Assembly: GCF_008831545.1 (NCBI RefSeq)
Contig: NZ_CP044523.1
Coordinates: 2,852,001-2,916,000, forward strand
Length of the DNA: 64,000 nt
From: Halorussus halophilus
GTDB lineage: Archaea > Halobacteriota > Halobacteria > Halobacteriales > Haladaptataceae
Direction: 5' to 3'
Shown: in pieces, positions 1 to 64,000 of the stretch
Numbering within the stretch: the stretch's first letter is position 1
Layout: every line of letters starts with the position of its first letter
Program-made: the position numbers and the translations under genes
Notes under the pieces: model-generated
The model's input: the letters and a program-made list of their open reading frames with translations, nothing else
Told to the model about the DNA's origin: nothing
The model's database searches: none

Positions 1-1089
1 GTCGATGGCGACCGAAAGGTAGTCCTCGTCGTCGTCCGCGCCACTCTCGCCGAACACCTCCGAAGCCAGACTGAACGCCACGAGGAGCGGGCCGATGCCG
101 TAACTCGGCATCTCCCGGAGCGTCGAATCGTCGGCCACGGCGTCCGCGAAGTAGTCGAGTTGCGAACGAAGTTGCTCGTCGTACGTCCCATCACCCTCCG
201 CAGACGCACGCCACTGCATGAGACCCATCAGCGCGAACGGGGCGTAGCGCCACTGGTTCGAGTCGTCGGGCGTCCACGAGAGCCGGTTACCGTCGATTTC
301 GTAGTCGAGAGCGCGAATCAGGCGCTCTTCCTCGTCGTCCCAGAAGCCGTTCTCTCCGACCGGCCGGAACAGACAGTCGAGCGCCTTGTCGAGGTAGCCG
401 TCGTAGTCGAACGGTTGGAGACCGAGGACGAGATACGAGGCGTCGTCCCAGTCGTCGCGCGCAGAGAGTCTGTCAGACTGCTTCTCGGCGAGTCTCACGA
501 AGGGACCCTGCGCCCAGTGGGGCGAGTGGCTGACCTTCGCGTGGGCACGATAGGGGAGTTGGTAGACGAGGTCGTACGATTCGAGTCGCCACATCGGGTA
601 GAAGATGCGCTTGATTTCGTCGGGGGTGTAGTAGCGCAGTCGGTACTTGCCGCCGACGTAGTACGGCGAGCGCGGCGTCGGCACCGAAAAGACGTAGAGG
701 CCGTCGTCCGCCAGCACGCGGCGCATCTCCTCGGTGAGCGTCGCCACGTCGAGGAACCGCCAGTCGTACGGCCCGATGGAGACCGCCCCGTCGAAGTGGT
801 CCTCGGGAAACGGAAGCGTCGGTTCTTCGGGTTCGACCCACTCGTAGGAATCGACCGTCTCGCCGAGTATCTCACCAGCGTAGTCGATAGCTTCCGCAGA
901 GAAGTCGAGTCGCGTGATTGCCTCGGCGTTCAAGCCTTCGGTGACGTTCGACTCCGAGGCGATGTCGAGGACTCGGCCGCGCTCGCCCAACAGTTCCCAC
1001 GCGGACTCCTTCTCGGCGTCGCGGAGATACTGCAACATCGGCGCTACCTCCGGCTGTTTGACCCATCGCTTGAGAACCTCGTCTCGCAT
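1..1089 (-). CDS. SAM-dependent methyltransferase with extra C-terminal domain (3' end outside window)
   Basis: Starts at the ATG at 1089 (M-R-D-E-V-L-K) and runs off the left edge, so 363 codons are visible. Residues 30-200 have the layout of a class I methyltransferase: VLDIASESN at about 40-48 in the place of motif I, LDFSAEAIDYA as strand 2, and an FPEDHFDGAVSIGPYDWRF stretch as motif IV followed by a strand-5 segment (LADDGLYVFSVPTP). The usual glycines of motif I are replaced by A and S, so SAM binding should be checked. From about residue 225 the sequence changes to a helical, Trp/Tyr-rich region (GFWDDEEERLIRALDYEIDG, then QWRYAPFALMGLMQW) that resembles an alpha/alpha-toroid domain of sugar-active enzymes; that reading is inference. 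It lies just downstream of the nucleotide-sugar dehydrogenase on the same strand, so it is probably part of the glycan operon and may modify a sugar or lipid-linked glycan. Confidence 0.8.
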   Translation of the reverse strand, partial: MRDEVLKRWVKQPEVAPMLQYLRDAEKESAWELLGERGRVLDIASESNVTEGLNAEAITRLDFSAEAIDYAGEILGETVDSYEWVEPEEPTLPFPEDHFDGAVSIGPYDWRFLDVATLTEEMRRVLADDGLYVFSVPTPRSPYYVGGKYRLRYYTPDEIKRIFYPMWRLESYDLVYQLPYRAHAKVSHSPHWAQGPFVRLAEKQSDRLSARDDWDDASYLVLGLQPFDYDGYLDKALDCLFRPVGENGFWDDEEERLIRALDYEIDGNRLSWTPDDSNQWRYAPFALMGLMQWRASAEGDGTYDEQLRSQLDYFADAVADDSTLREMPSYGIGPLLVAFSLASEVFGESGADDDEDYLSVAID

Positions 1090-1135
1090 GTACTGACCGA
1101 CCGATTCTGGTGGAACGGGCTTTATTATTACCTTA

Positions 1136-2443
1136 TTATCGCCGCCCGTCGCCGAGTCGCCTGACGGTGAATCCGGCGTCCCGCCAGCGGTCGGCGTCGA
1201 GGAGTCCTCGCGTATCGACGACGTTCCGGTGGCGCATCGCGGAGCCAATCTCGTCAGGGTCGAGTTCGGTGTAGTGGTCGTGGTCGGTAACGACGACGAG
1301 GCAGTCGCTCCCGTCGGCGGCGTCGGTCATCGATTCGAGCGGAATCTCGAAATCCTCGACGTGGGGGTCGTTTGCGCGCACGTCGTAGCCCTCGTTTTTC
1401 GCCAGTCGGTGGAGTTTGAGCGCTGGAGTTCGGCGAGTGTCGTCCACGTCGCCCTTGTACGCGACGCCGAGGAGCGTGACCTGCGGGAGCGAGTCTTGCT
1501 CGAAGACGTTCGTCTCGCTCAGCAGACTCCGGACGAGGTGGAGCGCGTGGACCGGCATGGAGTTGTTAATGTCGCGGGCCGTCGAGACGAGTTGCGACGC
1601 CGTCGAAGACTGGGTGAGAAACTGCGGGTCGATGGGCAGACAGTGGCCGCCGACGCCGGGCCCCGCGTAGTGGACGTTCACGCGCGGATGCTCGTTCGCG
1701 AGTTCGGTGGTCTCCTGCACGTCGATGCCGTAGTCCTCCGCGAGCAGGGCGAACTCGTTCGCCAGCGCGATGTTCACGTCGCGGTAGGTGTTCTCCATGA
1801 GCTTGACGAACTCCGCCTCCGTCGGGCCGGTCAGGAAGTTTTCGCCTTCCACGAACTCGTAGAGACCGTCGATTCGGCTCTGGGTCGCCTCGTCGGCACA
1901 GCCGACCACGCGGTCGTTGTGGACCATCTCGTGGAGCGTGTCGCCCGGCGAGGCGCGCTCCGGACAGTAGGCGTACCGGATTTCGCCGCTGGGGCCTCTC
2001 GCGTCGAGAATCGGCTGGACGAGTTGCTCGGAGGTGCCCGGAGGCACCGTCGATTCGAGGACGACCAAGTCGCCGGGGTCGAGCGCGTCCGCGACCGTCT
2101 CGGTGGCCGCGCGAACGTAGCTGAGGTTCGCCACGTCGGTCAGTTTGTCCAGCGGCGTCGGGACGGCGATGAGATAGGTATCGACCGCGTCGGGGACCGT
2201 CGTCTGCACCCTGAAGCGGTCGCGAACGTCCGCGAACAGTCGGTCGAGTCCCGGTTCCTCGAACGGGAGGCGACCCGCGCGGATGTCGGCGACTTTCTCT
2301 TCGTCGATGTCCACCCCGACGACCGACTGCTCGCGCGCCAGTAGCAACGCGGTTGGGAGTCCGATGTAGCCGAGGCCGACCACCGCGACGGTCGGCGAGG
2401 CGTCGGGAGGGCCGCGGCGGCGCTCGGACGTTCTGCTGGCCAT
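1136..2443 (-). CDS. Nucleotide sugar dehydrogenase (UDP-ManNAc/UDP-glucose dehydrogenase family)
   Basis: Oxidises the C6 hydroxyl of a UDP-sugar to a uronic acid with two NAD+ in the cytoplasm. The N-terminal Rossmann motif is VAVVGLGYIGLP; the middle has the lysine/asparagine segment PTEAEFVKLMENTYRD; the catalytic cysteine is in GPGVGGHCLPIDPQF (about residue 268); the C-terminal UDP-binding domain carries LLGVAYKGDVDDTRRTPAL. The GVGGHC-P-DP form is closer to WecC/WbpA-type UDP-HexNAc dehydrogenases than to UDP-glucose dehydrogenases, but the substrate is not proven. I chose the ATG at 2443 (435 aa). An in-frame ATG at 2524 overlaps the sulfatase stop, but the 27 extra codons have A/T at about 12 third positions, unlike the rest of the gene, and contain a TATA-like stretch about 28 bases before 2443. 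Confidence 0.92.
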   Translation of the reverse strand: MASRTSERRRGPPDASPTVAVVGLGYIGLPTALLLAREQSVVGVDIDEEKVADIRAGRLPFEEPGLDRLFADVRDRFRVQTTVPDAVDTYLIAVPTPLDKLTDVANLSYVRAATETVADALDPGDLVVLESTVPPGTSEQLVQPILDARGPSGEIRYAYCPERASPGDTLHEMVHNDRVVGCADEATQSRIDGLYEFVEGENFLTGPTEAEFVKLMENTYRDVNIALANEFALLAEDYGIDVQETTELANEHPRVNVHYAGPGVGGHCLPIDPQFLTQSSTASQLVSTARDINNSMPVHALHLVRSLLSETNVFEQDSLPQVTLLGVAYKGDVDDTRRTPALKLHRLAKNEGYDVRANDPHVEDFEIPLESMTDAADGSDCLVVVTDHDHYTELDPDEIGSAMRHRNVVDTRGLLDADRWRDAGFTVRRLGDGRR

Positions 2444-2465
2444 ACGGTCGCGTGACACACCTGTC

Positions 2466-2477
2466 GGAAATAGGTTT
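2466..2477 (-). promoter_or_regulatory. TATA-like element for the nucleotide-sugar dehydrogenase
   Basis: On the minus strand an A/T stretch (AAACCTATTT) is centred about 28 bases upstream of the ATG at 2443, the normal spacing for a leaderless haloarchaeal transcript. It lies inside the longer reading frame that starts at 2524 and argues for the shorter start. Weak match, no experimental support. Confidence 0.35.
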
Positions 2478-2520
2478 ACATCGGGAAGCGCCTCGACAGT
2501 GTATCGAGACGGGTCGCCGC

Positions 2521-3954
2521 TCATTTGTATCCCAACTCCGCGAGTCGTCGTTCCACGTCGTCGCTCACGTCTCGGTCCACGTCAGTTTCCTTCGCTCGTT
2601 CTTTGGCGGTCTGTGCGTCGGTTTCGAAGCGCGCTGTGGCCCAGTCGGGGACGGAGGAGTCTCCCGACAGCTCTGCCTGCCAGCAGGGTCGCTCCCTGTC
2701 GAGTTCGTACGTCGTTCGCTCGTCGAGGCTGTCCCAGACGACCTTTTCGTCGCCCTCGTAGCCACAGCGAAGCAAGCGGTCCCAGTACGCCTCGTCGCTG
2801 TCGGCCAGTGAATCGTTGTTGGGCGTGAGGCCGACGACTTCCGCAGTGATTCTGTCCTCGGTTACGTCCGGCGTCTCGCCCGCCGCGAGTCCCCGGAGTA
2901 GCTCCCGCAACGACAGGTGCGAGGCGTACTCCGTAATCGTCTCGTCGTACCCGTCGGGCGGATTGACCAGCAGGAGCGGCACATGCAGGACGCCCTCCGA
3001 GAGACTGGCGAGGTGGCCGAACAGGCTTTCGTCGGCCTCCGTACCCAGATTCTCGCCGTGGTCGGCCGTGATCACGAACGTCGTCTCGCGCGACGTTCGC
3101 TCCTGTATCGACTCGATTGTGCCGGCGACCACGCGGTCGAGGTAGTCGATGGACGCGCCGTAGAGGTCCCGGTAGTTTTCGAGGTCGGTCGCGTACTCCC
3201 CGGAATTCTGAATCACGTCGCCGTTGTCGAACGTCTCGCTGGTCCAATCGTTCGGCACCGAGTGGAGCGTCTCGTCGTAGCCTCGAATCGTGCGGTGGGG
3301 TTCGTGGGCGTCCATCAGGTTGGCGAAGCAGAAGAACGGCTCTTCGGTGCCGTCGGCATTCTCCTCACTCTCGACGCGTTTTAGCAGTTCGCGCCGGACG
3401 ACGGCCGTACCGTCGTCGAACAGTTCGGGAGCGTCACCGAGCGGGCCGTGTCGAACGAGGTCGTTGCCCCGGAAGAGCGCCACGTTCGCCAGACTACGGA
3501 GCGGCCGGTCGTCTTTGGCGACAGTCTTCAGGAGTTCAGTGTACGTTTCGACCCCGTTCCCGCCGTGGTCGTCCACGAACGTCTCGGCGTCGAGTGCGTC
3601 CGGGAACCGGTGGTAGCGCGACACGTCCCGGAACTCGTCGAAGAGCGCGTCGAAGCCGAACGCCGACCCGGCGTAGACGTTGGCGCTGACGCCGAACGAA
3701 CGGTGGGCTTCGAGGTCCCCGAGAAGCGTGTCGTCCCTGTCGAGTCGTTCGAAGTCGAGGGCGTGCGTGTGAACGCCGTGGTCGGACGGCAGGTCGCCGG
3801 TCAGCATGCTCGCGTGACTCGGCGTGGACCACGCGCTCACGGCGCGACACTGCGTGAACGTCACGTCCGCGAGTCGCTGGAGTCGCGGCGCGAACTGGTC
3901 GAAGTAGTCTTTGCGAACCGTGTCCAGACAGAGCAGTACGACGTTTCTTGTCAT
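2521..3954 (-). CDS. Sulfatase-fold hydrolase/transferase
   Basis: Alkaline-phosphatase/sulfatase superfamily protein of 477 aa. The N-terminus NVVLLCLDTVRKDYFD carries the metal-binding Asp pair position, AWSTPSHASMLTG is the nucleophile loop and FVITADHGENLG holds the distal Asp-His metal ligands. The nucleophile region has Ser/Thr instead of the C-x-P-x-R cysteine that is converted to formylglycine in true sulfatases, so a phosphodiesterase or phosphoglycol/phosphoethanolamine-type transferase is as likely as a sulfate ester hydrolase. No signal peptide or membrane helix is visible. It lies between the flippase (11 bases upstream) and the sugar dehydrogenase, so a role in modifying or recycling a surface glycan is inferred from context. 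Confidence 0.85.
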   Translation of the reverse strand: MTRNVVLLCLDTVRKDYFDQFAPRLQRLADVTFTQCRAVSAWSTPSHASMLTGDLPSDHGVHTHALDFERLDRDDTLLGDLEAHRSFGVSANVYAGSAFGFDALFDEFRDVSRYHRFPDALDAETFVDDHGGNGVETYTELLKTVAKDDRPLRSLANVALFRGNDLVRHGPLGDAPELFDDGTAVVRRELLKRVESEENADGTEEPFFCFANLMDAHEPHRTIRGYDETLHSVPNDWTSETFDNGDVIQNSGEYATDLENYRDLYGASIDYLDRVVAGTIESIQERTSRETTFVITADHGENLGTEADESLFGHLASLSEGVLHVPLLLVNPPDGYDETITEYASHLSLRELLRGLAAGETPDVTEDRITAEVVGLTPNNDSLADSDEAYWDRLLRCGYEGDEKVVWDSLDERTTYELDRERPCWQAELSGDSSVPDWATARFETDAQTAKERAKETDVDRDVSDDVERRLAELGYK

Positions 3955-3965
3955 GAGTTACTGTA

Positions 3966-5399
3966 TTATGCCTCTACTGCGCTTCGTCGTGGGACCAACC
4001 CCAGAATCCGGTCGCGCATTCCCTCGTGTCCGAGGACGACGAGACCGTACACTGCCGCGCCCGCGCCGACGAGTGCGAACAGACCGGGAATCGTCGCTGG
4101 GGAGACGACCGCCGTCAGCGCGTAGACGACGCCTCCCATGACCAGCGCGGCCCCCGCTTGCCACGCGACGGCCGTTCTGTCGATGCTGGCGCGGAGCGTC
4201 TTGCGGAGTATCCAGAACTGCGCGAGCGCGGCGATGCCGGAAGTAGCGACCGTCGCGGCGGCGGCACCGAGGATTCCGTACTCCGGGATGAGCAGGAGGT
4301 TCAACAGGAAGTTCGCGCCGAGCGTCGTCACGTTCACCCAGAAGGCGGGTCGCTGGCGCTCCATGCCCAGCAAGGTACTCTGGACCACGTCGCGGAGCGC
4401 TTGAAACAGCTTTCCGGCGACGAGGACCACCAGCACCGTCGCGCCAAGCGGGGCGTCGAAGTCGTAGAGGACACCCATCACGGCGTCGCCCAGCACCGCC
4501 GCGCCCACGACTGCCGGGAAGACCAGCACGAGTGCGTACGTCGTCGCGCTGGTGAACGCGTTCTCGATGGCCTCGCGCTCGCCAGCGGCGTGCCAGTTGC
4601 TCACGTTCGGGGCCAGCGAGATGCCGATGGCCTGCCCGGCCAGCATCGTCACCGCGCTGATTCGCCACGCCGCCTCGTAGACGCCGACTGCGGCCTTCGT
4701 CGCCAAGATGGCCAGCAAGAGCGTGTCGAGCCAACTGTACGCTAGAAAGCTCAGGTCGAGTCCCGCGGTGTACTTCGAGAAGTCGAAGACGCTCCGGAGC
4801 GTCTCGCGGGTGGGTAGTCTGGGCCGAGTTCGCAAGAGCGGGACGCCCACGACCACCGTCGCAACGCGTCCCAGAACGTAGCCGTAGACGAGTCCGAGGA
4901 CTTCGAAACCCGAGACGACGAGCGCCACGCTCGCGCCGACCCGAGCGAGTTCGCCGAGTAGTTCGATGCCGCCGCTGGTCGCCACCCGGCGCTCGCCCCG
5001 AAGCGTCGCAATCACGAGTTGACGGCCAATCGTGAGCGCGAGCGTCAACACGACGAGCGGCGCGATTGCCAACTCGATTATCGCTTCGAGTTGGGCCGCG
5101 AACAGCAGGACGCCTGCGGAGACGACGGCGAACGGAATTGCGACCAACAGCAGGCCACCGCCGAGGTAGGTGCCTCGCTGGGCGTCGCTCTCGGACTGGC
5201 TCAGACGCTTGACGATGGCGTTGTCTACGCCGACGCGGCCGAAGACGCCCAGCACGACGACGACCGTCTCGAAGGTGAAGTAGACGCCGAGACCGGACGC
5301 ACCGAGCAGGCGGGCGAAGTAGACGGTGCCCGCGAAGCCGACGACGCTGACGAGAATCCGCGAGACGTAGAGACTGATGCTCGTTTTGTCGAGGTCCAC
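3966..5399 (-). CDS. Oligosaccharide flippase (Wzx/MATE-like polysaccharide exporter)
   Basis: A 477-residue polytopic membrane protein of the polysaccharide transport superfamily, with about 12-14 hydrophobic helices starting at ISLYVSRILVSVVGFAGTVY. The family moves lipid-linked oligosaccharides across the cytoplasmic membrane. LLGASGLGVYFTFETVVVVL after the first helix is the typical LG-x-x-x-G-x-Y segment of the family. It follows the GT2 gene by 9 bases and precedes the sulfatase by 11, so the four minus-strand genes 6338-1136 look like one operon. It is one of two flippases in the locus; the other is at 12286-13797. Confidence 0.9.
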   Translation of the reverse strand: MDLDKTSISLYVSRILVSVVGFAGTVYFARLLGASGLGVYFTFETVVVVLGVFGRVGVDNAIVKRLSQSESDAQRGTYLGGGLLLVAIPFAVVSAGVLLFAAQLEAIIELAIAPLVVLTLALTIGRQLVIATLRGERRVATSGGIELLGELARVGASVALVVSGFEVLGLVYGYVLGRVATVVVGVPLLRTRPRLPTRETLRSVFDFSKYTAGLDLSFLAYSWLDTLLLAILATKAAVGVYEAAWRISAVTMLAGQAIGISLAPNVSNWHAAGEREAIENAFTSATTYALVLVFPAVVGAAVLGDAVMGVLYDFDAPLGATVLVVLVAGKLFQALRDVVQSTLLGMERQRPAFWVNVTTLGANFLLNLLLIPEYGILGAAAATVATSGIAALAQFWILRKTLRASIDRTAVAWQAGAALVMGGVVYALTAVVSPATIPGLFALVGAGAAVYGLVVLGHEGMRDRILGLVPRRSAVEA

Positions 5400-5408
5400 G
5401 GTCCTGTG

Positions 5409-6338
5409 TCACGTCGCCTCTCCGGAATCGGAGTCGTTTCTGAGTTGGCGCGCCGAGGAGATGGCGTCCATCCCGAACGGGGAGAGCGCCAGCAACGCGG
5501 CGTGGTCGAACCGCGGTTCGTTCGCAGACGCGGTGGCGAACGACCGGAGCGCGTCGAATCGCTCGTCGGATTCGAGCGCGCGGAGACCGAGTTCGCGCTT
5601 GCGCGCCGCCTGAAACTTCCGGTGGACCTTCGAGTGCTTGGCGATGGTGTCGCGGTGCTTCTCGTACATCTGTCGCCGAGCGCGCACGTCGTAGTCCGCG
5701 TCGCCGGTGACGTTGTCCTCGTGGTGTGTGCGCTCGACCAGCACTTCGGGGACGTACTTCCAGCAGTACTCCTCGGAGAGTCGCGCCGTGAGGTCCCAGT
5801 CGCAGGCGATTTCGAACGATTCGTCGAACCCGCCGACTGCTTCGAGACACTCCTTCCGGACGAGTTGGCTCGAATGGGGCAACACGGTCATCTCCACGAA
5901 GATGTGCGGGAAGAGGTTGCCTTCGACGCCGGACTCGACGCGCTGGACGACTTCGCCGTCCGTGTCAGTGATGACGCCGTCGGTGTAGACGCCACAGTAG
6001 TTGTCGTTCGCGCCTTCCAACTTCGAGACCTGCTTTTCGACTTTCGTCGGTCGCCAGCGGTCGTCGTCGCCGAAGACGCCGACGTACCTGCCGTCCGCGG
6101 CGTCGATGCCGCGGTTCATCGTCGTCGGGATGCCCTGATTCTCGTCGTTGTGGAGGACGCGTACTCGGTCGTCTTCCTCGTAGGTCGAGAGCACGTCCCG
6201 CGTGTCGTCGGTCGAGCCATCGTTGACGACGACGACCTCCACGTCGTCGTACGTCTGGTTCAGCGCGCTCTCTATCGCGCCGCCGACGTACTCGGCGCGA
6301 TTGTAGGTTGGGATTACTGCGCTAACCAGTGCAGACAT
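5409..6338 (-). CDS. Glycosyltransferase family 2
   Basis: GT-A fold glycosyltransferase of 309 aa that transfers a sugar from a nucleotide-sugar to a lipid-linked acceptor at the cytoplasmic face. The N-terminus VSAVIPTYNRAEYVGGAI and the VVVVNDGSTDDT segment are the donor-binding hallmarks of GT2; GVFGDDDRW gives the DxD-type metal site, and CDWDLTARLSE is the acceptor-side ED-like motif. The C-terminal 70 residues are charged and helical (EKHRDTIAKHSKVHRKFQAA). First gene of the minus-strand glycan operon; its ATG at 6338 faces the divergent aminotransferase gene across 138 bases that must hold both promoters. Donor and acceptor are unknown. Confidence 0.93.
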   Translation of the reverse strand: MSALVSAVIPTYNRAEYVGGAIESALNQTYDDVEVVVVNDGSTDDTRDVLSTYEEDDRVRVLHNDENQGIPTTMNRGIDAADGRYVGVFGDDDRWRPTKVEKQVSKLEGANDNYCGVYTDGVITDTDGEVVQRVESGVEGNLFPHIFVEMTVLPHSSQLVRKECLEAVGGFDESFEIACDWDLTARLSEEYCWKYVPEVLVERTHHEDNVTGDADYDVRARRQMYEKHRDTIAKHSKVHRKFQAARKRELGLRALESDERFDALRSFATASANEPRFDHAALLALSPFGMDAISSARQLRNDSDSGEAT

Positions 6339-6476
6339 TGTCCCAAGTTACGGACCACATCCGCATTACTATGGGAGAGCTAAGGAGTGGGAAAAAGCCG
6401 ACCAGACCCCCATTAGCATCCGATTAACTGAGTGGGAACGACCCGGAGTAGCAGACAATATGAGAGAGAAGTCGCC

Positions 6477-7598
6477 ATGCAAATGACCGAGCGAGTTCCG
6501 TTCACTGACGTCTACGTAGACGACGAGATTGTCGAGCGCGCGACCGACGTCCTCGAAAGCACGCGGTACGTCAAGGGTCCCGAACTGGAGACGTTCGAGG
6601 AGAACTTCGCCGAGGAATGCGGGGTCGAACACGCAGTCGGGGTCAGTAGCGGCACCGCCGCGATACTGCTCTCGCTTCGCGCAGTCGGCGTCGAAGCGGG
6701 CGACGAGGTGTTCGTGCCGGGCAACACGTTCTTCGCCACCGTCAGTCCAGTTCTCTCTGTCGGCGCGACGCCTGTCTTCGTAGACATCGACCCGGAGACG
6801 TACACGATGGACCCCGCGGACCTCGAAGCGAAGGTCGCCGACGCCGCGAATCCCGCCGCAATCCTTCCGGTCCACATCTACGGCCAGATGGCCGACGTGG
6901 AGGCAATCACGACGATTGCAGACGACCACGACCTATCCGTCGTCGCGGACTCGTGTCAGGCCCACTTCGCCGAGCGAGACGGCCAGATTGCAGGTACCGC
7001 GGGTGACGCGGGCGCGTTCAGTTTCTACCCCTCGAAGAACATGACCGTCGGCGGCGACGGCGGCATGCTCGTCACCGACCGCGAGGACGTGGCCGAGACG
7101 GCGCGTAAAATTCGGAACCACGGCCGCGACGAGAACGGAGTCCACGAGACGCTCGGCCTGAACTACCGACTGGACGACCTGAACGCCGCCGTCGGCGACG
7201 AGCAACTGAAACACGTCCAAGGCTGGAACGCGGCCCGCGTTGAGGTTGCGAGCAAGTACACCGACCGACTCTCGGACGTAGCCCCTGTGACGACGCCGAC
7301 AGAAGCCCCCGATTCGACGCACGTCTACCACCTCTACGTCGTGCAGGTGCCGCCGGACGAACGCGAAGCGTTCCGGGACTTTTTGGACGAGCGCGGCATC
7401 GACACCGGTCGCCACTACGAGACGCCTGCCCACCAGCACCCGGCGGTGCAAGACCATCCCGCGGTCGCTGGTGAACTCCCGACACTCCCCGAGACCGAAC
7501 GCCTCTACGAGCGCAACGTCTCGCTCCCGATGCATCCCCGTCTCTCCGAGTCGGAAATCGACCGCGTCTGCGAGGCAATCGAGGCGTACTTCGAGTGA
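6477..7598 (+). CDS. DegT/DnrJ/EryC1/StrS family sugar aminotransferase
   Basis: PLP-dependent aminotransferase that converts a keto-sugar nucleotide to an amino-sugar, usually with glutamate as donor. Fold-type I features: VSSGTAAILLSLRAVGV (cofactor phosphate), EVFVPGNTFFATVSPVLSVG, DSCQAHFAE (the D-x-x-Q pair contacting the PLP ring) and SFYPSKNMTVGGDGG with the Schiff-base lysine near residue 187. Start chosen at ATG 6477 (373 aa, M-Q-M-T-E-R); 6483 is also possible, and the upstream GTG at 6432 only adds residues unlike the family. The stop overlaps the GTG of the next gene by four bases (GTGA), so the dehydrogenase is translationally coupled. With that gene and the formyltransferase it forms a likely amino-sugar module. 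Confidence 0.93.
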   Translation: MQMTERVPFTDVYVDDEIVERATDVLESTRYVKGPELETFEENFAEECGVEHAVGVSSGTAAILLSLRAVGVEAGDEVFVPGNTFFATVSPVLSVGATPVFVDIDPETYTMDPADLEAKVADAANPAAILPVHIYGQMADVEAITTIADDHDLSVVADSCQAHFAERDGQIAGTAGDAGAFSFYPSKNMTVGGDGGMLVTDREDVAETARKIRNHGRDENGVHETLGLNYRLDDLNAAVGDEQLKHVQGWNAARVEVASKYTDRLSDVAPVTTPTEAPDSTHVYHLYVVQVPPDEREAFRDFLDERGIDTGRHYETPAHQHPAVQDHPAVAGELPTLPETERLYERNVSLPMHPRLSESEIDRVCEAIEAYFE

Positions 7599-8593
7599 CG
7601 CTGGACTTCGCGGTCATCGGCACGGGCTACTGGGGGTCGAACCACGCCCGCGTGGGTGCGGAACTGCTCGAAGAAGGAGAGATAGAGTCGCTGGTGCTGT
7701 GCGACGTAGACGAGTCGCGCGTCTCCGACATCGCCACCTCGTACGACGTTCCCTACGCGACCAGCGTTGACGAACTCGTCGAGCGCGGCGTCGATGCGGC
7801 AGTGTTGGCGACGCCATCGACCACGCACGTGGACCTCGGCGAGAAACTGCTCTCTGCGGGCATCGATTTACTGGTCGAAAAGCCGCTGGCGACGAACGCA
7901 GACGACGCGTGGCGACTGGTCGAAGTGGCAGAGGCGAACGACCGAGTGCTGGCGGTCGGTCACATCTTCCGGTTCCACCCCGCGTTGGCGGAGCTGAAAC
8001 AGCGAGTAGACCGCGGCGAACTCGGCGAGATTCAGTACCTCTCCACGAACCGCTACGCGTTCCGCACGCCGCGGCCCGACGTGGGCGCGCTCTACTCGCT
8101 CGCGGTCCACGACGTAGACATCTACTCGCACCTGCTGGGCGAGCGACCCGACAGACTCCACTGCGAACTCGACTCCACTATTCGAGACGGCGTGGACGAG
8201 ACGGCGACGCTCACGCTCTCGTACGGCGAGACGACCGGCGTCATCAACGAGTCGTGGAACGTCCCCGTGTTCGGCAAGCGCCGCGATTTGACCGTCGTCG
8301 GCAGTCAGCGCTCGGCCCACATCGACTATCTCGAAGACAACGTGCTGGAACTCCACGACGCCGAAGTCGTGAAAGAACAGGGTCAGCTACGTGCCCGAGA
8401 GGAAGGCAAACACCGCATCGAGGCCGAACAGGGCGAACCGCTCCGCATCGAAGTCGAGTCGTTCTTGGACGACTGTGCGACGCGGTCGGAACCGCGCGCA
8501 CCGGGGCGCGTCGGCGCGGAGGCGGTGGAACTGCTCGAAGCGGCCGAACGCTCCGACGAGACGGGTGAGGCGGTGCAGTTCGGCTACCAGTGA
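7595..8593 (+). CDS. Gfo/Idh/MocA family oxidoreductase
   Basis: NAD(P)-dependent sugar dehydrogenase of 332 aa. FAVIGTGYWGSNHARV is the N-terminal nucleotide-binding loop, LLVEKPLAT (lysine near residue 96) is the family's E-K-P catalytic motif, VGHIFRFHPAL follows, and SLAVHDVDIYSHLLGE carries the downstream active-site Asp/His. It begins with GTG inside the stop of the aminotransferase. In bacterial and archaeal surface-sugar pathways such an enzyme (WlbA type) makes the 3-keto sugar that a partner aminotransferase aminates; here the gene pair has the same arrangement, so a 3-amino or 2,3-diamino sugar is a reasonable inference, not a demonstrated product. Confidence 0.92.
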   Translation: MTLDFAVIGTGYWGSNHARVGAELLEEGEIESLVLCDVDESRVSDIATSYDVPYATSVDELVERGVDAAVLATPSTTHVDLGEKLLSAGIDLLVEKPLATNADDAWRLVEVAEANDRVLAVGHIFRFHPALAELKQRVDRGELGEIQYLSTNRYAFRTPRPDVGALYSLAVHDVDIYSHLLGERPDRLHCELDSTIRDGVDETATLTLSYGETTGVINESWNVPVFGKRRDLTVVGSQRSAHIDYLEDNVLELHDAEVVKEQGQLRAREEGKHRIEAEQGEPLRIEVESFLDDCATRSEPRAPGRVGAEAVELLEAAERSDETGEAVQFGYQ

Positions 8594-8615
8594 GGTGGCT
8601 CGACTGCGAGCGGCC

Positions 8616-9392
8616 TCACTCGTAGTTTCGACGCGTCAGCGACACCTTCCGCCCGTCGAGACGAGTGTAGGCCGGTTCGTGCGGCGGGAAGTCGAGCGCG
8701 CGAATCCGGTCGTACAGTTCGACTTCGCGCCCTTCGTCTGCCAATTCCTCGGGCGCAATTTCTTTGAGGCCGTCGAGACTCGATTTGTTGTAGAAGTAGC
8801 GAGGGCCGTCAAATTCGGATTGGGGCGTCCGCTGGGAGTGAACCTCGCCCGAGACGACGTTCGGCAGTTGGCGCTCGAACAGTTCGACGGAGGCTTCGCG
8901 GGTCTTCTCGTAGAGCGAGCGCGCGGTGTCACGCTCGGTAATCTCGACGAACTCGCGGTCGATGACGTCGCCGGCGTCTACGTCTTCGGCCATGACGTGG
9001 AGCGTCGTGCCGTGTTGCCAGTAGTCGTCTTCGCGGGCGTTCATGATGGAGTGGCTGAAGACGTTGCTCCCCCGGTAGCGCGGTAGTTCTGCCTGATGGA
9101 GGTTGAGCGCGAGTTCCGAAGGGTGGTCGAGCAGGTCCGGGCCGAGGATGTTGGGATAGTAGACGCTGAGCAGATACTCGACCGGATAGTCGAGAACTTG
9201 CGTCTCCCCGTCTAGCGTCAGCACGTCGTAACCCAACTCCGCGGCGAGTTCGTGGACCGACCCGTCCCACCAGCCGTCGTAGTCGCGAGGGTACGTGACG
9301 ACGACCGACACGTCCACCTCGGGGTGGTCGTGGAGTCGTTCGAGACATCGCTCGCCGAGCGGATGACTACCGAAGAACGCGAGACTGACCAT
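8616..9392 (-). CDS. Formyltransferase-domain protein (likely sugar N-formyltransferase)
   Basis: A 258-aa protein with the hydrolase/transferase fold of methionyl-tRNA formyltransferase. LNLHQAELPRYRGSN gives the N-x-H pair (about N97 and H99) and HVMAEDVDAGDVI gives the D-x-G aspartate (about D139), so the N10-formyl-tetrahydrofolate chemistry looks intact. It is shorter than tRNA formyltransferases and lacks their C-terminal tRNA-binding barrel. The C-terminus (YDRIRALDFPPHEPAYTRLDG) resembles the small C-terminal part of sugar formyltransferases such as ArnA and the dTDP-Qui4N/Fuc4N enzymes. It converges on the dehydrogenase (22 bases between stops) and sits 9 bases downstream of the membrane glycosyltransferase stop, in a glycan locus; N-formylation of an amino sugar is inferred. 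Confidence 0.87.
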   Translation of the reverse strand: MVSLAFFGSHPLGERCLERLHDHPEVDVSVVVTYPRDYDGWWDGSVHELAAELGYDVLTLDGETQVLDYPVEYLLSVYYPNILGPDLLDHPSELALNLHQAELPRYRGSNVFSHSIMNAREDDYWQHGTTLHVMAEDVDAGDVIDREFVEITERDTARSLYEKTREASVELFERQLPNVVSGEVHSQRTPQSEFDGPRYFYNKSSLDGLKEIAPEELADEGREVELYDRIRALDFPPHEPAYTRLDGRKVSLTRRNYE

Positions 9393-9401
9393 ACCGGGTG
9401 G

Positions 9402-11018
9402 TCAAAGCGGCGCGGCAAAACCCTGCCGTTGTCTACTTGCTTGTGTCGGTCGGTTCGTCGCGCGTGGCGCGTCAGGTACCGTCGCCCGCGAACTCGACTG
9501 GTTGCCCTCCGAGACGAACAGATATAGTTCGACCTTTTCGTACTGTTCGTGGCGGACCATCGTGCGCGAGTCGTTGACGACGTTCAGCACGCGACGGCGC
9601 TCAGAGTCGGGTGCGTGGGAGAACACGACCCAGATGCGGTCGCGCGAATCGGTCGAATTCTCGAACTTGCTCGTCGGCGCTGGGTCGCGTCCCGTCCCGG
9701 ACCCTTCGACGGCGACGCCCCGAATCGTAATGTCCGAGCGGTCGCTGTAGTAGCGCACCCCGCGAGCGGTGATACGGTCCACGACGAGGACGTAGTCGCC
9801 CGGTTCGGCGTCCTGTTCGATGGTCGTACCGACTGCTCGCCACTGCTCTTTGTCGGTCTGGGTGTGGTAGAGCGCGGTCGATGGGACCAGACTCACCGCG
9901 AGCAGAATAGCAACTGCGACCCGAAGCTGTCCGCGCGGGAGGTTTCGCACGCCCATGGCGACCAGCAAGAGCAAGCCAGTGGAGGCGGCGATAGTGTAGC
10001 GCGGCCAGAACAGCGGCGTGACGAGATACGAGAGCACGAGCGGACCGCCGAACGGAACCGCGAACCAGAGCGCGGCGAGGGTCAGCGCGTCTCGGTCCTC
10101 GTCGTCGCCGATGCCGAACTTTGGCGAACGAAGCGACGAGACGACCGACTGCCTGTCGGCGGCGTCGAACCGCACGAATGCGAGTGTCGCCGTGCCGACG
10201 AACAGACAGAACAGGCCGACGATTGCGAACGGTTCCGTCCCCTCCGGATACCCAAGATATTCGGTGATAGTCGTGACGACGCCCCAGAGTGAGGGGTACG
10301 GAATGTAGTGGTATCGGGGGACGTGGTCGAGCAACGAGACGACGCCTATAATCACGAACGGACTGACGAGGGCCGCCGTCGCGTAGCCTTGCTGCAGTCG
10401 GCGAACGGGGAGTCCGAGCAGTCGGTCGTCCGCGAGTGAGTCGAGTCTGACCGCGAGATACGTCATTTGCGCGGCGACGACGAAGATGCCGAAGAAGTGC
10501 GTCGAAGCGACGGCGACGGCGAGCAAGAGATACGCCACGCCGGTTCGACGAGTCGGCGACTCGCGGAACCGAACGAGTGCGTAGAACGACGTTATCGTGA
10601 GAAAGGTCAGTAGACTGTACATCCGCACTTCTTGGGCGTAGTAGACGTGAAACGAGGAGAGTGCGAGCAACAGCGAGGCTACCAATCCGACCTCTTGGTC
10701 TACGAGGTGGCGGCCGAGAGCGTAGAACGCGCCGACAGAGCCGATGCCGAACAGCGCCGAGAGCAGTCGCATCGCCGTCGTGGAGCTTCCGGCGAGACCG
10801 ATCCAGAGGTCGAGCAGCACGTAGTACAGTGGGAGGTGGGGTTGGGTCTGGGGAATTCGGACCAGCAGTTCGGGGGCCGTCATCCCCATCACGAAGTTCA
10901 CGGTGATGAGTTCGTCAGTCCAGAGACTCTCAGCACCGAGCGCGTAGAGGCGGAGAACGGCTCCCAGAGCGACGACGAGGAGGGGGAGTAGAAACCGCCT
11001 TCGGCGGAGGACCTTCAT
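9402..11018 (-). CDS. GT39/PMT-like membrane glycosyltransferase
   Basis: A polytopic protein of 538 aa whose first loop after helix 1 is LYALGAESLWTDELITVNF, the acidic D-E motif typical of dolichol-phosphate-sugar-using GT-C enzymes (PMT, ArnT, GT39/GT83-like). About 10-11 hydrophobic helices follow, and the last 150 residues form a soluble extracellular domain (EQDAEPGDYVLVVDRITARG). Such enzymes transfer a sugar from a polyprenyl phosphate on the outer face of the membrane. I chose ATG 11018 (M-K-V-L-R-R-R-R), which puts an Arg cluster directly before helix 1; the frame extends to 11108 but that part has no family likeness. Its 5' end faces the GT4 gene. Confidence 0.85.
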   Translation of the reverse strand: MKVLRRRRFLLPLLVVALGAVLRLYALGAESLWTDELITVNFVMGMTAPELLVRIPQTQPHLPLYYVLLDLWIGLAGSSTTAMRLLSALFGIGSVGAFYALGRHLVDQEVGLVASLLLALSSFHVYYAQEVRMYSLLTFLTITSFYALVRFRESPTRRTGVAYLLLAVAVASTHFFGIFVVAAQMTYLAVRLDSLADDRLLGLPVRRLQQGYATAALVSPFVIIGVVSLLDHVPRYHYIPYPSLWGVVTTITEYLGYPEGTEPFAIVGLFCLFVGTATLAFVRFDAADRQSVVSSLRSPKFGIGDDEDRDALTLAALWFAVPFGGPLVLSYLVTPLFWPRYTIAASTGLLLLVAMGVRNLPRGQLRVAVAILLAVSLVPSTALYHTQTDKEQWRAVGTTIEQDAEPGDYVLVVDRITARGVRYYSDRSDITIRGVAVEGSGTGRDPAPTSKFENSTDSRDRIWVVFSHAPDSERRRVLNVVNDSRTMVRHEQYEKVELYLFVSEGNQSSSRATVPDAPRATNRPTQASRQRQGFAAPL

Positions 11019-11107
11019 GCCAAAGCGGATACGACCAGGGCGGAAATATCCTATGATGGCCGAGCCTTGAACGATGTCCGGGAGTGACTTCACTGCATGA
11101 GACAACA

Positions 11108-11114
11108 CTTATAC
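11108..11114 (+). promoter_or_regulatory. TATA box for the GT4 glycosyltransferase
   Basis: CTTATAC lies about 31 bases before the GTG at 11142 and inside the longer frame that begins with ATG 11097. A TATA box here predicts a transcript start near 11138 and so favours the GTG. Confidence 0.4.
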
Positions 11115-11141
11115 GGAATCCGTGCGACTGTTCCGTTATCA

Positions 11142-12281
11142 GTGACCTCGTCTCGTAAGCCCCTTACAGTCCTGTTTCTCCCGACGTACGACGGCAATCC
11201 CTACCAGCCATCGCTGTGGGATGCCCTGTCCTCCTACGACGTGGACGTTATCCCCGGCGACCACACCGACCCGCTCCCGATTTCGAAACACCTCCTCAAA
11301 GACCGGCCGGACGTGGTCCACCTCCACTGGATGGACTCGCTGGTCAGTTCCGACAATCCGTTCTACGCCGCGCTACTCAGTCTTCGTCTGCTGTTCGAGT
11401 TGATGCTTTGCAAGCTTCTGGGCGTGCGCGTCGTCTGGACGGTTCACAACTACCTCGGTCACGAGGCCGAACGGCCGAAACTCGAGCTCTGGCTTCGCCG
11501 AATCGTCGCACGCAGTTCCGAGACAGTCATGGTCCACAGCGAGGGCGTCCGGTCGAAAATCGCCGACGGTTACGACGTCCCGGACGACGAGCGCTCGAAC
11601 GTCGTCGCAGTAGACCACGGTCACTTCGCGGACGCCTACGAGAACACGATGAGCCGCGAGGAAGCGCGCGACTCGTTCGACTTCGAGGACGACGAGACCG
11701 TATTCCTCTTCTTCGGCAACGTCAAGCCGTACAAGGGACTCGACGACCTGCTATCGGCGTTCGAGAACTTCGACGAGGACGAAGACGCGAGACTGCTCAT
11801 CGCCGGACGACCGCCCGAAGACGACGGCAAGGAGCGACGACTTCGCGAGCGATGCGAGGCCGACGACCGCATCGTCACCGAGTTCGAGTTCATCCCCGAA
11901 GACGAGATTCAACGCTACATGCGGGCCGCCGACGCAGTCGCCCTGCCGTTCGACCGAATCCTCACGTCCGGAAGCGCGATTCTGGCGATGTCCTACGAGA
12001 ACGTCGTCATCGCGCCCGAAATCGGCTGTCTCCCCGACGTGCTGGCCCAGACCGACGAGTTCCTCTACGAGCGCGGCCCCGACAACCTCGAAGCGACCAT
12101 GCGCCACGCACTCGACGCCGACGTAGAGGCGGCCGGACGACGGAACTACGAGCGCGCCAAGGAGTTCGACTGGGACGCGATTGCCGAGCGAACCCGGCGC
12201 ATCTACGACGGCGAGGACGTGCCGCCAGAAGGGAACGGAACCGAACGAGGGATAGTAGACGGCGAAGCGAGTCGGCGGTGA
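11142..12281 (+). CDS. Glycosyltransferase family 4-like protein
   Basis: GT-B glycosyltransferase of about 379 aa. The N-terminal half has the acceptor-side Rossmann fold (LTVLFLPTYDGNPYQ, DVVHLHWMD, VVWTVHNYLGHE). The C-terminal half has LFFGNVKPYKGLDDLLSAF, LLIAGRP, the AADAVALPFDRILTSGSA donor-binding loop and an acidic VIAPEIGCLPDVL segment in place of the E-x7-E motif. Start: GTG 11142 rather than ATG 11097, because the 15 extra codons are A/T-rich at third positions and include the TATA box. Flippase 12286 follows after 4 bases, so both are likely one transcript. The sugar donor is unknown. Confidence 0.9.
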   Translation: MTSSRKPLTVLFLPTYDGNPYQPSLWDALSSYDVDVIPGDHTDPLPISKHLLKDRPDVVHLHWMDSLVSSDNPFYAALLSLRLLFELMLCKLLGVRVVWTVHNYLGHEAERPKLELWLRRIVARSSETVMVHSEGVRSKIADGYDVPDDERSNVVAVDHGHFADAYENTMSREEARDSFDFEDDETVFLFFGNVKPYKGLDDLLSAFENFDEDEDARLLIAGRPPEDDGKERRLRERCEADDRIVTEFEFIPEDEIQRYMRAADAVALPFDRILTSGSAILAMSYENVVIAPEIGCLPDVLAQTDEFLYERGPDNLEATMRHALDADVEAAGRRNYERAKEFDWDAIAERTRRIYDGEDVPPEGNGTERGIVDGEASRR

Positions 12282-12285
12282 TTCC

Positions 12286-13797
12286 GTGCTGACGACAGTC
12301 ATCGAACGCGTCAACTCGCTCGTCTCGGACGACGGCGTGCTGGGCGACGTACTCAGGAGTGGTATCTGGGCGTCGCTGGCCAACATCATCGGACGCGGAC
12401 TCCAGTTTCTGAAACTCGGCGTGCTGACGTGGTTGCTCTCGCCGACGCAGTTCGGACTGGTCGGCTACGCGCTGTTGACCCTGGCGGCGGTGCGCCGCAT
12501 GTCTACGCTCGGTCTCGACCAAGCACTCATCGAGAAGAAAGCCGACGACGTAGACGAGTTCCTCGACGTAGCGTGGACGCTCCGAGTCGTGCGTGGGTTC
12601 GTCCTCGCGGGCGTCATCTTCCTCATCGCGCCGTTCGTCGCGGGATTCTTCTCCGCGCCGGAGGCAGGACCGCTCGTCAAGGGCATCGCAGTGATACCGA
12701 TTCTGAAGGGCTTCGAGAACCCCGGCCGCGTCTACTTCCGGAAGCAACTCAACTTCGACAAGCAGTTCATCTACATCGTCGGCAGAGCAGTCGTCGGCGT
12801 CGTCGTCGCTATCACCGCGGCGTTCATCCTCGGCAACGCGTGGGCGCTCGTCCTCGGCACCATCGCAGGGCGTGCGAGTGCGCTCGTCCTCTCGTACGCG
12901 ATTCATCCCTATCGACCACAACTCAACATCGACCGCGAGCAGATTCGTGACTTGCTGGGGTACGGCAAGTGGATTACCCTCTCGGGCATCGTGGTCTACC
13001 TCATCAACGAGGGCGACGACGCCTTCGTTGGGTGGTTCATCGGTGCGGGCGCGCTCGGGTTCTACCAAGTCGCCTATCGCTTCTCGAACGCTCCGGCGAC
13101 CGAAATCACGAAAGTCGTCTCCAGCGTCGTCTTCCCGGCGTACGCGAAGGTTCAGGACGACACCGAGACGCTCCGACGAGGCTTCTTCAAGACGGTCGAG
13201 GTGACGACGTTCCTCTCGTTCCCGGCCGCCGTCGGCATCATCGTCGTCGCGCCGACGTTCGCCGAGACGTTCCTCCGGCCGAAGTGGTCCACCGACACGA
13301 TGGTGATGCTGTTCCAGATTCTCGCGCTCTGGGGCCTGCTTCGCTCGCTCGGCGCGACGACCGGGCCGCTGTTCCAAGCGGTCGGCAAGCCCGACCTCGC
13401 GACGAAGATTCAGCTCGGGAAACTGGCCATCATCGCGGTGCTGATTTACCCGGCGACGGAGGCCTACGGCGTCGCTGGCACGGCGGGAGTCATCGTCGTC
13501 AACTCGCTGTTCTTCTCCGAACCGGTCGCGGGCTATCTCGCGGTCAGGGAAGTCGATGGCGAGATGCGGGAACTACTCGCGCTGATTGGGTACCCACTAG
13601 TTGCGAGCGCGGTGATGGGCGGCGCAGTGTTCTGGGTGCGAGAGACCGCTGGACTGTCTGAAGGAATTCTGGCCTTCAGCGCGCTCGTGCTGGTCGGCGT
13701 CGGGTCGTACGCGCTCTCGACGCTCGTGCTGACGCGCTGGTTCGGCTACGACCTGCTCACGACGATTCGGACGATGACCGAGTCGCTGAGTACGTAA
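12286..13797 (+). CDS. Second oligosaccharide flippase (Wzx/WzxC-like)
   Basis: A 503-aa polytopic protein of the polysaccharide transporter superfamily starting with GTG. After an amphipathic N-terminal stretch (VIERVNSLVSDDGVL) come about 14 helices. The segments LLSPTQFGLVGYALLTLAAV, FENPGRVYFRKQLNFDKQF and FLRPKWSTDTMVMLFQILAL are characteristic of the WzxC/lipopolysaccharide-biosynthesis subgroup, which differs from the subgroup of the 3966-5399 protein. Two flippases in one locus suggest two export steps or two glycans. Downstream, 61 bases separate it from the DUF5518 gene. Confidence 0.9.
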   Translation: MLTTVIERVNSLVSDDGVLGDVLRSGIWASLANIIGRGLQFLKLGVLTWLLSPTQFGLVGYALLTLAAVRRMSTLGLDQALIEKKADDVDEFLDVAWTLRVVRGFVLAGVIFLIAPFVAGFFSAPEAGPLVKGIAVIPILKGFENPGRVYFRKQLNFDKQFIYIVGRAVVGVVVAITAAFILGNAWALVLGTIAGRASALVLSYAIHPYRPQLNIDREQIRDLLGYGKWITLSGIVVYLINEGDDAFVGWFIGAGALGFYQVAYRFSNAPATEITKVVSSVVFPAYAKVQDDTETLRRGFFKTVEVTTFLSFPAAVGIIVVAPTFAETFLRPKWSTDTMVMLFQILALWGLLRSLGATTGPLFQAVGKPDLATKIQLGKLAIIAVLIYPATEAYGVAGTAGVIVVNSLFFSEPVAGYLAVREVDGEMRELLALIGYPLVASAVMGGAVFWVRETAGLSEGILAFSALVLVGVGSYALSTLVLTRWFGYDLLTTIRTMTESLST

Positions 13798-13829
13798 TCC
13801 CCCTGGTAGCGTCGTTTCTGGGGACTACG

Positions 13830-13836
13830 CTTTTAC
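13830..13836 (+). promoter_or_regulatory. TATA box of the DUF5518 gene
   Basis: CTTTTAC centred about 26 bases before the ATG at 13859, which predicts a leaderless transcript. Confidence 0.4.
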
Positions 13837-13858
13837 TTCTTTCCGCCGTACCCTATCT

Positions 13859-14224
13859 ATGACCAACTGGTCCGCAGTCGGATGGGGCTTCGTCGTCTCC
13901 GTAATCGTCGGCACGATAGGCATCGTCATTCCGGGTCTCGGCCAACTCACGGCGGGTCTCGTCGGCGGGTTCCTCGCGGGCTACATGGCCGCCGGTGGCA
14001 TCGGCCGCGGTGCGTGGCACGGCCTGCTCGCTGGCTCGATCGGTGGCATCGTCCTCGCTATCGTTCTTGGTCTCGTAATCAGCGTCGTCGGGTCGTTCGG
14101 TCTGGGACCTCTCGGTCCCGTCGTCGGCGGGAGCGTCTTCGTCCTCGGTGTCGTCCTCGCGCTGGTGTTGGGCTTGGAGAGCGCGCTGGCCGGTGCGGTT
14201 GGCGGGTGGATTGCGGAGGAGTAG
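13859..14224 (+). CDS. DUF5518 family small membrane protein
   Basis: A 121-residue, Gly/Val-rich integral membrane protein with four predicted helices: VVSVIVGTIGIVIPGLGQL, LVGGFLAGYMAAGG, IGGIVLAIVLGLVISVVG and VVGGSVFVLGVVLALVLGL. The glycine zippers and the R-G-A-W-H-G loop match the haloarchaeal DUF5518 family as I remember it. Function unknown. The ATG at 13859 has a TATA box at leaderless distance. It is monocistronic by spacing (31 bases to the ASCH gene, so co-transcription with that gene is possible). Confidence 0.8.
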   Translation: MTNWSAVGWGFVVSVIVGTIGIVIPGLGQLTAGLVGGFLAGYMAAGGIGRGAWHGLLAGSIGGIVLAIVLGLVISVVGSFGLGPLGPVVGGSVFVLGVVLALVLGLESALAGAVGGWIAEE

Positions 14225-14255
14225 GCTCTTTGGCGTGGCCGCCCATGCACCGAGT

Positions 14256-14573
14256 ATGGCAGACACCGACGCCGACACGCTACTCCCGAACGGTCGAATG
14301 CGAGAGGGTGCCCTCGCGGGCGACGTGACACAGATTCATCGCGGCCACCAGTACGCCGAGGAGGGCGACCGCTTCGAAATCGAGGGCGAACAGTTCGAAG
14401 TCGTGGAAGTGCAGGAGCGGACGCTTGGCGACCTGACCGACGAGGACGCGCAGGCCGAGGGGATGCGAGACTTGGCCCAGTATCGCGAGATGCTGAACCG
14501 CGCTCACGACGATTTCGAGTGGGACGACGGGAGCGAGGTAGTGCTGCATCGCTTCGAGGAGGTGGAGCCGTAG
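14256..14573 (+). CDS. ASCH domain protein
   Basis: A 105-aa acidic protein with the ASCH (PUA-like) beta-barrel pattern: a G-x-x-x-H-R-G loop (VTQIHRGHQYAEEGD), EIEGEQFEVVEVQERTLGDL as the core strands and AQAEGMRDLAQYREML as the following helix. ASCH proteins are predicted to bind RNA or modified nucleosides; a few bacterial members cleave acylated cytidine. Nothing here shows the specific substrate. Start at ATG 14256; the longer frame from 14148 runs through the upstream gene and is not real. Downstream lies a 290-base convergent gap shared with thioredoxin. Confidence 0.78.
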   Translation: MADTDADTLLPNGRMREGALAGDVTQIHRGHQYAEEGDRFEIEGEQFEVVEVQERTLGDLTDEDAQAEGMRDLAQYREMLNRAHDDFEWDDGSEVVLHRFEEVEP

Positions 14574-14670
14574 AGCGTGGATTGGTGGGTTCGTGATTTT
14601 GGTGTCGAGTGGTGATTCTCAGTTAGTAATTGATCGCTGCGCTACTCTGGCTTCCGAGGTTTTCGGGACG

Positions 14671-14742
14671 ACGTGGCTTCCTGCTATCCGCCACGTGTGA
14701 GCAGGAAGCTTCATCAAAGTCGTTGCTCTCACTGCAGGAAGC
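14671..14742. other. Interleaved inverted repeats in convergent gap
   Basis: GCTTCCTGC at 14676-14684 can pair with GCAGGAAGC at 14701-14709 or with a second identical copy at 14734-14742. ACGTGG at 14671-14676 can also pair with CCACGT at 14691-14696, so the stems overlap and cross. No gene lies here (14574-14864). It could be a 3'-end structure for either neighbour or an alternative-fold RNA element. Confidence 0.5.
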
Positions 14743-14780
14743 CTCTCGTCACTGAGTCCACTCCAAAACTCACGACTGCT

Positions 14781-14822
14781 GATTCAGCTACCACTACCGA
14801 TACCGATTCAGCTACCACTACC
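14781..14822. repeat. Short tandem direct repeat (24-base period)
   Basis: The 18-base unit GATTCAGCTACCACTACC occurs at 14781-14798 and again at 14805-14822, separated by GATACC. It lies in the non-coding gap between the ASCH and thioredoxin stops. Two copies only, so it is not a CRISPR array. Confidence 0.75.
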
Positions 14823-14864
14823 AACCAACTCACCACGCGAAGACCGCACAGCAAAAATCCGTTT

Positions 14865-15131
14865 CTAAGCGCCCGCTTCTTGGAGCGCGTCTTCGAGTTC
14901 GTCGCGCTGGGTGACGCCGACGAAACGCTCGACGACGCCGTCGTCGTTCTCGACGACGATGGTCGGAATCGAGCGGACCTGATACTCGTTGGCGACGTCC
15001 TGGTGTTCGTCTACGTCCACCTTCTCGAACTCGACGCCCTCCCAGTCGGCTTCGAGTTCCTCGATGATGGGGTCTTGGGTCTTGCAGGGGCCACACCAAT
15101 CCGCGTAGAAGTCCTTGAGGGTCACAGTCAT
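14865..15131 (-). CDS. Thioredoxin family protein
   Basis: An 88-residue minimal thioredoxin: the strand [17 protein letters not shown] carries the redox pair C13-x-x-C16 with the classic W-C-G-P-C motif, [18 protein letters not shown] is the next strand-helix, and [11 protein letters not shown] has the cis-proline. The N-terminal beta-alpha unit of full-length thioredoxins (about 108 aa) is missing, as in other short archaeal members. It acts as a cytoplasmic disulfide reductase. I chose ATG 15131 (M-T-V-T-L-K); the frame extends to 15179 but that stretch is rich in A/T third positions. It diverges from Sec61-beta over 120 bases. Confidence 0.9.
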
Positions 15132-15251
15132 GTTGCTCTGGACGGAACTATCTTCGCCGCGCGCATAAGGGTTTCCCACCAGTCTCGACTTGCCGGATTT
15201 CCGAAAAGCTGCTCCGAAAGGTTTAGGCGAGGAGCGAACAGAGACACGACT

Positions 15252-15410
15252 ATGAGCAAGAACGACGGCGGACTGATGTCCAGCGCAGGACTCGTTCGCT
15301 ACTTCGACGCGGAGGACCGAAACGCCATCCGTATCGACCCCAAGACGGTCGTCGCGTTCGGCGTCCTCTTCGGCGTGATGATTCTGGTGCTGAACGTGGT
15401 CGGCCTCTGA
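15252..15410 (+). CDS. secG: Preprotein translocase subunit Sec61-beta (SecG)
   Basis: A 52-aa protein with one C-terminal membrane helix ([21 protein letters not shown]) preceded by a conserved cytosolic stretch, [20 protein letters not shown], that identifies archaeal Sec61-beta. It is the smallest subunit of the SecYE-beta channel and sits next to SecY in the membrane. The length is normal for haloarchaea. ATG 15252 lies about 30 bases after an A/T-rich GGTTTAGG stretch that may be its TATA region. The gene stands alone, as is usual in this group. Confidence 0.93.
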
Positions 15411-15457
15411 GTTCGGCCACTACAACTACTTGGACGGCTCTCGTAGCCTGTCCGACC

Positions 15458-16000
15458 ATGCGCTGGTTCTCCGAGAGCGACGCCGATAGTCCGCGCGAAG
15501 ATGCCGCGACCAGTTCCCACGGTACGACTGCTCTCGAACCACCACCGTCTTCGTCCGCTCGTCTCGCCCGAATCGTCGAAGGCGCGAAAGGTGGCTTCGT
15601 CGCCACGCTCGTGATGACTGGCTATCGACTGCCTATCTCCCACGCACTCCCACCGACCGCGCTGTTCTGGTCGAAGTTCGTTGCTGGCGGCGACCCGAAC
15701 GACCACCCGATTCCGGGCCTCGTCCTGCACCTCCTCTACGGCACGGTAGCAGGAGCGGCGTTCGGCGCGACGGCACCGGAACGCCACGCGAGGGAGGTCA
15801 CAGAAAGCGAACTCGCGGGGTTGTTCTGGGGGACGCTCTACGGTCTCGCACTCTCGGCAGTCGGCGAGCGCGTCCTGTTGAACGAACTGCTCGACCTGAC
15901 GCTCGACTCGGACGAACGCCTCGTCTTCCACGTCGGCCACTTGATTTACGGCTTGACACTCGGCACGTGGCTCGGCTCTCGCACGGGCGACGAGCGGTAG
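15458..16000 (+). CDS. Hypothetical membrane protein
   Basis: A 180-aa protein that I cannot place in a named family with confidence. The first 35 residues are polar and Ser/Pro-rich; then come about four hydrophobic segments (GGFVATLVMTGYRLP, GLVLHLLYGTVAGAAFG, LAGLFWGTLYGLALSAVG, VFHVGHLIYGLTLGTWLG). Conserved-looking features are H-L-L-Y-G and H-L-I-Y-G-L at the ends of helices 2 and 4, which suggests an internal duplication. This is the pattern of DUF6789/YagU-like small membrane proteins, a tentative assignment. It sits 34 bases upstream of the phosphotransferase gene, which has its own promoter. Confidence 0.7.
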   Translation: MRWFSESDADSPREDAATSSHGTTALEPPPSSSARLARIVEGAKGGFVATLVMTGYRLPISHALPPTALFWSKFVAGGDPNDHPIPGLVLHLLYGTVAGAAFGATAPERHAREVTESELAGLFWGTLYGLALSAVGERVLLNELLDLTLDSDERLVFHVGHLIYGLTLGTWLGSRTGDER

Positions 16001-16002
16001 AA

Positions 16003-16010
16003 AGTATATC
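16003..16010 (+). promoter_or_regulatory. TATA box of the phosphotransferase gene
   Basis: AGTATATC centred about 28 bases before the ATG at 16035, consistent with a leaderless transcript. Confidence 0.5.
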
Positions 16011-16034
16011 AGTAGTCCGCTCGACTTCCCCCAC

Positions 16035-17141
16035 ATGTCAAACGCTGACGAGGAACTTCCCGGTCCCCACTCCCGCGAGACCCTCCGCGCTGTCGTCGCC
16101 GACGCTGACACACTCCCCGACGCCGACCTTCTCGACGTAACCGAGGCCGAGAGCGGCAAGAACACTGTCTACTTTCTCACCGTGGAAACGGCTACAGACC
16201 AGCACGAACCTGACGCCGACCAGCACGAACTCGTTCTGAAAATCGGCGACCACCACTTCCCCGAGGGCTGTCGCGCCGAGTCGGTCCTCCTCGGACAGGT
16301 CGCCGAGCGAACGGACGTTCCCGTGCCGGAGGTCCTCGGCAATGGCGAACTCGGTTCGAGGGACTCCGACACGGATGATTCCGACGCGGCCCCCTACTTC
16401 CTCGCCGAGCGCGTGCCCGGCGAGAACTACGAGTTCGCCCCGACCCGCCTCTCGCCGGAGTCGTTCGAACGCGTCTGCGTCGAGGCCGGACGCAATCTCG
16501 GCGAACTCCACGCGGCGTTTCCCGCCGACGCGTTCGGGATGCTCGGCGTCGAAGCAGGTGCCGAGGAGATGGCGTTCGTCCGGGAGTTCGCCGACTGGCC
16601 GACTCACTTCGAGACGTGGCTCGCGCACAACGCCGAGCGACTCGAAGAAACCAGATTCGCTGACCTCGCGCCAGCAATCGCGGAGCGCGCGGAAGCGCTG
16701 GCCGACGACCTCCGCGAACTGGGACCGTTCGAGCCAGTACTTACGCACAACGACTACCGACTCGGGAACGTGCTGTTGGACGGAGAGAGCGGCCGTTCAC
16801 AGATTACGAACGCAGTGGTAGACTGGGCGACGCCCGTCGCAACGACCGCAGAGAGCGAACTCGCAATCACCGACGCAATTCTCATCGACTGGCCGGAGTT
16901 CGACGCCGAGCGCCAGCAGACGCTCCGGGAACGGCTCTACGACGGCTACCGAGAGACGAACGGCGACGCGCTGGAGCGCGACGGCGACTTCGAGGCTCGC
17001 CGCCGACTCTACGAGTTCGGCGCGCGCCTGCGACTGATGGTGAATCTGGAAGCAGAGATGGCCGGACGTTCGGAGCGAGAAATCGAGGCCCGCGCGGCCG
17101 AACACCGCGAGGTACTCCGGGACGAGTACCATGTCTCGTAA
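16035..17141 (+). CDS. Phosphotransferase family (aminoglycoside phosphotransferase-like) protein
   Basis: A 368-aa kinase-fold protein of the APH/choline-kinase group. The N-lobe has VLKIGDHHFPEG (ATP-lysine) and AESVLLGQVAE (helix C glutamate); the hinge is AAPYFLAERVPGENYEF. The catalytic loop is LTHNDYRLGNVLL (H-N-D-x4-N) and the metal-binding DFG equivalent is VVDWATPV. All catalytic residues are present, so it should phosphorylate a small hydroxyl compound; resistance is unlikely and the substrate is not visible in the sequence. Not coupled to its neighbours: it has its own promoter, and 82 bases separate it from pdxT. Confidence 0.85.
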   Translation: MSNADEELPGPHSRETLRAVVADADTLPDADLLDVTEAESGKNTVYFLTVETATDQHEPDADQHELVLKIGDHHFPEGCRAESVLLGQVAERTDVPVPEVLGNGELGSRDSDTDDSDAAPYFLAERVPGENYEFAPTRLSPESFERVCVEAGRNLGELHAAFPADAFGMLGVEAGAEEMAFVREFADWPTHFETWLAHNAERLEETRFADLAPAIAERAEALADDLRELGPFEPVLTHNDYRLGNVLLDGESGRSQITNAVVDWATPVATTAESELAITDAILIDWPEFDAERQQTLRERLYDGYRETNGDALERDGDFEARRRLYEFGARLRLMVNLEAEMAGRSEREIEARAAEHREVLRDEYHVS

Positions 17142-17223
17142 CGAGTACCACGTCGCGTAGCCAGAGAGACCCTGTCTGCATCGAGACGGACCCTTTTTTG
17201 CTGTCCCAGTCTAACCTCAGCGT

Positions 17224-17868
17224 ATGACTCTGAAAGCTGGCGTCATCGCCGTACAGGGCGATGTCAGCGAACACGCCGACGCGATTCGGCGGGCGGCCGA
17301 GTCCCACGGCCGGGACGTCGAAGTCGTCGAAATCCGCACGTCGGGGACGGTGCCGGAGTGTGACCTCCTGCTCATGCCCGGCGGCGAATCGACCGCTATC
17401 TCGCGCCTGCTCGACTCGGAGGGCATCGCCGAGGAAATCGTCGCGCACGTCGAAGCCGGAAAGCCCGTCCTCGCGACCTGTGCGGGTCTCATCGTCGCCG
17501 CCACGGACGCTGGCGACGAGCGCGTGAACAACCTCTCTTTGGCCGACGTGACCGTCGAACGCAACGCCTTCGGCCGCCAGAAAGACAGTTTCGAGGCACC
17601 ACTCGACGTGACCGGTCTCGACGAACCGTTTCCCGCGGTGTTCATCCGCGCGCCGCTCATCGCCGAGGTGGGCGAGGACGTGGAGGTACTGGCCGACTGG
17701 GACGGCCGCCCGGTCGCAGTTCGGGACGGCCCGGTCGTCGGCACGTCGTTCCATCCCGAACTGACCGACGACTCCCGAATTCACTGGCTGGCGTTCTTCG
17801 ACGTGTTAGAGGAAGTGGCAGAGGGGAAGTCGGGCGCAGACGCGAATGCGGAGCAAGCCCCACAGTAG
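17224..17868 (+). CDS. pdxT: Pyridoxal 5'-phosphate synthase glutaminase subunit
   Basis: Class I glutamine amidotransferase of 214 aa that hydrolyses glutamine and channels ammonia to PdxS for PLP synthesis (DXP-independent route). KAGVIAVQGDVSEHADAI is the family N-terminus, LLMPGGESTAISRLL the oxyanion loop, LATCAGLIV holds the nucleophile Cys, and GTSFHPELTDD supplies His and Glu of the triad. Slightly longer than the usual 190-200 aa because of a C-terminal tail (EGKSGADANAEQAPQ). The partner PdxS is not in the window. DUF151 and hisE follow closely on the same strand. Confidence 0.96.
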   Translation: MTLKAGVIAVQGDVSEHADAIRRAAESHGRDVEVVEIRTSGTVPECDLLLMPGGESTAISRLLDSEGIAEEIVAHVEAGKPVLATCAGLIVAATDAGDERVNNLSLADVTVERNAFGRQKDSFEAPLDVTGLDEPFPAVFIRAPLIAEVGEDVEVLADWDGRPVAVRDGPVVGTSFHPELTDDSRIHWLAFFDVLEEVAEGKSGADANAEQAPQ

Positions 17869-17904
17869 GGCAGGCTTTACTTGCTGGCTCCCCTCGGGGT
17901 GAGT

Positions 17905-18357
17905 ATGAACGCCGAAATCGACGCGGTGCGCGTGGCCATGACCGAGGACGGACCGGTGCCCGTCGTCGTTCTCGCGCCCGAAGACGACGAGGACGTGCTG
18001 CCCATTTTCATCGGATTCGAAGAAGCGGTGAGCATCGCTCGTGGCATGGAAGCCGAGGACATCGGTCGGCCGCTGACTCACGACCTCCTGCTCGACGTGA
18101 TGGAAGAACTCGGCGGTCGAGTCACCCGCGTCGTCGTCTCGGCGCTGGAGGACAACACCTACATCGCGGACCTCCACCTCGACACGGCCCGCGACTCGAC
18201 GGTCGTGGACGCCCGGCCCAGCGACTCGCTGGCGCTGGTCGCCCGCACGAACGCTCCCATCGAAGTGGAGGACGAAGTGTTCGAGAACGGCCGCCGCGCC
18301 CGCGAGGAGTTCGAAGAGCTACAGGACATCCGCGAAGTCGCTGAACTGGGGCTATGA
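17905..18357 (+). CDS. DUF151 bifunctional nuclease family protein
   Basis: A 150-aa protein of the DUF151/BFN family: AVRVAMTEDGPVPVVVLAPE, LPIFIGFEEAVSIARGM, RPLTHDLLLDVMEELGGRV and ARPSDSLALVARTNAPIEV are its signature blocks. Plant and bacterial homologues have been reported to have DNase and RNase activity; the archaeal role is not established. Start at ATG 17905 rather than the TTG at 17881. It ends in an ATGA overlap with hisE, so the two proteins are translated in a coupled way. The C-terminal helix (ENGRRAREEFEELQDIREVA) is charged. Confidence 0.88.
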   Translation: MNAEIDAVRVAMTEDGPVPVVVLAPEDDEDVLPIFIGFEEAVSIARGMEAEDIGRPLTHDLLLDVMEELGGRVTRVVVSALEDNTYIADLHLDTARDSTVVDARPSDSLALVARTNAPIEVEDEVFENGRRAREEFEELQDIREVAELGL

Positions 18358-18671
18358 GCAGGCAGAACGGAGACTCGGAAACGAGTACCGACGAAATACT
18401 CGACGAACTGTTCGCCGTCGTGGAAGACCGCAAAGAGCGACTGCCCGAGGACTCGTATACCGCGTCGCTGTTCACCCACGAGAAAGGCGAGAACGCCGTA
18501 CTTGAGAAGTTGGGCGAGGAGTCCACGGAGTTGATTCTGGCGGCGAAGGACGACGACCGCGAGGAGATTGCTCACGAGGCCGCCGACATCGTGTACCATC
18601 TACTGGTCCTGCTCTCGATGAAGGACATGGACGTGGCCGAGTTGCGGGCTGAACTGCGTGAGCGTCGGTAG
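18354..18671 (+). CDS. hisE: Phosphoribosyl-ATP pyrophosphatase
   Basis: A 105-aa MazG-like all-alpha NTP pyrophosphohydrolase catalysing the second step of histidine biosynthesis (PR-ATP to PR-AMP). Signature: SYTASLFTHEKGENAVLEKL, then GEESTELILAAKDDD and EEIAHEAADIVYHLLVLLS, which supply the E-x-x-E and E-x-x-D metal ligands. Starts in the ATGA overlap with the DUF151 gene. No other his genes are nearby, normal for haloarchaea whose his genes are scattered. The first 10 residues (MSRQNGDSET) are a variable tail. Confidence 0.96.
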   Translation: MSRQNGDSETSTDEILDELFAVVEDRKERLPEDSYTASLFTHEKGENAVLEKLGEESTELILAAKDDDREEIAHEAADIVYHLLVLLSMKDMDVAELRAELRERR

Positions 18672-18832
18672 AGAGGACTTGCTTCGGTGGGGACGGGCGC
18701 TTTCGGGATGACTGCCTATGGTAGCTTCGTGGACGAAATTTCTTCAGTGAGGCTAGCTGCTGTCGATACCGAGTCGTGACTCGCGCAGTCAACGCAACTC
18801 GAAAGCCAGACGAAGAAACCGCGAAACCCCAG

Positions 18833-19501
18833 TCAGAAGAATTTCACGCCGACGTCGTGCATGCCCTCGTTCTCCATTGCCAGATTGATCAGCAACGGCG
18901 TCAGCCCCTCGATTTCAGCCGCGTTCGCTACGCCGCCAGCCTTCAGCGCGCGCAAGCCCTCGATTTGCTCGGCGAGCATCGAAACCGTCTCGACTGCGTC
19001 TTCGTCGTCGCCGACCAGAATGGTGTCTAAGTCCAGTTCCACGTCGAGATTCGCCAGTCGGTCTGCCGCCAGATTGTGGAAAGCACCGACGACCGGGACG
19101 CCCTTTGGGGCAGTCTCAGCCACCAACTCCGTCACGCTCCCGACCTTCGGTGGTTTGTAGTGGAACCCCTCGTCGTCGCGGTCCATCCCGACGGCGGGGG
19201 TGACGAGTGCGTCTGCATCTTCGATGCGGTCGGCGACGGCCTCTACGGTATCCCGGATGTGGTAGGCCGGAACCGCCAGCACCACCACGTCGGCGCGGTC
19301 GGCCGCCATCTCGTTGGCGAAGCCCTTGACCGTGCGTTCGACGCCGACGCTGTCTAGTTCCGTCTCGTACTCGTCGGCCTTCTGGCGGGCCTTCTCCGGG
19401 TCGCGTGAGCCAATCAGTACCTCGTGGTTGGTGTCGTGCGCCCAGCGCAGTGCCAGCCCCTGCCCGATGTCACCGGTCCCGCCAAGCAGTGCGATTCGCA
19501 T
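18833..19501 (-). CDS. npdG: F420H2:NADP+ oxidoreductase (NADPH-dependent F420 reductase)
   Basis: Transfers hydride between coenzyme F420 and NADP in the cytoplasm. A 222-aa protein with N-terminal dinucleotide loop ALLGGTGDIGQGLALRWA, the NADP 2'-phosphate site LIGSRDPEKAR, VVLAVPAYHIRDTVEAV, and the F420-binding C-terminal part (VVGAFHNLAADRL, AEIEGLTPLLINLA). The best start is ATG 19501 (M-R-I-A-L-L-G-G); the frame extends to 19585 but that part overlaps the promoter region shared with the divergent cupin gene. Downstream is a 160-base gap with no visible feature. Confidence 0.92.
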   Translation of the reverse strand: MRIALLGGTGDIGQGLALRWAHDTNHEVLIGSRDPEKARQKADEYETELDSVGVERTVKGFANEMAADRADVVVLAVPAYHIRDTVEAVADRIEDADALVTPAVGMDRDDEGFHYKPPKVGSVTELVAETAPKGVPVVGAFHNLAADRLANLDVELDLDTILVGDDEDAVETVSMLAEQIEGLRALKAGGVANAAEIEGLTPLLINLAMENEGMHDVGVKFF

Positions 19502-19617
19502 ACGGGAACGTTTCTCGGAACGGAAATAAGCGTTCCTCACTGCGGCAAACGCAACGGGAGAACGAGCGAATCTCGAATACCGCATCGCATTTGATGGGGC
19601 TACCCGAACTGGCGAGC

Positions 19618-20229
19618 ATGGAACACGTCTCGCTCGACAGTGTGACAGCAGACGCCTTCGGGAGCGAGGACGGCATCGACAGCGAGCAAAGACGGCTCTC
19701 CGACCCCCTCGGGACGACCGGCGTGGCGCTCAACCACTACCGAATCGCACCCGGCGATGGGTTCCCAAGCGGGCTACACGCCCACGCGGACCAAGAGGAG
19801 GTGTTCGTCGTGCTTGCAGGAGAAGCGACCTTCGAGACCTTCGAAGGAGAATTCACCGTCGAAGCAGGGCACGCAGTCAGATTCGCGCCCGGCGAGTTCC
19901 AGTCGGGGCGAAACGACGGCGAAGAAGTCCTCGTCGCACTCGCCGTCGGGGCACCCCGCGACGGCGAAGACGTGCGGATTCCGGCGGACTGCCCAGACTG
20001 CGGTCACGACCAACTGCGCTTGGAGACGGACGACGGTCTCACGTTCGTCTGTCCCGACTGCGGTGTCGAGCGCGTTCCGCAGGACTGTCCGGACTGCGGG
20101 AGCGCCCGGTTACGGATAACGCTCGCCGAGGAGGAGAACGAGACAGCGACGCGAGCGAAGAGAGAACCACAGACGAAAGTCGTCTGCGAAGACTGCGGCA
20201 GCGAGTTCGAGAGTCCGCCGCTCGAATAG
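19618..20229 (+). CDS. Cupin protein with C-terminal zinc ribbons
   Basis: A 203-aa protein. Residues about 25-115 form a small cupin barrel: PSGLHAHADQEEVFVVLAGE gives the G-x5-H-x-H-x3-E metal motif, and VEAGHAVRFAPGEFQSGRN the second cupin motif with Asn/Arg in place of His. Residues about 120-200 contain four C-x-x-C knuckles (C-P-D-C three times, then C-E-D-C), enough for two zinc ribbons, split by a polar stretch (EEENETATRAKREPQ). The combination points to an enzyme or sensor with a nucleic-acid or protein-binding tail; the function is unknown. ATG 19618 is taken as start; ATG 19594 is in frame and possible. It ends 4 bases before the stop of the convergent membrane protein. Confidence 0.82.
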   Translation: MEHVSLDSVTADAFGSEDGIDSEQRRLSDPLGTTGVALNHYRIAPGDGFPSGLHAHADQEEVFVVLAGEATFETFEGEFTVEAGHAVRFAPGEFQSGRNDGEEVLVALAVGAPRDGEDVRIPADCPDCGHDQLRLETDDGLTFVCPDCGVERVPQDCPDCGSARLRITLAEEENETATRAKREPQTKVVCEDCGSEFESPPLE

Positions 20230-20233
20230 CTCC

Positions 20234-20620
20234 TTAGCCGAGCGCGTCCCGCAATCGCTCGTACCCGCCGTGGTAGGCGACTCCGCGGGCGACCAGATAC
20301 GCGAACCCGAAGGCAGCGGCACCGACGAGCGTTCCGACCGTCGTGTCCCGTGACACCAGCAAATCAGTTGCCTGAAACGCTGCCGTCCCGACGAGCATAA
20401 TCACGACGAAGAACAGCGTCGGTTGCCCCGGATTCGTCTGGTCGTCGTCCCACGAGCGGCCCAGAAGCCAGTAGACGACTGGGAGCGTGAGGACGAGCGA
20501 GCCGATTGCGTATGGCAGGAAGCTGTTCGGATTCGGCGCGAGGAGACCGCCGACGAGGAAGGCCAGAAACCCGCCGAGCAGGAGCGACCACGCGCCGCGT
20601 TCGACTCGTCGCCAGTTCAT
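20234..20620 (-). CDS. Hypothetical four-helix membrane protein
   Basis: A 128-aa protein with four hydrophobic segments: WSLLLGGFLAFLVGGLLAP, LPYAIGSLVLTLPVVYWLLG, LFFVVIMLVGTAAFQATDLL and TLVGAAAFGFAYLVARGVAY. No recognised domain. It starts in an ATGA overlap with the stop of the upstream membrane protein (20617-20994), so the two are translated together and probably work as a pair in the membrane. The two proteins have similar size and hydrophobic layout (4 TM each, with charged loops after TM2), and may be distant paralogues. Confidence 0.75.
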   Translation of the reverse strand: MNWRRVERGAWSLLLGGFLAFLVGGLLAPNPNSFLPYAIGSLVLTLPVVYWLLGRSWDDDQTNPGQPTLFFVVIMLVGTAAFQATDLLVSRDTTVGTLVGAAAFGFAYLVARGVAYHGGYERLRDALG

Positions 20621-20994
20621 GCTACCTCCGAGCCGCCACGGAGTGTTTCGAGGCCGCCGAAGTAGGCAAGCCAGAGGGCGACCACCGCTCCCGCGAGGTG
20701 GATAGCAGTGCTAATCGACCCGACGAATCCGGACGCGAAGTGGTTCGAGTAGTTGTAGATGGCCTGCGTGACGACCAGCACCACGAAGAAGAGGAGGAAT
20801 CGTTTCCACCCGCCGCGGAACATCCGCCGAAGCAGTCGCACGTCGTAGTGATAGGCGAGCGGGAGTGTCACTGCGAGTGCCGGAAGCAAGTAGAGGAGTT
20901 GTGTGACTGGGTCCGGTGGCCCGGCGACCGAAGCCAGTAGAAACGAGACGAAAACCGCATCCAGCACCGCGTGACCGAGCCGAGACCTGTCCAT
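20617..20994 (-). CDS. Hypothetical membrane protein, partner of the next gene
   Basis: A 125-aa integral membrane protein; segments AVLDAVFVSFLLASVAGPP, LLYLLPALAVTLPLAYHYDV, RFLLFFVVLVVTQAIYNYSN and IHLAGAVVALWLAYFGGL. The basic loop LLRRMFRGGWKR between helices 2 and 3 should be cytoplasmic by the positive-inside rule. Its stop overlaps the start of the 20620-20234 gene by four bases. Family and function not recognised. Confidence 0.75.
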   Translation of the reverse strand: MDRSRLGHAVLDAVFVSFLLASVAGPPDPVTQLLYLLPALAVTLPLAYHYDVRLLRRMFRGGWKRFLLFFVVLVVTQAIYNYSNHFASGFVGSISTAIHLAGAVVALWLAYFGGLETLRGGSEVA

Positions 20995-21037
20995 GTCGAA
21001 GCTGTTTCTCCCCCGACAGCAAAAGCGATGCGGTCGG

Positions 21038-21418
21038 TTAGTTCGTTCCGGCCTGGAGACGAGTCGAGTCCGCGACCGACGTTCGATTCGCCCGTGCGGC
21101 GTCGAGCAGGCGAGTCGCGTCTTCGATGTTCTCGCCGGGAACCACGGACTCTGCTAACTCGTCGTGGTCGAGGACGCCGTGATCCACGAGTTTCGGGACG
21201 TGGCTGTGGTGGAGCGTCGTTCGAATACGGGAAACACTCTCCTGCGACATCTCGTCTTGGTCGTTAGCCTCACGGACAGCAACCTCGTCTGCGAGCGCGT
21301 CGATGGTCGTCGGGGCCGACGTTTCGGACAGGAAGTCCAAGACGTGACGCCGCCGCTGACTCGACAGGAGGTCGAACAGTTCGTCCAGCGAGAGCGAGTC
21401 GGACGGGTGAGGTTCCAT
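21038..21418 (-). CDS. DUF7344-type winged-helix protein (predicted transcription regulator)
   Basis: A 126-aa haloarchaeal protein with a winged helix-turn-helix. LDELFDLLSSQRRRHVLDFL is helix 1 of the family, PTTIDALADEVAVREANDQ helix 2, and SVSRIRTTLHHSHVPKLVDH the recognition helix and wing, followed by GVLDHDELAESVV. These blocks match DUF7344 as I know it. Likely a DNA-binding regulator; target unknown. ATG 21418 (M-E-P-H-P-S-D) is the natural start, since the upstream extension is Cys/Ser-rich low-complexity sequence. It is transcribed away from the HAD gene, 88 bases from that gene's stop. Confidence 0.83.
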   Translation of the reverse strand: MEPHPSDSLSLDELFDLLSSQRRRHVLDFLSETSAPTTIDALADEVAVREANDQDEMSQESVSRIRTTLHHSHVPKLVDHGVLDHDELAESVVPGENIEDATRLLDAARANRTSVADSTRLQAGTN

Positions 21419-21506
21419 ATCCCTGCTTGGAACCATCCACGGAACCCCTGACGGCTTGCATCGACAAGCGCCTAAAGAGGGAGGGGATGTAGGCAGGACG
21501 TTCTCC

Positions 21507-22373
21507 TTACTTGTCAAGCAGGCCCGGCAAGTCGTTGACTGACCCGAGGACCGCTCGCGCACCTACATCCTCGAACTTCCGGCGGCCTTCCTCGCCTGTC
21601 AAGCCACCAGTGAGGACGCCGACGCCGTGGTACTCGCGGTCGGGGTCCGCTTCGGCGGCGTTCGTCGCCGTCTTCACGTCGTCCAACGTGTCACCGACGA
21701 AGACGACCGACTCCGCGTCGAACTGCTCGGCGAGCGTCGTCAGGGCGTGGGGGTGTGGCTTGCCCCCCTCCCAGTCGTCCATCGTGAACCGTCGGTCGGT
21801 CGGCAGGTCGAGATTCACTCGCCGTTGGGCGATGTCGGCCTCTGCGGCAGGGCGGCCGGTGACGATGCCCAGCGGATACGATTCGAGCGCGTCGATAGTC
21901 GCCGATTCGAGGATGACCGGTTCGTCGTGGATGAACCCCGGCGCGTCGAGGTCTGCTTGGTTTCCTTCGAGGTCGGCGTAGAGGTCCGCGCCGAGGTACA
22001 ACTGCTGGAACACGTCTCGGAGGTGTTCGGGGTTCCAGTCGCGGCGCACTCGGTCGCTGGCTTCCTCGGAGACCGCAGTATCGACGACTGCTGCTGCGGC
22101 GTCGAGACCGCCGCCGCGTTCGGCGATGCGGTCGGTGAACGCTTCGACGTCGAGGTCCATCTGCTCCTCGCTGGCGAGGACGTACAGCGCGACGGCGTAG
22201 GTCAGTTCCCAGTCGTTGTTGAACCCGCCCGCGTCCTTGAACTGCTGAATCTCTGCTTTTTCGATGGTGTCGCCGTGGACCAGTTCGACGGTCTCGATTA
22301 TCGCTCGGCGGTACGAGTCGGCAACGTCTACGAGTACTCCGTCGATGTCCAGCACGACAGCGTCCGCTTGCAT
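21507..22373 (-). CDS. HAD-superfamily hydrolase, TIGR01548 type
   Basis: A 288-aa phosphatase-like protein. [20 protein letters not shown] gives the D-x-D nucleophile motif [14 protein letters not shown] motif [14 protein letters not shown] the motif III lysine, and [17 protein letters not shown] motif IV aspartates. An alpha-helical cap with an acidic stretch ([19 protein letters not shown]) lies between motifs I and II. The size and cap fit the archaeal TIGR01548 group, whose substrate is not known. Start ATG 22373 (M-Q-A-D-A-V-V-L-D). Divergent from the methyltransferase gene with 81 bases between starts. Confidence 0.88.
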
Positions 22374-22454
22374 GCGAGGGGATAGTCGAAGCGGCAGTAT
22401 GGGTCTTGCGCCCGAAATCGAAAGTTCTCTAGTGGAAGCGAGTAAGGGAGTCAC

Positions 22455-23069
22455 ATGGACCACGCCGAGTTGCAGGAGTTGTACGACGACGAGGAGTACT
22501 ACTGGGGCACGGAACCGAACGACCTCGCGGAGACCGCGGTAAACTATCTCGACACTCCGGAAGACGCAACGGCGGTGGACATCGGCGCAGGCGAAGGCCG
22601 GGACGCCGTCTACCTCGCAGAGCAGGGACTGGCCGTGTTCGCCATCGACCCCATTCCCGCCGGTCTGAAGAAGACCGAGCGACTGGCCGACGAGCGCGGC
22701 GTTTCGGAGTCGGTCGAGACGATTCGGGGCGACGTGAACGAGATAGAACTGCCCGAGCAGGTCGAACTGCTGTACTCCATCGGGACGATTCAGTATCTAC
22801 GACCAGAGAATCGAGACGCACAGTTCGAGCAGTTCAAGCGAGAGACGAGTTCGGGCGGCGTCCACGCGCTATTCGCGTTCGTGGACCACCCCGAGATTCC
22901 GACTGCGCCCGACTGGGGCGACAACGAGTACTGCTACGAGCAGGGCGAGTTGCGCGAGTACTACGAGAACTGGGACCTCTTGGAAGAGGAGGAACTGGTC
23001 TTCGACGACGAGTCAGGTGGGGAACCGCACCAGCACGCCGCAGAGGTCGTGGTCGCGCGTAAGGCTTAA
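22455..23069 (+). CDS. Class I SAM-dependent methyltransferase
   Basis: A 204-aa enzyme with a clean motif [21 protein letters not shown], motif [17 protein letters not shown], and motif [15 protein letters not shown]. The layout, with a W-G-T-E-P-N-D segment just before the fold ([16 protein letters not shown]), resembles the TehB/UbiE-like group that methylates small molecules. An acidic C-terminus ([21 protein letters not shown]) is usual for the organism. Acceptor unknown. The gene is single, between a divergent HAD hydrolase and a convergent AN1 zinc-finger gene. Confidence 0.88.
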
Positions 23070-23092
23070 TTCGGTGCTCATTCGGACGTTGC

Positions 23093-23266
23093 TCAGCTAA
23101 TCCCGTCGAATCCGCTGTCGAACCGTTCGCCTTCAGTGTCCCAGTTCTTCACGCCCGAGCAGTCGTGTTTCTCTGGCAGTTGGTGTTTCGGGCAGTACGT
23201 GTGACCACAGTACGAACAGCCTCGCTCACCAGTCACCTTCTCGCCGCACCGCTTGCAACTCCCCAT
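23093..23266 (-). CDS. AN1-type zinc finger protein
   Basis: A 57-aa protein made almost entirely of one zinc-binding module: CKRCGEKVTGERGCSYCGHT followed by YCPKHQLPEKHDC. The spacing C-x2-C ... C-x2-C ... C-x2-H-x5-H-x-C is that of AN1 zinc fingers, which bind two zinc ions. In eukaryotes AN1 proteins link to ubiquitin and stress pathways; in haloarchaea they are common but without known role. Start ATG 23266 (M-G-S-C-K-R-C-G). The C-terminal tail NWDTEGERFDSGFDGIS is unstructured. Confidence 0.87.
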   Translation of the reverse strand: MGSCKRCGEKVTGERGCSYCGHTYCPKHQLPEKHDCSGVKNWDTEGERFDSGFDGIS

Positions 23267-23337
23267 ACGTGACCTACACGACTCAGCGGTATAACGCCAG
23301 AGGTGTGTTAACACACTACTCGGGCGAGTCGGGACAC

Positions 23338-23727
23338 TCACTCGCGCGCGACGAACAGCGTCTCGCCCGGCAGCGTCTCGCGCTCGACTGAAATCGCTGG
23401 CTGGTCGCCGCCGAGGGTCGTAAAGAGCAGTGCGGCATCGACCTGTTCGGCGATGTCCAGCAGCGGGCGATGCAGTTCGGGCGGCACGTTGAGTGCGTAG
23501 ATGGCGTCGGCGATGCGGTACACCGCGAGGTCCGGGTCGAAGGCGTCGTCTTCGGCGAACTCGACGCCGGGCGGGACCTCGCGCTGGTGGACGTCCGTCG
23601 CGGTAACTATCTTTCCGTCGTCGGCGAGCGCGCGCGCCACGTCTGGCCGGTTGCCGATACCGACCTCCACGAGCGTCTCGAACTCCGAGAGGCGGGCGGC
23701 GATGGCGTCGCAGGTTTGCGGTTGCAC
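23338..23727 (-). CDS. UPF0146 family protein
   Basis: A 129-aa Rossmann-like protein of the archaeal UPF0146 family: LVEVGIGNRPDVARALAD is the nucleotide-binding-type loop, IVTATDVHQREVPPGVEF the second strand, and IADAIYALNVPPELHRPLLD the conserved helix. This resembles a shortened SAM-methyltransferase core, but no activity is known. No ATG is available near the family N-terminus, so I take GTG 23727 (V-Q-P-Q-T-C-D). The start faces archaemetzincin only 39 bases away, so the two promoters overlap and A/T stretches there (TACTATG, CATAAAC) must serve both. Confidence 0.8.
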   Translation of the reverse strand: MQPQTCDAIAARLSEFETLVEVGIGNRPDVARALADDGKIVTATDVHQREVPPGVEFAEDDAFDPDLAVYRIADAIYALNVPPELHRPLLDIAEQVDAALLFTTLGGDQPAISVERETLPGETLFVARE

Positions 23728-23766
23728 GGCGGGATGTTTATGGGGCGGCCCTGCATAGTAGTTCCC

Positions 23767-24288
23767 ATGCTCGTCGATGTCGTCCCCGTTGGGGACGTAC
23801 CAGCACCGGTCAAGCGGCAAGCCTCTGCCGCCCTGCGCTCTGTCTACGACTGTGACGTCTCTATTCACGACGCCCAACCCGTCCCGACCGGTGCGCACGA
23901 CGAAAAGCGCGACCAGTACCGGGCCGAGGAGTTCATCGAACTCGCCAGCAGACTCGGCTCCGGCGAGAAGAACATCGCCATCACGCCCAATGACCTCTTC
24001 TACCGCCGCCGAAACTACGTCTTCGGACTCGCGTACCTCGACGGCAATGGCAGCGTCATCTCGACCTATCGACTCCAAACTTCCAGCGACGGGGGCTTTT
24101 CGAACCGGAGCGCCGCCGACATCTTCTCTGACCGCGTGCGCAAGGAAGTCGTCCACGAAATCGGCCACACGATGGGGCTGGAACACTGCGACAACAAACG
24201 CTGTGTGATGAACTTCTCGCCGACGGTGCGCGAAGTAGACGTGAAAGAAGAGAACCTCTGTGGCTCCTGCCAGCGGACAGTTCTGTAG
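23767..24288 (+). CDS. amzA: Archaemetzincin family zinc metalloprotease
   Basis: A 173-aa archaemetzincin. The active-site block VVHEIGHTMGLEHCDNKRCV followed by M-N-F-S matches H-E-x2-H-x2-G-x3-H-C-x4-C-x-M, where the three His and the Glu are the catalytic zinc site and the Cys residues (with the later C-G-S-C) bind a structural zinc. The N-terminal half (VDVVPVGDVPAPVKRQASAA) is the usual beta-alpha sandwich. Cytoplasmic, no signal peptide; the physiological substrate is unknown in archaea. Begins with ATG 23767, divergent from UPF0146. Confidence 0.93.
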   Translation: MLVDVVPVGDVPAPVKRQASAALRSVYDCDVSIHDAQPVPTGAHDEKRDQYRAEEFIELASRLGSGEKNIAITPNDLFYRRRNYVFGLAYLDGNGSVISTYRLQTSSDGGFSNRSAADIFSDRVRKEVVHEIGHTMGLEHCDNKRCVMNFSPTVREVDVKEENLCGSCQRTVL

Positions 24289-24401
24289 TCGGGATTTTTG
24301 CCGAGGGACATTTCGACGGATATTCCACGATTCTGGACCGTTTAGCGGGTCGTTTGCGAGTGGTTGGTAGGTCGTTTACTCACGACGAAAATTCTTAGCA
24401 G

Positions 24402-24409
24402 CTATATAG
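24402..24409 (+). promoter_or_regulatory. TATA box upstream of the Tat-exported propeller gene
   Basis: CTATATAG is centred about 46 bases before the ATG at 24452. A transcript starting some 25 bases downstream would have a leader of about 20 bases that includes AAGGGGA, so this gene may be translated from a short leader. Confidence 0.4.
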
Positions 24410-24451
24410 TAAAACTGGCACCTAGCTAAGGGGACTTCGGAGCCGAACTAT

Positions 24452-26017
24452 ATGACGAACTCACGGCGCACGTTCCTCAAGACCGTCGGTCTCACCGTCG
24501 GTGGCACCGGACTGGCCGCGACAGTCACGGGCACGGAATCGACGAGCGACTCGACGAACAGCGACGACCAGTCTTCCACAGAAGGGTGGACTCACTTGCG
24601 ATGCGGTCCCCAGAACACGGGCTACAAACCCGAGGGGCCGACCGCGCGAGGATTCGAGTCTTCGTGGAAACAGGAGTGGAACGACGAATATCTCGTGACC
24701 GACCCGGTAGCCGCCGACGGAACGGTGTACTTCGCGCGACAGGTAGATAGCGGCGGAAAACTGTACGCGTTCGACGCCACAGACGGCACCGTCCAGTGGA
24801 CGGCCGACGTGGACGCCTACCCTCAACAGCCAGCCGTCTTCGGTGATTCCCTCTACCTCCGTGCGGATGGAGACTTGTACGCGTACGCTATCGCCGACGG
24901 CAGTCGGCGCTGGTCGTACGAGGCCGACAACTACGACGAGGTGACCGCCCACGAGTCGGGCGTCTACATCGACACCGAGACGGCCGTCGTCGCCCTCGAC
25001 CACGACGGCACCGAACGCTGGCGACACGAACTCGGAACCGTCCGAATGAACGCGCCCGCCGTGAAGGACGGCTTGGTCGTCGTCGGCTACGACGGTGTCG
25101 AAAACTTCGGCGTGGTCGCCCTCGACGTGGAGACCGGAGACGAAGTGTGGTCGGAGGAAGGCCCCGGCACGCTCTTTGCACCCGTCGCGATTCGAGACGG
25201 CCGCGCGTACGTGCCCGTCTACCACGGCGGTATCCAAGCGTTCGAACTTCAGACCGGCGCTCGCCTGTGGGAAGCCGACTTCGAGGGACGAAGGCTGGAT
25301 TCGCTGAACGAGGTATTCGTCGCCACGGAAGATGCTCTCTACGCGCTGGTCGACTCGGACGACGACGATGACGACGTTGCGATTCTCAAACTCGACCCCG
25401 AAACTGGTGACGAACAGGCTCGCTGGCTGTTCGGCAACGTCCGAGAACAGTTGACCGTCGTCGGCGACACTCTCTACTGCGTCTCGTGGGTTCGAGACGG
25501 CACTGGCTGTCGCATCGACGTCGTACTCGCAATCGACCGCCACGACGGCGTCGTCCGCGAAGCGATGCGACACGACGAAGCGAACACCAAGCGGACGTGG
25601 CAGACGTCACCGTTCGTCGTGGACGGAAAGATGTACGTCGGCAGTGGCTGGACGGCCAACGACGGAACACAGACGGAGCGACTGGCCGCCTACGACGTGG
25701 CCGAATCGACCGACGAGGAGATACCGGACGAGCGACCGTCGGCCAGTATCGAAGTCCGCGACGAAGGCGACGGCACTTACACGCTCGACGGGAGCGGTTC
25801 GACGGGGTTCGACGATTCGGTGACCTACCTCTGGGACGTCTACGACAACGACACTATCGACGACACTGGTTCGACGACGACCGTCGAGACGGACGGGTGC
25901 GGGTCGTTCACCGTCCGCCTGAAGATGTACGACGACGACTACCGCATCGACCAGACGCGCGTCCGGTGGGATGGAAGCAACTGGTCCGACGGCGACTCGG
26001 ATTCGGACGGCGAGTAA
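24452..26017 (+). CDS. Exported PQQ-type beta-propeller protein with PKD-like C-terminus
   Basis: A 521-aa secreted protein. The N-terminus N-S-R-R-T-F-L-K is a twin-arginine signal followed by a hydrophobic stretch. From about residue 45 there are repeated blades of the PQQ/quinoprotein type (GTVYFARQVDSGGKLYAFDA, then DGTVQWTADV, DGLVVVGYDGVENFGVVALD). The last 90 residues (ASIEVRDEGDGTYTLDGSGS then TYLWDVYDNDT) look like a PKD domain. No lipobox and no C-terminal anchor, so it should be released or held at the surface. The blades lack clear PQQ-ligand residues; a binding or scaffold role is as likely as an enzyme. Converges on the arylsulfotransferase-like gene with only 11 bases between stops. 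Confidence 0.88.
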   Translation: MTNSRRTFLKTVGLTVGGTGLAATVTGTESTSDSTNSDDQSSTEGWTHLRCGPQNTGYKPEGPTARGFESSWKQEWNDEYLVTDPVAADGTVYFARQVDSGGKLYAFDATDGTVQWTADVDAYPQQPAVFGDSLYLRADGDLYAYAIADGSRRWSYEADNYDEVTAHESGVYIDTETAVVALDHDGTERWRHELGTVRMNAPAVKDGLVVVGYDGVENFGVVALDVETGDEVWSEEGPGTLFAPVAIRDGRAYVPVYHGGIQAFELQTGARLWEADFEGRRLDSLNEVFVATEDALYALVDSDDDDDDVAILKLDPETGDEQARWLFGNVREQLTVVGDTLYCVSWVRDGTGCRIDVVLAIDRHDGVVREAMRHDEANTKRTWQTSPFVVDGKMYVGSGWTANDGTQTERLAAYDVAESTDEEIPDERPSASIEVRDEGDGTYTLDGSGSTGFDDSVTYLWDVYDNDTIDDTGSTTTVETDGCGSFTVRLKMYDDDYRIDQTRVRWDGSNWSDGDSDSDGE

Positions 26018-26028
26018 AAACTAATTCG

Positions 26029-27327
26029 TCACTTCCGCCACCGAACTCCTTCTATCACGGCCCCGAACAGCGAGACGACGCCGAACAGTATCGAGAAGAC
26101 CTGTTCGCCGAGTCCCGTTGGGAGGACGTACTTAGCCATCGCGACCACGAACCCGCCGTAGCGTTCCAAGAACGACCCATCCCGACCGCCGTCAGCGAGT
26201 TTTGCTTCGGGCGCAGTGGGTCGGTCCGCACTACCTTCGGCGCGCGCGCCGTCGCTCCACTCCACCGGCAGGCGGTCTGCCTCGTAGGGAAGCGACCCCG
26301 TCTCGACGGCCCAGACGACGGTGCCGCTCTCGTCCACTTCGACCACGCGGTCGTTGTAGGAGTCGGTGACGAGGGTGTGGCCGGAGGCGAGGCGGTCGGC
26401 GTCTCGCGGCCAGTTCAGCGTGCCGCTGCCGCCGAACTTCCAGACGACTTTGCCAGAGCGGTCGAACTCCACGATTCGGTCGCGCTCGCTGTCCGCCACG
26501 AGGAGGTGGCCGTTCGCGAGTCTGTCGGGGTTGTGCTGTTCGTAGAGTTTCTCGCCCTTGCCTGCGAACTGGTTCGGGCCGACTACTGGCTCGACGGTCA
26601 CCGAGTCGTTCTCGACGTGCAGTTCGGCCACGGTGTCGAAGTTTCGCAGACTGATTTGGAAGACGCCCGGCCGAATCCGGTCCACGTCGTTGACGTGCGT
26701 CCAGTCGCTCTCCGGCCCCATGTCGGCGGGGCGGTCGTAGGTGTCGCTGGCGTTCCACTGCCAGACGATTTCCTTCTGACGATTGACTGCGAAGACACGG
26801 TCGTTGCCCATGTCCACCATGACCCAGCGGTCCTCTCCATCGACCGTGTAGTGGTCGGCGTCGTGGAGTTCGTGTTCGTGGAGTTCCACGTCGTACCACG
26901 CGTACTCCCACAGAATCTCGTTGTTCGACTGCTCGACGATTCGGAGACTGTTTCGCACGCAGTTTTCGAAGCCGTCGTTCTGGAAGCGGGCCGGACACTG
27001 TTCGTCGGGTACCTCCGTGGCGGTCGAGAGTTGGACCCTGTCTGGCCCGAGAGCCTCCACGTCGAACATATCGTCCGTCTTCGCGTACTCCCAGACGACG
27101 TCGCCGTCCGGGGTGACTTCGATGGCTCGACCCTCGTCGTGGTAGCCCTGCAAGGCGACGAGGGTGTTCGAGTCGGGTCGCTGGTCCGCGACCGTCACTC
27201 GTGGCTGGTCGGGGGCCGCGATGACGCCGACCGTGGTGACCAGTAGCGACGCGAGTGCGAAGCAGGCGAACAGTTTGGCACGTCGCTCGTGTCCGGACCC
27301 GAGCCACGCGGGGAGGGCCGATGTCAC
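26029..27327 (-). CDS. Arylsulfotransferase (ASST)-like propeller protein, membrane-anchored
   Basis: A protein of about 432 aa. An N-terminal hydrophobic helix (LFACFALASLLVTTVGVIAA) is followed by a six-blade propeller of the arylsulfotransferase type: ALQGYHDEGRAIEVTPDGDV, ELHEHELHDADHYTVDGEDR with the His pair expected near the active site, GNDRVFAVNRQKEIVWQWNA and SYNDRVVEVDESGTVVWAVE. A second helix near the C-terminus (VFSILFGVVSLFGAVIEGV) would anchor it. Whether it transfers sulfate is not known. Start: GTG 27327 (V-T-S-A-L-P-A-W); the ATG at 27387 would place a 14-bp palindrome and A/T-rich codons inside the gene. Confidence 0.82.
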   Translation of the reverse strand: MTSALPAWLGSGHERRAKLFACFALASLLVTTVGVIAAPDQPRVTVADQRPDSNTLVALQGYHDEGRAIEVTPDGDVVWEYAKTDDMFDVEALGPDRVQLSTATEVPDEQCPARFQNDGFENCVRNSLRIVEQSNNEILWEYAWYDVELHEHELHDADHYTVDGEDRWVMVDMGNDRVFAVNRQKEIVWQWNASDTYDRPADMGPESDWTHVNDVDRIRPGVFQISLRNFDTVAELHVENDSVTVEPVVGPNQFAGKGEKLYEQHNPDRLANGHLLVADSERDRIVEFDRSGKVVWKFGGSGTLNWPRDADRLASGHTLVTDSYNDRVVEVDESGTVVWAVETGSLPYEADRLPVEWSDGARAEGSADRPTAPEAKLADGGRDGSFLERYGGFVVAMAKYVLPTGLGEQVFSILFGVVSLFGAVIEGVRWRK

Positions 27328-27336
27328 TGGTCGGCG

Positions 27337-27350
27337 GTAAGAGCTCTTAC
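27337..27350. promoter_or_regulatory. Perfect 14-bp palindrome before the ASST-like gene
   Basis: GTAAGAGCTCTTAC is an exact palindrome 10-23 bases upstream of the GTG at 27327. It has the size and position of an operator that would block transcription start. Confidence 0.45.
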
Positions 27351-27458
27351 ACGAAAATCGTTCGGTTTGCCGCTCACGAAAATCCACCGAATGTACGTAC
27401 GAGAACGTATTTCACGGATGTTCGACCAAAAAGAGGGAGGAACGGCAGTTTCGGAGGA

Positions 27459-28541
27459 CTACCGGCGAGTCGCCAGCAAGGCCGCGCCGACCAGCGCGAC
27501 GAGTGCTGCGAGAGGACCGAATCCGGGGACTGTGCCACTACTACCGCTGTCCTCGGTGGTCGAGGCCGCGGTCGTCGTCTCGCCCACGTCTGTCGTGGTG
27601 TCGGTCACGCCAGTCGTCGTGGCGTTCGACTCCGACGTGGTCGTCTGTTGTGTCGTCGCCTGCATCTTCGCCAGTTGCACCGACTTCGTGATGTTCTTGC
27701 CGTTCACCGTGAACGGTTCGTCCTCGCTGGCGTCGAACTCGTCGTTCCCGTTCGAGTCGTCGTAGTACGTGACCGTGGCATTCTGGGCCGCCTTCGAGCG
27801 CGAGAGTTCGACCGTCTGGTACTCACTTTCGTACGGAGTCGAACCGTTCAGTTGCGACGAGGTGCCGATGACTGCACCGCTCTCGTTCGTCACGACGAGG
27901 AAGCCCGACTCGTCGGCGGGCAGGAGATGCTCGACGGTGAGTTGTTTCGGTTTGTTTCCGGTGAGGATCATCGAGATTGCTGGCACGTGGTCACGGAGCG
28001 TGAGCGTCGCCGTGCCGGTGCCACCGCTCTGGTCGGGGTTCACGTCCACGTCAAGCGCGTAGTCTTTCTCCTTCGAGGGGTTCTTCACGTCCTCGTAGGC
28101 GACGATGAGTTCGTCGCCGTCGCTGAGATTCAGGTCGCCCGTCGTGTTGATGACGAGCGTCTGGCCCTTCGCCGAAACGTTGGTGACGGTGTCGGTGGCG
28201 TCCACGTCCACTCCGTAACCGCCACCGTTGTTGCCGCGGTCCACTCCGAGTCGGACGACGTTTCCGGCGTCCACGGCACTGACGTTGGCGTCACCTTCGT
28301 AGGTCAGTTTCACGCTCGTGAACGTCGCATCGCTCGTGATGGGGATGCCCACTTCGTGGGTCGAAGTAGCGTTCGGACTCGACGGACTCGCATTCATGTG
28401 CGCACTCGACACTTCCCCCTGCATCGCCCCAGTCGTCGCCGTTTCGTTACTCGTTGCACCGATTGCCGTCGGCGCGGCGACGGACACGACGAGCGCCGCG
28501 ACGAGCAGCAACACCTGTACGCGGAGGACGGTTCGCTTCAT
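27459..28541 (-). CDS. Secreted surface protein with DUF7282/BGTF-type domains and PGF-CTERM tail
   Basis: A 360-aa surface protein. A Sec-type signal (VQVLLLVAALVVSVAAPTAIG) is followed by a Thr/Ser-rich stretch, a beta-rich domain (SVKLTYEGDANVSAVDAGNV) typical of haloarchaeal BGTF surface proteins, and a DUF7282-like domain (LLPADESGFLVVTNESGAVI, then ATVTYYDDSNGNDEFDASED). A Thr-rich linker leads to the PGF-CTERM signal: P-G-F-G, a hydrophobic helix and a final R-R. Such tails are cut and lipid-modified by archaeosortase ArtA. Several N-x-S/T sites could be N-glycosylated by the glycan made at 1-13.8 kb; that link is inference. Confidence 0.87.
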   Translation of the reverse strand: MKRTVLRVQVLLLVAALVVSVAAPTAIGATSNETATTGAMQGEVSSAHMNASPSSPNATSTHEVGIPITSDATFTSVKLTYEGDANVSAVDAGNVVRLGVDRGNNGGGYGVDVDATDTVTNVSAKGQTLVINTTGDLNLSDGDELIVAYEDVKNPSKEKDYALDVDVNPDQSGGTGTATLTLRDHVPAISMILTGNKPKQLTVEHLLPADESGFLVVTNESGAVIGTSSQLNGSTPYESEYQTVELSRSKAAQNATVTYYDDSNGNDEFDASEDEPFTVNGKNITKSVQLAKMQATTQQTTTSESNATTTGVTDTTTDVGETTTAASTTEDSGSSGTVPGFGPLAALVALVGAALLATRR

Positions 28542-28646
28542 GTGTCACCACGATTAGGCTCCAAAACCCCTTATTATGGTCGTATTAAGCGATTGGAACG
28601 AACGTGAAACGGTGAGGAACGGTTCGAGTACGAGCGATAAAACTCC

Positions 28647-28652
28647 AAAAAA
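28647..28652 (-). terminator. Poly-T tract downstream of RLI
   Basis: On the minus strand a T6 run starts 24 bases after the RLI stop and a further T4 tract follows. Oligo-T without a hairpin is the usual archaeal termination signal. Confidence 0.45.
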
Positions 28653-28675
28653 GGGTCGAGAACCGGGTGAGGCGG

Positions 28676-30490
28676 TTACGGCGCGTAGTAGTACTCGCCC
28701 TCTTTCTTCTGCTGGCGGTCGAGTTGACTGCCGGGCTTGTTGATGCGCGGGCGACCGACGTTCTCGTCGCGCCGGAACGTGATGTCGAGGTTCGACAGGA
28801 AGTCGTTCATGCCGTCGCGCATTCCCTTCGGTTGGCTGGCGTGACCGGCCACCGCGGGTTCGCCGTCGAAGACCATCAGGCGGTCCGCCAGCAGGTCTAT
28901 CATGTAGATGTCGTGGTCGATGACCAACACGGTGGCGTCCTGCTGTTCGGCGAACCGACGGATGGCGCGGGTCGCGCGAACTCGTTGTTCCACGTCGAGG
29001 TACGCCGACGGTTCGTCCAGCAAGTAGAGGTCGGCGGACTTCGAGAGGCAAGCCGCAATGGCGACTCGCTGGCGCTCGCCGCCCGAGAGGTCGGTCAGGT
29101 TCTGCTCCATGATGCGTTCGAGTTGGAGCGGTTGGGCGATTTCGGTGTTCCAGTACGACGACCCGACTTGGTCCGTGATGGAGTGCAGGAACGAATCGGT
29201 TCGCATCGGCTGGTCGATTTCGATGTACTGGGGCTTGTAGGCGATGTCGAGTTCGAAGTCGAGGTCGCCCGAATCCGGTTCGAGTTTCCCCGCGAGCAAC
29301 TTCGCAAAGGTCGATTTACCGATGCCGTTCGGACCGACGATTCCCAACACTTCGTTCTCACGAATCTTCCCGCCCTCTACGTCGAGCGCGAACTCGCCCG
29401 CGCCGTAGGACTTCGTGATGTCGGGGTACTCCACGAGCGTGTCGGCCCGCGTGACCTGCCGGGGCGCGTGTTCCTCGAACTCGATGGCCGAGGGGCGAAT
29501 CCGCATGTTCTCGTTGTCGAGATACCCCTTGAGGTACTCGTTGATGCCGTTACGCACCGACTTTGGCGAAGTGACGACACCGTACGCGCCGGGTTCACCG
29601 TACGCGACGTGGAGGTTGTCCGCCACGAGGTCGAGAATCGCGAGGTCGTGTTCGACCACGAGCATCGACTTACCGTGTTCCTCGGCCATCTCCTGAACCA
29701 GTCGCGCCGCCGTGACCCGCTGGCTGATGTCGAGGTACGGCGTGATTTCGTCGATGAAGTAGAAGTCGGCGTCGCGGGCGAGACACGCCACGAGCGCGAC
29801 TCGTTGGAGTTCTCCGCCGGAGAGGCTGTCGATGTCTTGGTCCACGACGTGTTCGATTTCGAGACGTTCCAACAGGTCGTCCATGACCCCGCGCTCGTCG
29901 GTGTTTTCGAGCAGTTTCGAGGTCGGCCCCGAGAACTGGTCCGGAATCTTATCCACGTACTGCGGTTTGCGGGCGACGTTCACGTCGCCGTCCTTGACCG
30001 TTTCGAGGTACTCCTGTAGCTCCGTGCCGCGGTACGTGTCTAGGACTTCCTCCCAACTCGGCGGGTCGGCGTATTCGCCGAGGTTCGGCGCGAGTTCGCC
30101 CGCGAGAATCTTCACGGCCGTCGTCTTCCCGATACCGTTCGGGCCGAGGATGCCGGTGACTTGCCCTTCGAGGGGGACCGGAAGCCCGTACAGCGAGAAG
30201 GCGTTCTCGCCGTAGCGATGGGCCGGTTCCTCTTGGAGTTCCTGCGGAAGGTTGATGATTTCGATAGCGTCGAACGGACACTTCTCGACGCAGATACCGC
30301 AAGTCTCCCCGAGGCAAATCTCTTCGCTGATGTGGACTTGGTCGGGTTGCCCGTCGTCTGCGTCCTCGCCGCGGAGGGTGATGCACTCCTTGCCGGTGCG
30401 ATTGGGCGGGCAGTAGTTCTTACACTCGTAACTGCACCGGTCCGGTGAACACCGTTCTAAGTCTACGACGGCGATGCTGTCGTCTGCCAT
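28676..30490 (-). CDS. Ribosome recycling ATPase ABCE1 / RLI
   Basis: A 604-aa soluble ABC protein that splits ribosomes after termination together with aRF1/Pelota. The N-terminus has two 4Fe-4S clusters: C-x4-C-x3-C-x3-C in RCSPDRCSYECKNYC and the ferredoxin-type ICLGETCGICVEKCPFDA. Two nucleotide-binding domains follow: Walker A GPNGIGKTTAVKIL and GPNGIGKSTFAKLL, signatures LSGGELQRVALVACL and LSGGERQRVAIAACL, Walker B FYFIDEITPYLD and LYLLDEPSAYLD. The first Walker B has D-E-I-T where D-E-P-S is usual. The start is 2 bases downstream of the stop of the small EMC6-like gene, so the two are co-transcribed. Confidence 0.97.
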   Translation of the reverse strand: MADDSIAVVDLERCSPDRCSYECKNYCPPNRTGKECITLRGEDADDGQPDQVHISEEICLGETCGICVEKCPFDAIEIINLPQELQEEPAHRYGENAFSLYGLPVPLEGQVTGILGPNGIGKTTAVKILAGELAPNLGEYADPPSWEEVLDTYRGTELQEYLETVKDGDVNVARKPQYVDKIPDQFSGPTSKLLENTDERGVMDDLLERLEIEHVVDQDIDSLSGGELQRVALVACLARDADFYFIDEITPYLDISQRVTAARLVQEMAEEHGKSMLVVEHDLAILDLVADNLHVAYGEPGAYGVVTSPKSVRNGINEYLKGYLDNENMRIRPSAIEFEEHAPRQVTRADTLVEYPDITKSYGAGEFALDVEGGKIRENEVLGIVGPNGIGKSTFAKLLAGKLEPDSGDLDFELDIAYKPQYIEIDQPMRTDSFLHSITDQVGSSYWNTEIAQPLQLERIMEQNLTDLSGGERQRVAIAACLSKSADLYLLDEPSAYLDVEQRVRATRAIRRFAEQQDATVLVIDHDIYMIDLLADRLMVFDGEPAVAGHASQPKGMRDGMNDFLSNLDITFRRDENVGRPRINKPGSQLDRQQKKEGEYYYAP

Positions 30491-30492
30491 TG

Positions 30493-30801
30493 TTAGAAGG
30501 TGACGTTGTTAGTCAGCAGAATCGTCCACGTGACGAACCACAGCGAGAACGTCATGAAGACGACGTAGAGATAGTCCTTCACCGAGAAGTCGTTTACGTC
30601 GATTCCGAGCCCCTGTAACAGCGGCATCTGAAGCAGAACGAACGCGCCCACGATACCCAAGCCGAGTTGGTCCTTCGCCGTCATCCCGAGGACTGACGAG
30701 GACGCAACTGCCGCGGCCACGCCAGCGAGCGTGGAGACCGCCGTCACCGTAATCCCGCGAAGGTGCGAGGAGCGTCGTTCTGATACCTGTTCGGTAGCCA
30801 T
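30493..30801 (-). CDS. Small EMC6-like membrane protein
   Basis: A 102-aa protein with three hydrophobic segments (TAVSTLAGVAAAVASSSVLG, LGLGIVGAFVLLQMPLLQG, YLYVVFMTFSLWFVTWTILL). The length, three-helix layout and position next to RLI match what I recall as EMC6-like proteins of haloarchaea; EMC6 is the core membrane-insertase subunit related to Get/Oxa proteins. The identification is tentative, since the sequence itself shows no exclusive motif. Coupling to a ribosome-recycling factor would be logical for a co-translational insertase. ATG 30801 is preferred (M-A-T-E-Q); ATG 30810 is also in frame. Confidence 0.72.
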   Translation of the reverse strand: MATEQVSERRSSHLRGITVTAVSTLAGVAAAVASSSVLGMTAKDQLGLGIVGAFVLLQMPLLQGLGIDVNDFSVKDYLYVVFMTFSLWFVTWTILLTNNVTF

Positions 30802-30840
30802 ACGCGTCACTCGGGGACCCTAGCAGAAAAATGCCCCGCA

Positions 30841-31310
30841 ACCTTTTGCTGCGGGGTGGGCGCGTCGCGCCCACCCGCTGGCAAAACGTCGATGAAAAGC
30901 CGTCCTCACCCTCTCCGGCAGGCCAACGGCCTGCCTCCGAGGGATTCGTCGCCCGCGCTCGCTCAACGAGGCGCGCTTTGCGAACCTCGATTCGCTCGCG
31001 GTACGACTGCTGGTACTCGACCGCAGGGGGAAGTGTCGCCTGCTGGGATTGGTTCCTGTGTCGCCTGTCGAAACATTCCTCGTCTCGACTGCCGAAACTA
31101 TCCGCTGTGTCACTCGGTGAATCTTGTGCGGTTAGACACCGCGCGCTACCGCGAACTGAGGCGGCGCGCTCCGCGCGCTGCCGAGCGAGCGCGTCCGAGG
31201 AACCGTCGAAGCAGGCCGCTCTGCGGCCTGCGGAGGCGGTGACGACGTGATTTTCATCGACGTTTTGCCAGCGGGTGGTCGCCGTCGGCGACCACCCCGC
31301 AGGAAAAGGT
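30841..31310. repeat. Structured repeat family A, two divergent units (A1-left and A1-right)
   Basis: The 546-base gap between the EMC6-like and HTH genes holds no gene but two copies of one unit pointing outward. A1-right (+, about 31160-31310): hairpin 31160-31182, the box GAGCGAGCGCGTCCGAGGAA, hairpin GCAGGCCGC/GCGGCCTGC (31211-31231, loop TCT), GGTGACGACGTG, the box TTTTCATCGACGTTTTGCCA, then hairpin 31274-31296 (loop GTC). A1-left is the same order on the minus strand (about 31000-30841), with stems GGCAGGCC/GGCCTGCC (30917-30935) and GGTGGGCGC/GCGCCCACC (30855-30875). TTTTCATCGACGTTTTGCCA is identical in both arms (20 of 20); the stems are not. A third unit lies at 57.36-57.57 kb. Confidence 0.85.
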
Positions 31311-31316
31311 CGTGGG

Positions 31317-31323
31317 GTTTTAT
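31317..31323 (+). promoter_or_regulatory. TATA box of the HTH gene
   Basis: TTTTATT is centred 28 bases before the ATG at 31348. It lies immediately after the family A repeat and within the longer frame from 31312, so it argues for the later start. Confidence 0.5.
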
Positions 31324-31347
31324 TGGGGTGGACTGTTTCGAAACGTA

Positions 31348-31632
31348 ATGATGGTGTCTCAGTCCGAGCGTGAGGAACTAGACGACCTCCCACCGAGCGC
31401 GAAACTCGTCTTCAAGGTCCTCGAATATCAAGGCTCGCTCACCCAGAAACAGATCGTCGAGGAGTCGATGCTGTCGGCTCGAACCGTCCGCTACGCCCTC
31501 GAACGCCTCGAAGAACTCGGCGTCGTCGAGGAAGACGTCTACTTCGCGGACGCACGTCAGAACCTCTACGAAATCGACGCGCCTCTCGAAACGGAAGCTG
31601 AGTGTGCGGACCCGCAGAAGTGCGCCGAGTGA
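31348..31632 (+). CDS. Small winged-helix (MarR/ArsR-like) DNA-binding protein
   Basis: A 94-aa protein that is little more than one winged helix-turn-helix: SAKLVFKVLEYQGSLTQKQI, then EESMLSARTVRYALERLEEL as helix-turn-recognition helix, and GVVEEDVYFADARQNLYEID as the wing. A C-terminal C-x5-C pair (ECADPQKCAE) is suggestive of a metal or redox site. Likely a transcription regulator; target unknown. ATG 31348 or ATG 31351 is the start. The 3' end faces the TrmB gene across 80 bases. Confidence 0.85.
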   Translation: MMVSQSEREELDDLPPSAKLVFKVLEYQGSLTQKQIVEESMLSARTVRYALERLEELGVVEEDVYFADARQNLYEIDAPLETEAECADPQKCAE

Positions 31633-31712
31633 GACCGACGCGACGGCGTGCGTGACTGTTTCTTTTAGTCGTTCGACCGTCTCAGGAGTCACGTCGCCGA
31701 CTTGCGAAATCG

Positions 31713-32480
31713 TCAGTACTGCTCGCCGAATCCCGACTGCATCCCCGCGTGGACGAACTGCGCGAGGATGTGGCCGATGCGAGTGTCGGCGGTCCAGAGC
31801 GCAGTTTCCTCGAACGGTTCGGGGTCGTCGCCGTCGGTCAGCACCGACAGCAGGACCGTCGAGTCGTCTACGAGCAGCGTTCGCCCGGTGAACCCGCCCG
31901 TTCGCTCGCGACTCGCCACGACGACCTGCACGACGTCGTCCGCGAACCGCTTCTCGACTTCGGAGTCTTCGGTGACGACGACGACGGAGACGCCAGCCTC
32001 GGCTTTCTCCTTGAGGACGGTTTCGGCCGTCTCGGAGAGCAACGAGCTATCGCCGACGACCAACACGACGCGCTCCTCGGCGCTCCGGACCAGTTCCACG
32101 AGTCGCTCGTCGATGCCGTGTTGGCCGTGGAGCGTCGAGACGTCGCTCTCGCTGGCGTGGTCTGCGTGTTCGTGCTGGAGCGATTCGAGGTTGTCGAACG
32201 CGCGTTCCTGCTGGCGCTCGATGCGCGACTGGAGTTGTTTGCGCGCCGTCGAGAGACTCACCGCGCGGTAGCGCTTCGGCGAGGACTCGACCATTTCGAG
32301 AAAGCCTCTGCTCGCCAAGTCGTCGGCCGTGCCGTACACCTGCGAGCGCGGCACGTCCGACACCTGACTCACTTCTTGGGCCGTCGCGGTTCCGAGTTGC
32401 TGGAGTGCGACGAACACCCGCGCCTCGTAGTTCGAGAGGCCGAGTTCCTTCAACGCCGAAATCGCGTCGTGCGCACTCAT
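31713..32480 (-). CDS. TrmB family transcriptional regulator
   Basis: A 255-aa regulator. The N-terminal TrmB winged helix is SALKELGLSNYEARVFVALQ plus TATAQEVSQVSDVPRSQVYG; a coiled linker (QLQSRIERQQERAFDNLESL) links it to a C-terminal PLD-like effector domain (ELVRSAEERVVLVVGDSSLL, then AEAGVSVVVVTEDSEVE). Members of this group sense sugars or other small molecules. It diverges from the MMPL exporter gene (119 bases between starts), with a TTGTA-N6-TACAA site beside the exporter's TATA box, so it is the prime candidate regulator of that exporter. Confidence 0.92.
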   Translation of the reverse strand: MSAHDAISALKELGLSNYEARVFVALQQLGTATAQEVSQVSDVPRSQVYGTADDLASRGFLEMVESSPKRYRAVSLSTARKQLQSRIERQQERAFDNLESLQHEHADHASESDVSTLHGQHGIDERLVELVRSAEERVVLVVGDSSLLSETAETVLKEKAEAGVSVVVVTEDSEVEKRFADDVVQVVVASRERTGGFTGRTLLVDDSTVLLSVLTDGDDPEPFEETALWTADTRIGHILAQFVHAGMQSGFGEQY

Positions 32481-32544
32481 GTCGTCTGCTCGGAGAGAGA
32501 CGCTTCAAGCAGTAAGTGGTTTCGAGTGTCGCGCCGAGTTTGTG

Positions 32545-32569
32545 TTGTAATTATCTACAACTCTTTATA
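32545..32569 (+). promoter_or_regulatory. Operator-like inverted repeat plus TATA box of the MMPL exporter
   Basis: TTGTAATTATCTACAA (32545-32560) is an inverted repeat TTGTA-N6-TACAA. Only three bases separate it from TTTATA (32564-32569), whose centre is about 33 bases before ATG 32600. A protein bound here would contact the BRE/TATA region. Which regulator binds is inferred from the divergent trmB gene. Confidence 0.6.
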
Positions 32570-32599
32570 CCAGTGGTGCGAACGACGACGTAGAGACAG

Positions 32600-35227
32600 A
32601 TGGGACTCGCCGAACGCTACGCGGAAGTTCTCACGAAACACAGTCGCGTCGTACTGGCGGTGTTGCTCCTCGCGACTGTCGCTGTCGGCTACGGTGTGGG
32701 GAGCGTCGATTCAGGACTCACGATTGCCAGTTTCGGGAGCGACTCGACTGAAGCACAGAAACTCGACTACGTCGAGGCGAACTTCTCGACGGGCGAGGAG
32801 AACACGACGGTGATGCAGGTCGTCGTCCGGGGCGACGACGTACTGACGAAACGGTCGTTGGTGGAGACGTTACGCTTGCAACAGCGACTCCGACAGAACG
32901 AGACGGTGAACGCGACACTCGTGAACGGGCAATCGACAGTTGGCCTGTCGAATTTGGTCGCAATCGAAGCGATTCGTCAAGAGCAGGCACAGAGCAGAAG
33001 CAATTCGAGCGGGAGCGAAAACGCGAGTGCTGGACCACCAGCGAACGACGGACAGCAGGCAGGACCGCCAGCACGGCCACCGACCTTGGACGAACAAATC
33101 GCCCAACTGGAGTCGATGTCACAGTCGGAAATCGACAGTGTCCTGCTCGACGTACTGAACCCCGACCAGCAAGCGACGGGACCGACTGACCCCTTCACTC
33201 TGCTCTCGACGGAGTACGAACCGGGAACCACGACTGCTGACGCCCGCGTCCTCTTCGTCTTCCAGCAGACCGGCGGAGATGGTGACGCGCTCTCCGAAGA
33301 CGTTGTTTCTGCACAGCTTGCAACCCGCGACCTCGCAGACGAAACCGTCGAATCGACCGACTCGTTCGTCTTCGGTGCGGGCATCGTGGACGAGGAGTCG
33401 GGGCAAGCCACTGGTGAAAGTTTCGCCGTCATCACGCCCTTCGCACTGCTCCTCATCGTCGGCGTCCTCGGGGTCGCCTACCGCGACGTGGTAGACGTCG
33501 CGCTCGGTCTCCTCGGTACGCTCCTCGTGTTGGTCTGGATGGGCGGGTTCATGGGATGGGCCGGAATCGGCGTGACCCAAATCATCATCGCGGTGCCGTT
33601 CCTGCTCATCGGCCTCAGTATCGACTACGCGCTCCACGTCGTCATGCGCTACCGGGAAGCCGGTGCGGCGGACCGCGACCGCTCGCCCGCCGACGCGATG
33701 CGCGTCGGTCTCGCTGGCGTCACGGTCGCGCTGGCGGCGACGACGTTCACCACCGCAGTCGGATTCCTCTCGAATCTGGTCAGTCCCATCACGTCCATCC
33801 AGCAGTTCGGTCTCGTGAGCGCGTTCGGCATCGTCTCGGCGTTCGTCGTCTTCGCGGGCCTGCTCCCGGCACTGAAACTCGAACTCGAAACGCTGCTCGA
33901 ACGGTTCGGCTTCCAGCGTGAAAAAACGGCGTTCGGAACCGGCGGTAGTTTGGCCGGGCGACTGCTGAGCGTCGGCGCGATTACGGCGAGAAAGATTCCC
34001 ATCGCCGTCGTCCTCGTCGCGCTCCTCGTCAGCGCGGGCGGTGGCTACGCCGCGACGAACATCGACACCTCGATTAATCAGGTCGATTTCCTGCCGCAAG
34101 ACTCTCCCGAGTGGATGGACTCGCTCCCCGGCCTGCTCCAACCGGGCGATTACGAACTGCGGGAGAACGTCATCTTCCTCAACGACAACTTCGTCCAGTC
34201 GCGGGACCGCTCGCAAGTCGAGATACTGGTCGAAGGCCCCGTCACAGGGGACGACGCGCTCGAACGGGTCGCCGCGGGACGCGACCGAATCGAGGAATCT
34301 TCGACGGCCATCACGCTCGCCAACGGGAACCCGAAGGTCGATGGTCCGCTGTCGGTGATTCGGAGCGTCGCCGCCCAGAACGAGACCGTCGCGCAGGTCG
34401 TCGCCGAACACGACACCGACGGCGATGGCGTCCCCGACCAGAATCTGGCGGAAGTGTACGACGCGGTGTACGCGGCGGCCCCAGAGCAAGCCGAGAGCGT
34501 GGTTTATCGAGACGGCGGTGAGTATCAAGCACTCCGACTCTCGGTCGCAATTCGGGGCGGGTCGGACACGGGCGTCGTCACGAGCGAGATGCGAAGCGTG
34601 GCGGGGACTATCGAGTCGGACGGTGATCTGACCGTCACGGCGACTGGCCAACCCATCATCAACGAAATCGTTCAGCAAGGACTGCTCACGACGCTGGTCG
34701 AGACGTTCCTCATCACGCTCGGGGTCATCGTCACCTTCCTCACGGTCATCTTCTACCGGCGCTACGGCACGCTCTCGCTCGGCGCAGTCACGATGATTCC
34801 GGTCGTCTTCGCACTGAGTTGGATTCTCGGCGCGATGTACTTGCTCGGGATTCCGTTCAACACGGAGACGGCCATCATCGCCAGCATCGCAATCGGTATC
34901 GGCGTAGACTACGCCATCCACATCAGCGAGCGCTTCGTGGAGGAGTTGGAGAAGAGCGCCAGTGCGACGGCGGCCTTGGAGACGACGCTTGCGGGAACTG
35001 GCGGCGCGCTACTGGCGAGTGCGGTGACGACTGCCGGTGGCTTCGGCGTGTTGCTGTTCGCGCTCGTGCCGTCGCTCCAACGGTTCGGCCTCGTCACGGG
35101 GACGACGATTATCTTCGCGTTCGTCTCCAGCGTGGTCGTCCTGCCGAGTTTGCTGGTGCTGTGGGAGCGATATCTCGGCGGTTCAGAACTGGTCGAGGGG
35201 CACGTAGCGGAGACAGCGAGCGACTGA
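32600..35227 (+). CDS. MMPL/RND family exporter
   Basis: An 875-aa polytopic protein with two repeats of one helix, a large extracellular loop and five further helices. Repeat 1: helix VVLAVLLLATVAVGYGVGSV, then ITPFALLLIVGVLGVAYRDV and the LIGLSIDYALHVVMRYREA segment with the conserved G-x-x-x-D-Y. Repeat 2: VVLVALLVSAGGGYAATNID and GIGVDYAIHISERFVEELE. The D-Y pairs carry the proton path of RND/MMPL pumps. The first loop has a Ser/Gly/Pro-rich insert (NSSGSENASAGPPANDGQQA). Haloarchaeal members are thought to export lipids or hydrophobic compounds; the cargo is unknown. Likely controlled by the divergent TrmB. Confidence 0.93.
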   Translation: MGLAERYAEVLTKHSRVVLAVLLLATVAVGYGVGSVDSGLTIASFGSDSTEAQKLDYVEANFSTGEENTTVMQVVVRGDDVLTKRSLVETLRLQQRLRQNETVNATLVNGQSTVGLSNLVAIEAIRQEQAQSRSNSSGSENASAGPPANDGQQAGPPARPPTLDEQIAQLESMSQSEIDSVLLDVLNPDQQATGPTDPFTLLSTEYEPGTTTADARVLFVFQQTGGDGDALSEDVVSAQLATRDLADETVESTDSFVFGAGIVDEESGQATGESFAVITPFALLLIVGVLGVAYRDVVDVALGLLGTLLVLVWMGGFMGWAGIGVTQIIIAVPFLLIGLSIDYALHVVMRYREAGAADRDRSPADAMRVGLAGVTVALAATTFTTAVGFLSNLVSPITSIQQFGLVSAFGIVSAFVVFAGLLPALKLELETLLERFGFQREKTAFGTGGSLAGRLLSVGAITARKIPIAVVLVALLVSAGGGYAATNIDTSINQVDFLPQDSPEWMDSLPGLLQPGDYELRENVIFLNDNFVQSRDRSQVEILVEGPVTGDDALERVAAGRDRIEESSTAITLANGNPKVDGPLSVIRSVAAQNETVAQVVAEHDTDGDGVPDQNLAEVYDAVYAAAPEQAESVVYRDGGEYQALRLSVAIRGGSDTGVVTSEMRSVAGTIESDGDLTVTATGQPIINEIVQQGLLTTLVETFLITLGVIVTFLTVIFYRRYGTLSLGAVTMIPVVFALSWILGAMYLLGIPFNTETAIIASIAIGIGVDYAIHISERFVEELEKSASATAALETTLAGTGGALLASAVTTAGGFGVLLFALVPSLQRFGLVTGTTIIFAFVSSVVVLPSLLVLWERYLGGSELVEGHVAETASD

Positions 35228-35261
35228 TTCATACTATTCGGGCCTGTGACTGCCAATTGGC

Positions 35262-35774
35262 ATGGCCCTCCAGTGTGACGTTCGACGGTACGACGACTCG
35301 CTGAAAGACGAGGTGTGGCAGGTCCACGACGAGGCACTCCGCGACTCGGCGATGGACTTCTCACCGGAGTACAATCGGTATCTGCGACACATAGAGCGCG
35401 AATTTCTGGACGAAGGTGGGGAGTTTTTCGTCGCGGTGAACAGCGATGGAATCCTCGCAATCGGCGGTTTTCAACCGCTCTCGGCGCTCGCAGATTCGTA
35501 CTCGGCCGCGGGCCTCCCGCCGCAGGACGAACCGCTCGATGCCGTCTGTCGGTTCCGCAGTATCGCGGTTCGACCCGAATGTCAGTCGCAGGGCATCGGC
35601 ACCGAACTCGTCGCGGAGTTGGAACAGCGAGCGAGCGAAGCGGGGTTCGAGAAAGTCGTGTTACAGACGACCGAGAGTTTGGAGCAGGCCAAGCGATTCT
35701 ACGAGTCGCACGGGTATCAGGTAATAGAAGACAGTGATGACTCGGAGCACGTCTGGTACGAGAAGGAGTTGTGA
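35262..35774 (+). CDS. GNAT family N-acetyltransferase
   Basis: A 170-aa acetyltransferase. FFVAVNSDGILAIGGFQPLS gives strands 2-3, CRFRSIAVRPECQSQGIGTE with the R-x-x-G-x-G-like pyrophosphate loop (Q-S-Q-G-I-G-T) is motif A, and VVLQTTESLEQAKRFYESHG plus YQVIEDSD is motif B with the family's F-Y-E-x-x-G-Y ending. Transfers acetyl from acetyl-CoA to an amine; acceptor unknown. It starts 34 bases after the MMPL stop on the same strand, so it could share the exporter's transcript, though CATACTATT at 35230-35238 may be its own promoter. Confidence 0.9.
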   Translation: MALQCDVRRYDDSLKDEVWQVHDEALRDSAMDFSPEYNRYLRHIEREFLDEGGEFFVAVNSDGILAIGGFQPLSALADSYSAAGLPPQDEPLDAVCRFRSIAVRPECQSQGIGTELVAELEQRASEAGFEKVVLQTTESLEQAKRFYESHGYQVIEDSDDSEHVWYEKEL

Positions 35775-35820
35775 AGATAGGACACTCCGTGCCACGTTCC
35801 ACGGAAACGCCCGACTGACC

Positions 35821-36032
35821 ATCCCACGGGGTGGGAATGAAAGGGGCCGGTCACGCGAACGGAGTGAGGGTGGCCTTGGAAGTCGCACGCCCGCGAACGA
35901 AGTGAGCAGGAACGTCTTCCGGTGTCCGGTCGCGGGCCGAAGGGCCCGTGGTCGCTTCAGCGACCCCTATTCGGCGTGCGGTTTGCGCCGAATATGTCGC
36001 TGAGCGATCGCGAGCGGACGGGGGCTTTCGAA
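35821..36032. repeat. Hairpin-rich intergenic element C
   Basis: In the 374-base gap after the acetyltransferase I see at least four compact inverted repeats: TCCCAC-GGG-GTGGGA (35821-35835), CGGGCC-GAAG-GGCCCG (35932-35947), GGTCGC-TTCA-GCGACC (35949-35964) and TATTCGGCG-N9-CGCCGAATA (35967-35993). The left side carries GAATGAAAGGGGCC and the right end CGGGGGCTTTCGAA. No open reading frame is convincing here. The build is like an ncRNA or the terminal scaffold of an IS200/IS605-type element, but no tnpA or tnpB is nearby. The rest of the gap, 36033-36148, shows nothing clear. Confidence 0.55.
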
Positions 36033-36148
36033 AAAGTCGCAGTCGTGGAAACAATTCATAATGAGCGGGCGGGCGCTGTCGAAGCAGTAGCATCAGTAAC
36101 CCCGAAACCTGCTAATCTGCACACGGAATCCAGAAATCGAAGTCGCCG

Positions 36149-37993
36149 CTAAGCCCCAGTCACCGTAATTGCGCGCTCGCGGTCGATAGCCCGCTCCAGT
36201 TCTTCGGCAATCGCACTGCCGCGCGAGACCTGAATGTCGCCCCCTCTGCCCACGGTCGCAGTAAAGAGGTACTCGCCGTCGGCCTGCACTTCGACGGTCT
36301 CGCCAGCGTGGCCTTCCGTCGGGATGACGATGTGGCGCTTCGTGATTTCCGGCGTCACGACCGCGCCGCGCGGTTGCTCGGCACTGCTTCCCGTGTTCAT
36401 CGAATCCGGTTTCTCCGCGTGCGTTCGCACGTCGATGTCGATGCCCAGTCGGTTCTCGATGTCGTCGATTCGGCCGCCGCCCTTGCCGATGACGTAGGAG
36501 ATGTCGTCCTCGCTGACGTACACCGTCGCGCGGTTCTGGCCTTCGACGTTCACGTCCACGGGGCCGCGAGCGACCGACTGAATCTCGCGCTCGATTTCCT
36601 GTCGCGCGAGTTTCGACATGCCGCTCTCTTCCTGTTCGCCCTCGGTGAGCGGAACGGTGACGACCTGTCGGTTGAAGGTGTAGATTTCGTACTCCGGTTT
36701 GCCCGTCTCGAAGTCCTTGATTTGGATGACCGGGCGCGCGAGGTCCTCCTCCATCAGACCTTCGGGCACCTTGACCTGCGTCGAAACGTCGTACACTTTC
36801 GCGATTTGGCCTGCTTCGATGTAGACCACTGTATCGACGACCTGCGGAATCATGCCGAGTTCGACCCGGCCGACGAGTCGCTGGAGCGCGTCGATGGCGC
36901 GGGTCGCGTGGACGACGCCAATCATGCCGACACCGGCGAGTCGCATGTCCGCGAACACTTCGAAGTCGTCGGTCTTGCGCACCTCGTCGTAGATGGTGTA
37001 GTCGGGCCGCACCATAAGCAAGGAGTCGGCCGTCTTGGCCATCTCGCCGCCGAGTTCGGTGTACTGGGTGATTTCGGGCCCGACCTGCAGGTCGCGCGGT
37101 TTCTCCATCGTCTTCACCGCGAACCCGCTATCGGCGAGGAACTCGCCGACTGCTTGGGCGAACGTCGATTTACCGGCACCGGGCGCACCGGAGACCAAGA
37201 CGCCACGTTGGTGGTCGAGCAGTCGGTCCTGGAGTTCGTCGGCGAATTCGTAGTCCTCGATGGAGGTTTTGACGATAGGTCGAACGGCGGTAATCTCCCA
37301 CGCGTCGGCGAACGGCGGTTGCGCGATGGCGATGCGGTAGTCGCGGAACTGCACGATGTCCATGCCGCGCTCGCTGAGTTCCACGAAGCCCTCGTTGGAC
37401 CGTTTCGCGCTTTCGAGTATCTCGTTGGCGTACTCTTTGACCGTCTCGTCGTCCATGACCTCGTTGCCGATAGGCTTGTACTCCATCTCGCCGATGTCGC
37501 CCTTCTTGGCCATCGGCTTGGCCCCGGCGCGGAGGTGGACGCTCATCGTCTGCTCGTCGAAGTAGTCCTCGATGCCGAGGCGGCCGATTTCGTCCGCTTC
37601 GTCCGTCTTCGGCGCGATGTACTCGACGCTGAGTCCTTTCGCCTGTGCGACTTCGCTCTGGACGGCGTCGCTCGTGACGAACGTCGCGTCGTGTTCGGCC
37701 GCGAGTTCGCGAATGAGCGCGTCGATTTCGCCCTCTTTGGCGGCACCGACCGCGTCTGTGTCGGGTCGCTCGCCGACGTACTCCAGTTCGATTGCGTCCT
37801 CGTCGGCGAGGTCTGCGAGTCGCTGGAGTTCCGAGAGTCCGTCCCAACCGCTCTCTTCGCCGCGGTTGGCCTGCGCTTCGAGTTCGGCGACGACGGCTTC
37901 CGGGATGAGGACCGTCGCGCCGGCGAACTCGTCGGCGACGCGCTCGGAAACCCGGCCATCGACGACGACGCTCGTGTCCGGCAGTACGTTCAT
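36149..37993 (-). CDS. PIN-ATPase-KH protein (PINc/VapC family ATPase)
   Basis: A 614-aa archaeal protein with three parts. An N-terminal PIN nuclease domain begins MNVLPDTSVVVDGRVSERVA (metal Asp near residue 6) and has ATFVTSDAVQSEVAQAKG with the later acidic residues. The middle is a type II/IV-secretion-like RecA ATPase: GVLVSGAPGAGKSTFAQAV (Walker A) and LMVRPDYTIYDEVRKTDDF (Walker B-like). The C-terminus has a KH domain, ATVYVSEDDISYVIGKGGGR, with the RNA-binding G-x-x-G loop. It is predicted to be an RNA-processing or quality-control enzyme in the cytoplasm. ATG 37993 is the start; the frame extends to 38053 without family likeness. Confidence 0.92.
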   Translation of the reverse strand: MNVLPDTSVVVDGRVSERVADEFAGATVLIPEAVVAELEAQANRGEESGWDGLSELQRLADLADEDAIELEYVGERPDTDAVGAAKEGEIDALIRELAAEHDATFVTSDAVQSEVAQAKGLSVEYIAPKTDEADEIGRLGIEDYFDEQTMSVHLRAGAKPMAKKGDIGEMEYKPIGNEVMDDETVKEYANEILESAKRSNEGFVELSERGMDIVQFRDYRIAIAQPPFADAWEITAVRPIVKTSIEDYEFADELQDRLLDHQRGVLVSGAPGAGKSTFAQAVGEFLADSGFAVKTMEKPRDLQVGPEITQYTELGGEMAKTADSLLMVRPDYTIYDEVRKTDDFEVFADMRLAGVGMIGVVHATRAIDALQRLVGRVELGMIPQVVDTVVYIEAGQIAKVYDVSTQVKVPEGLMEEDLARPVIQIKDFETGKPEYEIYTFNRQVVTVPLTEGEQEESGMSKLARQEIEREIQSVARGPVDVNVEGQNRATVYVSEDDISYVIGKGGGRIDDIENRLGIDIDVRTHAEKPDSMNTGSSAEQPRGAVVTPEITKRHIVIPTEGHAGETVEVQADGEYLFTATVGRGGDIQVSRGSAIAEELERAIDRERAITVTGA

Positions 37994-38087
37994 GGGAGTT
38001 TGTTGGGAGTGAGCGTTGATAAGGATACCTTCCTCGGACGCGCTCGGCAGCAAGTTTCAATCCCGTCGAGGTCCTTGTTCTCCATGC

Positions 38088-38690
38088 ATGTCAACGCTCG
38101 CGTCGCTGGTGGACGACGCGAACACCGGCAGTTGGGTGCTCGTCGGCCTCCTCGCGATAGCGGTCCCGGAGAACGTCTTCAGCGGCGACCTCGCGTGGAC
38201 GGTCTTCATGGTGGGTATGGTCACAATTCTACTGCTACCGCCGGTCGCGTTCCGAGACCCTGCGGCGATGCTTCCGCCGGAGGTCGTCGGACTGGCAGTC
38301 CTCCCGGCGGTGACCCGAGCGTTCTGGCCGTTCGGGCCAGCGTGGGTCGGCGAGTACGCGACCTATCTGGCCGTCGCAGCACTGGCGCTCGCAGTCGTGA
38401 CCGAGTTGGCGCTGTTCACGTCCGCCGAGATGTCGCCGTGGTTCGCCGCCGTCACCGTCCTGCTTACGACGATGGCCGCAATCGGCGTCTGGGCCGTCCT
38501 CCAGTTCTACTCGGACGCGTATCTCCGCACCGACTTGCTCGGGTCACTGGATACGCTGATGTGGGAGTTCGTGCAGGCGACCGTCGCCGGAGTCATCGCC
38601 GCGCTCTTCTTCGAGGTGTACTTCCGGACCCGCGCACCGATGGACGCTTCCGGGTCGGCAGTGACGGACGAGGGAGGTGACGGCGCGTGA
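38088..38690 (+). CDS. Hypothetical membrane protein
   Basis: A 200-aa protein with about six hydrophobic segments (TGSWVLVGLLAIAVPENVF, WTVFMVGMVTILLLPPVAF, YATYLAVAALALAVVTELAL, WFAAVTVLLTTMAAIGVWAV, ATVAGVIAALFFEVYF). No recognised family. Start ATG 38088 (M-S-T-L-A-S-L). Its stop overlaps the GTG of the next membrane-protein gene by four bases (GTGA), so the two are coupled and probably form a complex. The C-terminal 20 residues are acidic and cytoplasmic. Confidence 0.78.
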   Translation: MSTLASLVDDANTGSWVLVGLLAIAVPENVFSGDLAWTVFMVGMVTILLLPPVAFRDPAAMLPPEVVGLAVLPAVTRAFWPFGPAWVGEYATYLAVAALALAVVTELALFTSAEMSPWFAAVTVLLTTMAAIGVWAVLQFYSDAYLRTDLLGSLDTLMWEFVQATVAGVIAALFFEVYFRTRAPMDASGSAVTDEGGDGA

Positions 38691-39295
38691 ACTTCCCGAG
38701 CGGGCGACATGAGATATGGGTCGTCCGCCTATTACAAGCCGGACTGGCAGCCATCGCAGGGTACGGACTCGTCCGCGGCGAGACAGGCATCTTGGTCAAC
38801 GGCGGACTCGGGTTGGCCGTGACCTTCGTCCCGGCACTGCTCCGCCGAGACGCCGGGGTGGCACTCCCGACAGGGTACGTCGTCTGGATAGCGCTAGCGG
38901 TGTTCCTGCACGCAGTCGGAGTCCTCGGACCGTACCGGCAGTACCCGTGGTACGACGCTGTAACCCACGGATTGTCTGCATCCATCGTCGCCGGTGTTGG
39001 ATATGCGACAGTCGTCGCAATCGACCGCAACTCCGAGCAGACGACTCTCGGCTCCGAACTCCGATTCGTGTTCGTCCTGATATTCGTGTTGGCGCTCGGT
39101 GTGTCGTGGGAGATTCTGGAGTTCGCCGTCGGACTGGTCGGTGGGAAGAGTGTCCTCGTCCAGTACGGACTGGACGACGCTATCAACGACCTCGTGTTCA
39201 ACACCGTCGGCGGTCTCGTGGTCGCGGCGTGGGCCACGCCGCGACCACAGGAAGCCGCCGACACGCTCTCTGAGACCGTCGAGGAGAATTCCTAG
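38687..39295 (+). CDS. DUF2238-like membrane protein
   Basis: A 202-aa polytopic protein beginning with GTG in the overlap with the gene before it. About six helices; the stretch YPWYDAVTHGLSASIVAGVG followed by VLALGVSWEILEFAVGLVGG and DAINDLVFNTVGGLVVA has the D-x-x-x-H and W-E-x-x-E-F pattern of the DUF2238/YjdF family. In that family the acidic and His residues lie in the membrane and may bind a ligand; function unknown. It converges on the membrane-HTH gene with 2 bases between the stops. Confidence 0.8.
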   Translation: MNFPSGRHEIWVVRLLQAGLAAIAGYGLVRGETGILVNGGLGLAVTFVPALLRRDAGVALPTGYVVWIALAVFLHAVGVLGPYRQYPWYDAVTHGLSASIVAGVGYATVVAIDRNSEQTTLGSELRFVFVLIFVLALGVSWEILEFAVGLVGGKSVLVQYGLDDAINDLVFNTVGGLVVAAWATPRPQEAADTLSETVEENS

Positions 39296-39297
39296 CG

Positions 39298-39951
39298 TCA
39301 GTATCGAAACGGCCGGACGAGCCTTCGAGGGAGCCACCGAACGAACCGGACAAGCGGCGCGAACTTCCCGAACTTCTCGTCTCGCGCTCGATACACGTCG
39401 CCGTCCCGATAGACGTAGCCCCGCTCGGCAAGCACCGAGAGCGTCTGCTCGATTCGTGACTCCGTTAGGTCGAGGTCGTCTGCGAGTTCTGCTCGCGTTC
39501 GCGGTTCCGCGTGAACTGCTTGCACGACCCGGTTCAGCAACTGAAACCGGAGCATCGTCTCCGAGCGGTCGTCGCCGTCGAGATACGCTTCCGTTTGGCT
39601 CGTTCCAGAGTCGCCGTGGCGCGCCTGCTGAATCGCGTCGAAGACGACCCAGAGTCCGGCGACACCGAGGAGCGCGGAGAGCCACGGACGGTTCCCTTCT
39701 ACCAAGACGCCAGTCGCCGCACCTCCCGCCAGCGCGAATCCGAGGGGCGTGAGTGCCAGACTCTCCGGCAGGTCGTAGGCGTCGGTGACGGTCTTTGCGA
39801 TGGCGAACCCGCCAGTGATGACGACCAGTGGGGCAAACGACGCCACCGACGCGTCGCCGAAGACGGCGAACACCCAAACCAGAAGCGCGAGCAGTCCGAG
39901 CGACTTCCAGAGGTCGTTTTCGCGGGCGGCAGTGGAGAGCGAACCGGGCAT
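39298..39951 (-). CDS. Membrane-anchored winged-helix protein
   Basis: A 217-aa protein with four N-terminal hydrophobic segments (LGLLALLVWVFAVFG, FAPLVVITGGFAIAKTVTD, LALTPLGFALAGGAATGVLV, WLSALLGVAGLWVVFDAI) and a C-terminal winged helix from about residue 135 (LNRVVQAVHAEPRTRAELAD, then LTESRIEQTLSVLAERGYVY). A basic tail (RFVRWLPRRLVRPFRY) follows. This layout suggests a membrane-bound transcription regulator or a sensor whose DNA-binding domain sits at the membrane. No paired sensor gene is adjacent; the neighbours are the two coupled membrane proteins on the other strand. Confidence 0.78.
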   Translation of the reverse strand: MPGSLSTAARENDLWKSLGLLALLVWVFAVFGDASVASFAPLVVITGGFAIAKTVTDAYDLPESLALTPLGFALAGGAATGVLVEGNRPWLSALLGVAGLWVVFDAIQQARHGDSGTSQTEAYLDGDDRSETMLRFQLLNRVVQAVHAEPRTRAELADDLDLTESRIEQTLSVLAERGYVYRDGDVYRARDEKFGKFAPLVRFVRWLPRRLVRPFRY

Positions 39952-40031
39952 TCGAGTGGTGATACGTCGGCGGACTGGAAAAACGTTCCCTCGGCGAGCG
40001 ATTTATCGGCGTCGCTCCCGTGCCAGAGCGC

Positions 40032-40217
40032 ATGCGGCACGAACACATCGTCGTCACGCTCGACGCCGAGACGAAGCGGCGCGTTCTGGATTCGCTCGGC
40101 GACGGCGAGTCAGTCGAAGCGTGGGTCGCCGACGCCATCGAGTCGAAACTTCGCGAAGCCGACAACCGTCCCCAAGAGGATGCAGGCTACGAGTTCGCCG
40201 ACGATTGTGGCATCTGA
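40032..40217 (+). CDS. Small ribbon-helix-helix-like protein
   Basis: A 61-aa protein: M-R-H-E-H-I-V-V-T-L is a basic-hydrophobic beta strand followed by DAETKRRVLDSLGDGESVEA and WVADAIESKLREAD as two helices, the layout of CopG/Arc-type dimers. The last 18 residues (NRPQEDAGYEFADDCGI) are acidic and end in a lone Cys. Probable DNA-binding protein or antitoxin-like regulator; no toxin partner is next to it. Starts at ATG 40032. Confidence 0.68.
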   Translation: MRHEHIVVTLDAETKRRVLDSLGDGESVEAWVADAIESKLREADNRPQEDAGYEFADDCGI

Positions 40218-40341
40218 GCCAACGAATCGCCGACGACCGTGACATCTAAGTCGCCGACGACTGCGGCCCGAGCAGCGAACCTAGCCGAGAGCATTATTTT
40301 TGAGGCAATACCGATATCGTCCAGAACGTCGTGTCCAGGGC

Positions 40342-40599
40342 ATGGCTGACTTCGACGCCATCCACGAGGAAATACGCGAGATACGGAACGACGCGAGTCG
40401 AGACGTGCGCGAACCGCTCACCTCGGTCGAGCAGGCACTCTCGGAGATACGAGCGAGCGACGCGGAACCGAAGGCCGACCGCCTCCAAGAGATTCGCGCG
40501 GAACTGGACCGACTCGCTTCCGAGACGACCGGCGAGACTTCGGCGCGACTTGACCGCGTGCGGGAAGCCGTCCGGGACTTCCAGCGCGAAGCGGTCTGA
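40342..40599 (+). CDS. Small acidic coiled-coil protein
   Basis: An 85-aa, highly charged helical protein: DFDAIHEEIREIRNDASRDV, LTSVEQALSEIRASDAEPKA, RLQEIRAELDRLASETTGET. Heptads of hydrophobic residues point to a coiled coil or a three-helix bundle. It looks like a conserved haloarchaeal family of about this length (possibly DUF7553, from memory); function unknown. Start ATG 40342 (M-A-D-F-D-A). Upstream, 125 bases without a gene contain TTATTTTTG near 40295-40303, a likely promoter. Confidence 0.7.
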   Translation: MADFDAIHEEIREIRNDASRDVREPLTSVEQALSEIRASDAEPKADRLQEIRAELDRLASETTGETSARLDRVREAVRDFQREAV

Positions 40600-40665
40600 A
40601 GTCGAATCGACACCTCGGCTTCCGCCAACCACCGATTTATGCCGCCGCGGAGTCACACGACACCC

Positions 40666-41742
40666 ATGACCACGAGCGAAGTCGCTGAGTTGACCCGTGA
40701 ACTCGTCTCGATTCCCTCCCACGAGGACGAGACGGACGCAGGAGACTACATCGAGGCGTGGCTCCGCGAGAACACAGAGGCGAGCGTCACCCGCGACGAG
40801 ACCGGCAACGTCATCGCCCGGCGCGGGTCCGGTCCCTCGCTCGCGCTGGTCGGCCACCACGACGTGGTGCCGCCTGCCGACTCGCAGACGACAGACGACG
40901 GAAGCTACGTCGTCGAAGAGCGCGACGGCCGACTCTACGGCAGAGGCACCGCCGACATGAAAGGCGCGGTAGCGGCCGCGATGCTGACGATTCGAGATGC
41001 CGACCCCGACTGCGAACTCGTCTTCGCCAGCTTCGTCGGCGAGGAAATCGGCGGCGTCGGCGCACGAGCGGCCATCGAAGGCGGCTTCGCGCCAGACTAC
41101 GCCATCGTCGCGGAAGGCTCCACGAACTACTCCAAGGAGGGTGTTACCGATGTCGTCGTCGCGCACAAGGGTCGGCGCGGAAGCACGGTCACCGCCCGTG
41201 GGGCGGCCGCTCACGCCAGCGAACCCGAGGCAGGCGAGAACGCAATCTATCGTGCGTCCGACGCCGTAGACGTGATTCGTGACCTCGACTTCCCAGCCGT
41301 GGAGGTGTTCAGCGAGCGACTGCGAGGGAGCGTCGCCGTCACCGAAATCGACGGTGGGAGCGCGTGGAACGTGATTCCCGAGCGGTGCGAACTGACGGTA
41401 GACGAGCGAACCGTTCCCGGCGAGCGCGCCGACCTCGAAGCGACCGAGCAAATCGACGGCGTCGAGTGGACAATCGACCAAGACCTGCCGCCGATGCGAT
41501 GCGACGACGAGGAGTTCGCGGAGTTGGTGCTGAACGCCGCGATAGGGGCCCAGACGGGCGACCCGGAGCTAGTCTCGAAACCGCACGCCACGGACGCCGG
41601 ATGGCTCGCGGAGGCTGGAACCACCTGCGTGGTCTGCGGGGCTTCGGAACCGGGGGAGGCCCACACGAAAGACGAGAGTGTGAGTATCGACGTGTTAGAG
41701 CGGTGTTATCGGACGTATCTGGGTGCCGCGGAACAACTGTGA
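40666..41742 (+). CDS. M20 family metallopeptidase (DapE/ArgE-like)
   Basis: A 358-aa zinc-dependent amidohydrolase/peptidase. LALVGHHDVVPP supplies the first His-x-Asp, LYGRGTADMKGAVAAAMLTI the bridging Asp, FASFVGEEIGGVGARAAIEG the catalytic Glu pair and KPHATDAGWLAEAG a further ligand region; the central lid domain starts at VVAHKGRRGSTVTARGAAAH. Family members remove acyl groups from amino acids (succinyl-DAP, acetyl-ornithine) or act as carboxypeptidases. The substrate cannot be read from the sequence. Start ATG 40666; the frame begins earlier at 40639. The M32 carboxypeptidase follows after 80 bases. Confidence 0.92.
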   Translation: MTTSEVAELTRELVSIPSHEDETDAGDYIEAWLRENTEASVTRDETGNVIARRGSGPSLALVGHHDVVPPADSQTTDDGSYVVEERDGRLYGRGTADMKGAVAAAMLTIRDADPDCELVFASFVGEEIGGVGARAAIEGGFAPDYAIVAEGSTNYSKEGVTDVVVAHKGRRGSTVTARGAAAHASEPEAGENAIYRASDAVDVIRDLDFPAVEVFSERLRGSVAVTEIDGGSAWNVIPERCELTVDERTVPGERADLEATEQIDGVEWTIDQDLPPMRCDDEEFAELVLNAAIGAQTGDPELVSKPHATDAGWLAEAGTTCVVCGASEPGEAHTKDESVSIDVLERCYRTYLGAAEQL

Positions 41743-41822
41743 CGACTGCTTTGTCTCGATTGTAGCGGACCTTCGTTCCGAAACCCGCGCTTTGATAATC
41801 GCTCCCAGCATAGCCGCCGCGT

Positions 41823-43352
41823 ATGGCAAGCGAAGCCGCCACGGACGAGGCGTCCGAGACGTACTCTGCGTTCCTGCAGAAAGTAAAACGACTCTCGAAC
41901 GTCAGTAACGCCGGGATGGTACTGGGCTGGGACCAAGAGGTCATGATGCCGGAGGGTGGCACGCCTGCGCGCTCCCAACAGCGGTCGGCGCTCTCGACGC
42001 TCAGCCACGAACTGCTCACGTCCGACGAGATGGGCGAGATGCTGGACGAGTTGGAAGACGAGGACCTGACCGACGAGCAGGCCGCCGTCGTCCGCGAGAC
42101 CCGACGAAGGTACGACCGAGCGACGAAGGTCCCCGAGGAACTGGTCGAAGAGATTTCCCAGACCTCCTCGGAAGCGATGCCGGTCTGGGAGGAAGCCAAG
42201 GAGGAAGACAACTTCGAGACGTTCGCGCCGACGCTCGAAAAACTGGTCGAACTCAAGCGACAGTACGCCGAACACATCGACCCGGAGCGGGACCCCTACG
42301 AGGTACTGTTCGAGGAATACGAACCGTATCTCGGCATCGAGAAAGCCGAGGAAGTGCTCGACCAACTGCGCGAAGAACTCGTCCCGCTCGTGGACGCCGT
42401 GCGAGAGAGCGACGCCGACCTCGCCGTCGATACCTTCGAGGGAGAGTTCGACGTGGACACGCAGGAAGAACTGGCCCGCGACGTGCTCGACACGCTGGGC
42501 TACGACTGGGAACACGGCCGTCTCGACACCGCGCCGCATCCGTTCTCGTCGGGCAACCAGTTCGACGCCCGCGTCACCACGCGATTCAATCCCGAGGAAC
42601 CGCTGGGCGCGCTGATGGCGACGGTCCACGAGTTCGGCCACGCGACGTACACCCTCGGACTGCCCCGCGAGCAGTACGGGACGCCGCTCGGCGAGAGTCG
42701 TGACATGACCGTCCACGAGTCCCAGTCGCGCCTCTGGGAGAACCACGTCGGTCGCTCGGAGGCGTTCTGGGAGCGATTCCTGCCGAAGGTGCAGGAGCGA
42801 TTCCCCGAAAAACTAGAGGGAGCGTCCGTCGAAGACGTGTACGAGGCCGCAAACGAAGTGTACGAGAACAACCTGATTCGCGTCGAAGCCGACGAGTTGA
42901 CCTACCACATGCACATCCTCGTCCGGTTCGAAATCGAGCGCGACCTGATTCGCGGCGACTTAGACGTTGAAGACGTGCCGGAGGTCTGGAACGACAAGTA
43001 CGAGGAGTACCTCGGCATCCGGCCGGACACCGACGCAGAGGGCTGTCTACAGGACATCCACTGGAGTCACGGCGACTTCGGCTACTTCCCGACGTACTCG
43101 CTCGGGAGTGTGCTGGCGTCCCAACTGTTCGCCCACGCCGAAGACGACATCGAGGGCCTCTACGACCAAGTGCGTGAGGGTGACTTCGACGAGTTGCACG
43201 ACTGGTTGACCGAGAACGTCCACCAGCACGGTTCGCAGTACACGACTGACGACCTGGTTCAGGAAGCGACCGGCGAGGAGTACACCGCCGACTACTTCCT
43301 CGACTACGTGAAGCGCAAGTACGGCGAATTGTACGACTTGGACGACTACTAA
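41823..43352 (+). CDS. Carboxypeptidase M32 (first of two)
   Basis: A 509-aa thermostable-carboxypeptidase-type zinc peptidase, normal length for family M32. Mainly helical; TVHEFGHATYTLGLPREQYG contains the HEFGH zinc motif, VHESQSRLWENHVGRS the third zinc ligand Glu region, and LIRVEADELTYHMHILVRFE and EGCLQDIHWSHGDFGYFPTY the family blocks. Cytoplasmic; removes C-terminal amino acids from peptides. A close paralogue (44403-45884) lies 1 kb downstream on the same strand. The stop is followed by a T-rich tract. Confidence 0.95.
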   Translation: MASEAATDEASETYSAFLQKVKRLSNVSNAGMVLGWDQEVMMPEGGTPARSQQRSALSTLSHELLTSDEMGEMLDELEDEDLTDEQAAVVRETRRRYDRATKVPEELVEEISQTSSEAMPVWEEAKEEDNFETFAPTLEKLVELKRQYAEHIDPERDPYEVLFEEYEPYLGIEKAEEVLDQLREELVPLVDAVRESDADLAVDTFEGEFDVDTQEELARDVLDTLGYDWEHGRLDTAPHPFSSGNQFDARVTTRFNPEEPLGALMATVHEFGHATYTLGLPREQYGTPLGESRDMTVHESQSRLWENHVGRSEAFWERFLPKVQERFPEKLEGASVEDVYEAANEVYENNLIRVEADELTYHMHILVRFEIERDLIRGDLDVEDVPEVWNDKYEEYLGIRPDTDAEGCLQDIHWSHGDFGYFPTYSLGSVLASQLFAHAEDDIEGLYDQVREGDFDELHDWLTENVHQHGSQYTTDDLVQEATGEEYTADYFLDYVKRKYGELYDLDDY

Positions 43353-43368
43353 TCGCCGCGCTCGGTCA

Positions 43369-43374
43369 TTTTTT
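43369..43374 (+). terminator. Poly-T tract after the first M32 gene
   Basis: T6 17 bases after the stop of the M32 gene, followed by further T-rich sequence that overlaps the end of the convergent lipoprotein gene. Confidence 0.4.
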
Positions 43375-43378
43375 CCTT

Positions 43379-43954
43379 CTACTTTTTCAACGCTGCTTTC
43401 ACCGATTCTGCGGTCTGCCGTTCGGACACCGTGAACAGGAACTCCCCGTTCCACTCGCCCGACTCGATTTCGTCGGCCAAGCCCGGACCGAGTTCCGCCT
43501 CGTAGAGCAGTTCGGCCTCGAAGTACGTCCGAATCTGGTGGTCCTCGGGGTTGTCGAACGCTCCCACCTGTTCGAGTCCGTCGGCGAACGCCGTCGTCCC
43601 GTCGTCGGTGAGTCGAAACGGAAGGCGGTAGCCACTACCGTTGCTGGCCGATTCGATTTCGCCGACCGAGGCCACATCCACTCCAGTGACGAGTTGGACT
43701 TCGTCGTCGCTGTCAACGACCACGATTCGGAACGCGTCCGCGTCGGCACTGGTTGCACTGGCGAGACTCGTTTCGTCAGCAGTAGTCGCCTCGCTGGCAG
43801 CGGTCGTCTGGTCTACGGTGCTGGTCGCGACAGTCTCGGAACTGTCGGTAGTGTCGTCAGTTCCGCCGATACCGATAGTCGAACCGCCGAGACAACCCGC
43901 ACTCCCTGCGAGCGCGAGACTTCCCGCCGCGAGGACCTGTCTTCGAGAGGGCAC
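43379..43954 (-). CDS. Tat lipoprotein with SecD-P1-like domain
   Basis: A 191-aa exported lipoprotein: M-P-S-R-R-Q-V-L-A-A-G is a twin-arginine signal ending in the lipobox S-A-G-C near residue 20, followed by a Thr/Ser-rich linker. The C-terminal domain (YRLPFRLTDDGTTAFADGLE, then TYFEAELLYEAELGPGLADE and EWNGEFLFTVSERQTAESVK) has the strand-helix order and key words of the P1 head domain of SecD (a gamma-like grip that binds exported proteins). The comparison is from memory of SecD sequences and needs a profile search. It would sit on the outer face of the membrane. Confidence 0.78.
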   Translation of the reverse strand: MPSRRQVLAAGSLALAGSAGCLGGSTIGIGGTDDTTDSSETVATSTVDQTTAASEATTADETSLASATSADADAFRIVVVDSDDEVQLVTGVDVASVGEIESASNGSGYRLPFRLTDDGTTAFADGLEQVGAFDNPEDHQIRTYFEAELLYEAELGPGLADEIESGEWNGEFLFTVSERQTAESVKAALKK

Positions 43955-44050
43955 GAGGAAGACTTTGTTTCGTTGCCACTTTAAACGTTGCGTGCAGGTC
44001 CTACAGACCCCAAACCTGACTTCGAGACCCTGACCTGTCCGGCCGGGAGC

Positions 44051-44056
44051 CTATAC
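44051..44056 (+). promoter_or_regulatory. TATA box before the DUF1328 region
   Basis: CTATAC is centred about 27 bases before the ATG at 44081, which would make the 23-codon frame leaderless. Confidence 0.4.
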
Positions 44057-44080
44057 AGGTCTGTGACTTGGTACGGAGGC

Positions 44081-44152
44081 ATGCAATTCAACACGAACTG
44101 CAGCACGACCGGACAGAGTAGCAACCGACCACAGAAGACAGGGGACCACTGA
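44081..44152 (+). CDS. Possible upstream ORF of 23 codons before DUF1328
   Basis: ATG 44081 opens a 23-codon frame (M-Q-F-N-T-N-C-S-T-T-G, ending K-T-G-D-H) that stops at 44150-44152, one base before the DUF1328 ATG at 44154. A GGAGG sits at 44075-44079 and a TATA box at 44051-44056. It may be a leader peptide whose translation feeds ribosomes to DUF1328, or a chance frame; composition alone does not decide. Confidence 0.4.
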   Translation: MQFNTNCSTTGQSSNRPQKTGDH

Positions 44153-44153
44153 G

Positions 44154-44306
44154 ATGGCGATTCTCGAACTCGCTGTCGCGTTCTTCGTCCTCGCAATCGT
44201 CGCCGGGGTACTCGGCGCTGGCGGCGTCGCGGGGTTGTCGATGGACATCGCGAAGTGGCTAGTCGTCGCCTTCCTCGTGTTGGCAGTGGTATCGTTCCTG
44301 CTTTGA
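44154..44306 (+). CDS. DUF1328 (YtjA-like) small membrane protein
   Basis: A 50-aa protein of two membrane helices: LELAVAFFVLAIVAGVLGAG, then G-V-A-G-L-S-M-D-I-A-K as the connecting loop and WLVVAFLVLAVVSFLL. The G-x-G-G-x-A-G-x-x-x-x-I-A-K loop identifies DUF1328, found in bacteria and haloarchaea. Function unknown; bacterial members are stress-linked. Followed by a T6 tract 5 bases after the stop. Preceded at one base by a possible uORF. Confidence 0.85.
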   Translation: MAILELAVAFFVLAIVAGVLGAGGVAGLSMDIAKWLVVAFLVLAVVSFLL

Positions 44307-44311
44307 ACCGC

Positions 44312-44317
44312 TTTTTT
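44312..44317 (+). terminator. Poly-T tract after DUF1328
   Basis: T6 five bases after the stop codon at 44306, in CCGCTTTTTTCGC. Confidence 0.45.
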
Positions 44318-44372
44318 CGCAGTCGATACGTCCCACGCCACCGAACCCCACGCGGTTCGCCGGGACCCGGAC

Positions 44373-44380
44373 GTTAATAC
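44373..44380 (+). promoter_or_regulatory. TATA box of the second M32 gene
   Basis: GTTAATAC centred 26 bases before ATG 44403; predicts a leaderless transcript. Confidence 0.5.
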
Positions 44381-44402
44381 ATCATCGAGCCAACGCGACA
44401 GT

Positions 44403-45884
44403 ATGGCAGACGCCTACGACGACCTTCTCGAACGCTACGAGCGGATCAGCTACCTCGGCGACGGCCGCGGCGTCCTCTACTGGGACCAGCAGGTGATGAT
44501 GCCCGAGCAGGGGACCGCCGCCCGCTCGAAGCAACTCTCCGCACTCTCTGCGGTCCACCACGAGCAGTTGACCGACGACGAGACCGGGAGGTTGCTGGAG
44601 GCTGCAGAAAGCGAGGACCTGACCGACGAGCAAGAGGCAGTCGTCCGGGAGATTCGACTGCAGTACGACCGCGCGACCGACGTACCCGGCGAACTGGTCG
44701 AGGAGATAGCCCAGACCGGGTCGGAAGCCCAAGACGACTGGCAGGCCGCGAAGGCCGACGACGACTTCTCGGAGTTCGCGCCGACGCTCGAAAAACTGGT
44801 CGAGTTGCAGACCGAGCGGGCCGAACACATCGATTCGAGTCGGGGGCCGTACGAGGTCATGTTCGAGGACCGCGAACCGTACCTCGGACTCGACACCGTC
44901 GAGCGCATCTTCGAGGAGTTGAAGGAAGGACTCGTCCCGCTCATCGAGGAGATTCGCGCCGCCGAGGACATCCCGAACGTGTTCGAAGGCACCTACGACG
45001 AGGACGAACAGCGCGACCTCGCGGAAGACGTACTCGACTTGCTCGGCTACGACTGGTCTCGCGGCCGCCTCGACACCGCGCCGCACCCGTTCATGTCCGG
45101 CAACCAGTTCGACGCTCGCGTGACGACGCGGTTCCACGAAGACGACCCTATCGACCCGATTGGCTCGACGATTCACGAGTTCGGTCACGCGACGTACCAA
45201 CTCGGCCTTCGACAGGACGCCTACGGGTCGCCGCTCGGCCAACCTCGCTCCTCAGGCGTCCACGAATCGCAGTCGCGTTTTTGGGAGAACCATGTTGGAC
45301 GAACGCGGGAGTTCTGGGAACTATTCTTGCCGACGTTCAAGGAACACTTCCCGCAGGCTTCGGACGTGACCCCAGAGGAAGCCTATCTGGCCGCGAATCG
45401 CGTCAACGAGGAGAACCTGATTCGCGTCGAGGCCGACGAAGTCACCTACCACATGCACATCATCCTCCGCTCGGAAATCGAGCAGGAGTTCATCGAGGGC
45501 GACCTCGAAGTCTCGGAGATTCCGGGCGCGTGGAACGACAAGATGGAAGAGTATCTGGGCGTTCGGCCCGACACCGACTCGGAGGGCTGTCTACAGGACA
45601 TCCACTGGACCCAGAGCTTCGCCAGTTTCCAGAACTACACTGTCGGCAGTCTGCTCGCCGCGCAGTTCTGGGCGACCATCGAGGAAGAGTTGGACAATCC
45701 GCGCGAGATGATTCGAGAAGGTGAGTTCGAACCCATCCGCGAGTGGTTCGAGGAGAACGTCCACCAGCAGGGCCAGCGCTACACCACCGACGAACTGATT
45801 CGCGAGGCCACCGGCGAGGACCTCACGGCAAAGTACTATCTCGACTACGTCGAGGAGAAGTTCGGCGACATCTACGACCTCTAA
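44403..45884 (+). CDS. Carboxypeptidase M32 (second of two)
   Basis: A 493-aa M32 zinc carboxypeptidase and paralogue of 41823-43352. The zinc motif is TIHEFGHATYQLGLRQDAYG, the Glu region is VHESQSRFWENHVGRT and the C-terminal block is EGCLQDIHWTQSFASFQNYT, where the first copy has HWSHGDFGYFPTY. The N-terminal third (GVLYWDQQVMMPEQGTAARS) is nearly the same as in the first copy. It has its own TATA box at leaderless distance, so the two copies are separately expressed. Differences near the end of the active-site cleft suggest different peptide preference. Confidence 0.95.
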   Translation: MADAYDDLLERYERISYLGDGRGVLYWDQQVMMPEQGTAARSKQLSALSAVHHEQLTDDETGRLLEAAESEDLTDEQEAVVREIRLQYDRATDVPGELVEEIAQTGSEAQDDWQAAKADDDFSEFAPTLEKLVELQTERAEHIDSSRGPYEVMFEDREPYLGLDTVERIFEELKEGLVPLIEEIRAAEDIPNVFEGTYDEDEQRDLAEDVLDLLGYDWSRGRLDTAPHPFMSGNQFDARVTTRFHEDDPIDPIGSTIHEFGHATYQLGLRQDAYGSPLGQPRSSGVHESQSRFWENHVGRTREFWELFLPTFKEHFPQASDVTPEEAYLAANRVNEENLIRVEADEVTYHMHIILRSEIEQEFIEGDLEVSEIPGAWNDKMEEYLGVRPDTDSEGCLQDIHWTQSFASFQNYTVGSLLAAQFWATIEEELDNPREMIREGEFEPIREWFEENVHQQGQRYTTDELIREATGEDLTAKYYLDYVEEKFGDIYDL

Positions 45885-45901
45885 CAGGCGATTCGACAAA
45901 A

Positions 45902-45908
45902 CATATTA
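45902..45908 (+). promoter_or_regulatory. TATA box of the propeller lipoprotein gene
   Basis: CATATTA centred 27 bases before ATG 45932. Confidence 0.5.
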
Positions 45909-45931
45909 GTTTTCCACAAGAACGCCCGGGC

Positions 45932-47140
45932 ATGCCCTCCAGACGGACGTTTCTCGCTACCTTCGGCGTGAGCGCCAGTAGTGTCGCGCTCGCGGGGTGC
46001 AACGCCGCTACAGAAATCACCGCGGACGACCCGCCGAAACCGGGCGTAGACGAAATACCCGACCCGGACAACCACCTCGCCGGCGCGAACGGCGAGTGGT
46101 CGAGTTTCGGCTGTAACGCCGCAAACACCCGCGCAGTGTGGGACGGCAAGGCACCCGTCGATGGCGTCGAAGAACGCTGGCGAGTCGAAGTGCCGCAGTT
46201 GACGAATCAGGCACCGATAGTCGCAGGGGGCCGCGTCTACCAGTCGATTCGGTACGAACTCGAAGTGTACGACGCCAAGGACGGGAGCGAACTGTGGACG
46301 AAAGACGAGACGAGTACGACGCCGTTGGTGCGTGAGGGCACGGTCTATCTCGGCTTCGGCAATACGCTGCGCGCCCTCGACGCCGAGACTGGCGAGCCGG
46401 AGTGGGAGACGGAGTTCACGGAACAGGATTTCGTTCGGACGCCCACGATGTACTCGGGCGACTGGCTCTACGTGCCTGCGGACGAGACGATGCACCGCGT
46501 CGATGTGGAAACGGGCGAAGTCGATTGGTCGCGACGACTGTTCGGAGAACTGCTCGGTTCGCCCGCGGTTTACGCGGGCCACTACCTCGCCGTCGCTTCC
46601 CAAGCCGGGAAGTTGTATCTCATCGACTTCGAGGGGACCGGCCACGGGGAGTGGAATCTGCCGTCTCGACCGGACGTTCCGACGACCGCGGGTAGGGAGA
46701 ACGTCTACGTGAGTTGCTTCGACGGCACGACGTGGGGTATCTCGTTCGGACAGGCACCCCACCGCGATGTCGCGTTGAAGGCTGAAATCCCCGGCACAAA
46801 CGGCGGACTCGCAGTCAAGGAACACCTCTATGCGGCCGGGTCCGACGGGTTGCAGGCGCTCGATACTGATACCGGCGAGCAAGTGTGGCAACAGGACATC
46901 GGAGATTGGTCGGGGACCGCTCCCGCTATCGGCCGCGACACGCTGTTCGTGGGTGGCGACAAGTTGTACGCCTTCGACCCGACGCCGAAGGGTCTCGACG
47001 CCGGTGGTAGTAGCCCGGCGAAGCGATTCGAGAAGTCGTTCCACGGGCGAGTGGGTCCGGGACCAGTGTTGGATGACGGCGTGCTATACGTGATTGCCCA
47101 GACCGGCGAGTCGTCGTTTCATCTGCTCGCGCTGGAGTAA
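45932..47140 (+). CDS. Tat-exported PQQ-type beta-propeller lipoprotein
   Basis: A 402-aa protein. M-P-S-R-R-T-F-L-A is the twin-arginine signal, with the lipobox A-L-A-G-C near residue 20. Repeated propeller blades follow: GGRVYQSIRYELEVYDAKDG, VYLGFGNTLRALDAETGEPE, DWLYVPADETMHRVDVETGE, KLYAFDPTPKG. Related in fold to the 24452 protein but shorter, without the PKD domain and with a lipid anchor instead. Probably an outer-face scaffold or BamB-like protein; enzyme function is unproved. Starts at ATG 45932 with a TATA box at 27 bases. Confidence 0.88.
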   Translation: MPSRRTFLATFGVSASSVALAGCNAATEITADDPPKPGVDEIPDPDNHLAGANGEWSSFGCNAANTRAVWDGKAPVDGVEERWRVEVPQLTNQAPIVAGGRVYQSIRYELEVYDAKDGSELWTKDETSTTPLVREGTVYLGFGNTLRALDAETGEPEWETEFTEQDFVRTPTMYSGDWLYVPADETMHRVDVETGEVDWSRRLFGELLGSPAVYAGHYLAVASQAGKLYLIDFEGTGHGEWNLPSRPDVPTTAGRENVYVSCFDGTTWGISFGQAPHRDVALKAEIPGTNGGLAVKEHLYAAGSDGLQALDTDTGEQVWQQDIGDWSGTAPAIGRDTLFVGGDKLYAFDPTPKGLDAGGSSPAKRFEKSFHGRVGPGPVLDDGVLYVIAQTGESSFHLLALE

Positions 47141-47273
47141 ATGGGAAGAGCGAGGGATGAAGGTGAGCTAGTAACCTGGATTACTGCCAGCGACGTTCGA
47201 GACGACGCTATTTCTGCGAAGACGTTAGTGCTAGCTACTCCCGATACCGATGAGAGACCGCACCGCTCCGCCA

Positions 47274-47560
47274 CCGCACCGCGAGGGCCACACACCTCCC
47301 GGCAACCACCTTTTTTCTCGTCGGGTGGCAACGGTGCGCTCCACGCACCTGCCACCACTCCGAGAAAAATCTGGACCAAAAAAGCGATGCGAGAACTCAG
47401 CGCGTCTCACGCGCTGAGTTCTCGAATCTCCTGATGCTGGTGCGACTCCCGCACCGCGAGGGCCACACACCTCCCCAACCGACTGGGTCGCTTCGCTCCC
47501 TCGTCCCTCGCGCGAACGGTCGCACCACCGAAGGGGTGCGACCGCACGCGCCAGTTGCCC
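47274..47560 (-). repeat. Structured repeat family B, unit B1
   Basis: The 666-base gap between the propeller lipoprotein and the zinc-finger gene holds no gene but this element, read on the minus strand. Shared boxes with unit B2 (62745-62942) are CCACCTTTTTTCTCGTCGGG (47307-47326), AAAATCTGGACCAAAAAA (47365-47382) and the GCGAG-x-GCCACACACCTCCC box (47455-47475), all in plus orientation here. Between them are hairpins with other sequence than in B2: 47324-47356 and a perfect 16-bp stem at 47390-47405/47409-47424 with a three-base loop. The 27-bp stretch with GCCACACACCTCCC is also present a second time at 47274-47300. The flanks 47141-47273 and 47561-47806 show nothing clear. Confidence 0.85.
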
Positions 47561-47774
47561 GTGAAAGTTCGAGAAGCCCTCCCAAATCCGAGCCACTCGG
47601 CCGACTCGAACGAACGTCAACTTCCACTCGCTACACCCCGCGATTTCCCCACGAAACCCGGATTTTCGCGACGCGTAATTCGTTAAGCCCTGCCTATTTC
47701 CGGCGGTAAGAGACCCCACAACCGAAATTAGGGGTTCCGACAGTGAATTTACACGAACTGTTCGACCAGTACCA

Positions 47775-47780
47775 TTATAT
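47775..47780 (+). promoter_or_regulatory. TATA box of the HVO_0416-type zinc finger gene
   Basis: TTATAT centred about 29 bases before ATG 47807. Confidence 0.45.
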
Positions 47781-47806
47781 GGGAGGTATGCATTACCATA
47801 GCATGT

Positions 47807-47986
47807 ATGGCGACCGCACCAACCGGAGACGACGACCTCTTCGACGAGTTCCTGTCCGACCGCGGCCACGAAACCGAAACGGTAGGCTGGCAGCAGGAAT
47901 ACAACAAGAAGCAGTGTCCGGAGTGCAGCGGCCTTCACGATACGTCTGCGAGTGAATGCACAGTGTGTGGTTGGCGACCGGAATAG
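47807..47986 (+). CDS. HVO_0416 family zinc finger protein
   Basis: A 59-aa protein with acidic N-terminus (DDDLFDEFLSDRGHETETVG, then W-Q-Q-E-Y-N-K-K) and one zinc ribbon, QCPECSGLHDTSASECTVCG followed by W-R-P-E. The C-x2-C-x11-C-x2-C-G-W pattern and the preceding D-E-F-L-x-D-R-G-H match the haloarchaeal HVO_0416 zinc-finger family. Micro-protein, probably a small regulator; function unproved. TATA box at leaderless distance. Confidence 0.87.
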   Translation: MATAPTGDDDLFDEFLSDRGHETETVGWQQEYNKKQCPECSGLHDTSASECTVCGWRPE

Positions 47987-48059
47987 CGCGATAGCAGTAG
48001 CATAGCGCGTCGAGAGCAGAATCGGAGCTAGAGACGACGAGCGACTCTTCTTCGCTCAT

Positions 48060-48950
48060 CTACAACGCCGTAATCACCGCAGCACCGACGACGATGAGCA
48101 ACGCGCCCGCGACGACGCCGCGGGTGACCCGCTCCAAGTCCTTCAGGAAAACCGCCGCGAACAGCGTCGTGAACAGCGGCGCGGTTCCCGCGAGCGGGTC
48201 TACGACCGCGACCTGTCCTCTGTCGAGTGCTTCGAACAGCGACAGCAGAGCGACTGCCGTTAAGGTACCACTGATTGCGAATAAGCCGTACGTGCGCTTC
48301 GGTGCGGAGAGGACGTCCCGCCGGTCCTTCGCCAATGCGTATCCCACTAATCCGACGAGGGCCGCCGTCTCGTTGATTGTGACCGCCTGCAACGTCGTCG
48401 CTGGCGTCGTGTCCAGTCCGAACTTCCTGACGACGTTCCCGACTGCGAACGCACAGGCCGCCGCGAGCGGGAAGAGCAACTCGCTGGGTTCCCACCCCGA
48501 GACGTCGCCGCCCTTCGCCAGTGCCAGTGCGACGAGACCACCGACCAAGACGAGGACGCCTGCGGCCGTCGTGAGCGTCACCGTCTCGCCGAGCCAGACG
48601 GCCGCGAGTGCCGTGGCGAACAGCGGTCGAGTACTGACGCCCGCGCTGTTGACGCTCGCGCCGACGCGGTCCACGCCGGTAAAAGTGGCAAGCCTGCCGA
48701 GTGCAGTCCCCACGAGTCCTGCGAACGCGAAGACGCCGAAAGTCGTCGCGTCGAGACCCGACAGTGGCGAACTCCCGTACAAGACGAACAGCGCAGTCCA
48801 GTAGAGCGAGGTATCGACCAGCACGACGACCAGCGAAGCTTGGAGCGAGGAGCCACCGCCCGCCATGCCGCGTTTGGAGACAATGGGGCTGGCACCCCAC
48901 AAGAGTGCGGGGACGAGCGCCAGCGCAAGAACGTCGAGCGAGAGAACCAT
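48060..48950 (-). CDS. EamA/DMT family transporter
   Basis: A 296-aa membrane protein with ten helices in two EamA repeats: first VLALALVPALLWGASPIVSK, then the second repeat at about residue 150 (LFPLAAACAFAVGNVVRKFG). Each repeat has the W-G-x-x-x-x-x-x-K/R start of DMT transporters, and the last helix is VTRGVVAGALLIVVGAAVI. It exports or imports small metabolites (amino acids, nucleosides or others); no specificity can be read. Divergent from DUF7563 across 197 bases that contain a 10-bp inverted repeat. Confidence 0.92.
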   Translation of the reverse strand: MVLSLDVLALALVPALLWGASPIVSKRGMAGGGSSLQASLVVVLVDTSLYWTALFVLYGSSPLSGLDATTFGVFAFAGLVGTALGRLATFTGVDRVGASVNSAGVSTRPLFATALAAVWLGETVTLTTAAGVLVLVGGLVALALAKGGDVSGWEPSELLFPLAAACAFAVGNVVRKFGLDTTPATTLQAVTINETAALVGLVGYALAKDRRDVLSAPKRTYGLFAISGTLTAVALLSLFEALDRGQVAVVDPLAGTAPLFTTLFAAVFLKDLERVTRGVVAGALLIVVGAAVITAL

Positions 48951-49056
48951 CGTCCGTAGTAGGGTCGCTGGCGAGTTAACCAGCGGGGTCGGGGCAAGTT
49001 GCTCAGGACGAAAATACGTATCAACGCGGTATCTAGTCGCCGTCGAATCGAGTGCC

Positions 49057-49079
49057 TGAACAGTCGTCCCGACTGTTCA
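49057..49079. promoter_or_regulatory. Perfect 10-bp inverted repeat with TCC loop
   Basis: TGAACAGTCG (49057-49066), TCC, CGACTGTTCA (49070-49079) in the region between the divergent EamA and DUF7563 genes. No T-tract follows, so a terminator is unlikely; an operator is possible. It lies about 33 bases upstream of the DUF7563 TATA box. Confidence 0.5.
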
Positions 49080-49111
49080 CCAAGCGAAAGTATCCAATCT
49101 GTGTCGGCAGA

Positions 49112-49118
49112 TATATAA
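49112..49118 (+). promoter_or_regulatory. TATA box of the DUF7563 gene
   Basis: TATATAA centred about 33 bases before ATG 49148, which predicts a very short leader. Confidence 0.5.
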
Positions 49119-49147
49119 TGTAAGATTTTCGTAGGTCTACAAGAGAA

Positions 49148-49309
49148 ATGCCCGAGTGTCAGAATTGCAGTTCTTTCGTCACCGACGCGTACGCCCGAGT
49201 GTTCACCCCTCGTGGTGTCGAGAATCCGCGCGTCTGCCCGGAGTGCGAAGACAAGATACGAGACGGAAGTGACGTTCGACAGGCACGTTCGCCACGGAAC
49301 AACTCGTAG
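49148..49309 (+). CDS. DUF7563 family zinc-ribbon micro-protein
   Basis: A 53-aa protein with one zinc ribbon: P-E-C-Q-N-C-S-S-F-V-T-D-A-Y and R-V-C-P-E-C-E-D-K-I-R-D-G (C-x2-C ... C-x2-C), ending in a basic tail. The sequence MPECQNCSSFVTDAYARVF is typical of the haloarchaeal DUF7563 family. Function unknown; small zinc-ribbon proteins of this kind are often regulators. Strong TATATAA box upstream. Confidence 0.85.
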   Translation: MPECQNCSSFVTDAYARVFTPRGVENPRVCPECEDKIRDGSDVRQARSPRNNS

Positions 49310-49454
49310 CTACTCCTGAGACAGGACAAGAGAAGTCGCGTTTCGACGTATCTCTCGTCTTTCGACACGGATCGACGACTGTTGTTGAGCGGAGACGAAA
49401 CTGCTGGAAGGAATTCACGCGTTTTATGGGTGGTCGGGTCATGTGGTTGGTGTA

Positions 49455-51287
49455 ATGAGCCAAGATCCGACGGACGAACGGGTTACCCGTCTCTTCGGTG
49501 GGCCGGGTAGCGGGAAGACGACGGAGTTACTCGACAGGGTCGAAGCCCTCCTCGACCAAGACGACGTGGGCGTCAAAGACATTCTGCTCGTGTCTTACAC
49601 TCGCGCGGCCGCCAACGAAGTTCGGGAGCGTCTCGCCGAGCGACGAGACCTCAACCCGCGCTCGTTGCAGGGCAGCGTCTGCACGATGCACGCGAAGGCG
49701 TACGAACTGCTCGACCTCTCGCGTAACGACGTCGTCGGCGAATCCGACAAGAAGGAGTTCTGCGAAGACTTCGGTATCGAGTTCGAAGACGAGTACAGCG
49801 GCGCGGGCCGTCGCACCGCTCGCTCGACCACGCTCGGCAACAAGATTATCGCCACGAGTCAGTGGCTCCAGCGCACCCGGCGCGACGTGGCCGACTGGTA
49901 CGACGTGCCGTTCCAGTGGAACGACGAGGAAGTGCGTCTCCCGCCGGAGATCGACGACAACGCCCAAGAGGGCAACAAGTACACCCCGACGTGGCCCAGC
50001 GACGACGACCGAATCGACGTTCCCGAGGCGATTCGTGGCTGGCGCGCCCACAAGGGCGACAACGACCTCGTCGGCTTCGCGGACATGCTCGAACGAGTCA
50101 AGCAACGCTCGCTCCTCCCGAACGTCGATTACCTCGTCATCGACGAGTTCCAGGACATCACGGGACTGCAGTACGACGTCTACGAGGAGTGGAAGCCCCA
50201 CATGGAGAAAGTCCTCATCGCGGGCGACGACGACCAGGTCGTCTACGCGTGGCAGGGTGCCGACCCGAGCTTGCTCCTCGACGAAGGTGGCAACGACGTA
50301 ATTCTCGACACCTCCTACCGTCTTCCCTCGAAGATTCTCAAAGTCGTCCAACAGGAGATCGGCCACCTCGAAAAGCGCCAAGAGAAGAATCTCCAACCCC
50401 GAATCGAGGGCGGGACGGTCGAAGCCATCGACAGCCCGTCGATGCTCGAACTCGTCCGAAACGTCCGGTTCACCGTGAACGAACACGACGGGACACTGAT
50501 GTTGCTGTTCCGGGCGCGCTACCAGATGTTCCGCTTCATCGACGAGTTCATCGACGAGGGTATCCCGTTCCGCTGTCTGACCGACCAGCGGATGTGGACC
50601 GACCGACTGAGCCAATACGTCGAAGCCGTCCAGAAGGTCGATGCTGGCGAACCCATCACGGGCTTGCAAGCCCGCCGCCTCGCCGACATGCTCATGGACT
50701 CCGCGTTCGGCACCAACGAGCGCGACGACCTCTTCGACGCGCTGGACGAGAAGAAAGAAGAGGCAGACACCGACGACCTCGCCGAAATCGAAGTGGACCC
50801 CGACTTCGTGAAGGACTTCGCGCCGTTCATGCCCGGTCCGGCCTCCGCGGCCGACATGGTTCGGAAGGTCACCAGCTTCCAGAAGAACTCGATGAAGGCG
50901 TACTTCAACGGCGACTATCAGGACATGGAACCCGACCGCGTCCGCCTCGGCACCATCCACTCCGCGAAGGGTCGCGAGGCAGACCACGTGTTCGTCGCCA
51001 CCGACCTCACCGAGAAGGTGGTCGAGCAGATGGCCGCGACAGTAGACCCCGACGACGTGCCCGGCGACGAGGAGTACACCTCGAAGACCGACCCCGTACC
51101 GGTCCTGACCGACAACGAACGGCGCGTCTTCTACGTCGGCATGTCCCGTGCCCGCGAGCGACTGGTCGTGATGGAGAACCTCGTCAACGGCGCGCCGACG
51201 CTCCCGCTGGACGTACTGCTGTACAACGAACCGAACGGGAAGGGCGTAGACGAGATTCTAGAGTTGGAAGAAGCGGCCGCGCAGTGA
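49455..51287 (+). CDS. UvrD/Rep-type ATP-dependent DNA helicase (SF1)
   Basis: A 610-aa superfamily 1 helicase. RLFGGPGSGKTTELLDRVEA is motif I (Walker A), ILLVSYTRAAANEVRERLAE motif Ia, VDYLVIDEFQDITGLQYDVY motif II, ILVIAGDDDQ-like AGDDDQVVYAWQGADPS motif III, TIHSAKGREADHVFVATDLT motif V and RVFYVGMSRARERLVVMENL motif VI. All catalytic elements are present. The size is near the usual 650-720 aa, with a compact 2B domain. Likely unwinds DNA in repair or replication-conflict resolution. Start ATG 49455. Transcribed alone; a membrane protein gene converges on it with 28 bases between the stops. Confidence 0.95.
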   Translation: MSQDPTDERVTRLFGGPGSGKTTELLDRVEALLDQDDVGVKDILLVSYTRAAANEVRERLAERRDLNPRSLQGSVCTMHAKAYELLDLSRNDVVGESDKKEFCEDFGIEFEDEYSGAGRRTARSTTLGNKIIATSQWLQRTRRDVADWYDVPFQWNDEEVRLPPEIDDNAQEGNKYTPTWPSDDDRIDVPEAIRGWRAHKGDNDLVGFADMLERVKQRSLLPNVDYLVIDEFQDITGLQYDVYEEWKPHMEKVLIAGDDDQVVYAWQGADPSLLLDEGGNDVILDTSYRLPSKILKVVQQEIGHLEKRQEKNLQPRIEGGTVEAIDSPSMLELVRNVRFTVNEHDGTLMLLFRARYQMFRFIDEFIDEGIPFRCLTDQRMWTDRLSQYVEAVQKVDAGEPITGLQARRLADMLMDSAFGTNERDDLFDALDEKKEEADTDDLAEIEVDPDFVKDFAPFMPGPASAADMVRKVTSFQKNSMKAYFNGDYQDMEPDRVRLGTIHSAKGREADHVFVATDLTEKVVEQMAATVDPDDVPGDEEYTSKTDPVPVLTDNERRVFYVGMSRARERLVVMENLVNGAPTLPLDVLLYNEPNGKGVDEILELEEAAAQ

Positions 51288-51315
51288 GGGCGTAGCTGCC
51301 TGTTTTCTGTAGTCT

Positions 51316-51690
51316 TCACGGCGTTCCGACGTGTCTGTGTCGCCGCCAGAGGTAGTCCGCGGCCATCACCCAACTGAACGGCACGAAGAACATCAGATAG
51401 TACCAACGTGTCGGCGTCCACCCCGAGACGCTCCGCACGTACTTTTTGTCGAAGAAGACGCCGACCGGTCCGGCGACGAACAACATCACGTACAGTGCCA
51501 GAAGCAGGAGCGTCCGGACGAAGCCTGCGGACCCCTGACCGACGAGGAGAACCACGCCCCGCCCGACGAGCGCCAGCGCGAACAGCAGTGGAATCGCACC
51601 TAGGTGGACCGCGACGAGCAACCACCACTTGTCGCTCGTGTCGGGGTCCCACCTGCTCCCGGTTCGGCGGCGCGGACGACTGCGTCTCAC
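51316..51690 (-). CDS. Hypothetical membrane protein
   Basis: A 124-aa protein with an Arg-rich N-terminus (M-R-R-S-R-P-R-R-R-T-G), then three hydrophobic segments: WLLVAVHLGAIPLLFALALV, LLLLALYVMLFVAGPVGVFF and WYYLMFFVPFSWVMAADYLW. KKYVRSVSGWTPTRWYYLMF is a notable aromatic-basic loop. No family recognised; such short haloarchaeal proteins often lie near FAU-1. Gene order: 41 bases downstream of the FAU-1 stop, same strand, so it may be the last gene of that operon. Confidence 0.72.
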   Translation of the reverse strand: MRRSRPRRRTGSRWDPDTSDKWWLLVAVHLGAIPLLFALALVGRGVVLLVGQGSAGFVRTLLLLALYVMLFVAGPVGVFFDKKYVRSVSGWTPTRWYYLMFFVPFSWVMAADYLWRRHRHVGTP

Positions 51691-51731
51691 CAGTCGGCGC
51701 GACGGGAGCGGCGACCCTTGTTTTTCGCCGC

Positions 51732-53147
51732 TTAACGCAACGCGTTCTCGACGCTACTCGCTACGCTACGCGCTTTGTCGCCCAACGCTTCAGAGATGTT
51801 GCCGACCGCGACTGCCGCGTCCAACTCGTCGTCGTCCACGCGCTCGACCGTTCCATCGGGGAATTTCACCACGTCCACGTGGAGGTCCACGTAGCGCGCT
51901 TCGTCGGGGAATAGTTCGACCGGAGTGCAGATGTTGACGTAGGTGCCCTTCGTCTCGCCGTCTTCGCTCCGGTAGACCGTCGGATACCACCAGCGCCCCT
52001 CGCGGAACTTCGTGGTGGCTACGTCGCCCGACTCGCGGGGGACTTCCAAGGCGTCGTAGGTGCCCCTGCCGGACATCTCTCGCTGGACGGTCAGTTTCCC
52101 CTCGTCGGGGTCGAAACTCGTCACCTCGCCGCGACCCAGCGGGAAACAGCGGCCGTCGGGCTTGCCGTGGACGATTTTCGTCTTCCCGCCGTCCCGTGGG
52201 CCGAACTGGCGCAGCACTGCGCCAGTTCGGAACTCGCCAGACATCTTACACAGGTCTTCTACGAAATCGACCGCCGTGCTGGCCGAGCGATGGGCGGCCT
52301 TCACGCGGTGGTGGCCCGGCATCGTCGTCGTGACTTCCCTTCGAAGGTCGTCCAGTCCGAAGCGCGACTCGCGGCCGAACCAGAGCCACGTCGTGGCTTC
52401 CGGGGCGACGATTTGATGGGGAACTCCGTCTCGCTCCGCGAGGTCCGGCGTGTCCGCGAGCGCGCCGTCGATAGCTTCGGCTTCTTCGATGGCCTGCGAG
52501 AGCGCGCCGTCCATCGCGTCTAGACCTGCTTCTTCGGCGGCGTACTCCCAGCGGACGCCCCAGTCGTCGGGGACGTCAGTCGGGAGCATCTCGGTCGTTC
52601 TGGCGAGTTCCGTTTGGGTCGCGTCGTCGCCCTTCGCGACGATTCGGTCGATACCCTTCGAGAGACTGGCGACACCGCCCTGTGTCTGTATTTCAGTGCC
52701 GAGTCCGGGTCGTTGGTTCACCCACGGGGCCGCGGGGTCGTGGACCTGCACGCGCACGCGGTCGTCAACGTCGATTCGCCGGTCTATCTCGCCGAAGGGG
52801 AGATAGCCCTCGCGGTCTCCCAAATCGACGACTGCGCCGCCGCCCAGCGTCTCCGTGACGAGACCATCGAAAATCGCACCACGCGGTGCAGAGTCGGTCC
52901 AGCAGAACGTGTCGATGCCGGTGGCGGCGAGCGCGTCGGCAATCTGCTCGACAGTTGCGTCGTCGCCGACGACGCCGACTCCCTGCCGGTCGTCGGTCGT
53001 CTCGACGGTGGCGTCGTACTCCGCGTGGTCGAAGTCCGCGTCGAAGCGCCGCCGAATCGGCGGCGACGCCTGTACCACGTCGAACTGCTCGCGCAGTCGC
53101 TCGGTCAGTGCGGTCGTGTAGATGCCGCGAAGTCGGACGCGACTCAT
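51732..53147 (-). CDS. FAU-1 family RNA-binding protein / probable ribonuclease
   Basis: A 471-aa archaeal protein of the FAU-1 (AU-1) type: M-S-R-V-R-L-R-G-I-Y-T-T-A-L is the family N-terminus, with an S1-like region (GGGAVVDLGDREGYLPFGEI) and a C-terminal DUF402 barrel (FREGRWWYPTVYRSEDGETK and TYVNICTPVELFPDEARYVD). FAU-1 binds AU-rich RNA and is related to RNase E/G; a role in rRNA processing has been proposed. ATG 53147 is the start and overlaps the stop of the gene before it by four bases (ATGA). The frame extends to 53276 but that part is in the neighbouring gene. Confidence 0.92.
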   Translation of the reverse strand: MSRVRLRGIYTTALTERLREQFDVVQASPPIRRRFDADFDHAEYDATVETTDDRQGVGVVGDDATVEQIADALAATGIDTFCWTDSAPRGAIFDGLVTETLGGGAVVDLGDREGYLPFGEIDRRIDVDDRVRVQVHDPAAPWVNQRPGLGTEIQTQGGVASLSKGIDRIVAKGDDATQTELARTTEMLPTDVPDDWGVRWEYAAEEAGLDAMDGALSQAIEEAEAIDGALADTPDLAERDGVPHQIVAPEATTWLWFGRESRFGLDDLRREVTTTMPGHHRVKAAHRSASTAVDFVEDLCKMSGEFRTGAVLRQFGPRDGGKTKIVHGKPDGRCFPLGRGEVTSFDPDEGKLTVQREMSGRGTYDALEVPRESGDVATTKFREGRWWYPTVYRSEDGETKGTYVNICTPVELFPDEARYVDLHVDVVKFPDGTVERVDDDELDAAVAVGNISEALGDKARSVASSVENALR

Positions 53148-53518
53148 AGCGACTCGCGGTCGGCGGCGAATCGCACTCGTTCGTGGACGGTCGGGCCGAG
53201 CGTGAGTTCGACGAATTCGTCGTCCAAGATGCGGCCGCCTTCGACGTAGACGCCCCACGAATCGAATCGAAGCCACCCGCGAACGTCCTCACTGTGGGTG
53301 AACAAGTCGGCGTACTCGACAGTGTGTTCAGGGAACTCCGAGCTACTGTGAGTCAGGTCCATGTCGGAGTAGACGGTGTCGTGGTCGGCGAAGAAGGCTT
53401 CCAGTTCGTCGGCGACGCGCTCGGCGTCTTTGGCGGCGGTCTCCGAGGCCGCTCGCAACGTGTCCTCGGAGACGCCCGCCTCGCGGAGCGCGCGGCGCGT
53501 GCGGGAATCGAAGCTCAT
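53144..53518 (-). CDS. Conserved haloarchaeal protein upstream of FAU-1
   Basis: A 124-aa soluble acidic protein, M-S-F-D-S-R-T-R-R-A-L-R-E-A-G..., with helices in the first half (SEDTLRAASETAAKDAERVA) and beta-rich blocks in the second (RGWLRFDSWGVYVEGGRILD, then D-E-F-V-E-L-T-L-G-P-T). It looks like a conserved haloarchaeal family (I believe DUF7532) without known function. Coupled to FAU-1 by an ATGA overlap, so it may act in the same RNA process. Confidence 0.78.
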   Translation of the reverse strand: MSFDSRTRRALREAGVSEDTLRAASETAAKDAERVADELEAFFADHDTVYSDMDLTHSSSEFPEHTVEYADLFTHSEDVRGWLRFDSWGVYVEGGRILDDEFVELTLGPTVHERVRFAADRESL

Positions 53519-53686
53519 AGGCGACTACTGTGGCGGCGCGACCATCGGTCTGGCGGTTCGGAAAAGCGGGGGTCGAAGCGGGAACGGAATCAAAATCTCT
53601 CAGCGGAATCGCGTCGGGGAATCGGAGTCGGGGGAACGGGGTCGTCTGCGAGCGGCGCAGGGTCCGAATTCGGGCGGTCGAAGGGG

Positions 53687-53875
53687 TCAGTCGTCAGCAG
53701 GGACGTGTCCGGTCCAGTTCGCGTCGGTCGTTTGGGTCGGATTCTCGATGGTGGGCGTCTCGTGTTCTGTTTCGGTCTCGGATTCTGTTGTCTCCGGTCG
53801 TGTTTTCTCGTCGTTTCGCTCGCCTTTCGGCGGCGCGCTGTACATGATGCCTCGGCTTGTGCTTTGGTACGTCAT
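53687..53875 (-). CDS. Possible 62-aa acidic protein
   Basis: An open frame for M-T-Y-Q-S-T-S-R-G-I-M-Y-S-A-P-P-K-G-E-R followed by NDEKTRPETTESETETEHET and a tail ending H-V-P-A-D-D. It is low-complexity, Thr/Glu-rich and Arg-poor, unlike the Arg-rich shadow frames of this genome. The A/T-rich sequence upstream (53880-53950, with AAAGAATTC and ATATTATCACC) could hold a promoter. No family recognised. The rest of 53519-54009 has no other gene. Confidence 0.5.
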   Translation of the reverse strand: MTYQSTSRGIMYSAPPKGERNDEKTRPETTESETETEHETPTIENPTQTTDANWTGHVPADD

Positions 53876-54009
53876 CGTTACCCACGTTTAGACTGGTTCC
53901 TGTTGAAAAGAATTCCGGCCAAAGTGTTAATGGCATATTATCACCACTAAGGTGTACTAGGCGCACTCGGGGACCAGATAGTTAGTAGTGGCCTGCATAG
54001 CCTTTGGCG

Positions 54010-55065
54010 ATGGAACCGCAACGGGACCCCGTCGAAGAGGGTGCGACCGACTCCGCCGACCTCTACGACGTCGCGACGTGGGAAGAGCGGAGTTGGTTGG
54101 ACCGGTTGTCGAGCGTCGTCTATCGAGTTCTGAGATTCTCGGCGCGAGCGGTCGTCGTCTTACTGGCGTTGCTCATTCTGGTCGCGCAGTTCCTGCTCTC
54201 GGGGCTGGCCGCCATCAGCGAACCGTACATCGGCGCGTTCGTCCTGCTGTCGGTCGTCCCGGCCTTCGCGCTGGCGGCATACATCTGGTACGCCGACGTG
54301 ACGACTTCCGAGCCGCTCACACTACTGGTCGGTACCTTCCTGCTCGGAGTGCTGTTCGCCGGGTTCGCTGCTATCGTCAACACCATCGCACAGCCGATTT
54401 TCGTCAACTTCGTCCCGGCAATCGGCCTCGTGTTGTTCTTCTATCTCATCGTCGCGCCGGTCGAAGAGACGGTGAAGTGGCTGGCGATTCGGCTGTACGC
54501 GTTCCGCAGTAGCCGCTTCGACGCGGTCATCGACGGCGCGGTGTACGGCGCGATGGCAGGGCTCGGCTTCGCCACCATCGAGAACGCCATCTACATCACG
54601 CAAGGACTGAGCGGAGCCAGTGGACTCGGTTCCGAAGCTATCGCCGACGCGGGCCAGACGGCGGCAGTTCGACTCCTCGCCGGGCCGGGCCACGTCATCT
54701 ACTCGGCGTTCGCTGGCTACTACCTCGGACTAGCGAAGTTCAACCGGGAGAACGCGGGCCCCATCGCGGTCAAGGGCCTGCTCATCGCGGGGTTCATCCA
54801 CGCGACGTACAACACGTCGGTCACGTACCTGACGCCGCTCCTCGAACTGAGCGGGGCAAGCATCAATCCGGGCGTCGCGTTCATCGCGTTCGTCGTCGTC
54901 TACGACGGTGTCTTCGGCTACCTGCTCTACCGGAAGATTTCCCGGTACCGGCAGGCGTACCAGCAGACCAACATGGGTCAGAGCGTCACCTTCGAAGATT
55001 CGGAGGCACAGGCGCAAGCACAACCAGAACAAGAAGGGGACTCCTTCGAGACGGAGTCGAAGTGA
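54010..55065 (+). CDS. PrsW family intramembrane metalloprotease
   Basis: A 351-aa membrane protein with about nine helices. The active-site blocks are LIVAPVEETVKWLAIRLYAF (E-E-x-x-K-W), GLGFATIENAIYITQGLSG (E-N) and AGFIHATYNTSVTYLTPLLE (H-A-x-Y-N), which match PrsW/CAAX-type proteases that cut membrane proteins. The N-terminal 60 residues are soluble and acidic. Bacterial PrsW cleaves anti-sigma factors; in archaea the target is unknown. Start ATG 54010; the TTG at 54004 is less likely. The C-terminus is Gln/Glu-rich (EDSEAQAQAQPEQEGDSFET). Confidence 0.9.
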   Translation: MEPQRDPVEEGATDSADLYDVATWEERSWLDRLSSVVYRVLRFSARAVVVLLALLILVAQFLLSGLAAISEPYIGAFVLLSVVPAFALAAYIWYADVTTSEPLTLLVGTFLLGVLFAGFAAIVNTIAQPIFVNFVPAIGLVLFFYLIVAPVEETVKWLAIRLYAFRSSRFDAVIDGAVYGAMAGLGFATIENAIYITQGLSGASGLGSEAIADAGQTAAVRLLAGPGHVIYSAFAGYYLGLAKFNRENAGPIAVKGLLIAGFIHATYNTSVTYLTPLLELSGASINPGVAFIAFVVVYDGVFGYLLYRKISRYRQAYQQTNMGQSVTFEDSEAQAQAQPEQEGDSFETESK

Positions 55066-55087
55066 GGGTCGAACGGACGCGGCGCAC

Positions 55088-55768
55088 TCAAGCGAGCGCG
55101 TCCGGGGCCGAAAGATAGTCAGCGAGCCACCAACCAGCGACGCCCGAGACGGCACCGAACAACCCGAAGACGACCGGCAGGACGACGCCGCTTCCGGCGA
55201 CGAGGGCGTCGAAGGCAGTCAGCGCGTCGAGTCGGACCACGTTGTACGCGACGAACAACACACAGAGAACACCGCCGAGTCCGCAGGCCAACAGTCCCTG
55301 TCTGAGTCCGTCAAGTGCGTCGTCCGCGGCGCGATAGCCGACGACGACGCCGACAGTCAACACGCCGAGAGCCGTGAGTGCCGCGGCGCGATAGCCGACG
55401 ACGACGCCGACAGTCAACACGCCGAGAGCCGTGAGTGCCGCGGCGCGATAGCCGACGACGACGCCGACAGTCAACACGCCGAGAGCCGTGAGTGCCACGC
55501 CGTCGTAGCGGAGCGGCCTCGCGACTACGTGGACCGCCGCGACTCGAACGAACAGTGCGCCGGAACCGAGCGCGACGACGAAGCGGTCGATTTCGGAACT
55601 GGAACCGAACGTACCGACGCCTTCGACGGCGACACCGACGACGCCAGCACCCAGCACGCCAGCGCCAGCAGTGACGAGTGCCGGTTCGGGACCCGGACTG
55701 GCGGTGGATGTGGCCACCGCCGTCGCTCCGACGACGAGTAACCCTGCCAACAGCGCGAAACGTCGCAT
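55088..55768 (-). CDS. Hypothetical membrane protein with triplicated helix unit
   Basis: A 226-aa protein with an N-terminal hydrophobic segment (LLAGLLVVGATAVATS), further Gly/Val-rich helices, and three exact copies of a 19-residue unit, ALTALGVLTVGVVVGYRAA, at about residues 92-148. The C-terminal part (LRQGLLACGLGGVLCVLFVA, then GVVLPVVFGLFGAVSGVAGW) resembles the same region of the next gene upstream (55814-56191), so these two are paralogues in tandem. The triplication is perfect at DNA level (55325-55495). No known family; membrane topology depends on the copy number. Confidence 0.78.
   Translation of the reverse strand: MRRFALLAGLLVVGATAVATSTASPGPEPALVTAGAGVLGAGVVGVAVEGVGTFGSSSEIDRFVVALGSGALFVRVAAVHVVARPLRYDGVALTALGVLTVGVVVGYRAAALTALGVLTVGVVVGYRAAALTALGVLTVGVVVGYRAADDALDGLRQGLLACGLGGVLCVLFVAYNVVRLDALTAFDALVAGSGVVLPVVFGLFGAVSGVAGWWLADYLSAPDALA
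55325..55495. repeat. Perfect 57-bp tandem repeat, three copies
   Basis: Units at 55325-55381, 55382-55438 and 55439-55495 are identical over all 57 positions as read. The unit length is 19 codons, so the frame is kept. Identical copies mean recent expansion or ongoing copy-number change. Confidence 0.93.
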
Positions 55769-55813
55769 TCGGTAATGCGTTGTAGGCCGAATTTAAAAAG
55801 TTACGGCCACGTG

Positions 55814-56191
55814 TCAGTACTCCGAGGCGTGGTTGCCGATAGTTCCAGAGACGTGGCCGACCACGCCGAACGTGACCGGGAGGACGACTGCGCTGGCCGC
55901 GATTATCGGGAGATAGTCGAGTTGTTTCGTCGCCGCCTGTGCCGCGACGAGGAAGACGCAGAGACCGCCACCGATTGCCCCGGCGCGGAGGCCCTTTCGG
56001 CGAGTTGGGTCAGCGCTACCGCGATACTCGACGCCGAACCCGACCAGCGAGACGGCGACGGCGACCAGCGACACCTGCGAGAGGTCGGAGCGATACGCCA
56101 CGGGGAGTGCGAACGCGACGAGGGCGACGGCGGCGAACAGAATCGCCGCACCGACGAGGGTCGTCCGGTCGAAGGCGTCTCGGGGGAGCAT
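55814..56191 (-). CDS. Hypothetical membrane protein, paralogue of the next gene
   Basis: A 125-aa protein with four hydrophobic segments (TTLVGAAILFAAVALVAFAL, QVSLVAVAVSLVGFGVEY, AGAIGGGLCVFLVAAQAA, IAASAVVLPVTFGVVGHVSG). The last two align with the C-terminus of the 55088-55768 protein (V-V-L-P-V-x-F-G near the end in both). The N-terminal repeat region of the paralogue is absent here. 45 bases separate the two genes on the same strand. Function unknown. Confidence 0.75.
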   Translation of the reverse strand: MLPRDAFDRTTLVGAAILFAAVALVAFALPVAYRSDLSQVSLVAVAVSLVGFGVEYRGSADPTRRKGLRAGAIGGGLCVFLVAAQAATKQLDYLPIIAASAVVLPVTFGVVGHVSGTIGNHASEY

Positions 56192-56215
56192 GAAACAGTG
56201 TACTCTCGTCCAGAA

Positions 56216-56875
56216 CTATAAGTCGATTCGTTCCGTCCCGGCCTCCGAGAGCATCCGCTCGGTGTACTTCGCGATTACGTCCACTTCGAGGTGGACGGGG
56301 TCGCCTGCGCCCTTTTCGGAGAGGTTCGTCACGGCGCGCGTCTCGGGGATGATTGCGACCGTGAAGGTGTCTTCACGGAGGTCCGCGACGGTGAGGCTGA
56401 TGCCGTCGAGCGTGACCGAACCCTTGTCCACGACGTACTTCGCGTAGTCGTCCGGCACAGCGAACTCGTACTGCCAGTCCTCTCCCACCTGTTCCACACC
56501 GACGACTTCCGTCGTCGTATCGACGTGGCCCTGCACGACGTGTCCGTCGAAGCGGCCGTCGGCGGGCATCGCGCGTTCGAGGTTCACGGGGTCGCCGACT
56601 TCGACTGCTCCCAGATACGTCTTGGCGACCGTCTCGGCCGCGAGAAACACTTCGAACCAGTCACCGTCGGACTCCGTCCGACGAGCAGACGCGTCTGCCG
56701 ACGCGTCAACGCCCCCGAACTCCTCGACGGTCAGGCAGACGCCGCTGACACTGATGCTCTGGCCGCGTTCGAGGTCCTCGGTGACGACTTCGCCGCCGAT
56801 GGTAAGTCGTCGTCCATCCTCGGTCACGGTCACGTCGCGTACCTCGCCCGACTCCTCAACGATTCCGGTAAACAT
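56216..56875 (-). CDS. ribE: Riboflavin synthase
   Basis: A 219-aa two-domain lumazine-binding enzyme that dismutates two 6,7-dimethyl-8-ribityllumazine molecules to riboflavin. Domain 1 starts with MFTGIVEESGEVRDVTVTED and has SISVSGVCLTVEEFG; domain 2 has GRFDGHVVQGHVDTTTEVVG and GSVTLDGISLTVADLREDT. The usual length is 190-215 aa; here an insert rich in Asp/Ser/Arg (VDASADASARRTESDGDWFE) lies in domain 1. Archaea of other groups use an unrelated RibC type; haloarchaea have this bacterial type. Start ATG 56875; diverges from the 57007 gene. Confidence 0.95.
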   Translation of the reverse strand: MFTGIVEESGEVRDVTVTEDGRRLTIGGEVVTEDLERGQSISVSGVCLTVEEFGGVDASADASARRTESDGDWFEVFLAAETVAKTYLGAVEVGDPVNLERAMPADGRFDGHVVQGHVDTTTEVVGVEQVGEDWQYEFAVPDDYAKYVVDKGSVTLDGISLTVADLREDTFTVAIIPETRAVTNLSEKGAGDPVHLEVDVIAKYTERMLSEAGTERIDL

Positions 56876-57006
56876 ATCGAAAATGTGGTGGCGTTCGGAT
56901 GAAAAGGGTTGCGGACCCGAGACGAATCGCGACGATGCCGGTTCGCGTCGGCCGACGCGAGTCGTGCCCGCGGGGTTTTTGCCGTGGCGGCGGCTACGGG
57001 GTGGTA

Positions 57007-57255
57007 ATGAGCAAACCGGGCATCATGGGCACGATTCAACTCGCGGCCACGCTCGTCTTCGCGCTCCCTATCGGCCTGCTCGGCGTGCAGATGCTCCTCG
57101 ACGGGAAGATGCTCGTCGGCGGAGCGTTCGTCGCCGTCGCAGTCCTCATGGTCGTGCTGGAAGAGTATCTGACTACCCCCACGGACATCCCGAGTTCCGT
57201 CGCCGAGAAGGCCGTCGGGAAGGCTGTGAAGACGCCTGAAGAAGAGAAGGAATAG
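57007..57255 (+). CDS. DUF7533-like small membrane protein
   Basis: An 82-aa protein with two helices: GTIQLAATLVFALPIGLLGV and MLVGGAFVAVAVLMVVLEEY, then a conserved-looking tail LTTPTDIPSSVAEKAVGKAV and acidic end. This layout agrees with DUF7533 of haloarchaea as I recall it; no function known. Start ATG 57007. The upstream part of the frame (from 56899) is Arg/Cys-rich and not real. Downstream is structured repeat A2. Confidence 0.75.
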   Translation: MSKPGIMGTIQLAATLVFALPIGLLGVQMLLDGKMLVGGAFVAVAVLMVVLEEYLTTPTDIPSSVAEKAVGKAVKTPEEEKE

Positions 57256-57357
57256 AGTTCGGCGAATTTTCGCAATCAGTACTGTATCGAGAATTTTCGC
57301 AGTCCACCACGTAGCTACTACTCGTCCTCACACCCCAGCACACCCACCGCGAGCGGA

Positions 57358-57565
57358 GGCGAGATTCCTTCGGAATCTCGCCGAGCGAGCGCGTCCGAGG
57401 AACCCGCAGAAGCGCGCGCTCTGCGCGCGCTGGCGCGGGTGACGACGTGTCTTCCTGAGCGAACGCGAAGGAAGGCTCGGAAGACGCGGTTTGTCTTCCG
57501 GTGATTTTCATCAACGTTTTGCCAGCGAGGTCGTGTGGAAGCCGTTGGCTTCCACCGGCCGAGCG
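57358..57565 (+). repeat. Structured repeat family A, unit A2
   Basis: In the 325-base gap between the DUF7533-like and NifU-like genes. Order as in A1-right: hairpin GCGAGATTCC/GGAATCTCGC (57359-57381, loop TTC), the box GAGCGAGCGCGTCCGAGGAA, hairpin AGCGCGCGC/GCGCGCGCT (57411-57431, loop TCT), GGTGACGACGTG, then an insert of about 55 bases with its own hairpin (57478-57500), the box ATTTTCATCAACGTTTTGCC and hairpin GTGGAAGCC/GGCTTCCAC (57535-57555, loop GTT), ending CAGCAAAA. The linkers are almost identical to A1-right; the hairpin stems are different sequences but fully paired. 57256-57357 shows nothing else. Confidence 0.85.
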
Positions 57566-57580
57566 CAGCAAAACGTTGTC

Positions 57581-57940
57581 TCAGAAGTGATCGCTATTCG
57601 GTGAGCCTTCGCCGCGCCCGCCGCGGCCACCTTCGTTGCGGTCGATGCCCATGACGCTCTCCGGTTGGTCGATGTCCCACTCGCCCATCCCGTCGTCGGC
57701 GACTCGGACCGTCACGTCGTCCACTTCGTCGAAGTCTTTGGCGAGGTCGATTTTGATGTTCTGGGTCGTCCGCGGACTGATGGCACAGCCAGAACACGCA
57801 CCGCCGAGTTCGACGACGACCTCGCCGCTCTCGGGGTCGGCTTTCTGCACGGCGCTGGTGCCGCCGTGCATGCTGATGATGGGCATCTGACCCGTGAGCC
57901 AGCGTTCGACGCGGGCCTTCAACGAATCGTCGTCAGTCAT
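57581..57940 (-). CDS. NifU-like iron-sulfur cluster scaffold domain protein
   Basis: A 119-aa NifU C-terminal-domain protein: LKARVERWLTGQMPIISMHG leads into VVVELGGACSGCAISPRTTQ, with the C-x-x-C that binds a 4Fe-4S cluster for transfer to apo-proteins. DDVTVRVADDGMGEWDID is the last strand. The C-terminal tail is Gly/Arg-rich (EGGRGGRGEGSPNSDHF). It probably acts in Fe-S biogenesis together with the SUF system, not present here. Start ATG 57940 (M-T-D-D-D-S-L). It is 38 bases downstream of the LVIVD gene stop on the same strand. Confidence 0.9.
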   Translation of the reverse strand: MTDDDSLKARVERWLTGQMPIISMHGGTSAVQKADPESGEVVVELGGACSGCAISPRTTQNIKIDLAKDFDEVDDVTVRVADDGMGEWDIDQPESVMGIDRNEGGRGGRGEGSPNSDHF

Positions 57941-57978
57941 ACGTAGGTCTTGGTTCCGAAGGTGGTAGGGCTTTGGGT

Positions 57979-59400
57979 TTACTTTCGCAGTTCTCGCCAC
58001 GCCGCGCCACCGAGCAGGGCCGCGACCGTCGCCGAGATACCGAATCCTGGCGCACCGCCGGAGGACCCGGACGACTGGGTGGTCGTCTCGTTCGACGTTG
58101 CCTCGTTCTCGGTCGTCGCGCGCGACACCTCCGTCGCTTTCGTCGCGTTGCCCGTCTGGGTGAGCAGCGGCGCGTCTTTCTGCTGGCCGGGGTGGTTCCC
58201 GAAAGTGTAGAGTGCTCCCTTCTCGTCGTTGGGTCTGCCCATGCTACTGGCGACGAAGAACTTCTCGGCGGCGAGTTTCGACGTCCAGAAGACGGCGTTC
58301 TCCGGGTCGCGCCACCACGCCAGTTGCTCGGGATTCGCCGGGTCCGAAACGTCGTGAATCTTCACGCCGCCTTCGTACCACGAGGTGAACAGGCGGTCGC
58401 CGACGATGTCGAAGTTGTGTGAGGTGGTCCACGTCCCGCCGATAGAGGGGTCCGGAGACGGCGGTGCTTGGATGGTCGAGAGCTTCTGTGCGTCTTTCGG
58501 GTCCGAAATGTCCCACAGTTCGACGCCGCCGGGGCGGCCCTTGCCGCCGACCTGCCACGCTTCCTTGTTGACGCCGAGCAACGTGCCATCGTCGTTGGGC
58601 ATCGTGTAGTGGGCGTTGCCCGGGAGTCTCAGAACCCGATTTCGAGTGTTCTCCTGTGGAATGCTCGCCAACTTCGAGAGGGGTCGGCCGCCAATCTGGG
58701 CGACGTACTGCGGACTCGTGGGGTCGCTCACGTCGAGAATCCACGTTCCGGCGTCCCAGTGAGCGAGATACGCCCGACCGTCTCGACCCACCCATACGTC
58801 GTGAATCGTCCGAAGCCCCGGCGAAACGTTCCTCCAGCGGTCGTCGCGGTCCAACAGCGACCAGCGGGCGACCTCCGTCGGTTCGTCGCCGCTCACGTCT
58901 ACGACGACGAGGGGGTTGCGACCACGGTTGTTACCAGTGAGATAGACGTGCCCGTCGCGGATGAAGCAGTTGTGAATCGGGTAGTCAGTCTCGAAGAAGG
59001 CGAGTCGCTGGGGTTCCTCGGGATTACTTACGTCGTAGAGTAGGAACCCCTGCAACACGTCGTTGCGATACGGGTCGGCAGGTCCCGCGACGACCAGTCG
59101 GTCGCCCTCGACTTTCACGTCCTGCACGTCCCGAAGCGGGCCAGTTTCGCGGTCCGACAGGAGGTTTCGTCGTTCGACGACCAGTTTCGGCTCTCTGGGG
59201 AGTTTCGTGTCCACGACCGCGAACCCACTGGTCGCGGCGACGTACGTGTAATCGCCGTTCGGGCCGGGGACGGCCTCACGGGCGTTGGTTATCGGAACTC
59301 TCCCGAGGTAGCGATACGGTCCGGGGTGACCCCTCACGGTGCCAGCAGAAGCGAGCGCGGAACTTCCCGCCACACCCAACAGAAACTCGCGCCGTCGCAT
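57979..59400 (-). CDS. Exported LVIVD-repeat surface protein with PGF-CTERM-like tail
   Basis: A 473-aa protein. M-R-R-R-E-F-L-L-G is a Tat signal; then come LVIVD-type propeller repeats (TYVAATSGFAVVDTKLPREP, FLLYDVSNPEEPQRLAFFET, WILDVSDPTSPQYVAQIGGR, VELWDISDPKDAQKLSTIQA, VKIHDVSDPANPEQLAWW), each ending D-V/I-S-D-P. A Ser/Thr/Glu-rich linker leads to the C-terminus GGAPGFGISATVAALLGG followed by basic residues, a PGF-CTERM archaeosortase signal. Predicted to be processed and lipid-attached at the surface; function unknown, often in adhesion or choice-of-anchor proteins. Confidence 0.9.
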   Translation of the reverse strand: MRRREFLLGVAGSSALASAGTVRGHPGPYRYLGRVPITNAREAVPGPNGDYTYVAATSGFAVVDTKLPREPKLVVERRNLLSDRETGPLRDVQDVKVEGDRLVVAGPADPYRNDVLQGFLLYDVSNPEEPQRLAFFETDYPIHNCFIRDGHVYLTGNNRGRNPLVVVDVSGDEPTEVARWSLLDRDDRWRNVSPGLRTIHDVWVGRDGRAYLAHWDAGTWILDVSDPTSPQYVAQIGGRPLSKLASIPQENTRNRVLRLPGNAHYTMPNDDGTLLGVNKEAWQVGGKGRPGGVELWDISDPKDAQKLSTIQAPPSPDPSIGGTWTTSHNFDIVGDRLFTSWYEGGVKIHDVSDPANPEQLAWWRDPENAVFWTSKLAAEKFFVASSMGRPNDEKGALYTFGNHPGQQKDAPLLTQTGNATKATEVSRATTENEATSNETTTQSSGSSGGAPGFGISATVAALLGGAAWRELRK

Positions 59401-59468
59401 ATAGCACCAGTAACGGACCCCAACGGGATAAATAAGCGGGCATCGGCGAGCGAGACCGGCGTTTCCGG

Positions 59469-60440
59469 TTAGATTTTCGACCGGTCGCCCGTGCCGCCAG
59501 TCAGGGCACTGGCGATTGCACCCTTCAGGACAACGTCGTCACCGAGCGTCGTCAGTTGCACGTCCGGCACGTTGTTGAACACCATCTCGCCGAGGCGTTC
59601 TCGAATGGGGTCCACGACGAGTTCCTCGTTGTTCAGTGCGACGGCACCGCCGATGTAGATGACCAGCGGCGCGTACGCTTGGACGATGTTGGTCAAGCCG
59701 AGCGTGTTCCAGTGCGTGAGTTGCTCGACGACGTGGTCGGCGAGTTCGTCGTCGCCAGCGTGTTCAAACACGTCAACCGCGTCGAAATCGGGGTCTTCGA
59801 TGGGCAAGTCGGTCTGAATGCTCTCGTCGTCTTCGGCGAGCATCTCGGCGTAGCGGGGGATGTTGTTGCCGGAGCAGTACGCCTCCCAGTGGCCCTCGTG
59901 GCCACAGCCACAGGTGCGCCGTCCTTGCGGGTCCACGACCATGTGGCCGACTTCGCCAGCGTTGCCGTCCCATCCGGAGAGGACTTCGCCATCGACGCAG
60001 ACGCCAGCACCGATACCCGACGAAATAGTGAGATACACCATGTCGTCGGGGTTGCGCTCGCTGTGGAAGCGTTCGCCGATGACCCCCGCGATAGTGTCGT
60101 TGTGGAGAAAAACCCGCTCGCTGTCGATGAGTTCGCCGACCGGCCCCGTCAGTGGAATCCTATCGATAGTGTCGGGAAGGTTCGCCGGGTTGTCTATCGC
60201 GCCCGCGGCCAAGTCCAGCGGCCCGATGGAGCCGATACCTGCCGCACGGATCTGAGTGGGGTCGATGTCTGCCGACTCGCTTGCCTCGCGGAGACACGTC
60301 AAGACTGCCTCCGTGACGGCGATGCCAGTCGGCCCGTTGGGCGTGTTCGCGCGGTGGACGCTCACTACGTCCCCGCCGTCGTCAGCGACTGCCGCCCTGA
60401 CGTTCGTCGCCCCGAGGTCAACGCCCGCGTAGTACGCCAT
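59469..60440 (-). CDS. ROK family sugar kinase (glucokinase-like)
   Basis: A 323-aa ROK kinase. YYAGVDLGATNVRAAVADDG is the phosphate-binding motif I, RVFLHNDTIAGVIGERFHSE has the catalytic Asp (H-N-D-T), LTISSGIGAGVCVDGEVLSG motif II, and GQ-like DPQGRRTCGCGHEGHWEAYC the zinc site, with His in G-H-W-E where many bacterial members have Cys. LVIYIGGAVALNNEELVVDP is the adenosine motif. Phosphorylates glucose or another hexose. The region 57.9-60.4 kb is on one strand but this gene has its own start 68 bases upstream of the LVIVD gene. Confidence 0.9.
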   Translation of the reverse strand: MAYYAGVDLGATNVRAAVADDGGDVVSVHRANTPNGPTGIAVTEAVLTCLREASESADIDPTQIRAAGIGSIGPLDLAAGAIDNPANLPDTIDRIPLTGPVGELIDSERVFLHNDTIAGVIGERFHSERNPDDMVYLTISSGIGAGVCVDGEVLSGWDGNAGEVGHMVVDPQGRRTCGCGHEGHWEAYCSGNNIPRYAEMLAEDDESIQTDLPIEDPDFDAVDVFEHAGDDELADHVVEQLTHWNTLGLTNIVQAYAPLVIYIGGAVALNNEELVVDPIRERLGEMVFNNVPDVQLTTLGDDVVLKGAIASALTGGTGDRSKI

Positions 60441-60594
60441 TCAGGCCGTGATTGAGTACCCCGGCGCACTTAACTACAAGCATTTACTCGCCAACGAGTA
60501 TGCCGTTCGTTGGCACGACGGGGTGTCGTGTTATGACTATGCCACTGCTCGGAGTAGCGAAATTCGTAGTACGTCTCACACCGTGTGCTAACAC

Positions 60595-60987
60595 ATGACC
60601 AATGATTCCGACGACAACCTCTCCGAAGACGAAATCGCGGCACTCCACGAAGTCGAACTCGGCGTCGAGTGGCTCCACCGAGCGCACGGCCACCTCGTGC
60701 AGTTCCACCACGCGACCGGCCACGCGATGGACCACCTCGCGGACGCCGAACCACTGCTGCGCGCGAGCGGCCACGACGCTCTCGCCGACCGCTTGCGCAC
60801 AGAGTTGCTCCCGCAGGGCGTCTTAGACGACACGTGGTCCTACGGCGTCCTCGAAGCCTTCCAGTCGGGGTGTCTCTCGGAGGTCGTCTCGTTCGAGTCA
60901 GAGACCCGCGACTCGATAGCCGACGGTGCGCGACACGTGGCCGAGCGACAGCAGGAGCGCGAGTGGAAAGGGCGCGTGGAAGAGTGA
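60595..60987 (+). CDS. His-rich helical protein of unknown function
   Basis: A 130-aa soluble protein, almost all helical. The block LGVEWLHRAHGHLVQFHHAT then GHAMDHLADAEPLLRASGHD contains eight or more His, spaced as in a four-helix bundle that could bind metal or haem. The rest (LLPQGVLDDTWSYGVLEAFQ, FESETRDSIADGARHVAERQ) is amphipathic. No known family recognised. Start ATG 60595; it ends 2 bases before the stop of the convergent universal stress gene. Upstream region 60441-60594 has no gene; AATTCGTAG at 60561-60569 is a weak promoter candidate. Confidence 0.75.
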   Translation: MTNDSDDNLSEDEIAALHEVELGVEWLHRAHGHLVQFHHATGHAMDHLADAEPLLRASGHDALADRLRTELLPQGVLDDTWSYGVLEAFQSGCLSEVVSFESETRDSIADGARHVAERQQEREWKGRVEE

Positions 60988-60989
60988 GT

Positions 60990-61439
60990 TCAGTCGCCGC
61001 GGACGAACGTCACCGGGCAGGGAGCCGATAGCATCACTTCTTGGGCGGTACTGCCGAAGACGGCCTTCCCGGCGGGCGACCGAGTGCGGCCGCCGACGAG
61101 GACGCGGTCTGCGTGAACGTCCTCGGCGAGCGCGACGATGTTCTCGCCGTGCGGGCCGACAGAGCCACGGACTTGGTACTCGACGCCAGCGTCGTCGAAC
61201 TCATCGGTGAGTTCGCGTACCGTCGCGTGACGGGCGGCCACTTCGTCGGGGTCGATTTCGCCGTCCGGGTCGTAGTCGAGGCGGTCGATGACCTCGTCGA
61301 ACTCGTCGTCGGTGAACACGTGTGCGAGGACGACGGTCGCACCGGCGGGTTCAGCGACATCGATTGCGGCTTGTGCCAGTTCCTCCGCTCGGTCGGCGTC
61401 TCCGGGTCCGACCGCGAGCAGTATCGTCTCAAGAGCCAT
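60990..61439 (-). CDS. Universal stress protein (UspA)
   Basis: A 149-aa UspA-fold protein. ETILLAVGPGDADRAEELAQ gives strand 1 with the Asp loop, TVVLAHVFTDDEFDEVIDRL strand 2, VRGSVGPHGENIVALAEDVH strand 4 and the C-terminal G-G-R-T-R-S-P-A-G-K-A-V-F-G-S-T-A-Q-E-V is the ATP-binding loop G-x2-G-x9-G(S/T). The motif is G-G-R-T-R-S-P rather than the usual G-x-x-G-R-x, so ATP binding is probable but not certain. Cytoplasmic stress/energy sensor; target unknown. Diverges from the SDR gene. Confidence 0.93.
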   Translation of the reverse strand: MALETILLAVGPGDADRAEELAQAAIDVAEPAGATVVLAHVFTDDEFDEVIDRLDYDPDGEIDPDEVAARHATVRELTDEFDDAGVEYQVRGSVGPHGENIVALAEDVHADRVLVGGRTRSPAGKAVFGSTAQEVMLSAPCPVTFVRGD

Positions 61440-61551
61440 ACGAAAGGATTTTTCTCCCGAATATTAAACGTGTGGGGCGGTTTACTCGTCAACGAAACAA
61501 CCTGCGCGGCGAGCGGCAAGGAAATTATACCGCCGGGTCGAAGCTGGGAGC

Positions 61552-62292
61552 ATGATACGACCCGAGTTAGACGGCCGAATCGCGCTCGTCACCGGGAGCG
61601 CGACGGGCGTCGGCCGCGAACTGCTGCTCTCGCTGGCCGACTGCGGCGCGAGCGTGGCGGTCCACTACCGGTCGAGCGAAGAGGAAGCCGAGACAGTCGC
61701 CGAGCGAGCGCGCGAGCGAGGCGCGCCGGAGGCGACGACGGTGCAGGGCGACGTAGCGAATCCAGATGCAGTCGAGGCGATGTTCGACAGCGTGGAGGAG
61801 AAATTGGGAACAGTAGACGTGCTAGTCAACAACGTCGGCCCGTTCGCGCCCGCTCACTGGGAGGAAATTTCGTACGAGAAATGGAACACGGTCTTGCAGG
61901 CCAATATTAATGGTACCTACCTCTGCTGTAAGCGCGCGCTGCCCGGAATGCGCGAGCAAAACTGGGGCCGGATAGTCAACGTCGGCTATGCGAGTTCCGA
62001 GAAGGGACTGGTCAACCCGAAGAACGCGCCGTACTTCATCGCTAAGGCTGGCGTGCTGATGTTCACGCGGATGTTGGCCAACGATACGCAAGACGACGGC
62101 ATCACGGTCAACGCCATCTCGCCCTACGTGGTGGAGAACTCCGACGAGTTCCCCGAGGAACTGCCGCGGGGGCGTCCGGCGAACTTCGAAGACATGGAGC
62201 AAGCGATGCTGTTCTTCTTGGAGGAGGGAAGCGACTACATCAGCGGCGAAAACATCGAAGTCGATGGGGGCTGGTTACCGGAGAAAGTGTAG
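61552..62292 (+). CDS. Short-chain dehydrogenase/reductase
   Basis: A 246-aa SDR with NAD(P) loop ALVTGSATGVGRELLLSL (T-G-x3-G-x-G), NNVGPFAPAHW (N-N-x-G), catalytic Tyr-x3-Lys in NAPYFIAKAGVLMF and the closing strand ENIEVDGGWLPEKV. Ser of the catalytic triad falls in NVGYASSEKGLVNPK, so the site looks complete. Typical of 3-ketoacyl-ACP reductase-like or sugar/alcohol dehydrogenases. Substrate unknown. A 112-base divergent gap with A/T-rich ATTATAC near 61525 serves as promoter region. Confidence 0.92.
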   Translation: MIRPELDGRIALVTGSATGVGRELLLSLADCGASVAVHYRSSEEEAETVAERARERGAPEATTVQGDVANPDAVEAMFDSVEEKLGTVDVLVNNVGPFAPAHWEEISYEKWNTVLQANINGTYLCCKRALPGMREQNWGRIVNVGYASSEKGLVNPKNAPYFIAKAGVLMFTRMLANDTQDDGITVNAISPYVVENSDEFPEELPRGRPANFEDMEQAMLFFLEEGSDYISGENIEVDGGWLPEKV

Positions 62293-62319
62293 CAACAGAC
62301 CGTCGATACGTCGTTTCGA

Positions 62320-62703
62320 CTACTCCTCGTCGTCGTCCTTCGCTTCTTCGCCGCTCTCCACGTCGATTCGGTACACCTCTTCGTCTTCGACTTCCCCACT
62401 GCCTCGCCCGTGCGACCCGTGTTCGCCGAGCAACTTCGAGCGCAGGTCGTCGGTGAACGACTGCACTTGGTCGCGGAACGTCTTCATCTCGTCTTGGAAC
62501 TCCTCGACGGTGCGCTCGACGTAGTGAACCTTCGTCGTGGGAATCCGCCGTACGGTGTCCCGACCCTGTTCGTCCTCGCCGGTCTTGACCATCCAGTGGT
62601 CCTGGAAGTAGGCGACGTGCTCGTTCTGGACCGTCTTCTCGACGGTGCCCTCGTCCGGGTCTTCGTAGACGATAGTCGCCTCTCCGAGATCTTCTTCGAC
62701 CAT
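62320..62703 (-). CDS. Hypothetical acidic protein
   Basis: A 127-aa soluble protein, M-V-E-E-D-L-G-E-A-T-I-V-Y-E-D-P. The first 70 residues are beta-rich (EKTVQNEHVAYFQDHWMVKT, then RIPTTKVHYVERTVEEFQDE), the next are a helix (MKTFRDQVQSFTDDLRSKLL), and the tail is acidic (SGEEAKDDDEE). Looks like a conserved haloarchaeal protein of no known function. ATG 62703; the frame extends through repeat B2 to 62820 and that part should not be included. Confidence 0.75.
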   Translation of the reverse strand: MVEEDLGEATIVYEDPDEGTVEKTVQNEHVAYFQDHWMVKTGEDEQGRDTVRRIPTTKVHYVERTVEEFQDEMKTFRDQVQSFTDDLRSKLLGEHGSHGRGSGEVEDEEVYRIDVESGEEAKDDDEE

Positions 62704-62744
62704 ACTCTCTAGATAGGTTTCGGAGAAAGGTATGTGCTGTGGCT

Positions 62745-62942
62745 CCACCTTTTTTCTCGTCGGGTGCCAGCGCGCGACTCCGCCGCGCTTCGGCACCATT
62801 CCTCGGAAAATCTGGACCAAAAAACCGACGCTCGAAATCCGCGCGCGTAGCGCACGGATTTCTTACGTCTCCAACAAGCTGTTGCGAGAGCCACACACCT
62901 CCCACCCGATTCGCTCACATTCGTTCGCTCATCCCTCGCGCG
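62745..62942 (-). repeat. Structured repeat family B, unit B2
   Basis: Read on the minus strand. In the 320-base gap between the hypothetical gene and the geranylgeranyl reductase. Plus-strand boxes: CCACCTTTTTTCTCGTCGGG (62745-62764), AAAATCTGGACCAAAAAA (62807-62824), GCGAGAGCCACACACCTCCC (62884-62903) and a terminal CATCCCTCGCGCG near 62930-62942. Hairpins between the boxes: 62763-62797 (GGTGCC/GGCACC with inner AGCGCG/CGCGCT), and GAAATCCG... at 62834-62862, whose one mismatch is C-A on the plus strand but G-U on the minus strand. The 62943-63023 rest is GC-rich with further short hairpins. Confidence 0.85.
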
Positions 62943-63023
62943 GCTTCGGCGCGGCCACTTATCCGCCGCGCCAGCGCGCGCCAAAAGTCAGAAAGTCCAC
63001 TTCACGAAACCACTCCCACCGTT

Positions 63024-64000
63024 TCACGACCGCGAAAGCAGTTTCGAGAGATGCTCTTTCGAGAAGAACGAGGTCGGCTTGTCCATGTGGACGCCGATTT
63101 CGCCCGAGAACGCCGACAGCCCCGCTTTCTGCACTGGCTCGGGCAACGAGTAGGCGCGGCGAATCCAGTGGCCGAGTCGAATTTCCGTACTCAAATCGTC
63201 GCGCCACGCCGACTCGTAGTTCTGTAGCGAGTCAGGGTCGTCGGGGTCGATTTCCCGAACTGCGTGGTCGGCGGCGGTCATGCCGTACAGAATCCCGCCA
63301 CCGGTGAAGGGCTTAGTCTGGGCCGCCGCGTCCCCGATTAGGAACCCGCGCCAACTGCTGACGCGCGGTGCTGGCCCGACCGGAATCATCCCGGCACAGA
63401 ACTCGCTGGTCTCGATGTCGTAGTTCTGGGTGAACTCCTCGAACAGTTCCTTTGCGGTCGGCTCGGACCCCGGCGGTGCCGCCAGTCCGTACTCGACTCC
63501 GGCGTCGCTTCGCGGGATTCGCCACGCGAAGAATTTGGGGGCAGTGAGATGCACGTCAACGTAGTCGCCAGGGTCGTCCTCCTCGCTGAAACCCAGTACG
63601 CCTTGCAGTTTCTCACCCGGTTCCGGCAGGCCGAGTTCGGTCCGAACCCGCGAGACGGGCCCGTCACAGCCAGCGACCATCTTCGCTCGGTACGTCTCGG
63701 TGCCGTCAGGCGTATTCGCCGTTACTTCGACGTACTCGCGGTGTTCTTCGACCGACGAGACGCTGTGGTCTTCTCGGAGGTCTGCACCCGCCTCTCTTGC
63801 GGCCGCCGCGAGACGGACGTCTAAACCGACTCTGTCGATGACGTTCGAGACGACCTCTTGCTTATAAAAGGGGTAGTCGTCACTTCGCGGGCCACCGACG
63901 TGGAAGCGCGCGCCGTACACCTCGTTCTGCAACAACTCCTCGCGTGCTCCGTCGGGCGTGAACTCCCAGATGTCGGTACTGACGTGACCCGAGCACGCGA
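63024..64000 (-). CDS. Geranylgeranyl reductase family protein (5' end outside window)
   Basis: More than 325 codons of a flavoprotein; the true start lies beyond 64000 because the frame stays open to the right edge (H-V-S-T-D-I-W-E-F-T-P-D-G-A). The visible part has VVSNVIDRVGLDVRLAAAAR, the VAGCDGPVSRVRTELGLPEP motif (D-G-x2-S-x-V-R), LIGDAAAQTKPFTGGGILYG (G-D-A-A, FAD binding) and a C-terminal lipid-facing part (IRLGHWIRRAYSLPEPVQKA). These place it in the geranylgeranyl reductase/DGGGPL reductase family, which saturates the isoprenoid chains of archaeal lipids or quinones. The dinucleotide loop is in the part that is cut off. Confidence 0.9.
   Translation of the reverse strand, partial: ACSGHVSTDIWEFTPDGAREELLQNEVYGARFHVGGPRSDDYPFYKQEVVSNVIDRVGLDVRLAAAAREAGADLREDHSVSSVEEHREYVEVTANTPDGTETYRAKMVAGCDGPVSRVRTELGLPEPGEKLQGVLGFSEEDDPGDYVDVHLTAPKFFAWRIPRSDAGVEYGLAAPPGSEPTAKELFEEFTQNYDIETSEFCAGMIPVGPAPRVSSWRGFLIGDAAAQTKPFTGGGILYGMTAADHAVREIDPDDPDSLQNYESAWRDDLSTEIRLGHWIRRAYSLPEPVQKAGLSAFSGEIGVHMDKPTSFFSKEHLSKLLSRS

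Follow-up and report, generated by a model that had tools for sequence, protein, structure and literature searches.

In bacteria, the hairpin of an intrinsic terminator precedes its T-run, and the REP/BIME elements of enterobacteria are intergenic palindromic repeats that lie behind stop codons, occur in many copies, and undergo concerted evolution. How neighboring transcription units are separated in compact archaeal genomes is poorly understood. In Haloferax volcanii, T5C terminates 95% of transcripts in vivo, and some Haloferax 3' ends have hairpins nearby (PMC7237163); in archaeal termination that depends on aCPSF1/FttA, U-tracts act with aCPSF1 (PMC8716108). Among repeats, the SMR copies of Haloquadratum walsbyi are commonly >95% identical and are tied to other mobile elements (PMC3119063). 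Here we analyze two units, B1 and B2, of a structured repeat in a 64,000-nucleotide stretch of Halorussus halophilus DNA (the window; C1:2852001-2916000 of the 4.45 Mb genome). Like archaeal T-tract terminators, this repeat has, in intergenic DNA, T5-6 and then C immediately past stop codons; unlike them, it has opposed T-tracts in one covarying palindrome, fixed boxes, and tens of copies, and it also lies upstream of promoters. The searched text of PMC7237163 contains no description of such a module. As argued below, B1 and B2 probably belong to a haloarchaeal module that acts as a bidirectional T-tract terminator/insulator and whose copies spread or are rewritten within genomes.

Results

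B1 and B2 share boxes and paired hairpins

On the + strand of B1 (core at 47306-47383), CCACC-T6-C is followed by a spacer, hairpin 1, and A5-TCTGGACC-A6; in B2 (core at 62745-62824, + strand), CCACC-T6-C is followed by hairpin 1 and A4-TCTGGACC-A6. Exact copies of box 1 stand at 47306-47325 and 62745-62764 (shuffle expectation of 0.01) and of box 2 at 47366-47383 and 62807-62824 (shuffle expectation of 0.00), and box 3 lies at 47456-47475 in B1 and 62884-62903 in B2. Hairpin 1 is present in both units, at 47324-47356 (stem GGTGGCA-GGTGCG / CGCACC-TGCCACC) and 62763-62797, and so is hairpin 2, at 47390-47424 and at 62834-62862 or, in a wider form, 62828-62870 (GACGC-GAAATCC...GGATTTC-CGTC). 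The B1 hairpin 2 stem, CGAGAACTCAGCGCGT/ACGCGCTGAGTTCTCG, pairs at 16 of 16 positions around a CTC loop, exactly as the initial annotation had it, and the boxes and both hairpins that it listed for the two units were all located where it placed them. Its claim of equal box spacing holds for boxes 1 and 2 (40 versus 42 nt) but fails for boxes 2 and 3 (72 versus 59 nt). It overlooked that boxes 1 and 2 are partly complementary, CCA...T6 pairing with A6...TGG as an outer stem; the B1 core folds as a quasi-palindrome, with the outer stem CCA/TGG plus pairing between T-run and A-run. RNA-fold z-scores were -10.4 and -8.8 for the two B1 strands and -4.9 and -4.6 for those of B2, and none of 200 shuffles gave an equal fold for either unit.

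Read on the + strand, the T6 tract of B1 (47311-47316) is followed by C, a candidate terminator signal of the T5C type, and transcripts from the + gene 45968-47140 run into it. On the - strand, T6 (47378-47383) and T5 (47365-47369) tracts stand around GGTCCAGA (47365-47383), and hairpin 2 precedes the T6 tract, a stem position like that of an intrinsic terminator. The start codon of the - gene 62320-62703 is 46 nt away from the B2 core, which lies on its upstream side. An alternative pairing of the linear TCTGGACC box with hairpin 2 (AAATCTGG...CCAGATTT) was discarded, being not kept in B1 and other copies. Directly right of B1, our reading of the sequence alone gives a 59-aa open reading frame (47807-47986, +) with two CxxC motifs (zinc-finger-like, CPECSG...CTVCGW), which our gene calls did not include. 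Elsewhere in the window, at 55324-55512, 57-bp tandem repeats (75-nt copies, 57-bp spacing) lie inside a called gene region.

The core recurs throughout the haloarchaeal order

Exact central boxes occur at least 15 times on the chromosome. A search of the H. halophilus genome with covariance model R1, built from an alignment of 17 copies (A1), returned ~47 separate strong places (~40-50 copies), two of them on a second replicon, and the other matches listed were largely weaker, overlapping ones on the opposite strand; model R2, from a mixed alignment (A2), retained only 5 pairs and was set aside. Pairing in the B alignment covered 95.3% of cells as compared to 86.1% after shuffling, and 44 cells were changed on both sides as compared to 10.5, values reached in none of 500 shuffles. 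When the partner was shifted by one column, pairing fell to ~42%. The initial annotation had described a structured repeat of linear boxes whose hairpins differ in sequence yet remain paired; the compensating changes, which exceed those of shuffles by far, bear this out, as do the many further copies. Mean core identity among copies of this genome is 0.76.

Model R1 found matches in 45 of 59 relatives, from several families of the order. A pattern that ignores the hairpins, ACCTTTTT-N26..56-AAAAA-N8-AAAAA, gave 840 matches in 146 genomes, 111 of which were positive, whereas its reversed control gave 3. The core occurs throughout the haloarchaeal order, with matches in Halorussus litoreus, salinisoli, amylolyticus, and ruber, a Haladaptatus, Salinarchaeum laminariae, MAGs, and a plasmid of H. 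caseinilyticus. The window and 10 loci had no Rfam match at the gathering score or at E ≤ 1, no phage match was found, and searches of openly accessible papers for the box, for bidirectional terminators, and for MITEs in haloarchaea yielded no published description of the module.

The T-tracts face inward on both strands

The full unit reads NNACC-T5/6-C-TCGTCGGG - hairpin 1 - CTCCTCG-A5/6-nnTNN-nnn-A5/6-S-hairpin 2. Boxes 1 and 2 make up the outer stem, one arm each, and covary between species, with CC/GG, CG/CG, GG/CC, GC/GC, and GT/AC observed as outer dinucleotide pairs. These dinucleotides are complementary in 56 of 59 distinct copies (shuffles: mean of 26, maximum of 36), so that the T-tract signal faces inward on both strands alike. 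Hairpin 1 stems are nearly pure Watson-Crick, with only 9 G.T and 10 A.C mismatches among 1195 pairs; the scarcity of wobble-type mismatches in either sense fits a need for the stem on both strands or its maintenance at the DNA level. An excess of C.A mismatches in hairpin 2 of the H. halophilus copies (7 cells) appears to be one inherited change. On the - strand, the second T-tract directly follows hairpin 2 (e.g., in copies L085, L089, and L097), whereas no hairpin precedes T6 on the + strand.

The window also holds three A-type units that have the B layout, with AAAACGTCGATGAAAA: ACCTTTTGCTGC-hairpin-GGCAAAACGTCGATGAAAA at 30839-30897 (+), CGACCTTTT...AAAACGTCGATGAAAA in the opposite orientation at 31250-31316 (-), and a core with a compensated outer arm, AACGTTTT...AAAACGTTGATGAAAA, at 57503-57577 (-), which sits between convergent genes (57255+ / 57581-). 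The initial annotation recognized a common design principle, and the core layout is indeed identical, but it treated A and B as separate families. Both have the T-run, hairpin, and A-run-N8-A-run core, and both occupy the same site behind TFS in different Halorussus species; families A and B are thus variants of one core or superfamily. The first two A-type units form a pair in opposite orientation (30839-31316), ~350 bp apart, with complementary 32-nt arms, flanked by a - gene (start codon at 30747) and a + gene (start at 31348). Another H. halophilus copy (L005, C1:1259195-1259283) is a compact A/B hybrid core, CCACCTTTTT-hairpin-AAAAATCTGGACCAAAA, that by inspection of its letters only lies directly 3' of an apparent tRNA 3' end. 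In some B copies of this genome (L013, L019, L034, L048, L050, and L051), hairpin 1 and the central box are separated by an insert of up to ~95 bp that holds several small hairpins (CTCACGGCCGCAGGCCGTCTGCTCGCGGCTTCGCCGC...CCCTCGG).

Box 3 belongs to a second repeat

Box 3 (GCCACACACCTCCC), counted as part of B by the initial annotation, has 149 matches in the H. halophilus genome as compared to 6 for the control, mostly away from any B core, and of 30 places examined, 18 had a GCTAGC motif upstream and 2 had a B core. It is part of a different structured repeat, family C, which is more abundant. Family C runs (GAA)GCTAGCTACTCCCG - GAGAGACCGCACNGCACCGC - GCCACACNCCTCCCCAACCGACT - variable hairpin - CTCATCCCTCGCGCG - hairpin - GCGCGCGCC (149 matches of CCTCCCCAACCGA in this genome; examples are L190, L260, and L264). 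Its inner hairpins also vary in sequence, and it often consists of two inverted halves ~200-450 bp apart (8 of 30 examined). A tandem array of ~33-bp units with GAGAAGCTAGCTGGCTCC between MvaD and nth in another genome (L201, G006) resembles the family C end motif.

In many cases, a B copy is fused with the right part of family C. At B1, a left piece of family C (GCTAGCTACTCCCG ... GAGACCGCACCGC ... GCGAGGGCCACACACCTCCC) spans 47230-47300 (+), with the B1 core within or beside it, and a right piece (CCTCCCCAACCGACT ... TCGTCCCTCGCGCG - hairpin - CGCACGCGCC) spans 47449-47552 (+); the box 3 of B2 (62884-62903, +) is part of a family C tail. The B1 core and hairpin 2 are bracketed by an exact 27-bp direct repeat on the + strand, with copies at 47274-47300 (CCGCACCGCGAGGGCCACACACCTCCC) and 47449-47475, the second of which includes box 3; this repeat puts an extra box 3 copy before box 1. 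With regard to SMR-type ends, inverted covarying arms are present, and the direct repeat brackets B1 only.

Copies lie at gene edges

Placement was scored for 122 copies in three sets, namely the H. halophilus genome, the sister species G013, and other genomes, with relatives' loci being mostly the best match per genome. Genes were called by a codon model trained on the window, and one record carried NCBI annotation. When the left-hand gene is on the + strand, the left T-run lies 3-26 nt after its stop codon in 16/18, 23/24, and 30/42 cases for the three sets, with a mode of 6-8 nt and medians of ~8, 9, and 7 nt. If it is a - gene, the T-run and the start codon are 39-67 nt apart (16/20, 5/7, and 5/9 cases), the T-run mostly being 44-53 nt upstream and abutting BRE/TATA; the H. 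caseinilyticus copy, located with the NCBI annotation, agrees at 45 nt. In the gaps between T-run and start codon, AT content peaks at -23 to -31 and again at -33 to -35, matching the TATA and BRE of leaderless haloarchaeal promoters. C follows the left T-run in 88 of the 122 copies. Within the window, T5 or longer occurs ≤100 nt after 9 of 65 stop codons, versus 2 for the antisense control.

Overall, the core avoids divergent gaps, which make up 11 of 116 gaps with a core and 32 of 84 without (P = 1.5e-6). By set, the counts are 0/31 in G013, 3/48 in other genomes, and 8/37 in H. halophilus, the last not significant (P = 0.09). Spacing on the right-hand side is loose, the right arm lying 7 to 1100 nt from a stop codon with a median well over 100.

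Shared sites carry species-specific hairpins

Downstream of TFS in 18 Halorussus genomes, a T4-6 run lies shortly past the stop codon in most. A full B-like core is present there in H. halophilus, G013, G008, and G017, an A-type core in G011, another variant in G012 and G016, and a bare or decayed run in others. In 18 species, the MvaD promoter is conserved as TTAAAACTCTC or a close variant, with the element beside it in H. halophilus only; upstream of the B2 gene, a conserved block ends in CTGTGGC, and among the Halorussus species examined only H. halophilus has the element. The gains at these two promoters are lineage-specific.

Eight sites, defined by flanking genes and orientation, are common to H. 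halophilus and G013, against ~0.15 expected from a rough estimate over 8000 gene edges. Hairpin 2 similarity is 0.57 at these eight sites and likewise 0.57 at unrelated sites, as compared to 0.71 and 0.66 between copies within one genome; hairpin sequences at the shared sites are species-specific. Sites shared without shared hairpins imply that positions were kept while hairpins were rewritten in concert, or that the same sites were struck repeatedly. Two Y1_Tnp genes, both on contig C3, have no core box within ~1.5 kb, and an association with IS605-type Y1 transposases was rejected on this ground.

Discussion

As a bidirectional terminator/insulator, the module would work as follows. A transcript from the left would meet T6C right behind the stop codon, and one from the right would meet hairpin 2 and then T6-N8-T5/6, while the quasi-palindrome between the T-tracts (outer arms and hairpin 1) would keep both directions alike. 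Behind a stop codon, the module would end the transcript of that gene, as B1 would for the + gene 45968-47140; with a start codon ~45 bp downstream, it would protect a leaderless promoter against antisense transcription and read-through, and B2 would stop transcripts of 63024-63998 (-) ahead of the promoter of 62320-62703 (-). Copies would be gained, swapped, or homogenized within a genome, leaving hairpins species-specific and many sites shared. We infer that the T-tracts terminate transcription and block read-through; conversion or transposition would be the means by which copies spread.

This reading is supported by the placement at stop codons and promoters, the avoidance of divergent gaps, the C after the T-run, the 95% termination published for T5C in Hfx. 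volcanii, the complementary outer dinucleotides, the interchange of A and B behind TFS, and the eight shared sites, and nearly pure Watson-Crick stems are expected if both strands matter. Several observations argue against it. Eight of 37 H. halophilus copies are flanked by divergent promoters, with no gene transcribed toward them, and the right arm is mostly far from stop codons, so that the right-hand gene may gain nothing from a stop in the minus direction. An RNA that ended at the first T-run would never hold both arms, and the covariation would then require read-through RNA, DNA pairing, or template copying. The other Halorussus species examined, which lack the element at the MvaD and B2 promoters, presumably do well.

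The same placement could reflect tolerated or targeted insertion sites, behind the stop codon and upstream of the TBP/TFB footprint, of a selfish mobile palindromic repeat with no host function, akin to the SMR, MITE, and PATE elements of Haloquadratum. Such an element would account for the gains at the two promoters, where the promoter block is conserved in the genus, for B1 lying in or beside another repeat and bracketed by a 27-bp direct repeat, and for hairpin 2 being more alike within a genome than at orthologous sites; divergent gaps, moreover, are not clearly avoided in H. halophilus itself (8/37, P = 0.09). We nevertheless consider it rather unlikely, given the strong avoidance of such gaps in G013 (0/31) and other genomes (3/48), the eight sites in common with G013, the T-run behind TFS that most species keep even where the palindrome is lost, the core identity of only ~76%, and no core ≤1.5 kb from the two Y1 transposases found. 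The initial annotation implied a structured non-coding RNA, which would be made from one strand and be trans-acting or processed. Strong fold z-scores, covariation, and conserved linear boxes would suit such an RNA, which is nonetheless very improbable in view of the lack of a strand-specific wobble excess (9 G.T versus 10 A.C in 1195 hairpin 1 pairs), T-tracts directed inward from both ends, the absence of Rfam matches for the window and 10 loci, and a close tie of the copies to gene edges, no constant promoter belonging to them having been seen. Given the stop-codon and promoter-edge positions, a cis-acting bidirectional terminator is the stronger reading. Neutral palindromes, perfected from quasi-palindromes by template-switch correction with no functional selection, would produce near-perfect Watson-Crick stems, triloops, and fast hairpin turnover at fixed sites; we give this little credence, as it leaves unexplained the conserved linear boxes, T5/6C, the gene-edge positions, and the order-wide conservation of the unpaired A-run-N8-A-run.

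If the favored terminator/insulator reading is true, a two-way terminator fixed at gene edges would make insulation predictable from sequence in hundreds of haloarchaeal genomes and would provide a ready genetic part, and the repeat would offer a natural system for the spread and concerted rewriting of a regulatory palindrome. A bolder extension, which we put forward tentatively and hold to be doubtful, is that these are self-spreading archaeal insulators: palindromic bidirectional terminators that would copy to or overwrite existing T-tract terminators as well as the upstream border of the TBP/TFB footprint, rewiring promoter insulation, with stems renewed in concert in each species.

Among known systems, the module resembles the bidirectional intrinsic and uptake-sequence terminators of bacteria (see also PMC1852404) in that an inverted repeat serves two directions and a dispersed repeat is recruited as a terminator; it differs in order, the + strand having the T-run before the palindrome rather than a hairpin and then a T-run. 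It is like REP/BIME in being an intergenic, multicopy palindrome 3' of stop codons with concerted evolution, and unlike it in that no RAYT-type transposase stands beside copies, the consensus is its own, and the T-tracts are the conserved core. With SMR-A, MITE, and PATE elements of H. walsbyi (PMC3119063), it shares a length of ~80-130 bp, inverted ends, tens of copies, and positions inside other repeats, whereas its copies, at ~76% identity, fall short of that of SMR, have compensated stems, and are tied to gene edges.

Follow-up and report, generated by a model that had tools for sequence, protein, structure and literature searches.

An in-frame 57-bp triplication in a Halorussus membrane protein gene, probably a recent and tolerated slippage accident

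Introduction

Does a perfect triplication inside a membrane protein gene mark a site at which copy number is tuned, or is it a fresh accident that the cell has tolerated? This question is raised by a 64,000-nucleotide stretch of a Halorussus genome (the window), in which a 57-bp unit occurs three times in direct succession within a gene on the minus strand. The initial annotation of this stretch offered both readings, the former as phase-variation-like tuning. Here, we assess them on the basis of the statistics of the array, its consequences for the encoded protein, the state of the locus in related genomes and the divergence of the copies at synonymous sites.

Results

The array is exact, in frame and far beyond chance

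Three exact copies of the 57-bp unit occupy positions 55325-55495 on the minus strand and keep the codon register, each being translated to the same 19-aa sequence, ALTALGVLTVGVVVGYRAA (Table 1). The array thus corresponds to an in-frame coding tandem repeat, that is a head-to-tail repeat of a 10-100 bp unit whose length is a multiple of three and which lies inside an ORF. Its TRF score of 346 for 3 x 57 bp is the highest in the window, the runner-up reaching 76. The longest exact self-match at lags of 20-300 comprises 116 bases as compared to 12-14 bases in 20 simulated windows, which were generated by a first-order Markov model with the same dinucleotide make-up. The triplication is therefore not a product of chance but lies far beyond it. 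The initial annotation had described three identical, frame-keeping copies of a hydrophobic unit, and the 100% self-match, the intact 226-aa ORF and a single hydropathy peak per unit agree with this description on each count.

Table 1. Positions of the array, its host gene, neighbouring genes and other tandem arrays of the same genome
Feature	Location	Strand	Remarks
Window	G000:C1:2852001-2916000		part of the 3.64-Mb main contig, Halorussus genome
Whole exact self-match	55324-55496	-	173 bp = 3 x 57 + 2 bp, 100% identity
Unit copy 1 (first in sense order)	55439..55495	-	codons 92-110
Unit copy 2	55382..55438	-	identical to copies 1 and 3
Unit copy 3	55325..55381	-	identical to copies 1 and 2
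Gene with the triplication	55088..55768	-	226-aa polytopic membrane protein, ORF intact; weak DUF5518 resemblance below the Pfam cut-off
PrsW-family intramembrane metalloprotease	54004..55065	+	convergent neighbour, syntenic
Riboflavin synthase (ribE; lumazine-binding domains)	56216..56875	-	upstream neighbour, syntenic
Paralogue (125 aa) of the C-terminal part of the triplicated protein	55814..56191	-	41% identity to the single-copy query; not expanded
37 bp x 2.57 array	L073		exact; same genome; apparently outside evident genes
42 bp x 2.2 array	L067		98% identity; same genome; apparently outside evident genes
22 bp x 2 array	L092		exact; same genome
CRISPR-like array, repeat GTCGCAGAAGCCAGAAAAGCCGAGAAGGCATTGAAAC	L071:3481-6968 (G000:C1:3233481-3236968)

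The unit coincides with one hydrophobic segment of the protein

Hydropathy analysis reveals eight hydrophobic segments in the present protein, hence six in its single-copy form, in which the unit is the fourth. The peak of each unit amounts to about 2.2 (Kyte-Doolittle, 17-mer). The unit is also helix four of six (residues 104-124) in the AlphaFold model of an orthologue, but with a pLDDT of about 40, and the mean pLDDT is very low both for the window protein modelled with its orthologues (44) and for the orthologues alone (39). Provided that every unit crosses the membrane once, the gain of two segments, being even, should leave both ends of the protein on their original sides. As the linkers between the units consist of a few residues only, the units might alternatively form a tight hairpin, or some of them might not span the membrane. 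The earlier proposal that a change in copy number flips the topology of the remaining protein would accordingly hold for an allele with two or four copies, whereas the present three copies add two segments and would leave the flanks unflipped.

Most of the DUF5518 profile (PF17647) can be aligned to the C-terminal region of the protein, the score being 21.6 bits for the protein as found and 24.7 bits (E 2.7e-5) in single-copy form. However, this is below the curated Pfam gathering cut-off of 27 bits, which leaves the protein outside the family as defined by Pfam, and the five orthologues have no match at E 0.1. In the alignment, all five orthologues have a loop rich in arginine that connects segments 2 and 3, of which the window protein lacks some 15-20 residues near residue 54.

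Related genomes carry a single unit at the syntenic site

The single-copy form of the protein was used as the query for the orthologue search in a set of 18 Halorussus genomes, comprising the window genome, five with an orthologue and 12 others. The five orthologues share about 57-65% identity with the query and are all located as in the window, between the convergent gene for the PrsW-family protease and the riboflavin synthase gene. Each of them contains exactly one 19-aa unit with the same conserved flanking residues. These five syntenic one-unit orthologues indicate that the triplication is derived within the lineage of the window, by expansion from a one-copy ancestor. A uniform three-copy state with divergent codons, named in the initial annotation as an outcome that would refute its reading, is thus not what the orthologues display.

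In the other 12 of the 18 genomes a convincing orthologue was not found, a single weak match being located elsewhere in one of them (G008). The PrsW and ribE matches lie just 17-512 bp apart in 11 of these 12 genomes; in the twelfth (G007), the interval could not be resolved. The negative search together with the short gaps argues that the gene is not universal in Halorussus. No match was obtained in ten searched genomes from other genera of the family, nor with the single protein as query against named genomes; an alignment query against the latter recovered two genomes that the genus set had included from the start, H. ruber YC25 and a Halobacteriales MAG. Outside the orthologues, a search for further copies of the unit in the genome and the genus yielded just short, weak matches.

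The paralogue in the window adjoins the triplicated gene on its upstream side, between this gene and ribE. Since the PrsW-ribE interval of the orthologue-bearing congeners holds only one such gene, this site seems to have undergone another duplication, older than the triplication, from which the paralogue arose.

Synonymous sites point to a recent origin in a gene under selection

Synonymous differences are absent among the three copies (18 synonymous sites each; ~54 in total), whereas codon comparison of the unit with its orthologues yields 0.52-0.66 synonymous differences per site. This supports a recent origin of the array, as already claimed in the initial annotation. Zero changes in ~54 synonymous sites correspond to an approximate 95% upper bound of 0.056 changes per site per copy. 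As the branches to the nearest orthologue amount to about 0.5 each, this bound suggests that the age of the array may not exceed about a tenth of that of the split from this orthologue, gene conversion being ignored. Gene conversion is known in polyploid haloarchaea and could also keep the copies identical, so that identity alone does not fix the age of the array. For the whole gene, dS relative to the orthologues is 1.0-1.35 and dN/dS is about 0.3, the latter indicating a genuine protein product on which purifying selection acts.

Discussion

Proposed origin of the array

Homology between the two ends of the duplicated stretch is limited to 2 bp, GG (GTGGCA / GCGGAC), as would be expected for an illegitimate slippage duplication. 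We propose that replication slippage, or another illegitimate event, at these ends duplicated the 57-bp stretch covering one hydrophobic segment, and that the two copies may subsequently have misaligned or recombined unequally to generate the third. Models of this kind for the gain of tandem repeats have been reviewed (PMC3899988). The reading frame would have survived because the unit length of 57 bp is divisible by three and no stop codon lies within it. The protein would thereby have gained two hydrophobic segments, now having eight instead of six, and the triplication would persist because it is tolerated, probably as a neutral change, and not as a switch. A special DNA structure as the driver of slippage was considered and rejected, as there is no unusual hairpin and the fold z is -0.71.

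Tolerated accident, contingency locus, selected gain or artefact

Taken together, the array is probably a recent, lineage-specific in-frame coding minisatellite in a non-universal membrane protein, reflecting a slippage accident that has been tolerated. The single copy in all orthologues and the fact that the gene was not found in most congeners make this the likeliest reading and, with one allele in view, a fresh accident is to be preferred among the two options offered initially. The same three observations leave phase-variation-like tuning unsupported. If the locus were a contingency locus, frequent slippage or RadA-dependent recombination would change the copy number, and the topology of the C-terminal part would flip and be restored, odd and even numbers acting as on and off states. 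Perfect in-frame 57-bp repeats are unstable in principle, each copy contributes one hydrophobic peak, and a 57-bp tandem repeat at dop of M. tuberculosis varies between as well as within strains (PMC12817950). However, across species only the copy in the window is expanded, the locus has no regulatory or surface-variation context, and the low-confidence models lend no structural support, which renders a contingency locus improbable. Still harder to credit is the strong form of this idea, an archaeal repeat-driven topology switch in which living cells often change their copy number and the C-terminal half is oriented according to whether this number is odd or even.

Some points do sit uneasily with the accident. 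In an 800-kb sample of the genome, the array is the only exact one with three full copies. Moreover, the repeat comprises one whole hydrophobic segment and the gain is even, which could hint at selection. An extra hairpin of two helices might alter the function of the protein and be kept for this reason, and the intact frame and conserved flanks as well as the topology-preserving increase would fit such a gain. On the other hand, the identical copies reveal no divergence or refinement, and the linkers comprise just a few residues each, so that we regard a selected gain as unlikely, too. As to an assembly artefact, in which the true locus would have one or two copies, errors at short arrays more commonly collapse copies than add them, which counts against it. 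Moreover, the 173-bp array is small in relation to long reads and exceeds the usual length of short reads only slightly, and the genome is assembled in 4 contigs. Thus, although repeats are well known to cause assembly errors (PMC6868369), an artefact seems very unlikely.

Relation to known repeats and significance

The tolerated-accident reading involves a known kind of mutation, an ordinary tandem duplication, in a new instance. The array resembles coding minisatellites in that identical tandem units lie within coding sequence and slippage or unequal recombination would account for them, but examples given in the review include surface-protein repeats and low-complexity repeats (PMC3899988), whereas here the unit is one hydrophobic segment and a single allele is known. 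With the dop repeat of M. tuberculosis Erdman (PMC12817950) it shares three copies, a recent gain and, by coincidence, the 57-bp unit length. The dop repeat, however, has been interpreted by its authors as lying in the promoter, and its copy number differs among strains as well as within a population, while the Halorussus array lies mid-gene and is represented by one allele. A duplicated promoter element is unlikely here, given that the array is located mid-gene, that the unit has no A+T-rich box and that no same-strand gene lies between the host gene of the array and the convergent PrsW gene. Literature searches on transmembrane tandem repeats with slippage found no papers. The locus offers a clean snapshot of how one or two mutations can add segments to a polytopic membrane protein, the ancestral form with a single copy still being visible in relatives. 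If its copy number were unstable, it would provide a natural test of how helix-number parity affects topology.

Tandem repeats elsewhere in the genome and genus

The frequency of repeats in the genome was estimated from an 800-kb sample of stretches, which yielded the further arrays listed in Table 1 and no other exact array with three full copies, placing the 57-bp array at the extreme of the local range. In congeners, the homologous PrsW-ribE region contains unrelated arrays of 105 bp x 2 (96%), 24 bp x 3.6, 18 bp x 3.9 and, upstream of ribE, 42 bp x 2.2. Judging from these arrays in the genome and its congeners, short tandem duplications form a persistent background in Halorussus, from which the 57-bp array stands out by its three full, exact copies in frame.

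Some of these repeats have features of their own. In a genome without the gene (G012), the PrsW-ribE gap is filled by the 105-bp x 2 array, which is composed of 15-bp units in about 14 copies (L033:2157-2370). The CRISPR-like array contains an exact 72-bp repeat-spacer duplication in 2.5 copies (positions 5467-5647 of L071), and a degenerate 18/54-bp repeat in which GCCGTAATCGGGGC is abundant, and which may represent a peptide repeat of short period, is located at L081:5863-6114 (G000:C1).
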